Shown here in pieces: positions 1 to 34,301 of a DNA stretch of 34,301 nucleotides (its first letter is position 1; each line of letters opens with the position of its first letter). The position numbers and the translations under genes are program-made. The DNA is from Cochliopodium minus. Taxonomy: Eukaryota > Discosea > Himatismenida > Cochliopodiidae. Location of the stretch: NCBI GenBank assembly GCA_024220525.1, contig JAMYWO010000101.1:66474-100774 (forward strand), written 5' to 3'. The notes below the pieces were generated by a model that was given only the letters and a program-made list of their open reading frames with translations, had not been told where the DNA came from and made no database searches.

Positions 1-607
1 GAATTGAAATATTGGCGAAGGATCAAGATATTTAGGATTCAAAAGTTGTTGAGTGATTAAAAATCTGAGTATTTTCACAATAAAATAAAAATTATAAAAA
101 TTTAATCAAAAGAGATATCCTTCTATCATCCGATCATAATATGAGATTATGTACAATTTGGTATCAATAAAAATGATCATTTTTCTTTTTTTTTTACCTT
201 AAAATTTGGATACCATCCTCACCATTTATCAAGATAAGAGAATCAGTCATATCCAAGATTAATCCACTCAACACTGATGATGGATTCTTAGGATCTTGTG
301 CCCTGAAATCTTCCCTACAAAAATGCAGTGGCTTTTTCTCTTCAAAGCATTTCATCACAAATGCATGCATCTGCATTTGAACATCTTGCTGTTGTTTAAA
401 TAATTCGCTCATCCCTAATGATTCATACTCTTTATCTGTCGAATAAAATTCCTTTCTAAATTTAACGGCGGAAAATTTATTTTTGTTGGAATGATTTATT
501 TTGAAGAAGGATATTCCTTTGTTTTTGGGGAAGATGGAGGATGAATAATATGATTTGGACAGTGATTTAATTTTTTTTGAATATTTGTTTATTTTGGATA
601 TGAACAT
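1..607 (-). CDS. Unrecognised protein with presequence-like N terminus (partial)
   Basis: Two exons: 607..198, then 64..1 running off the window edge. The donor at 197 reads AG|GTAAAA and the acceptor is CTCAG at 66-65. Joining them keeps the frame (AG+A = Arg) and exon 2 stays open to the edge. The ATG at 607 follows a run of nine A. The first ~50 residues are rich in Lys, Ser, Asn and aromatics with almost no acid, like a mitochondrial targeting sequence. The following segment (residues ~60-137) is a mixed-charge, soluble-looking domain with a Cys-Arg-Glu-Asp-Phe stretch and a hydrophobic strand (GLILDMTDSLILINGEDG). I do not recognise the family. Mitochondrial location is inferred from composition only. 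Confidence 0.6.
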
Positions 608-913
608 TTTTTTTTAATATTTGAAGATCAGAATAATTAAAAGTTGCAATAACACAATATTGAAATAAAAGCTATATGATATTAATTATTTAAAAAGAGG
701 ATTGGATCATTTATTTTTTGATTAAAACAAAAAATTATTAAATTTTCAACAACAAAACTTTTTGAAATTGCATCAAATAAATGAATTATAAACCCAATAA
801 AGCTGTATATATATTGAAAAATTTTTTTATTTATTGAAAATATTTCAAGAAAATTATATATCAAAAGTATTTTATAAGGGGAAGCATTTTAAAAAATATA
901 ATAAGAAGGTTAT
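608..913. other. Intergenic spacer
   Basis: A/T-rich spacer between two minus-strand genes. A 60-codon open frame on the minus strand (682-864) is low-complexity Ile/Phe/Asn with no recognisable motif, so I treat this stretch as non-coding. It should hold the promoter of the leftmost gene and the 3' end of the HMG gene. Confidence 0.5.
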
Positions 914-1261
914 TTAATCATCTTCCTCTTCCTCATCACCACCATCTTCTTCATCTACCTTCTTGCTATCATATTCCTCCTTCTCTCTTTTATATCTCTC
1001 CTTATCCTCTGCTGCTTTCTCGAGATATGGCTTCTTCTCTTCCTCATCGAGCTCCTTCCAATTAGCACTGACCTTTTTGGTGATATCTCCAAATTTGAGA
1101 CTTGGATCTTCCTCCTTTATGATGGGTCTTTGTTCCATGGAATAGAACATGTATCCAGAGAGCGCTCTCTTTGGTGCATTTGGATCTTTTTTCTTCTTGG
1201 TTGTTTTTTTCTTTGGCTTTTCTCCTTCAGATGAATCCTCTTCTTTTTTTTTTCTTGGCAT
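914..1261 (-). CDS. HMG-box chromatin protein, Nhp6/HMGB-like
   Basis: Single-exon gene for 115 residues. Residues 1-25 are a Lys-rich basic arm (MPRKKKEEDSSEGEKPKKK). A single HMG box spans about residues 26-96, opening with DPNAPKRALSGYMFYS and including the helix 2-3 core ANWKELDEEEKKPYLEKAAE. The last ~15 residues are almost all Asp/Glu. A basic arm plus one box resembles yeast Nhp6, and the acidic tail resembles animal HMGB. Such proteins bind and bend DNA without sequence specificity and loosen nucleosomes. The start is fixed by the basic arm and an A-tract just upstream. I see no intron, unusual in this window. The family call is firm; the exact orthologue is not. Confidence 0.95.
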   Translation of the reverse strand: MPRKKKEEDSSEGEKPKKKTTKKKKDPNAPKRALSGYMFYSMEQRPIIKEEDPSLKFGDITKKVSANWKELDEEEKKPYLEKAAEDKERYKREKEEYDSKKVDEEDGGDEEEEDD

Positions 1262-1807
1262 TTTTTATCTTTCTTTATTAGAAATTAGATTTCCCTTTAC
1301 TTTTTTTTTTTAATTTTATTATTTATTTGATATTATTTATAAATTTTTTATTGTTTGCGTTATTTTTTCTTTGTAACGATAATTTTTTTCCTTGAACATA
1401 TTAACAACCAAAAAATAATTAATTTCAGTTAGGTTCAAATCAATTTTGAGAAATAAATGAGTTGGGGGAGAAAAAATAAATATTGCAAAATTTATTTTCT
1501 TTTTTATTTTAGCAAAAATTAATTCCATTGTCCAATTATCAAATCCATTCCGTAATATCCAATATTCATAGATTGAAGATCTAAATAAGGATATTAGAAT
1601 TTGTTTTACAGGGAATTATAAAGATAAGAAAAAAAANAAAAATAAAAAAATAAAAAAATAAAAAAATAAAAAAATAAAAAAATAAAAAAATAAAAAAAAT
1701 AAAAAAAATAAAAATTATCAGTAAATTAATGTAAAATTAAAAGAAAAAAAATAAAAATAAAAAAAAAAATTATAACGATAATAAGTTAATAAAAAATATA
1801 AAAGATA
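1262..1807. other. Intergenic spacer with A/T repeats and one ambiguous base
   Basis: Stretch of 546 bases between the HMG start and the 3' end of the TPR gene. Its left half carries the HMG upstream region. A 63-codon minus-strand frame at 1337-1528 is low-complexity and unsupported. The right half is A-rich tandem repeat with a single N at 1637, so length and sequence here may be unreliable. Confidence 0.6.
1629..1712. repeat. (AAAAAAT)n low-complexity tandem repeat
   Basis: Consecutive 7-base units of six A and one T, with some longer A runs, directly follow the only N in the window (1637). This is microsatellite-like sequence typical of the spacers here and prone to length error. Confidence 0.85.
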
Positions 1808-2829
1808 TTACTTTAATACATCCTCTTCATCAATTTTCAATGGGGGAGATTTTTGTTTCAAGTGATATAAAACAAAATCATAAGTATTCCAAAAACGATC
1901 GGAAATATCAGAGTTGGAAAAACTCCACAATGTTGACTTTTTGTTTTTGTCAAAGTACAACATCCTTTTTGCTTTCAACAGACAATAGAACGAAATTTCA
2001 AATTTCATTTTTTTATTGGCATATTTCTCTGCTAGAAGTACCATTGCTGAAACATCTTTAGGGTTGTTTTGCAAACAGCTTTCCAGATTTTCGAACGCTT
2101 CTTCATCTCTTTCTAAAAAAATCAAACAGTTTGCTTTCAGATAATATTTTGTAGATATTGTGTTCATATTTTTAATCATTGGCATCTTTTTTTTTTTGAA
2201 TATTTTTTAATTTTACTTGTTTTATTAATTTTTCTTATTTTTTATTTTCAAATTTTTTTAAAATTTAAATTATTTTCATTTTCATTTACTTTATAAATTA
2301 TTTTGTGTTCATTTTATTGATTTTTTGTTTTAAAAATTTTTTTTTTATGTTTTCATAATTTTTTTTTTTTTACTAATTTGTCCAAACTCTCTAATGCCAA
2401 ATCATACTGCTTAATTTCGATATAAGAACGCACTAATGTCTCAAGCACATCTTCAATGTTTCTATTCTTCCTCGCAGAGTTTTTTTCCTTACCCAATTTT
2501 TCAAGCATCTCATTACAAAGCTCCACACATTGCTCATAGTTTTTTTTGAAATAATGAAAAGTCAAAATAGATCTTTGTTCTTTTAATTTTTTCTTTTCTT
2601 CTTGCAAAAACCACTTTATTTAAATTTTATTTCAATTTATTCAATTTATTTCAATTTATTTCAATTTATTTCAATTTTTTTTAATTACATTTTTTTCTTT
2701 GATATTGATTGGATCTTTGGGAACTATTTTCAATAATTGTTCTCTTGTCAATTTATTTGTATCTTCATCACTTTCCTCTTGTTCAAAATTCCCCAAAAAA
2801 TTATCTTCTTCAAAATTATCTTCTTCCAT
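1808..2829 (-). CDS. Small TPR-like protein, possibly C8orf76-like
   Basis: Three exons: 2829..2689, 2613..2374 and 2185..1808, both introns in phase 0, giving 252 residues with the frame kept and a TAA stop. Residues 1-47 are acidic (MEEDNFEEDNF). From residue 48 the order is a Trp-Phe pair, charged helices, a KKNYEQCVELCNEML helix, then paired helices typical of tetratricopeptide repeats (SYIEIKQYDLALESLDKL; CLIFLERDEEAFENLESCL; VLLAEKYA). From memory, the Trp-Phe start followed by TPR-like helices is reminiscent of the little-studied human TPR protein C8orf76, but this is a weak match. The TPR fold is likely; a scaffolding role is only inferred. It is divergent from the REI1 homologue. Confidence 0.75.
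2631..2677. repeat. Decamer tandem repeat in TPR gene intron 1
   Basis: Five near-perfect copies of a 10-base unit (TCAATTTATT on the plus strand) lie inside the first intron of the TPR gene. Confidence 0.8.
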
Positions 2830-3009
2830 TTTACACACAACGGGAATATATATTTATAATGGGATTTTAAAAAGGGAATAGATTGAGTTATTATGAGGTG
2901 TTGATTGGCAAAATTAAAAATTGAAACAAAAACTCAATATTTTTTTATTTTCTCAAAATTTTCTTCAACAAAATAAAAAAAAAATTGGCTTTTGACAAGT
3001 ACTAAAGCA
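2830..3009. promoter_or_regulatory. Short divergent intergenic region (TPR / REI1)
   Basis: About 180 bases separate the ATG of the minus-strand TPR gene (2829) from the ATG of the plus-strand REI1 homologue (3010), so both promoters must lie here. No specific box is recognisable. There is a TATATATTTATAAT stretch near 2850 and an A-tract near 2970. Confidence 0.4.
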
Positions 3010-5363
3010 ATGAACGAAGAGATTATTTGTAATACATGTAGAGTTGTCTTCAAGGATAATGAAGAACATAGAATCCATTTCAAATCACAATTGCACACCT
3101 TCAATTTGAAGAGAAAGGTGGCAAATCTTGCTCCTGTCACCAAAGAACAATTTGAGAAGAAGATGGAGCAGATGAAAAGTCAAGGCGAAAATAATAAGAA
3201 ATATGAAGGAAAATGTAAGGAATGTAAGAAATATTTCTCATCTAAGAACACATATGAGACCCATTTGATCTCCAAGGCTCATATCAAGAATGTAGAAGCC
3301 AAAAATAAAATCAAGAATGAAAAGAAGAAGAATATTGAGGCTGAGGAGAAAGGGAATGAAAATGTGAGTGATGAGAATAAAGAAAATGAAAATAAACAAG
3401 ATAATGATAAAGGTATTAAAAAAAAATCTTTATTTTTAGAATTAAACTTTAAAGGGAGAATTAATTTCAAAAATTGAAAGTATAACTAAATCTAATCTAT
3501 ATTTAAGTTTAATTTATTCATATATATATTCGATTTCTTTCTTTTTTTCCATTTTATTTCCTCTTTAAATTTTCCCAATCAAAAATATTTTGTTTTTGAG
3601 ATCATTTCAATTCTAAAAATATTTATTGAACCAAAAAAAATGAATAAAACAATTATAAAAATAAAATTTCTTTTGATTTTCTAATCAATGATAAAATTCA
3701 ACAACCCACAGTGAATAATAATTGAAACAAAAGATTTTTTTGTGAATAAAAATTAATTTATCAGTCAAAGGATTTTATTTTAAATCATATTTCTCTTTTA
3801 AAAATACTAGATTCAGTCTCAGAATCAACAGATTTTACAGAAGAAAAGAAAAAAACACCATTCCCAGAAATCTACACCAAAATTCTCGACATCAACGCCA
3901 TCATCAACACCAACATGCAAACCGAGAACGGAGAAGACATCCCTGAAGAAGAGAAGAAAGAGGTTGAAGAAAAGATTAGACATGCTTACAATTTTGGAAT
4001 GGAGGAGTGCATTTTTTGTAATTTGATTTCTACTAGTTTTTCTGCTAATGTAAAACACATGACAAAGGAACATGGTAAAAAAAAAATTATTTTTTTTTTT
4101 ATAATATTCAATTATTTTAAAATTCTGAATTTACTTTGTTCAAAATATTAACTTTAAAGAATTTTTTAAATATTTAATTTAAAATTTTTTAAATTATATT
4201 GAAAAAATGATTTTTTTTTTCACCTTTAATTTCATTTTTTAATAAAGTATTTTTATTATTTTTTTTTGATATTTTTCATTTTATTATTTATTCAAATCTG
4301 GGCCTTGATTCAACTTAATTTAATTTCTTTATCGAAAGATTTTTTATTTATTTTTATTTTTACTTTTAGGACTTTTCATTCCTGATTTGGAGTATTTGAT
4401 AGACTTAGAGGGAATGATCTTCTACTTGGGTAAAAAACTTTCCATCGCCAACTCTTGCTTTTGGTGCCTCAAACACTTTTCCACCTTGGAAGGTGCCCAA
4501 AGACATATGATCGACAAAACTCACTCTAAACTCCCTGATTTCGACGACGATGATGAATTTGATGAGTTTTATGATTTTTCTGATTCTTATAAAAAAGGTC
4601 AAAAAAAATTTTTTTTGATTTTTTATTAATTTTATTCATTTTTAAAATGTTTTTTTTATGTATTTACAAATTTTTATAACATTATTTGTAATTTACAATT
4701 TTTTTTAATTTGATTTTTTTAAAAATTTATATATCTTAAAAAATTGTTTTGTTTCTTTCTGATTTATATTTTGTTTTAATATTTATTAAAAATAATATTA
4801 TTTTTTTGATTCTTAGGAGAGGATATTGATGATGTTATCGAAAAAGCAAAGAACAGAATTCAAGTTTCCGAGGATGGACTTTTCATCTCCTTCAGTGACT
4901 CCAACAAAGTTGTTTCCCATAGATCCCTTACCAGATACCACAAACAAAAATTGGCTCCTCCTGAAACAAGAGACAGTGTTCTCATTAACAAAAGTATTTT
5001 TTTTTCAATCAAATTTTTTATTTTTTTATTTTTATTAAAATATTGAGATTTATAATAAAAAATAAAAAATTGACTCAGTAAATTAAATAAAATTAATAAA
5101 ATTATTTTTTAAAAATAAAAATAAAATTATTTTTTAAAAAAAATTTTTTTTAAACATATTCATTTCTTTATTTTTTTTTAGTGTTAAACAATTACAAAGT
5201 GTTGGGTTGGAAAACTTCTACTGTTATTTCAACCACAGAAAAGAAGGTTCAACTTAAACACAAGAAAAAGTATCTCAACCTCAGACAAAAGTGGTACATG
5301 GAGTTGGGTGTCAAGTGTAACAAGTTGCAGAAGCATTACAGAGATGAGCATGGTCTCTTGTAA
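3010..5363 (+). CDS. Cytosolic 60S maturation factor, REI1/ZNF622 family
   Basis: Five exons: 3010..3412, 3811..4074, 4370..4597, 4817..4993 and 5182..5363; all four introns are phase 1. The product is 417 residues, close to yeast Rei1 (393). It has four C2H2 zinc fingers: residues 7-29 (Cys7, Cys10, His23, His29), then CKECKKYFSS, CIFCNLISTSF and CFWCLKHFSTLEGAQRHM. The family signatures LKRKVANLAPVT, EHGLFIPDLEYLIDLEG and HRSLTRYHKQ are present, as is the C-terminal ELGVKCNKLQKHYRDEHG. In yeast, Rei1 acts late in cytoplasmic pre-60S maturation and helps recycle the export factor Arx1. I chose the ATG at 3010 because it lies just before the first finger. A complete, confident orthologue. Confidence 0.96.
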
Positions 5364-5577
5364 TATTTGAGCATGTTGTTATTGATAATTACACCATTAA
5401 AAAAATTAAAAAATTCACTGCTTTTTATTTTTCAAAAATTCGAAAGTAAAAAAATAAAATACTGAAAACTTAAAATATTTAAAGTAAAAAAATTCTTTTT
5501 ATTAAAAAAAAAAAGGTTTATTTTTCTTTTTTTTAATAAAATAAAAATAAAATTCTGAAAAAATAAAATAAAAAAAA

Positions 5578-8500
5578 ATGAATTCCAATTGTAATACAAC
5601 AAAGTCCACAATTTTTTATTGCAGTAAAAATATTCATTTTTTGATATTTTGAAAATTCATTCTATCTATAGATGATTCAAAACTGATGGGAATGGGGAAT
5701 AAGTAAATTTTTTTTTTTCTATAATATGATTTAAGTGAAATAAAATAATAAAACTCATTTATTTTAACTGATATACCTTATTTATAGTTCATATGGGCTT
5801 CTTGGATCGGATAATATCTCCACCCATTACATTCCAACTATTTTGATGGAGGATCCATTGATTCAACAAGTGAGCATGAGTGAACAACATTGTATGATAT
5901 TGAAAAGAAACGGAGATTTGATGGTATGTGGTAAACAAAATACAATTTTAGGAAAAATAACAAAAAATTATTTCTTCAATAATCATAATCCCTTTAAAAA
6001 AGGATGTTGATTTCACCATAAAATCATTTTTGAGTTGGATTTATCCATATCAAAAAAAAAAATCAAATAATTTTCTTAAGGTTTTATCACCCTTTTGTAA
6101 AAATAAATATTTTGGTTTTTACTTATTTAAATAAATGAAATTTAAATTAATTTAATTATATCTAAGTGTATCAAAATTAATTATAAGGTTGAAACAAAGG
6201 ATATTTCAAAAGTAAAAAATATTTTTACAATACAAGAAGAATTTTCGAATCAAAAAAATTCAAAACTTTTTTTTTCATTGTTATTAAAATATTTTTTCAA
6301 CAGGAGGAAATGAATATGGACAATTAGGTAAACAAAAAAAAATCATTTTTTTTTTATTCATTTTTTATTTTCATTTTTTAATTTATTTTTTTTGATTTTT
6401 TTATTTATTATTTTTATTTTTTATTTTTTTAAAATTTTTATTTCATTTATTATTTTTATTTTTTATTTTTTATTTTTTATATTTTATTTTTTATTTTATT
6501 TCAAATTTTTATTTTATTTTTTTAATATTTTACTTTTTTTTTTAAATTTACTTTATATTTATTTCAATTTATATTTTATGTTTCATTATATTTTTGATTT
6601 TATTTTTAAAATTAATATCATTTATTAATTATGGAAAAGGACTCGGTGACGAACCCAGAAAACACAAATTCGAATTGTTAATGAATGATAAAAATATACG
6701 GGCAATATTCACTGGACAATGGAGCTCTGCTTTATACAAAACAAATGGAGAGTTTTTAGTATGGGGAAGAAATGATTTCGGACAGATAGGTTTTCTAATT
6801 TAAAAAATTAAAAATTAAAAATTTAAAAACAAAATAAAATAAAATTTAAAATAATAAATTAAAAAAAAATGATAGTAAAATTGACTTAAACATTTTAAAA
6901 AAAATTAAAAAAAAAACTTCAAAATAATAAAAATAAATCATAAATTATTAACCTTTTTAAAAAAATAATAAAAAATAAAAAATAATTAAAAATAATTAAA
7001 AATAATTAAAAATAATTAAAAATAATATTTAGGACTTGGAAGTATTAAAAATGCGAACAAGCCTGTTTTGCTGATGAAAGACTCCACTATTAAATGTATT
7101 GCCCTTGGAGCTAACCACTCTCTTTTGCTCAAGGAAAATGGAGAGTTGTATGTATGGGGTGCTAATAAAAGGTAAAAAAAAATGAGAAAAATAAAATTGT
7201 TAAAAAAAATATTAAAAATCAAAAACACAATAAATGATTAATCAAAAAAATGTGAAAAATATTTAATAATAAATTATTATTAAAATAAAATGTAAAACCA
7301 TTTAAATTATAAAATAAAAAATAAAAAAGATAAAAATTTTAAAAATAAAATAAAAATAAAAATATGAAAAAAATGATTAAAATGAAAATAAAAATTATGA
7401 TCAAAAAATATTCAATAAATAAATAATTAATCAATTTAATTAATAAAAAATAATAAAAAAATTGTTAGTGGACAACTTGGCACAGGGAATGGGACTTTTT
7501 GTTACACACCCCACTTATTGATGAAAGATCACCTGATTAAGTGGGTTCATAGTGGAGGTGCAACTTCTTTCATTTACAAATGTAATGGTGATTTGCTAAG
7601 TTTTGGAAATAAGTGAGGAAATTTTAAAAAAAAAAATTTAAAATAAAAAAATAAATTTCGTAAATTAGTTCATATGGGTAAAAAATTTATATCAAATTTC
7701 TTTTTTAAATTTTATTTTTAAATTTTATTTTTAAATTTTATTTTTTATTTTTAAATTTATTATATTTTTATTTTAAATATATTTTTAAATTTCTATTATA
7801 ATTTTTATTTTATCAAAAATTTTAATTTATTTTTTATTTTGTAAATTTTTATTTAATTTTTTGTTATTAGACAATTGGGATTGGGAGATTCCATCAACAG
7901 AAACGAACCCACTTTGTTGATGAACGACAAGGATATTAAGTGTATGTCTTCTTCAAGGCACAACCTCTTGTACAAAACTACCGGAGAATTATTTTCATGG
8001 GGTTAAAAATAAAAAAATAAAATAAAAATAAAAATAAAAATGAAAATAAAAATGCAAATGAAAATAAAAATGAAAATGCAAATGAAATTTTTGTATAAAA
8101 TATTGAAATAAATAAATAAATAATAAATAAATTCAAAAATAAAGTATTGAAAAAAAATATTTTTTATTTAAAAATAAAATAAATAAAAAATAAAAATTAA
8201 ATCTCGAAATAAAAAAATTTTAAAAAATCAAAAACAAAAAACAATATTTTTTAGGATCAAATAGTACTGGACAATGTGGGCATAATTCTTTAGAAGATAT
8301 TTTGAAACCCACTTTGTTGATGACTGATCTGACCATAAAAGGTTTTGTTTGTGGAATCACCCATTCTGTATTGCTCAAAGAAAATGGAGATTTATATGGA
8401 TGGGGATCGTAAAAAAAATAATCTTTTATCATTTAAATTTTTTTATTTTTTTATTTTTTTATTTTTTAATTTTTTAATTTTTTAATTTTAATTTTTCATT

Positions 8501-8939
8501 TTCAATTTTTTTATTTATTTTTTAAAAAAAGAAATTATAATGGAGAATTGGGAAGTAAAAAACACCAAAATGAAACAATTCCTTTATTATTGCTTAATAA
8601 TCCTTCTATATCCTTTTTAATGGGAGAATGTCCTATCTTAAAGTGGTAAAAATAAAAAATTAAAATAATTTAAAAAATAATTAATAAAATTAATAAAATA
8701 ATTAAAATAATTAAAATAATTAAAATAATTAAAAAAATAATTAATTAAAATAATTAAAATAATTATTAAATTAATTAAAAATAAATTATGAAAGGTCCGA
8801 CAAAGATCATAATTCGTTTCCTTCGCGGTTTAGATCCTCTGTGTATATTTTTCTTTTGGCCCTCAAATTCTTTCGCAAGAAAACTTCTTTGAAAATCCCC
8901 AAATTTGTAGTATTTGAAATAATAAAATTTTCTATTTAA
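5578..8939 (+). CDS. RCC1-repeat (beta-propeller) protein, intact copy A
   Basis: Eleven exons: 5578..5623, 5672..5702, 5788..5930, 6304..6327, 6640..6789, 7033..7171, 7469..7612, 7871..8001, 8255..8408, 8532..8645 and 8795..8939. Joined, they give 406 residues with every junction in frame and a TAA stop. The protein is a series of about seven RCC1 repeats with the cores NSYGLLG, NEYGQLG, NDFGQIG, KSGQLG, KQLGLGDS, NSTGQCG and NYNGELG, each followed by P-x-LLM and a ...LLKENGELYVWG strand. A C-terminal tail of ~47 residues (from WSDKDHNSFPSRF) is not RCC1 repeat and recurs in copy B. RCC1 propellers serve in Ran exchange, ubiquitin ligases and other scaffolds; nothing here shows which. Nearly every intron cuts the same part of the repeat. 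Confidence 0.9.
6981..7026. repeat. (AATAATTAAA)n tandem repeat in RCC1 copy A intron
   Basis: About four and a half copies of a 10-base A/T unit lie directly upstream of the acceptor at 7031-7032. Similar AATT-rich repeats fill the intron at 8646-8794. Confidence 0.75.
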
Positions 8940-9173
8940 CTCATTTTTTTTAGTTATTAAAGTTTTATAAGATTCAAACTGAATTTCATTTTTATTTTGG
9001 TGGAATTTATCTGTTTTCAAAATTTTTCACTTCAATTAAAAATAAATAGTTTTGAAATAGGTTTAATCAAACTAGACATATTATTTGTTTTATTTAATAT
9101 TTAAAAGTATTTTTCTGATTTTATTATTTAACTCAAAATAAAATTGTTGAAAGAATAAAAGTTTGTTTTGTTT
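8940..9173. other. Spacer between RCC1 copy A and the RCC1 remnant
   Basis: A/T-rich sequence of 234 bases with no supportable gene. The antisense open frame at 8775-9020 is a shadow of the last exon of copy A. Confidence 0.5.
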
Positions 9174-9312
9174 AAGTTTTGGTCATCTCAATCTCATTTC
9201 TTTTTTTTAAAACCAATATGAAAATGTTTGTTTTTGATTAATTCTTGTTTTGAAAGATTTCCCAAACAATTTTGTTTTTTAATTCCCAAGCATCTCTTAT
9301 TTTCTTTGTTTT
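9174..9312 (+). pseudogene. Decayed 3' remnant of another RCC1 paralogue
   Basis: By eye, this stretch aligns at roughly three quarters identity over ~135 bases with the end of RCC1 copy B (about 10589-10725). Shared landmarks include GTCATCTCAATCTCA against GTCTCCTCAATCTCA, TTCTTGTTTTGAAAGATTTC against TTCTTGTTTTGAAACATTTC, and a Pro-Lys segment near the end. The plus-strand frame is interrupted several times, so it cannot encode the tail now. It is preceded by TTTAAG, which could be an old acceptor. It sits between copies A and B, as expected for a third member of a tandem group that has mostly eroded. Confidence 0.65.
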
Positions 9313-9368
9313 TCTTTCGCTTTAAATATAAATGAAAATCAAAATAAAAGAAATTAAATAAATAAAAA

Positions 9369-10743
9369 ATGGAAAAGATTAGCAAAGGATTTCATTCAGA
9401 CCATCTTTTGATTTATTGTTGTAAAAAAACATAAAATTTGATACTTATTTCTCCAATAAATAAAACCTAATTCTTTTTTTTTCAATCAAAAATATAAGTT
9501 TGAATAAATTTTCTTTTATTTGAAAAAGATAATGGAGATTTATTTGATTTGGAAGAAAGTAATCAATTTGGACAATTGGGAATAGGAAAAGATAACAAGG
9601 GAGCAAATCAACCAATTTTGTTGAGGAATGATGAAAAATTAAAATCAATTTGTTTGGGACAAAAATATTCACTGATTCTCAACAAAAATGGAGATTTATT
9701 TGGATTTGGAAGAAATAATTATGGGATTGGGATTAGGAAATGATGAGAATCTATTCGAAGCGGTATTGATAATGAACGATACATCTATCAAAAAGATTTC
9801 ATGTGGAGATAATTACACATTGATTTACAAAGAAAATGGAGAATTGTTTGTTTTTGGAGCCAATTTTTGTGGGCAATTAGGATTTGATTCAGGAAATGAA
9901 TCACAATACACTCCGAAATAATTGATGAAAGATAAAACAATCAAAATGATAAGTTTGGGAGGATCTCATTCGATGATTTACAAAGAAAATGGAGATGTTT
10001 TGGTGTTTGGTTGGAATCTTTTTGGACAACTTGGATTGGGAGATAATATTGACAGATTCTCTCCTACTTTTTTGCTAAACGATACTGAAGTTGAAGATAT
10101 TTGTTGTGGTATCAACCATAGTTTTTATTTGAAAAAATGGAGAAATATTTGTATTTGGGTTTAGGTAATTTTGAATTAATTTCCATTTTTTTCCTTTTTT
10201 TAAAAAAAAATAAAAAAAGCCTTGGAGATACACTTGGTGTAAATTCAAAAAATGATATTTTGAAACCAAAATTTTTGATGAAAGTAGAAAATACCAAACT
10301 AATCAGCACAGCATTTAACCATAGTTTTATTTTGAAAGAAAATGGAGTTGATTGGTTTTGGGATGAATAATTCTAAAAAAATAAGTTCTATTCTCGAAGA
10401 AGGAGTTGCGATATCTCCACAAATAATTGAAACTAACCAAAATATTCAATCTGTTATTTGCTTGTATGGTTCCACTTTTATTCATTACTATGATGGAAGA
10501 GTTATTCTCAATGGAATGTTTTATAAAGAAATTTCAAATGAATTGGTGATGAATAATCCTTCTGTTATGTTGATTGGTTCAGGTAATGCCAAAGTTTGGT
10601 CTCCTCAATCTCACAATCTCTTTTCCAAACCAACAAAACTATCTGTTTTTGAATTTTTTCTTGTTTTGAAACATTTCCAAAACAATTATGGTTTTAAATT
10701 TCCAAAGTATCTCCTTTATTTGATTGTTATTCTTTCTCTCTGA
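9369..10743 (+). pseudogene. RCC1-repeat gene copy B, broken by about four lesions
   Basis: The apparent ATG at 9369 starts mid-repeat (MEKISKGFHSDHLLIYC), so the 5' part may be missing. Introns are inferred at 9421..9528 and 10165..10219. Between them RCC1 repeats follow each other without introns: SNQFGQLGIGKDNKG, LGLGNDENLF, NFCGQLGFDSGN, NLFGQLGLGDN. The frame is broken by a one-base slip near 9720-9735, a TAA at 9919-9921 where other repeats have Leu (P-x-L-L-M), a one-base loss in the A-run near 10133, and a two-base loss near 10352. After that a clean frame runs to a TGA at 10741 and ends in the same tail as copy A (KVWSPQSHNLFSKP). It looks like a decaying duplicate. Read error could explain the indels but not the in-frame TAA. 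Confidence 0.8.
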
Positions 10744-10878
10744 AAAAAAAAACTATATTAATTTATATTTTAATTATTTAATTAACAAATAAAAAAATTA
10801 CTTTTCACAGAAACCAGATTGAGATAAAATTATAAGAATCCAAACCATATTTTCCATCTCTTTCATCCATATATTTAT

Positions 10879-10900
10879 AAAAAAAAAAAAAAAAAAAAAA
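10879..10900. promoter_or_regulatory. Uninterrupted A-tract before an ATG
   Basis: Twenty-two consecutive A bases end directly at the ATG at 10901. Shorter A-tracts of 5-12 bases sit at the same place before many starts in this window. This is the most extreme case, and it belongs to the interrupted upstream frame of the ubiquitin-like gene. Confidence 0.5.
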
Positions 10901-11325
10901 ATGGAAGAGAACAAAGATAGAACCATTCAAACTTTACAACTACAAATAAATGAACTAGAAAATGAATGAGAAAATTGGAAAAGGGAATATCTAAGCTTGA
11001 GAGGAAATTTCATGGAAGGGGACATGGAAATAAATATTCACACTTTGACGGGGAAAAAATTCAAAGTGAAAGTATCTGCATTAGATTCCACATTCCTATT
11101 AAAAGCAAAGATATCAGAAATTGAAGGTAAATATTAATTAATGAGTTTATATAAATGATTTTCAGAGAATAAATAAAAAAATCCATTTGAACAAAAGGTG
11201 TTCCTGTTGGCATGCAGAGATTAATACTTTCTGGAAAACAGTTAGAGGACAGCACTAAACTCTCTTCTTACCACATACAAAACGACTCCGTTATTACAAT
11301 GGTTTTGAGACTGAGAGGAGATTAA
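10901..11325 (+). CDS. Ubiquitin-like protein; upstream coiled-coil frame interrupted by TGA
   Basis: The ubiquitin-like part has exons 11012..11126 and 11198..11325 (phase 1) and encodes 80 residues from the ATG at 11012. It aligns along all of ubiquitin: EINIHTLTGKKFKVKVSALD, LLKAKISEIEGVPVGMQRLI, LSGKQLEDSTKLSSYHIQND and a VLRLRGD end. Ubiquitin ends in LRGG, so the Gly-Gly needed for conjugation is replaced by Gly-Asp-stop, and this is probably not a conjugated modifier. An ATG at 10901 opens the same frame with a helical, coiled-coil-like stretch (RTIQTLQLQINELENE). A TGA at 10967-10969 then interrupts it, after which ENWKREYLSLRGNF runs straight into the domain. Either translation starts at 11012, or a longer gene has acquired a nonsense codon. 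Confidence 0.75.
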
Positions 11326-11679
11326 CTTGTTCAAATTACTTTGTTTAAAAATAAAATGTTTTTATTATAGTTTGTTTTTAAATTTGAAAAAGAAAGCAAG
11401 GTTTAATAGTTGGTCTGTAAAAGAAAGGTATAAGCTTTGAAAATCATAATAGCGAGATCTATAAATTCTATTTCAGTTGGAATGGTCAATTTTTTATTAG
11501 TTCAAATATAGAATGGTTTAGATCAAGAAGGTTTTTTAAAAATGTTTTAAAATTATTAAATATTTCTCTCCAAGCAAATTTATCTGAAAAAAAATAAAAA
11601 AAAAAAAAAATTTGAATCTTTTATTTGGACATAAAAGAATAAAATATAAGAGGATATATCAGATAGAAAAAAGAAATAA
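11326..11679. other. Intergenic spacer
   Basis: The 354 bases before the first RDD gene are A/T-rich but less homopolymeric than introns. I see no gene. An A-tract near 11590-11610 and AGATATATCAGATAG just before the next ATG are the only notable marks. Confidence 0.5.
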
Positions 11680-13000
11680 ATGAACAAGATATTCAAATTC
11701 AAAAAGATATCATTTGGGTTATTGGACAAGAAGGTGAAAACAACTCTCAACAAACACACCAACAAGAGATTCCTGGGCAATCTGATCAAAACACAAAATA
11801 ACAGCTCCACATTCCCAATAGCATTCGTGGTAGGTGCCTCATTTGCCACATGGATGTTGTATGATCTAGATAGCCTCTTTGATAGATCCCTCGTCCTTCC
11901 TCCTCAAACAATTATACATGAAAGAGTCTATATACAAGAGGATCCTGTAGAATTGATGAAACATAAGGTGAAGTTTGAAGAGACTCCTTTGCATACTAAG
12001 GCCTTGGCTTATTTGATCGATGCTTCTTTGATCCATCTACCTTTGCAGGGCATCTCAGCACTATTGGGTTTATTTCTTCCTTCTTGGAAGCAATTGCTTT
12101 ATAATTGCTCTTTGATCATTGGTGTGATGGGTAATCTCTTTCCACTTAAATTTATATTAATTCCAATCCTATTTTTCAAACCATATACACGCCATAAATC
12201 TTTTTTTTGATCGACATTATAATTCCTTTTGACGATATCATCAATTCTTATCTTCTATCAAATCTTTTTAATCCAAACTTTATATAATCAAAGGATGAAA
12301 TTAATTCTAATAAATTACCCTATCAATAAGCAAATATCATCCTGAATCATTCTACATTTAATCATCGCAATGAAATTTATCAAATATATATTGATTCATT
12401 GATTAATAGGAAAATAAATGATACATCAATCAACCTTTAAATTCTCCTCTAATCATATTTAATTGAAAAGAGAAAAAGTATTTTAATCCTCAACAATAAA
12501 TTAAACATAAATAATAATTAATATTAAATCAACAATAAATTAAACATATTCCTTTTTTTTTTTAGTATTTCCCGTGAGAGATTTAATCTTCAGAGATCAA
12601 AGGTCTATTGGAAAAGAAATGCAAGACTTGACCATATTTGATAAGGAAACAGGCGAGTTGGCAACCAAAGAACAAATTTTAAGAAAAACTGCTTTTTATC
12701 TACCCTTCCAATCTCTTTTATTGTTGGGACAGTTGATCCCTTCTCTTAATTACCAAATCTTTGCTATTCTTTCTGCTATTTTTAATTTATCTGATATTTT
12801 ATACTCTGTCATTTCTCCTACTCACAATTCTTTTGGAGGTAAAAAAAAAAATTTTGTTTAATTTACTAAATTATTTTATTCTCATTTTTTAAAAAAAATT
12901 TTTTGAAATTGTTTGACATTTTTTCAATTTATCTTTTAAATTTTTTTTTTTAGATGACTATGCCGGGACTATTGTATCTAAAGCTTCTTTTATTGATTAA
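11680..13000 (+). CDS. RDD-family membrane protein 1, presequence-like N terminus
   Basis: Exons 11680..12130, 12566..12838 and 12954..13000, both introns phase 1, giving 256 residues. Residues 1-40 are strongly basic (MNKIFKFKKISFGLLDKKVK), like a mitochondrial presequence. Residues 44-62 form a likely membrane span (TFPIAFVVGASFATWML). The RDD domain starts at residue ~106 with KALAYLIDASLI, continues through FRDQRSIGKEMQDLTIFDKE (the usual R-x-x-x-GK and strand), has two further hydrophobic spans, and ends in GDDYAGTIVSK, matching the conserved G-D-x-x-A-G-T/V-x-V close of RDD. RDD proteins are multi-span; their biochemical role is poorly defined and some bacterial members are linked to ion transport. 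Two paralogues lie nearby. Mitochondrial location is inferred. Confidence 0.85.
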
Positions 13001-13165
13001 AAACCATTAATTTATTTAAACATCTAAAATAAAATAAAAAAATGAAAAACATAAGCTTTTTTTACTTTGAAAATTTTGTTAGACAAAAAAGTATCTTTCA
13101 AATAAATTCAATAAAATAAAAAAATGAAAAAAAAAAATAATAAAAAATAAAAAAAAATAAAGAAT

Positions 13166-14381
13166 ATGTTAAAGATTAAAAAGATATTGGAAATGAAAAA
13201 GATGGATTCATTCATCCACAAAATCAAATCACCATTCTCCAAATCATCTTCCAAATACTCCTTCCTCATTAGCTCCTCCACCATCAAAAGAAGTAATAAT
13301 CTGATGAGATCGCTCTCCCTCACCCTCACCACTGCCACATTGGGATTTGGGGCCTTATATCTTTCTAATGATCAAATAGATATGCAGGCATCAAAACCAA
13401 TAACGATCGAACAAGATTCTTATCAAGATCACAGAGCTCCTGCCAAATCTCATAATCCATATCGTTATGATCCAACTGTAAATCAAGATGAAAAAATTAG
13501 TGATAGGATCTATTCTTCTGCAAAGGATGCGATTGTGTTTGGGGGTGTTACTTATCTCATTTCGAGATTGATAACAATAGGATTTAAAGTTGATCAAGTT
13601 TGGAAGAATATAATATTTGGATTAGGTAAAAAATAAGCAAAAACCAGTTTTATCAAATATATATTGATGATATCCTGTTTCATTGGAGTTGAATTATAAA
13701 TGTTAAAATAATATAAAGCCTTAATACTTTATAAAATCAAGATCAAATCCTATTTATTCGAATTCAAATTCCAATATCCTCCTTTTCATTTAATAGAGTT
13801 TAATCGATATATTCATTTAATCCAATATTCCTTATGATGTTAATCTCTATTATTTCTTAATTGTAATACTCATCAAACTTTAAAAGGATCAATCATTGGT
13901 ATTGGAGCTCAAATGTTGGGAGTCTCCTATAAATACATCAATATACATTACTTTGATAAATTCGCCACGATAGATTCTGGGACTCATGTTCCAAGATCCT
14001 CCACCTTGCAAAAGATAATTGATTATTCAGGATGGTGCTTCCTCAATCTCTTTGGATTGTATACAGCAGGATTTCCAAAGATTGCACTCACCATAGGTGG
14101 TACATTTGGAGTATTTAACTTGATGAATATATTTATTTTGAATTTACAAAAGAAATCACTTGGAGGTAACAAAAAGAAAAATATAATCTTTTAATCTAAA
14201 GAATTGGGATCGAATATTCGTTATTTAATACAATTGATATTCTTATTTTTAAAATTTTTTTTAAAATATAGAATTTGTTGCTGGTGTTACAGTTATTCCA
14301 ATTGAAGATATAAAGGAGATTGAAGATAAAAATATGAATGTATATTTTTTGAAATTATCAAATGGAACTCATCCACTTTAA
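13166..14381 (+). CDS. RDD-like membrane protein 2, divergent paralogue
   Basis: Exons 13166..13625, 13887..14165 and 14272..14381, both introns phase 1, giving 282 residues. The N terminus is Lys/Ser-rich without acid clusters (MLKIKKILEMKKMDSFIHKI; a second ATG is at 13202), followed by a hydrophobic span SLTLTTATLGFGALYLS near residue 60. A soluble linker leads to AKDAIVFGGVTYLISRLITI, two hydrophobic segments in exon 2, and a last exon that opens EFVAGVTVIPIED. Intron position and the A-G-V-x-V motif match the last exons of the other two RDD genes, which is why I call it a paralogue. The Arg and Asp that name RDD are largely lost (Asp to Glu before the A-G). It lies 165 bases after RDD gene 1, same strand, consistent with tandem duplication. 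Confidence 0.7.
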
Positions 14382-14531
14382 AAAATTTTGTAAAAATTGA
14401 AACAATGAGGAATTCTTTAATAAAATGTGATATTTATTTTGATTTAATGATAAAGATCATTGAATGAAATCAAGCTCCTTTTCTTTTACTTTTATTTAAT
14501 TGAGTGTATAATTTTTATAAAATATAAAAAA

Positions 14532-14762
14532 ATGAGCAGCAATTATAAACAATTTCTTTCAAGAAAAAATACTGTTGTATTCCAAAATGTTAAAACAGCA
14601 TGGCCTTTCGCTGTTGGTTTGGGTGTTATGGGTTATTTTGCATTTAGCTTCAGATGGTCTAAATTAGGACCTAGCACCACCTCTCACAGATATCTTGAGG
14701 TTATTAATGGTCCACCAAAACATCACCACCACGATGATGAAGATGATCACCATGGACACTAA
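14532..14762 (+). CDS. Small single-span protein with His/Asp-rich tail
   Basis: Single-exon gene for 76 residues starting at MSSNYKQFLSRKNT, after an A-tract. An in-frame ATG 24 codons upstream (14460) would add an unlikely Phe/Ile-rich leader. Residues ~22-40 are a membrane span (TAWPFAVGLGVMGYFAFSF) followed by RWSKLGPSTTSHRYLE. The last 14 residues are almost only His and Asp/Glu (HHHHDDEDDHHGH). Its size, basic N terminus and single span resemble small accessory subunits of mitochondrial respiratory complexes or ATP synthase, but I recognise no specific family. The tail could bind metal. The function is unknown. Confidence 0.7.
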   Translation: MSSNYKQFLSRKNTVVFQNVKTAWPFAVGLGVMGYFAFSFRWSKLGPSTTSHRYLEVINGPPKHHHHDDEDDHHGH

Positions 14763-15110
14763 ATTGTAAAAATATATAAAATATCATTATTTGAAAACAT
14801 AATTAATTGTCAAAAAGAAATAAATATTGCAAAATATTTGACATTAAATGGATAATAATTGTGATATTTTAAATATTTTTTTTTTATTCAAATTTATATC
14901 TCTAAATATATCCTCATTCATTTCTTTTCAAAAAAATAAAAACAATTTAGATTATAAAAAAAGCTCAAATGTCTCAAATGGATCAAAATGGAAGAATAAA
15001 ATCTTTTACAACAAAATAAAAAAATTTTATTTTCAAACAAAAAATATAAAAAAAATTTTTGAATTAAATAATTTTTATTTTTCCTTTCTCTTTTCAAATA
15101 TCATCGTAAT
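14763..15110. other. Convergent spacer between the 76-residue gene and PEX7
   Basis: These 348 bases separate two converging genes. A plus-strand frame of 108 codons (14848-15174) is dominated by Phe, Asn, Lys and Ile and overlaps the real last exon of PEX7, so I reject it. Nothing else is supported. Confidence 0.5.
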
Positions 15111-17036
15111 TTATTTCAACAAATTGGATCTCCATATACATACATTCTCATCCCATGAAGCAGAGGCAATTTGATCGTTGAAAAGATTGAAATCGATTCC
15201 AACAACAAATTCAGTATGATGGGAAAGTTTATCCAAGAGAGGATCATCTTGCTTGCCAAGATCCCACAACATAACGGACATATCGCTGTTTTTAATATAA
15301 AATTTTTTTATATTTTCAGTGAATAATAAAAAAAAAATTATTTTGTTTACTATGAACATGAAGCAATGATATTTTCGCTGTGAGGAGAAAATTTTAATCT
15401 TCTGATTGCATAATTATGTCCATGAAGTTCCATTACTTCTTTATCTGAAAAAATAAAAATAAAAATTAAAAAAATTATAAAATAATGGATGAATTTCACT
15501 TACTTGGCTTTCTCAAATCCCAAACTTTGATTGTTTTATCTACGGATCCTGTGGCTATCTCAAACTCGTTGTATTTGTTCCAATCACAAGTGAGGATCTC
15601 AAAGTTGTGGGCTCTGATGGTCTGCTTCGACTTTTTGGCTCTGATGTCCCACACTTTCAGTGTAAAGTCTCCACTGGCAGAAGCAAAAAGATTTTCTACG
15701 ATAGGAGACCAGACTGTACTGTTATTAAAAAATTAAGTTTTTTTTCATTTCTTTTTCGAAATTAAATTTGATTTCTTTGTTTAGAAATAAAAACTTTTTT
15801 TGTTTTTGTTTTTATTCATTATTTTTTTTATTTATTTTTTCTTTTTACAGTATATATTGACCCATGGACATATTTTTAACAATGAAAAAAAAGATCATCG
15901 ATTTATTAAAAATATGAACTCAAATATAATTATTTTTTTCAATCCAGTAAATTAGAAATCGAATTGAAATGAAAATAATAAATTCATAAGGTATTCCTTT
16001 AAAATTTAAGTTTTACAAAAGTTCAAAATTTTCTTTTTACCTATATACACAATAAGTATGTTCTTTGTAAGTTGTGACAGATTTGGCAACGTTAGGATCC
16101 CATACTTTGATGCTGTTGTCCCAAGATCCACTCACAAAAAGATCTTTCGTTATCAAATTCCAATCCACAGAGTACACCTCGTGTGTGTGCTCTTCATAAC
16201 TCATCAGTGGGTTTTTGGGGATGTTGATATCCCATAATTTAATTGTACCTTTTTTTAAAGATAATTTGAATTTAAAACTTTTTTTCATATTTTTAAAATT
16301 TTTTTTTGATTCTTTTAAATGGACATTTCCAAAATTTACAACTTTGTTTGCAGATATTAATTAACAACTGGCAAATTTGAAACAGTTGTTAAATTTTGAA
16401 CTTTTCTTCTATATTTTAAAAAGATTCTTTTTTAAAGTTTTATTTAACTTTATTAATCAATCTTTCTGCGATAGTTGAATATTTCTATAATAATTTTATT
16501 TGGGACAATTATTTATCCCATTAATTTAAAAACAATCCCTAAAATTTTCATTTATCTTAACATTGGGAATATATTTTTGATCATTATTGATCATATCATC
16601 AAATTATTGGAATTATATAATTCTTTTTTGATGTGATATGTGTTACTGTTTCAAAGCAGAAAATAATATAAAGGGAATAAAATATGAACATGAATGAAAT
16701 GATTTATTCAAAAGAGTATATGTACATATCATTTGATTATCTTCCTATCAAAATTCATTAAAAAAAAAGGATATATTTACCATCACCTATACCAGAGAGA
16801 ACATGATTTTCATTCAACTCATTCCAAGTGCAATCATAAACACCATCTTGAGTATCAAAATGGATCAATTCTTGCAAGAGACCCCTCTCGTTGATTTGGA
16901 AGATGAATTGTCTCCCATTCCCCACTATCCCAAAGTGCTGGGAACATCCAACTGCCAATTTATTTTCTTCGAAGGGAGAAAATTCGACAGAATAAGGATG
17001 GAATTGTGTATTGACTGATATCATATCCCTTTTCAT
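15111..17036 (-). CDS. PEX7: Peroxisomal targeting signal 2 receptor, PEX7
   Basis: Five exons: 17036..16781, 16248..16041, 15718..15504, 15444..15351 and 15285..15111, all junctions in frame, giving 315 residues (family usual ~315-325). WD40 repeats fill the protein: PYSVEFSPFEENKLAVG, the PEX7-typical SQHFGIVGNGR (residues 32-42), FDTQDGVYDCTWNE, GDGTIKLWDI, SGSWDNSIKVWD, SASGDFTLKVWD, ATGSVDKTIKVWDLRKP, GHNYAIRRLKFSPH, ASCSYDMSVMLWDL and ASASWDENVCIW. PEX7 binds cargo with an N-terminal PTS2 signal in the cytosol and, with a co-receptor such as PEX5L or PEX20-type proteins, delivers it to peroxisomes. This is good evidence that the organism has peroxisomes with a working PTS2 route. The start MKRDMISVNTQFHP follows an A-tract. 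Confidence 0.97.
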
Positions 17037-17273
17037 TTTTTTTTTTATTTTATTAATTTTAAGCGAAATTTTATTACTTTTTAAAAAAAACTCCATTTCT
17101 CAAAGTTTAATTCTATTAAAGAGTGAATTTTTTTGAATCATATATCTTGAAATTTTTTTATTTTTTATTGTTCTTTCCCCAATTATTATTTAATAAAAAA
17201 TAATTTTCAAAATTTAAATGAAAGCTTTAACTTTTGGTTTTCCATAGCTTATTTTCAATATTATTTTCAAAAA

Positions 17274-18352
17274 CTATTTTTCTTTTTCCTGAACTACCAC
17301 AACACCCGCCACATGATCTAAAAACAATTATTGTCAAGAATAAAATAATTTTAACATTGTTAATTTAAAAATTTTAACCTCCAATAGATCTATGTCCTTC
17401 ACTAACGAGCTGAAAAACAGAATCTAAACTAAGAAGTAGGTATGAGAGAATGGTTGTTTCAATCTATAATTAAAAAATAAAAAATTAAAATTGAGATTAA
17501 ATTATTGTATTAATAAAAAAAAACTATAATAAAAAGTTGAAAAAGTTTTTAGAAATTTTTTTAAGTTTTTTTTTTTTTAAAAAATACAGCGGTGTTAGGA
17601 ATGATGTCTCCGGTGAACAAATACAAAATGAAATATAAAATTCTTTTAGAAATCAATTGCAATACGGTCGCATCGCTTTCTGTTTTGTAGTCTACTGTCT
17701 TGAGCCTGAAATATCTTTTTCCTAGAGAGAGTTTTGATCCAATAAAAAAATCTCTGTCAAATAAAAAAATTAAATAAAAAGTAAAAAGTTAAAAATTCAA
17801 AGTAAAAAATTCGGAAAGCAAATTAAAAAAATTAAAAAAATACAAATTTAAATAAAATTTAAATAAAATTTGTTACCTAAAATTCACCAATGTCACATTT
17901 ATAAAGTAAAAGATACGATTCAGATCAACGTTGCCGATCAAAGGGTAGAAGGATGAGATGATGTATCTTATGGACTGCACGGAGAAGCTGATGAAGAGAT
18001 TGTCGATGAGGAATGACAACAATCTGGTGGCATATCCTGGATATGAATATATCACAGGCAATGATTGATTATCTTTGGTAGAAATAAGATTTTCATTATT
18101 GTCTCCTTTGATATTATTTGCATTTTGGGTTTCATTGCCTTCCATTGATGCCCCATATTTGAATTTTTCATTCATCATATACGCTCCTGCAAATCCTATC
18201 ATGCTCATCTTCACCATCTTGGTCCATCTCTGTCCCACATCTTTGGATGATGGAATTTTGGTTTTGTATTTTGCAGTATGAGATTTGAATTTGTTGAATT
18301 GATTAGGTTTTTTGGGTATCTTTGAAAAGATATTCAAATTTCGAAACTTCAT
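17274..18352 (-). CDS. RDD-family membrane protein 3, presequence-like N terminus
   Basis: Four exons: 18352..17877, 17753..17588, 17463..17379 and 17317..17274, giving 256 residues, the same length as RDD protein 1. The start MKFRNLNIFSKIPKKPNQFN is a basic presequence-like stretch; an in-frame ATG at 18409 would add 19 acid-containing residues. A hydrophobic segment lies at 46-60 (MVKMSMIGFAGAYMM), then an Asn/Asp-rich linker. The RDD domain begins at residue ~107 with YATRLLSFLIDNLFISF (the Arg and Asp that define RDD), continues with RDFFIGSKLSLGKRYFRLKT, then LQLISKRILYFILYLF, and closes with GHRSIGGDHVAGVVVVQEKE. The last intron falls at the same Gly as in the other two RDD genes. It is divergent from the hydrolase and upstream of PEX7 on the same strand. 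Confidence 0.87.
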
Positions 18353-18498
18353 ATTTTTTATATTTGAATAATCAACTGAATTTAAATTATCTTGTTGGCT
18401 TATCAACAAAAATAATTAACTTCAATACAAATTTGAGTCATTTCTAGTCAAGTTATGTTAAACCAGCATCCAGAAAGTTTTTAAAAGAAAAAAAAAAA
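18353..18498. promoter_or_regulatory. Short divergent intergenic region (RDD 3 / hydrolase)
   Basis: Only 146 bases lie between the ATG of RDD gene 3 (minus) and that of the hydrolase (plus), so both promoters must share this stretch. It has an A-tract directly before the hydrolase ATG. No specific motif is recognised. Confidence 0.4.
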
Positions 18499-20709
18499 AT
18501 GTGCCTCAAAATATTAAAGTTCATTTCTATCTTTATATTGTTGGCTGTTTCATTGCTGATTGGTTGGCATATGAAGGCCAGCAGCGATTTCGATTTGAAA
18601 ATTCCAGGAAAATTGATAAAGGTAGGATTTTATGGACAGAAGCTTCATGTCTATTGCAAAGGACCCAAAAATTCAAATTATACTGTTATTTTTTTACATG
18701 GTAAGGAATTATAATACCTGAAAGAAATATAATCAAGATTATAAAAATAAATCACCAATTATCTATCATAATGAAAATTTGTTAGTAAATATATCAAAGA
18801 ATGGATCAATATCAATCAACATATACAAATGATAATATGATCATATTCAATCAATGATCAATTTAGATACTATCATATGTTGAAATATAAAAATTGATCC
18901 AAATTATATTGCGCATATTAAATTGTTACAAAAAATTTTCAATTGAAACTTTATAATATTTTATCATTGTGTATCTTTCATTTATTTGGAATGAAATTAA
19001 TTTAAAGAATTGGAGATAGTGAAAAATTTTTTATTCTTTAAATATTTATTTTAATAAAGGTATGGGCCAGTCTTTCGCGGACTTCACAAACGTTCAGTTA
19101 AACTTGGAAAAGCAAGGAATATACAGTTGTTCATATGACAGGTAAACAAAATTATATTAACGATTTATTTTGTTTTTCAATTTTTTATTTTTTTTTTATT
19201 TTATTTTTTATTTTTTATTTTTTATTTTTTTATTTTATTTTATTCATAAAGACCAGGTTATGGATTTTCTCCTAAACCTCAAAATGAAGAAGTATTGGAT
19301 TTGAAGATGCAAATGGATTTGTTGAACCAATTGATCCACAAAGGAGGAATAATTTCTGAAAATTCCAAATTAATTCTGGTGGGGTAAAAAAGAAAAAAAA
19401 AAAATGCAAAAATTAAAATAAATTAAAATAAATTAAAATGCAATAAAAATTTAATTTTTTATTTCCAACATTTTTAAACTCTTTCAAAATTTTTTTTTTT
19501 TTTTTAAAAAAAAGGCACAGCTTGGGAGGACTTCAAGGACTTTATTATTCAAACAAATACCCACAAGATCTCCAAGGTACCTTTTTCTATTAATTTTTAA
19601 AGTATTTTTTTTTTTAAGTACACTTATTTTTATTTTTATCAGGGTTGGTCCTTATGGATCCTTCCATGCCTTCTTTTTCAAAGGAGTTGAAAGAAAAACT
19701 TGGTTCATTGGAAGTCTTTTTCAAACTTGGTATATTTTCACCTTTATTATTTTTATTTTTAATAGTAAAATAATTCAATATATTTTTTTTAATTTCTTTA
19801 ATATTTTTATTTGATTTTATTTTTTATTTGATTAAAAATTTTTTTTATTTTTTATTATTTAAGTTTGTATTAATTATTTTTATTAGTTTTTTATTTTTTT
19901 ATTTTTTATATTTTTATTTTTTATTATTAAAGTTTGTGTTAATTATTTTTTATTTTTTTGTTTTTTGTTTTTTATTTATTATTTTTTATTTATATTTTCA
20001 TTTGATTTTTTTATTAGCGGAATATTTTGGTAATTTGGGTATAATGAGACTCATGGTGAAGGATAATGGTGTAAATTTGCCATCTAAATCCCAAAACGAA
20101 AATAATCACTTTGTAGCTGAATTCTTGAAAAGAGGGCAGACTTTTGAGATGTCAAATAAAGAATACAGGGCATGGATCGAAAAGTAAAATTAAAATTAAA
20201 AAATTAAAAATAATTAACTATTAAAAATTGAATTGAATTAATTTTAAAATTTTTTTAAAATTATAGATATTTAAAGAATTAAAAAATAAATAAAATTTAA
20301 AATAAGAATTAAAAAAAAATAGAATTTAAAAAATTTTAAAATGATTAAAAATAAAAAAAGAATTAAAATAAATTTAATTTAAAAATTAATTAAAATTTAG
20401 TCATAAAAAAAAATTGGAAAATTATTTGTTTTAAATTAATTTTCTTTATTCAGTGCTTTGACTAATCTTGATGGATTAGAGAAAAATAAAAACATTAAAG
20501 TCACTTTGATCAAACCTAGCCAAGTGATCAAAAATCCAATGTTGGATGAGTACACCAACAGTTTGATTTACTCTGAAATGCAAAATTACTACAAAGAGTA
20601 TTTTTCTGGGTTTAGTGGTGCTGAGACTGTTGAGGTTGAGGCTGACCATGTTACTATGTTGATGCAAATTGACTTTTTGACTTTTCAGATTTTGAAACAT
20701 TGTGTTTAA
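18499..20709 (+). CDS. Membrane-anchored alpha/beta hydrolase
   Basis: Seven exons: 18499..18700, 19060..19141, 19252..19383, 19515..19576, 19643..19729, 20018..20183 and 20454..20709, giving 328 residues. Residues ~5-24 are an N-terminal membrane anchor (ILKFISIFILLAVSLLIGW). The fold's marks are in order: VIFLHGMGQSFADF (oxyanion-hole HG), CSYDRPGYGFSP, the nucleophile elbow VGHSLGG with Ser141, LVLMDPSM with candidate acid Asp165, and EADHVTML with catalytic His309. All three catalytic residues are present, so it should be active. Substrate cannot be read from sequence; lipid esters are a common choice for anchored members. Intron 1 (359 bases) is long and unusually complex for this window. 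Confidence 0.88.
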
Positions 20710-20926
20710 AAAATTAAAAAAAAACATTTATTTTATTTAAAAAATTTTTAATTTCAGTTAATTTTTTTATTGAAAATTTGCGCAATAAATAATTAAATAA
20801 AATTGAGAAAAGATTTGGATAGACCTGTTTGCATTTCAATAAAGCAATATATAATAAAGGATCATCATAACAAATATTTAAAAGATAATCCAAATATAAA
20901 ATAAATTTATTAATATATATTGAAGT
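20710..20926. promoter_or_regulatory. Spacer before the RAD54-like gene
   Basis: These 217 bases separate two plus-strand genes and should hold the hydrolase 3' end and the RAD54-like promoter. I see no gene or distinct motif. Confidence 0.3.
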
Positions 20927-23900
20927 ATGGAAGATTATAAAAAGATCACAAAAAATTTCAACATCACATTGCCCAAATGGGAGGAGATATATAAAGATAT
21001 AATAGAAATATTTGTGAATAAAAAAATGGATGGAGATAAAATAGATAAGGATGAATCAGATGTGAGGATATCCAAAAGAATAAAAAGAAAGAAAAGGGAG
21101 AAAGATTTGCAGAACAAAGAGGATATCTTCGGGAATGATTCCATCGAATTGGAAGACAAGAATTCCAGGAACAAAAAGAGGAAGGTAGAACCCGAAAGCG
21201 AAGAAGAAGACGAAGAGGACTACCAAGAAAAAGATAACATTGCTGATTTCATTGTGAAAAGTGAAGAAGTTGAAGAAGAAGAAGAGGAGGAAGTAAAAGA
21301 AGAGGAAATAAAAAAAAAACGAGGAGATGAGATTGAAGAAATAGGAGGGGAGGAGGTAGATGAAGTGCGGGAAATTGTGTTGACACCCGAAGAGCCCAAA
21401 AAAAAACTAAAGTTGAAAAAATTGATGAAAAAGAAAGACTCTGAGAAACCCAATGACATCTCCAAAACAGCTTCTACGCTCAAAAACGTTTCCTCTGAAA
21501 AAATTGACAAAAGCCAAGACAGAGGTTTTTATCTTTAATTTTTTTTTATTGATAAAATTTTTGTTTTAAATCTTGTTGTTAAAAAAAATAAAATTATTTA
21601 AAGAAAATTAACTTCTTTTTTTTCAATTTAATTTCCTTCTAAAATAACCATTTTTTATTTCAAACATTATTCTTGTACTTATTTTTTAAAAAAAAATTTT
21701 TTTTTAATATTTTGTAAAGAATTAACAAAGAAGTTAATAATACCAAAACCTAAAGTTGCTCCAGTGAAAAAGAAACTAAAAATACCCGATAGAGAACCAA
21801 ACGTTTTCGCCAAGAAAGTTGTGTCACAAGACCCTCAAAACACTGCACCTGTTGTCAATTCAAACAAAAACCCTCCCAAAAAAATTCCACTCAAGAAAAA
21901 AATCGTCACTTTATTACCTAAGTCAAAGGATTTGCCCTCCAAAAATAAAGTCCCTCCAAAAGTACCTTTGAACACTTTAGTTCGTAAAAAAAATTTTTTA
22001 TTCCCATTTTTAATATATTTTTTTTTAATTTTTTAACAAAAAAACAAGCAAAAAAACAAACAAAAGAATCTAACGAGGAAGGTAAGAAAATTAACATGTG
22101 AAAAAAATTTTTCTTCAGACATTTAAAACAATAATTCTTTTATAGCATCAAGAAATAGTAAATTTTTTAATTTTTATTTTTTGTTTAATTTTTGAATTTT
22201 TATTTTTCAATTTTTATTTTTTTTCATTTTTAATTAATTTTATTATATTATTCGTTTTATTTTTTTATTTATTAAAGAAGCAAACAATAAAACAGGTATC
22301 AAAATATTGAAAGACATAGACTTTATGGCAACTTCCTTCACCTTGAAAAAACCGTCCGCCAACTTGAAGCAGAACTGGGAAAGACTAAATAAAAGAAAGA
22401 GTGTTGAGGAAGTCAAAACTTTTGTTCAACGTAAAATTAAAATATATTTAAAAAAAAATGATGAATAAAAAAATAAAATAAAAAGTCATAGAAATTTTTT
22501 AAGAAAAATTAAATTTAAAATAAATTTAAAATAAAACATTTGAAATAAATTAATCAAAATTTTTAAATAAACAAATAAAAAAAAGAGATTTAAAAAATTA
22601 AAAATAATTAACTGAAAAAACTAAATAAAAATAATTAAATTTAATTTTTTTAAAAGAATGTTTCCCTAATTGGAAAGAGATAAATTGTGAAGAAAGGGTT
22701 CTGAGAAACATCCACTTTCTGATGGAGGACTTGTATTTCAAGAAGAGCATAAACTACCAAAAAAACCAAAAAGATAAGTTGTTGGGGAAAATTCTGATCA
22801 ACAGCCAGTATATGCCCACTTTAACTCTTCTCTCCAAATTGTAATGATATTTATAATTTTATTTTTTAAATGTTTTATTCTTAAATATCTTTTATTTTAT
22901 ATTTTTTTAAAATTTTTATTAAAAATTTTTTTTTATTTTTATTAAAACATCACATTTTTTATCTTTTAAAGTTTTTAATTTTATTTATATTTTTATATTT
23001 TATTTTATATGTTTTTATTTTATATATTTTTAAAATTTTTTTATTTAAAATTTTTATTTAAAATTTTTATTTATTTTTGTTATAAAACATCACATTTTTT
23101 ATCTTTTTAAGTTTTTTGTTTTATTTTATTTTTATTTTATATGTTTTTATTTTTATCTTTTTATTAACTTTATCGATTTCATCTTTATTTTATTACATGT
23201 TTTAACAAAATATCACATTTTTATCTTTTTTACGTTTTTATTTTTTTTTTAAATAAAATTTTTTTATTTTTTTATTTTTTAAATGTTTTGATTTTTATTT
23301 TTTAAGACTGTTTTCAAACGAAATAATTCAAAAATCAGTAATCATAGTCCCAAACCCAAAAATGAAATACTTCCAACACCACTTCTCCAAATCCGAAGAA
23401 TCCCCTCTCTTCTCCCTCTCCAACACACAGCCTCACATTGAAATCTCCTCCAACGTTAAGATGTGGAATCAATCCAAAAACTCCATCTTATTAATCTCTG
23501 TCAATGTCTACAAATCCCTTTTTCTAGATAAAAAAGGTGAGTTAAATTTATTCATTTTCACTAAAAATATTTTAATTTTTATTTTATTACAATATTTATT
23601 AATTTTTATTTTAAATAAATTTTTATTAATTTTATTTTAAATAAATTTTTAATTTATTTTTTGTTTTTATTTTTTATTTTTTATTATAAATATTTTTGTT
23701 TTATTTAAATAATTTTTATTACACTATATTTCTTTTTGATGAATTTTTTTTCTCACAAATATTTTTTAAAGAAATTTTGATTTATATTAATTTTTTAAAT
23801 ATTTTTAATTTTTATTTTTTAAATTACAAATATTCTTGTTTTTTTGTACTAAGTTTTGATTTATTTTTAATTCTTCTTTTAGACAATGATATCACCAGGG

Positions 23901-25900
23901 ATTTAGGCACTGCTGATGTTTTGTTTTTCGAGTTAGATAGAGGAAATACTTCAGAGGACGATTTCTCTCCATTTTCTAAAACTCCCAAAATCTTCTTTAC
24001 AAACTTGGATTTTTTTTCTGTTCACAAACAAGTAATATTTTATTTTTGATTATTTTTGATTTTTTAATAATTTTCATTAATTTTTAATCATACTTTCTTT
24101 TTATGTAATTATTTTTTATTTATTTTTATTAATTATGTTATTTATTATTTTTATTTTTGTGGAATAGATTTACGAAATAGCCGATATGTCACAAAAAGGA
24201 AGTTTGGGAGCAAAAGAAATTTTTAACGATTTGATTTTGAACCCAATGGAAGTATGCTCCAAAAGAACAACCAAACCAAATTTCTGTGAAATTTTTAAAT
24301 TGGAGGAACTTTTCAAAATATTGTCCGCTGATATTTTGTTCGATTCTTGTCCACAGCCTGAAAGAGTAAATGAATATAGCATCACTTTGGCCATTCAAGA
24401 AAAAGAGAATCTTTACTGTGAAAACTTTTCAAAGGCAATTTCTACTCAGAAAGAATTATATCCTGACATTATTCATAAAAATGGTATGTCATTATTTTTT
24501 AAATTTTTTTACTTTTATGAGAATTATTTTTTTTGTTTTATTTTATTTTATTTTGTTTTATTTATTTTATTTTATTTATTTTATCTTTATTTTTAGTTTG
24601 ATTTTATTTTATTTTTCAATTTAATATTTTTTTTACTTTTTTGGAATTTTTTATTTTATTTAATATTTTTATTTTATTTAATATTTTTATTTTTATTTTT
24701 ATAAAAGTTTCTTTGATTTTTTCGTTGGGAGATTTTGCTTTGGATAGAAAGTTTAATGATGAAATTTCCCAACAAATTTTGTCAGAGCATCTCAAAACAC
24801 CTCCTCAAATGAGTTCTTCCAAGTACGGCTTCATCACCTCCCTCTTGCAAAAAGTGGTGAATGAAAAGAAGAAGATGGTGGTGGTTACTCAATACAAAGA
24901 AATTATTATGTGTTATTATCAATTACTATCTAAAAGTATAAAATAATTTTTCAAATTTTTTATTTTATATTCAATATTTTTAAATTTTATTTTATTTTTA
25001 TTTTTAAACTTTAATTTTATTTTCTAGATTTTTATTTTCTTATTACTTGAATTTTTATTTTTTGTTTTTTATTTTTTTTTTTTTGTTTTTTTGTTTTTTT
25101 GTTTTTGTTTTAATAATTTAATTTTTTTATTTTATTTTTAACTTCTATTTTTTATATTTAAATTTTATTTTATATATTTTTAAATTTTTATTTTTTTCCA
25201 TTTTAATTTTATTTTTTATATTTTTTATTTTATTCATCATTTATTATATGATTTTTATTTTTTATTTTAAATCATTTTATTTTTATCTACTCCACCAAAA
25301 GGCCATCAAATTCTTTGTCTGAACGAATTTTCGTCATACAAAAAAATAGAAAAAATAAGCAAGAGATTCGCAGAACTGAAAGACCACCACCTCCTCTTCG
25401 TAGAAAACAGTCCCTCCATCCTCTCCTCCCTAAACCTTCAACAAGTGGACTACCTAGTATACATGGAACCCTTCATCAACTCCCACGAAAGGTGCACCAT
25501 GTTGAAAAACATTTTGCAAACATCCACCGTAACTCCGACCGTATTTTATTTGAAAACGAATCACGTTTTCGAAAATTTTTTCAACGAAAATTCTTTTTTT
25601 TATTCTAAATTATCCCCTTTGGAATCTTCTTCTTCATTTACTTCCTTTTTCGAATCTTCTTTAATCACTTTCGACGATTTCTCAAAGTTCTTTTCTTTGA
25701 ATGTTAACTCTTCTGGTGTCGATCACCCTCTTTTGAACTCTGGACATCCTGTCCTTTCTTCTTTGGGTCTTTCTAACGATCATATTGTCAAGATTGGTGA
25801 TTGTAAGACTTTTCCTGACAAGAAAGACATCCTCTTGAATGAAATTGAGTTTAACAGCTTTTCCCAAAAATTTTTTGGATTTCAAAAAGATGAAAGATAA
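20927..25900 (+). CDS. SNF2/RAD54-like protein with degenerate ATPase motifs
   Basis: Ten exons: 20927..21524, 21720..21983, 22049..22081, 22278..22430, 22657..22840, 23307..23536, 23883..24031, 24168..24483, 24708..24935 and 25302..25900. All junctions are in frame; 917 residues. Residues ~35-345 are a charged Lys/Glu tail. From ~363 the order follows RAD54: LRNIHFLMED (Q-motif region), GKILINSQYMPTLTLL (393-408, where MGLGKT should be), KSVIIVPNPKMKYFQHHF (motif Ia), VLFFELDRG (500-508, where DEaH should be), KIFFTNLD (523-530, for TGTP), KKMVVVTQYKEIIMCYYQLL (helicase C start), SILSSLNLQQVDYLVY (757-772), and ERCTMLKNILQ (781-791, for the Arg-finger motif). FSKFFSLNVNSSGVDHPLL resembles the RAD54 segment after the helicase. 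Likely a non-hydrolysing partner or scaffold; the family call is by motif order. Confidence 0.72.
22930..23240. repeat. Three diverged copies of a ~120-140 bp unit in an intron
   Basis: The core AACATCACATTTTTTATCTT and its variants start near 22944, 23084 and 23207, each followed by a similar AAGTTTTT...ATATGTTTTTATTTT stretch. Spacings are 140 and 123 bases. The array lies wholly inside intron 5 of the RAD54-like gene and accounts for its length. Confidence 0.65.
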
Positions 25901-26204
25901 TTAAAATAAAATTAATCTATAATTCAATTTTTCTAATTCATTTTCTTGTCCATTTAAATTTTTAAAGTTTTAATAGTTCAATTTTTGTTTTCATCCATTT
26001 TTTTTTTAAAAAGGATTTAAAGACAGGATTTCATAAAGATGTTTTAGTTGAGGAGAAATCCTTTTTTGAAAACAATCAAATCAGAAATTTATTACTTTGA
26101 GGTAAAGACGTCAAAAATTGGATAATTCTTCAATCAATCTATCCATTTCTTTAATTTCTTACTTTCTTAGTTAATTGGAAACAAATTAAAAAATAAATTT
26201 TTAA
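25901..26204. other. Convergent spacer between the RAD54-like gene and BET1
   Basis: These 304 bases separate converging genes. One plus-strand stretch, 26012-26098, follows an AAAAAG and reads open with coding-like composition (KTGFHKDVLVEEKSFFENNQ) to a TGA, but I cannot attach it to either neighbour. Confidence 0.4.
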
Positions 26205-26561
26205 TCAGAAGCAAAATAATAAAATTACAAATGTGCAAACTATAAACAAAATTAAATGAAACATATATTTAGTGGATGCTTCTTTAGCCAATACTTTCAA
26301 TTTATCTACCCCATTAGTAATTCCATGCTTTGTATTTTCAATTAGGGAGTTTATATTCTGTAGATTTTCGATAGATATTGTAATTTGCTGATCGATTTGC
26401 TTCACTGTTTCTTTGAGTATTTTAACTTCTTCTCTCATTCCACCAAGATGTTTTTGCTTTCTTTCTTCCAAGTAAACTTCATAGAAATCTTCCTCTTTTT
26501 CTTTTACATTCTCTTCATCGTAGAGGTTATATGATTTCTTCTCATTGGATTTTCTTTGCAT
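26205..26561 (-). CDS. BET1: Bet1-type Qc-SNARE
   Basis: Single-exon gene for 118 residues, the same length as animal Bet1. The ATG at 26561 is used because the frame upstream is only a Lys-rich A-tract with no ATG. Residues 1-40 are polar. The SNARE helix spans about 43-95 (VKILKETVKQIDQQI, LQNINSLIENTKHGITNGVD), followed by DKLKVLAKEASTKYMFHL and a C-terminal anchor (LILFIVCTFVILLFCF, to the last residue). Ungapped alignment by eye with Bet1 over the last ~75 residues is clear, with KLKVLAKEASTK against KLKILSRGSQTK. The zero-layer position is Ser63 rather than Gln; yeast Bet1, from memory, also has Ser there. Bet1 works in ER-to-Golgi fusion with syntaxin-5, membrin and Sec22-type partners. 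Confidence 0.85.
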   Translation of the reverse strand: MQRKSNEKKSYNLYDEENVKEKEEDFYEVYLEERKQKHLGGMREEVKILKETVKQIDQQITISIENLQNINSLIENTKHGITNGVDKLKVLAKEASTKYMFHLILFIVCTFVILLFCF

Positions 26562-26964
26562 GGAATAGTATCCCAATTTCAATTTTTTTTTTTTCTTTTT
26601 TCTTTTTTCAATTTTCTTTTTTTTTTTTTTCCTTAACACGTATCAGTGAAATTTTAATTTATTTGATTAAATTTAAAGAGAAAAAATTCTCTCTTTTTCT
26701 TTCTTCAAAACAAAATAAATTCATGATAACATCAACAATCAACCCTAACATACTATTCTTTGAAAAAAAAAATAAAAAAAAATTTGTTTTGTTAATTGGA
26801 CATATATTTCAAATTCAATGAGAAGGGAACATTACTCTTTATAATTCTCTTTTAATATTCCAATCAAAAGTATTTGATCTTACTAATTTGCAAAATAGGC
26901 TTCTTTATAAAATATATGTTCAATATTTGTTTCACTGCAAATTTTATTGGAACATTTTATTGTT
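26562..26964. other. Spacer upstream of BET1
   Basis: These 403 bases lie between two minus-strand genes. Next to BET1 is a pyrimidine-rich tract on the plus strand (A-rich leader on the gene strand). The rest is unremarkable A/T-rich sequence with no supported gene. Confidence 0.5.
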
Positions 26965-27267
26965 TTAAGGAGAACAAATACAAAGACAAATCAATCTAAT
27001 CATTCCCACCAATGAAATTATAGAACCTATTATAAGAAGCGAGATATAATAATCATCGTGATCATAATAATAATGTGATGCAAGAAGAATTTCAACTACA
27101 CCTAAAATTATCAAAAAGATTGCCAAAATATAGCGGAAATTGTTATTTGAGCTTAATTCAATGTTATCATCACCTAGATTATCAAATGATCTCATATCTG
27201 CATTTTGATTTGATCTATCATCTTCAATGGGCATATTTTGCATTTCTTCTTCATCATTATTGCTCAT
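26965..27267 (-). CDS. Small two-span membrane protein, TMEM230/TMEM134-like
   Basis: Single-exon gene for 100 residues from MSNNDEEEMQNMPIEDDRSN; an in-frame ATG at 27300 would add 11 Lys-rich residues. Residues 1-42 are acidic and Asn-rich. Two hydrophobic spans follow at ~45-63 (FRYILAIFLIILGVVEILL) and ~73-96 (YYISLLIIGSIISLVGMIRL), joined by a short Tyr/His/Asp loop, with a Cys-rich end (LICLCICSP). A polar N terminus plus a tight pair of spans, the second with an IIG...G pattern, fits the TMEM230/TMEM134 (DUF872) group of Golgi and endosomal trafficking proteins. The match is one of shape and a few residues, so the family name is tentative. Confidence 0.65.
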   Translation of the reverse strand: MSNNDEEEMQNMPIEDDRSNQNADMRSFDNLGDDNIELSSNNNFRYILAIFLIILGVVEILLASHYYYDHDDYYISLLIIGSIISLVGMIRLICLCICSP

Positions 27268-28185
27268 ATTATGTTTTTTTTCTTTCAATTTTAAAATCAT
27301 ATAAAATTTATAATCGTTAAACTTTTCAATATTTTCAAATAACAGTTATATCTTTACAATCAAATAACCATGAAAACTTTACCTTTCATGGGAACTTCAA
27401 AATTGATTCATATTCCTTTCTCTTCTTTCAAATGATTCAATAAAATATTCGGCGACAAAAATTAAAAAAAAAAAATTCAAAAGTTAATTTAAAATAAGGA
27501 ACAAATTCTGAAATTTTATCCATTATATCTAGAGAACCGATGGGAATTACAAGAATTTAATGGGACTTATTCCCTATTCAAAGGTATGTTTTGAATATTT
27601 CTACTTTTTGTTTCATTTCGAATTATAATTTTTTTTTTTGAAAGTTTTTCTTATTTAAAATTATTATTAAATATTTTAAAGATATCTCGTTATATTTCTT
27701 GAGTTGTCAACTTTCCAAGAATTGACACTTACAATTATTTAAAAAAGCATTCTTGTGAAACTAACCTAAAATCAGGGGTGTAAGGATCCTATTTTTACAG
27801 TTTTTGAAAGTTTTCTTGGATATACCAAATTTAAACACGTTTCATTAACGCTCAAGTTATTTAACAAGAACAATTTATTCTTTTCATTCAAAAAAAAATA
27901 AATTATAAAAAATAAATAAAAAATCGCCTTCACCAGTTTGAAAAATCTATGATATTTTTTGAACTCAGTTGTTTTTATTAACATTAAATTGTTTTTATTA
28001 ACATTAGGGGCGAATATTTGAATCATATTCTTCAATCTTTATCTTTCTCTATAGGAAAAAGAATTGATAATATGAATAAATTACTTTCTTTTTGAAAATA
28101 AATGAAGTATTTTAAAGGATTGCCCATAATTTTGAGGATTGTAATCAATGAAAAATAATTTTTAATTTGAGAGTATAAATAAAAA
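27268..28185. other. Long divergent intergenic region
   Basis: The longest gene-free stretch of the window (918 bases), between a minus-strand and a plus-strand gene, so it holds two promoters. An 87-codon minus-strand frame (27772-28035) has no recognisable motif and crosses a tandem repeat. A short plus-strand ATGGGACTTATTCCCTATTC followed by AAAG|GTATG (27568-27592) looks like a small first exon, but no downstream partner can be found. Confidence 0.5.
27969..28006. repeat. Exact 20-bp tandem duplication
   Basis: The unit TTGTTTTTATTAACATTAAA is followed at once by the first 18 bases of a second copy. Confidence 0.85.
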
Positions 28186-29795
28186 ATGGAGAAAACATTG
28201 AGATATAAAACAAAAAATTTAAAGATAGGAATTTATAAAACTGCATATAACTTCGCATCACTTGAGAGAAGTGAGAAACTTATAAAAAGAAATATATCAT
28301 GTTTTTCTTTTGGATCAGCACATGATGGGTATACCCTTTGAAATTTTAAAATAAAAATGAGATATAAATTTGAATATTAGACAATTAGGATTGGGAGAAG
28401 ATGGTATAAAATAAATTAAACATATCCCGAAAAAAAAAAATATCATTACAATCTTATTTCAGAAAATGTGGTGATAAATCCAAAGAAAATAGAAGGATTG
28501 GAAGGTGAAGTAGAAATAATAGCTTGTGGGCAAAGTTTTAGTGTTATAAAAACAAATAAAAAACGTAGAAAAAAAACTTTTTAAAACTTTTCAAAAAAAC
28601 TTTTCAAAAAAAAACTTTCAAAAAAAATAAATTTAAAATAAGTTTATGGATTTGGCAATTCAGAACAAGGACAATTAACTTGGAAAGAAAGTGAATCAAG
28701 CCCTAAAGAAATAGAGTTTGAGGAAAAAGAAAAGGTGAGGAAAATAAGCTGCGGGAAATTCCACACGTTGATGCTCCTTGATGACGGAAGAGTTTTTTCG
28801 TTTGGAGAAACAAAACGAGGAGGAATATCTGAAATTAAGTTTCCTTCGCCAATTACATCTATTGATGCAGGTTGGATGCATTCACTTGCAGTAGCAGAAA
28901 ATGGAGAGATCTATTCATGGGGATCAGGTAAAAATGATCAAGCTTAAAAATTAAAAAGAAATATTAAATATTGGATTTAAATTATTTTTAAGTTATTTTT
29001 AATTATTTTTTTTTAAATAAAAACAAGGTATGTATCATCAACTCGGAACGGGAAAACAGTTTGACATTAAAAAACCCATTTTGATTGAAGCTCTTAAAGG
29101 AGAGAAGATAAAGGGAGTTAGTGGAGGTTTGTTCCACTCTGGGGCAATCAACGAAAAAGGAGAAGTATTTACATGGGGTCTTGTTTCCTCTGTGGGGAAT
29201 CAATTAGGACATCCAAAATCTAAAGGGATGCCTTTACCGAAAAAGATTACGCAGTACATCAATAACGGAGGTGAAACTCCCTCTTTCAAAAACATTTTTT
29301 GTAGTTTGCACCATACTTTGTTTTTGACTGACAATGGACTAGTTTATAGTTGTGGTTCCAATGTCGACCATGCTTTGGGTTATGAGCTGGAAAGTGAAGA
29401 CAAGAATTCTAAAAAATTTAATCAAATACAGGAAATACCCAAGCTAATAAATGGGTTGCAAAATGTCAGAGATTGTGCAGTAGGTTCGATAATTTATTTT
29501 TAAAATTCATTTATTTTGACTTTTTTTTAATTTTATTTAATAATATTTTTGAATTTCTTTTATTTTGATTTTTATTTAAAATTTTTTTTTTTTTATTTTC
29601 TTTCATTTTTAAAAAAAAGGTCCTTCTCATAATTATGCTCTTTTGAATGATGGAAATGTCGTGTTCTGGGGACAAGGCAACGACCACCAGTTTGCTTCTG
29701 AAGATAGGGGTATGGTGGTTTTGCCCTCCCTCATTCCCTCCATCACCAATGTATCCAAAATCAGCACTGGATGGAGTCACACTTTATTTATTTAA
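28186..29795 (+). CDS. RCC1-repeat (beta-propeller) protein, copy C
   Basis: Six exons: 28186..28328, 28381..28403, 28463..28564, 28643..28927, 29028..29483 and 29620..29795, all junctions in frame, giving 394 residues. Repeat cores: FGSAHDGQLGLGED, YGFGNSEQGQLTW, KISCGKFHTLMLLDDGRVFS, DAGWMHSLAVAENGEIYSWG, MYHQLGTGKQFDIKKP, SGGLFHSGAINEKGEVFTWG, CSLHHTLFLTDNGLVYSCG, and a last strand STGWSHTLFI at the stop. That gives about seven blades and almost no extra domain. Residues 1-40 are basic (MEKTLRYKTKNLKIGIYKTA), which might be a presequence. It differs from copies A and B: no conserved C-terminal tail, longer exons, and more typical RCC1 spacing. The partner or enzyme activity cannot be inferred. 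Confidence 0.9.
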
Positions 29796-29895
29796 AAAAA
29801 TTCAATTAAAATTTTGGATGTAAATAAAAAAAATTTAAATAAAAAAAATTTAAATAATAAAATAAAATAAAAATAAAATAAAATAAAATTAAAAA

Positions 29896-31469
29896 ATGGA
29901 GTAAAAAAAGAAACAAATAATTTTTTTTCCCAATTTCATTTAATTTTTATATAGACAATTTACATTGGCAGGTGAAGTAGTCAAAGAATTTGTATCAATT
30001 GGAAATGTTGCAAGGTATAATTAATTTTAAAGTTTGAAGAAAATCTTGTATACATACTCATATTCACATTGAATAATATTTCTTATCCTTTTCAATAGAG
30101 CTATGGTATTGCAAGGTAATTAAATTTTTTTGAAAATTTTCACCATAAAAAATAATTGTCCGCTAGGAATGAAAGAGTATACCAAAAATACATTTGGTGA
30201 AGAAGCTCTTGAATTGTTTGGAGAAGATGGAGGTTCATCAATAGGTGAAAAAATAAAAAATTTTTTTGAACAAATTTTTCATGTGAAATAAAAATATATT
30301 TTATAATTTATATGAGTTTTTATTTATATATTTTCATTCAATACTATTCTTCAAATCCATTTCAATCAAATTTACTCTCTTAACAAATTTTTTTTTTTGC
30401 TTTTTGAAGGAGGGGGTTCTTCCAGACAATCAAAAGTCAACCTGAAATGGGATACCAGCAAGAAAGGAAAAGATATCCTTGTTGATGGAGAAACAATTTC
30501 TACCAAATCTGGTAAATAAAAAAAAAATTTAAATTTTAAATTTTTAATATAATTTAATATAATTTAATTTTTTTCAAAAAGTCGGTGGATCTTGGAATGG
30601 AATTTATGGAACTCCAAAATTCGAGGTTTTTAACTTCAAAAAAAAAAATTTCTTTTTTTAATCTTTATCTTAATTAAAAAAAAATCAACAGAAAGGATTA
30701 CATTACGTAAAAAAAAAATTTAAAATCAAATCTCCAATTTAAATTAAAATTATTATGATTTTCTTTTGCAGGTTGAAATTCAAACAATCCAAATGGTATT
30801 TCCCAATTTTCTTTATATTTCCAATTTTTTTTTTCATATAATGTTTATTAATTCTCAAATTTAAAAAATAAAAGGACAACAACCACTTTGTTTTCTTTGT
30901 AAGTTATTTTTTTTTTTTTCAATTAATTTTTAAAAATATTTCAAATATTTTTTTAATAGGGTATTTCTGATTCCACCATCCAAAACTTTGAATGTTGTTG
31001 TGCATACGGACAAACCGTCACAGTTGGTTACAGTGGTGGATCAAGGTTAGATTAAAAAATTTAATTATTTTAATTTAAAATTTTTTTTCATTTATTTCTT
31101 CCATTAATTTTATTTTTAATATTTTTTGTGATCATTAATTTATCTCTTCAATAGATGGAAACCTAATGATCACACTTCCTTTCTCTTGGACAACAGAACC
31201 TCTAGTGTAAGAATTCAATTCTACGTGAATGGTGAACCAGGTGGATGGGTAAAAATTACTTTTTTCTTTTATTTTTCTTTTAAAAAATTTTTTTTTTATT
31301 TTTTCAAAAAAATAATTAGAAATCTACTACTTACACTGATACTACCAACATTGTTTTGTTTATTTGTTTGGCTAACGACATCAATATCAAGCTCACCAAC
31401 TACTCTGGAGGTGAAAAGAAGATCAAGGAGTACTTCAAAAAGAAATACAATAAAAACATTGACATTTAA
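29896..31469 (+). CDS. SPRY-domain protein in twelve exons, several tiny
   Basis: Exons: 29896..29900, 29955..30014, 30099..30115, 30167..30244, 30410..30511, 30582..30625, 30692..30706, 30772..30795, 30875..30898, 30960..31045, 31155..31248 and 31320..31469. Sizes include 5, 17, 15, 24 and 24 nt. Joined, they give 232 residues, in frame, with a TAA stop. Residues 1-60 are helical (MEQFTLAGEVVKEFVSIGNV), then a Gly/Ser linker. From ~75 on the order matches SPRY/B30.2: LKWDTSKKGKDILVDGETIS, GGSWNGIYGTPKFEKG, LHYVEIQTI, HFVFFGISDSTI, VTVGYSGGSRWKPNDHTSF, VRIQFYVNGEPGGW, IVLFICLANDINIKL. SPRY domains bind peptides or proteins; no other domain is present to hint at the pathway. The 5-nt first exon (ATGGA) follows an A-tract and is the least certain exon. 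Confidence 0.82.
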
Positions 31470-31575
31470 AATAACAATTAAAAAGGAGTTTTCTTTTCAA
31501 AAAAATCATTTTTTATTTAAAAATAAGAAATTTTACAAAGAAATTTCTTCAAAAAAAAAATAAATAAATAAAAAA

Positions 31576-33083
31576 ATGAAAAGCAAAGATATTCTAAAAT
31601 TGGACCTTGTAAATCTTACAAAGAAACTCAAAAAGAAAGAAATTAAATTGAAAGATCTTTATGGAGCATATAACGATTATAAATCCAAATTAAAGCCCTA
31701 TAACATTTTTATCACTGAGAGATCAGATAAAGAGCTCAATGATTTGATTGATAGAGCAGATTTGGATTCTCCCTTATCTGGTGTTCCATTTGTAGTCAAA
31801 GATAATATCAATACTAATTATTTGCCAACAACAAAGTATCAATATATAAAATAAATTTTTTTTTATTTAAATTTCAGCTAAATATTAAAATTTTAATTAT
31901 TATTATAATCCGCCTTTTTACCTTAAAAGTGGAACGAAAGTTCTAGAAGGAAAAATTCCTAGAACAACAAATTCTTTAGTTTCAAAACTCGAAAAGAAAG
32001 GAGGGATAGTGACAGGAAAAACCAACTTGACCGAATGTGCTAGTAAAAAAAAACAAAATTCTTTCAAAAAAACTTTATTAATTCAATATAAAAAAAAAAT
32101 TTTAAAAAGTGGGAATAAGTGGCGAAAGTGTATTTGGAAATGTTTCTACACCATACAAATTGGGTTATTCATCTGGAGGTTTTTTTTTAACTGAATCATT
32201 AAATTCATTTTTGCTTGAAATTTTTTTTTGCTTTTTTAAAAAATTAATTGAAAGGAAGTAGCAGTGGATCAGCAGTATCTGTTGGATCTTTTTTGACTCC
32301 TTTTTCTATTGGAACAGGCAAAACCTTGTTCTACTATAAAAAAATGTTTAGATTTAATTGATTTTTTTTAAAAATAAAAAGATACAAGTGGAAGCATTTT
32401 GGGTAATTTTTATAATTCAAAAATTTATTTCATTTCTTATTCTTTGAACTTAGTACCAAGGTTCGAAAAAAAAAAAATTTAAAATTGATTGATTGAAAAA
32501 AATTAATATCAAATTTCATAAAGTGGATTTAGTGGTTGTGTGGGATTCAGACCTAGCCATGGAAGGTTTTTATTTAGAGCATACTTTTTAAAAAAAAATT
32601 TCAAATTTCAATTCCTTTTTTTGACAAGGTATCCACATGATGGAGTGGTTCCAAATATTCCCACGAGAGACACTTTGGGTTTATTCACTAAAAATGGTGA
32701 AAATTTATAAAATTTAAAAAAAATGCAGCATATTAAATTTTTAAATTTATGAACTAAAATGAATTGAAATAAATCAAAAATAATAAAAATATTTAAAATA
32801 TTAAAATAAATCTAAAATTTTTCAAAAAGTTAATTGTAATTTAAATCTTTACTTTTCCAAAGTTTCTGACCTCATATTTTTGGACAATTTGATTAGCGAT
32901 CAAACAGAAGAAATAGAGAAGAAAGAAAATGAAAAAATAACAGTAGGTTTGTTGAATTCTAAAACAGACAAGTTGGACGGAGAAGTTTCTTATTCTCTCA
33001 ACATTTTCTCCAGAATCCTAAAGGAAAATGGTGTCAAATTAAATAATATCAAAATTGGAGATTTATCAAACGAAACAGGGTAA
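31576..33083 (+). CDS. Amidase-signature protein lacking its C-terminal half
   Basis: Nine exons: 31576..31835, 31930..32042, 32110..32178, 32255..32317, 32382..32402, 32454..32460, 32524..32565, 32629..32696 and 32863..33083 (TAA directly after ETG). This gives 287 residues against ~450-550 for the family. The catalytic Ser-cisSer-Lys triad is present: Lys75 in GVPFVVKDN, Ser149 in GYSSGGSSSGSA, Ser173 in GTDTSGSI. TGKTNLTECAMGISGES, VGFRPSHGRYPHDGVVPN and DTLGLFTKNVSDL are further family segments, closest in feel to plant amidase/Toc64-type proteins. Exon 6 is only 7 nt, exon 5 is 21 nt, and intron 4 begins with GC. The family's C-terminal third is absent: the frame meets TAA at a site that also reads GG|GTAAAA, a good donor entering a repeat, so the real gene may continue elsewhere. 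Confidence 0.85.
32318..32381 (+). other. GC-AG intron in the amidase gene
   Basis: The boundary ACAG|GCAAAACC ... AAAAAG|ATACAAG is required to give GTDTSGS, the catalytic loop. No GT donor nearby keeps the frame. All other introns modelled in this window begin with GT. Confidence 0.75.
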
Positions 33084-33165
33084 AAACAAATAAAAAATAA
33101 AAAATAAAAAATAAAAAATAAAAAATAAAAAATAAAAAATAAAAAATAAAAATAAAAATGAATAA
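33084..33165. repeat. (TAAAAAA)n repeat at the junction of two truncated genes
   Basis: About eight or nine 7-base A/T units lie between the last amidase codon and the last flippase exon. Both genes run out here. Confidence 0.85.
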
Positions 33166-33193
33166 AAATAAAAAATTAAATATTTTATTTTAC

Positions 33194-34301
33194 CTACTAA
33201 CAACCAACCGTTGTAAATAGTGATGGCAGAAAAGAAATAGATGGAAGAAAAAACGGCTTGGATGAAAGTGATGATCAAACCTCTGTGGATTACAAACATC
33301 GACAACCTTGCTGATCTCATGTAACAGTTTCTTCCGTGCCACACTTTTTTTTATAAAAAAAAAAAAGTAAAAAAATAAAATAAAAATAAAAAATAAAAAA
33401 TAAAAATAAAATAATAAAAAATTAAAATCAAAAAAAAATTGAAAAAAATAAAAAAATAAAAAAAATAAAATAGAAAAAAATTTGAAAAAAATTTCTTTTA
33501 TTTTTGTTTTTACAAATGAGTCTGTTGATGTGACTGAATTGAGTGATGGAAAAATCAGCAGCCAAAGATGCTTGCTTCCCTTCTTTACCTACGATTCCCA
33601 ATCCAACATCTGCTGCTTGAATCTAAAAATAAAATCATAAAAAATAAAAAATAATAAAAAAATAAAAAATAATTAAAAAATAATAAAAAAATAAAAAATA
33701 ATTAAAAAATTAAAAAATAAAATAAAATTAAAAAAATATTTTCTTTTAAAATAATAAATAAAATAAATTTAATGATTTTAAATATTAAATACCATGGAGA
33801 CATCATTTCCTCCATCACCAATTGCACAAGTTCTTTTCTTGGTGTACTTTTTAATGAGCTCCACTATTTGTGCTTTTTGAGTTGGAGAACATCTGCAACA
33901 AACCACAGCCGGAGCTTCCATAACTGTATTTTCATCAAAAAAAACAATTATAATAATAAACAATTAATAAACAATTAAGAATCGAAAAAATAAATTTAAA
34001 ATTAAAAAATAATTAAAATTAAAATGTGATTAAAAATAATAATAATAAAAAATTAAAAACAAAATGAATAAAAAAAAAAAACGAAATAATAATAATAAAA
34101 ATAAATTGAAATAAAATAAAATTAAAAAATGAAATAAAAATAAAAATAAAAATAAAAATAAAAATAAAAAATCTTACCAGATTTGATAAATTTTTCATCA
34201 AAATTGTCAATGCAAATTTTGAGTGTGGAACCATCAATGATCATCACACAGTTTCTCTTCTCTGCAAACTCGGACAAAGACTCATGGATCTCGTTAGAAT
34301 C
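33194..34301 (-). CDS. P4-ATPase phospholipid flippase, Neo1/ATP9 type (partial)
   Basis: Four exons on the minus strand: 34301 (window edge)..34178, 33923..33793, 33622..33514 and 33343..33194, giving 171 in-frame residues from the C-terminal third of the enzyme. Marks in order: [20 protein letters not shown] (P domain), [35 protein letters not shown] (GDGxND hinge), [56 protein letters not shown] and [20 protein letters not shown] (membrane spans). [14 protein letters not shown] and LWHGRN...FVIHRGLII point to the Neo1/ATP9 branch, which flips phospholipids at Golgi and endosomes and, as known from yeast and animals, works without a CDC50 partner. The last exon ends at a clean donor (GTAG|GTAAAA), but no downstream exon exists: the amidase on the other strand occupies that space, so about 170 C-terminal residues are missing. 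Confidence 0.93.
34133..34170. repeat. (AAATAA)n low-complexity repeat in flippase intron
   Basis: Regular hexamer A/T units lie just inside the donor of the first visible flippase intron. Confidence 0.7.

Follow-up and report, generated by a model that had tools for sequence, protein, structure and literature searches.

In Cochliopodium minus (GCA_024220525.1), we analysed a stretch of 34,301 nucleotides, hereafter the window (C101:66474-100774; 24% GC), from an assembly of 44.65 Mb in 598 contigs belonging to an organism with introns. Its plus strand contains a predicted gene encoding a charged N-terminal region and a core with similarity to SNF2 proteins, but without an intact ATPase motif. 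The parts of the gene model are:

20927..25900, plus strand: whole gene, 11 exons, 921 aa (splice model, GT..AG at 10 of 10 introns)
20927-21524, 21720-21983, 22049-22081, 22146-22157, 22278-22430, 22657-22840, plus strand: exons 1-6 (splice model)
23307-23536, 23883-24031, 24168-24483, 24708-24935, 25302-25900, plus strand: exons 7-11 (splice model)
22146..22157, plus strand: 12-nt microexon, phase-neutral, encoding ASRN (in the splice model)
20927..22297, plus strand: N-terminal region (residues 1-309), running from exon 1 into the first part of exon 5 (delimited by composition)

The frame is open throughout, with the stop at 25900, and all the SNF2/RAD54 landmarks quoted by an earlier sequence-only reading are present in one splice-consistent frame. 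That reading described ten exons and 917 residues; its intact frame stands, while the exon count and length were revised, 917 being the 921 residues without the microexon. The inclusion of this microexon in the mRNA is uncertain, and it is skipped by a simple gene finder which was trained on this same gene and so is not independent. The borders called by the gene finder match the splice model, itself a prediction, for most exons, but exon 10 ends at 24911 instead of 24935 and the last exon is left at 25848 with downstream sequence added. GC content is 34.7% in the exons together and 8.6% in the introns (7-19% each).

The long charged tail previously proposed is borne out by the composition of the N-terminal region, where residues 1-205 are acidic/basic (30% D+E, 24% K+R) and residues 206-309 are basic (25% K+R, 7% D+E). 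No SNF2 signal was found in residues 1-309, since their hhalign score was reached by 184 of 200 shuffles.

Homology to SNF2 proteins and probable proximity to RAD54

Compared by hhalign with a 32-sequence SNF2 profile, the single 921-aa sequence obtained a score of 53.6 (E 4e-6, probability 87%) over 357 collinear columns, whereas the maximum among 200 shuffled sequences was 28.0 and the reversed sequence scored 19.0. The score with a 121-sequence RAD54 profile was 36.5 (reached by 0 of 200 shuffles), and the C half of the protein scored 35.8 (0 of 300). The collinear homology extends over the two-lobe SNF2 core, although smaller profiles give a weak signal. Four profiles, including two built without RAD54, were each compared with lobe 2 (core residues 373-489), which every time scored above all of its 100 shuffles, and the two main alignments are the same in 96 of 99 shared columns. 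When 113 predicted proteins of the examined loci were cut into 148 pieces, 40 of these outscored the query piece, all from SNF2 loci and on the SNF2 strand; predicted proteins unrelated to SNF2 gave no piece reaching the real score. These comparisons support the descent of the protein from the SNF2 family, in agreement with the ancestry for which the sequence-only reading had proposed a profile search. The sites along the core are:

22785..22826, plus strand: motif I (Walker A) site GKILINSQYMPTLT, placed by local alignment with two SNF2 profiles without RAD54, each weak
23332..23358, plus strand: motif Ia, retained as KSVIIVPNP, with SVIIVPNP aligned to VLIITPTS
23918..23944, plus strand: motif II (DEGH) site VLFFELDRG, with DEGH on -ELD or LDRG (the latter of low confidence)
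23999..24010, plus strand: motif III (TGTP) site TNLD (profile alignment)
24198..24248, plus strand: SNF2 LGT box GSLGAKEIFNDLILNPM, sharing the register of NVLGTMKSFTNFFEKPI (profile alignment)
24866..24904, plus strand: motif IV region KKKMVVVTQYKEI, opening strand of lobe 2 (profile alignment)
25397..25438, plus strand: motif V site FVENSPSILSSLNL, LNL kept and glycines lost (profile alignment)
25487..25519, plus strand: motif VI site ERCTMLKNILQ, where K and L occupy both arginine-finger columns
25664..25735, plus strand: RAD54-like C-terminal box ITFDDFSKFFSLNVNSSGVDHPLL, opposite FSKEELKDIFTLNCHTDSDTHDLI in the RAD54 of the same genome (profile alignment)

A RAD54, such as the sequence-only reading imagined as a possible active partner, is present elsewhere in the genome (L035), carrying all motifs and matching the RAD54 structure 1z3i with an E-value of 8e-153. 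Landmark order and the LGT box are shared by the 921-aa protein and RAD54/RAD54B (L035 and PDB 1z3i), and the C-terminal FSLN...DHxLL box may be shared as well. On the other hand, it differs from them by the lack of an intact ATPase motif, by an identity of ~18% in aligned columns and by a branch of more than 4 substitutions per site. When 31 sequences were ranked by mean column score, on an alignment that took RAD54 as its reference, 9 of 11 RAD54 sequences came within the first 10, the other two ranking 14th and 21st. Alignments through the C-terminal box were reached with RAD54 profiles only: 1-3 of 100 shuffles score as high with the 121-sequence RAD54 profile, whereas the joint profile lets 34-70 of 100 do so, and there is no signal for this box with joint or non-RAD54 profiles. 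These results suggest that RAD54 is the nearest subfamily and that the protein may belong to it.

In a maximum-likelihood tree of 24 of the 32 sequences plus the 921-aa protein, the latter does not fall inside the RAD54 clade but splits off between it and the remaining SNF2 proteins, beside L026, and its branch is 4.1-4.7 substitutions per site long. The motif VI signature of RAD54 is WRDGQ, and it is absent here.

Two related readings have some chance of being right, even if we consider them somewhat unlikely: that the dead core came from a non-RAD54 subfamily, for instance near L026, or that the protein directly regulates the active RAD54/RAD51 rather than acting on chromatin. A non-RAD54 origin would be consistent with the tree position, with the paralog L030 being fifth by column score, above the RAD54 of the same genome, and with the absence of intron positions in common between the two genes. 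It does not fit well with the predominance of RAD54 among the best column scores, even in a RAD54-referenced alignment, nor with a C-terminal box accessible only to RAD54 profiles.

It is quite unlikely that the protein is not SNF2 at all, but another two-domain alpha/beta protein whose secondary-structure order mimics SNF2. Curated families are silent, with neither PF00176 nor PF00271 found in Pfam at E up to 10 and no NCBIfam match, and the specificity controls consist of shuffles, the reversed query and predicted proteins. Structure prediction, for which contiguous window translations were the input and here exon 11, is equivocal. In exon 11 alone (pLDDT 39), strands and helices follow one another as E-H-E-H-E-H-E, as a RecA lobe should, but its structural matches are other alpha/beta folds. 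When exon 11 is folded with a RAD54 alignment (pLDDT 60), RAD54, Rad26, SRCAP and ISWI are among the matches listed, the best with E 0.09, these being partly built in by that alignment. Neither model had a Foldseek match at E 0.001. Five matches to the 921-aa protein were found among PDB sequences (best E 0.45), none of them SNF2. Against mimicry, the alignment is collinear over its 357 columns, the C-terminal box aligns with the RAD54 profile, and the LGT box, not significant alone, nevertheless keeps an identical register across all four profiles.

Loss of catalytic motifs in a retained gene

The replacement of the catalytic motifs claimed by the sequence-only reading was confirmed. At motif I, ILIN----SQYMPTLT stands opposite LLCDDMGLGKTLQTIS and ILADEMGLGKTIQSLA, so that the P-loop is short by four residues and its lysine is replaced by glutamine; these local alignments are weak, since 1 of 100 shuffles scores as high in each of the two non-RAD54 profiles. 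An alternative, low-confidence register places LLGKI on GLGKT, where GxGKT is still not intact. With DEGH on -ELD the catalytic Glu could survive, but DExH is intact in neither register. TNLD replaces TGTP, and motif V reads NSPSILSSLNL in place of SSKAGGVGLNL. Motifs II, III, V and VI were intact in no register seen, and the set expected of an active SNF2 ATPase (Walker A GxGKT, DExH, TGTP and the motif VI arginines) is missing.

A cryptic ATPase, with motifs changed beyond recognition and ATP still used, is highly unlikely. The precedent is Drosophila SUUR, whose SNF2-like domain was likewise once thought inactive, and which had been hypothesised to be ATPase-inactive until strong ATPase activity was described (PMC9917439); the LLGKI register and the Glu kept in one register of motif II could be read in the same sense. 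SUUR, however, is described as having a lysine, K59, in a putative Walker A motif (PMC9917439), whereas the better-placed alignment here has the shorter loop with Q in the lysine column, and TGTP and both arginine fingers are absent.

Little credence can be given to the idea that decaying SNF2 remnants lie in a pseudogene or were joined into a false gene model, although the branch is very long, the gene model is a prediction and no ortholog was found. The orthologues in related species that the sequence-only reading hoped to compare did not appear in the protein database, either with the core (none at E 1 among 7994 scored candidates) or with exon 11 (none among 418), nor in viral contigs. A candidate is scored in this database search only if it has most of up to 100 words in common with the query, so an ortholog below roughly 50% identity, by our estimate, could escape. 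Near relatives are probably sampled in part, as P0001 and P0002 in the same database are 71% and 82% identical to parts of the RAD54 of this genome. No paralog was found in the genome, all 7 matches being exons of this same gene.

Decay is contradicted by the open frame of 921 codons, over which about 60 in-frame stops would be expected at intron composition, by the canonical borders of all the introns and by base composition, GC in exons and at fourfold sites being comparable to that of active SNF2 genes and well above the intron level. The fourfold-degenerate sites have 38% GC (277 sites) versus 8.6% in the introns of the gene; the median in 107 predicted genes, called by the same gene finder, is 33%. 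Within homology-defined cores the values are 20% to 44% in 8 canonical SNF2 genes and 39.5% in this protein. A gene freed from selection should drift here to intron composition, so these values speak for retention, as the sequence-only reading had argued from its intact frame. To judge from its sequence, the gene is kept as a working single-copy gene.

Mis-splicing, by which a different gene model would restore an active SNF2 protein, is practically negligible. In its favour, the splice model is a prediction from which the gene finder departs in the microexon and in the 3' part, and a motif-VI-like word (QEIRRTER) occurs at 25360 in another frame of exon 11. Against it, the plus-strand frames of 20901-26000 contain no Walker A or TGTP pattern, their two DExD words both lie in the acidic tail, and in six-frame genome searches this contig is absent from the 51 PF00176 matches listed and the 89 PF00271 matches at E<=0.1. 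These scans revealed no intact motif set at the locus of the kind that different splicing, named by the earlier reading as a refutation, would have to restore.

Putative scaffold role and comparable proteins

We moderately favour the reading of this gene as a pseudo-SNF2, most likely from near RAD54, retained in single copy as a working gene whose product would be an ATP-independent static scaffold. The two-lobe SNF2 core is kept in sequence, while ATP would be neither bound nor hydrolysed in the normal way, because the P-loop is shortened and without lysine, DExH is disrupted, and neither TGTP nor the arginine fingers are left. A protein in which no ATP site can be recognised is unlikely to travel along DNA, and binding is what an SNF2 core has left. 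The core may act as a static clamp or platform that binds duplex DNA, a nucleosome or a partner motor, and the long charged N-terminal region could add contacts with DNA, histones or partners. The 921-aa protein is thus most likely a chromatin-binding scaffold rather than an engine, where we infer the scaffold role, the DNA binding and the partner.

By analogy, the mechanism could be modelled on yeast Hda2/Hda3, described as non-catalytic proteins whose DNA-binding domains resemble RAD54-family helicase lobes and bind DNA non-specifically, and proposed as a DNA-binding scaffold anchoring a histone deacetylase (PMC7062823). In fission yeast, the TAD domain of Ccq1 is described as resembling Hda3 (PMC9333443). 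These proteins would share with ours a RAD54-lobe-like domain without catalysis. Differently from Hda2/Hda3 (HDA2-3, PF11496), our protein begins with a long charged tail, and its core carries landmarks from each of the two lobes and is followed by a candidate RAD54-like C-terminal box; PF11496 gave no Pfam match in it, and the 10 matches that PF11496 has in the genome all lie on other contigs.

Plant MOM1 is also similar, being described as having a degenerate SNF2 domain derived from the active remodeller CHD3, in a gene retained for another function (PMC2507757). In addition to its CHD3 descent, MOM1 differs from our protein since in Arabidopsis only lobe-2 motifs are left, and its SNF2 region is reported as dispensable, silencing being carried out by a different domain (PMC2507757).

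ATPase-less SNF2-like cores are therefore already known in yeast and plants, and a pseudo-SNF2 is a known kind of protein. What seems new here is that a layout like that of RAD54 is combined with a shortened P-loop and the loss of every intact motif. We found no description of a dead RAD54 paralog in the literature searched, which excludes most subscription journals and is no proof of novelty. Dead family members turned into scaffolds show which part of a motor stays useful without fuel, and a protein that lacks any intact motif and has a shortened P-loop, in a genome that also encodes an intact RAD54, would make a clean test case for the SNF2 fold as a static DNA clamp. More speculatively, and with rather low expectation, the gene could represent an undescribed branch of full-length RAD54-like pseudo-SNF2 proteins, dedicated non-motor subunits acting as static clamps paired with a remodeller, be it the active RAD54 or a different one; the lineage would then have made at least two SNF2 motors into scaffolds, the other being EP400-like.

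Another degenerate SNF2 gene (L038) was observed in the same genome, on the minus strand of C10:282500-292400, with a predicted protein of 1756 aa. By alignment, its motif II site is -ETS, motif III is THPK and motif VI has no arginine, and by eye its motif I site is FILINDNFSEITQ. In its first 1567 residues Pfam recognizes HSA (8e-15), SNF2 (2.7e-19), Helicase_C (7.5e-6) and Myb/SANT (1e-8) domains, a layout equal to that of EP400. Eaf1 carries HSA and SANT domains and is not known to have an ATPase, and an EP400 with a dead motor would be intermediate between EP400 and Eaf1. EP400 is described as a scaffold merging Swr1 and the NuA4 subunit Eaf1 (PMC11995519). L038 is perhaps a better lead than the gene at 20927-25900.

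Further SNF2 genes of the C. minus genome

G000:C10:282500-292400, minus strand: L038, SNF2 gene with HSA, SNF2, Helicase_C and Myb/SANT domains (Pfam)
G000:C109:37500-47400, minus strand: L035, RAD54 with all motifs intact

In L038, the DExH, TGTP and motif VI sites are all broken in the alignment, Walker A was judged by eye to be broken as well, and the gene would be, from its sequence, the second dead SNF2 of this genome after the probable pseudo-SNF2 of the window. Its domain architecture is like that of EP400/Eaf1, and it is possibly a NuA4 platform that has lost its motor. Two database proteins (P0001 and P0002) show 71% and 82% identity to parts of the L035 RAD54, which suggests that near relatives of C. 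minus have already been sequenced.

Candidate microexon of the probable pseudo-SNF2 gene

Window 22146-22157: candidate microexon of 12 nt, phase-neutral, encoding ASRN in the linker that precedes the core

Neighboring genes

Window 3010-5363, +: C2H2 zinc-finger protein
Window 11680-13000, +: predicted small membrane protein, first of three similar-looking
Window 13166-14381, +: the second, with no match in Pfam
Window 17274-18352, -: the third, with a Pfam RDD match
Window 15496-17036, -: WD40 protein
Window 19062-20709, +: alpha/beta hydrolase, immediately upstream of the probable pseudo-SNF2 gene on the same strand

Pfam gives only the class of the zinc-finger and WD40 proteins, which we take to be REI1/ZNF622-like and PEX7-like, respectively.
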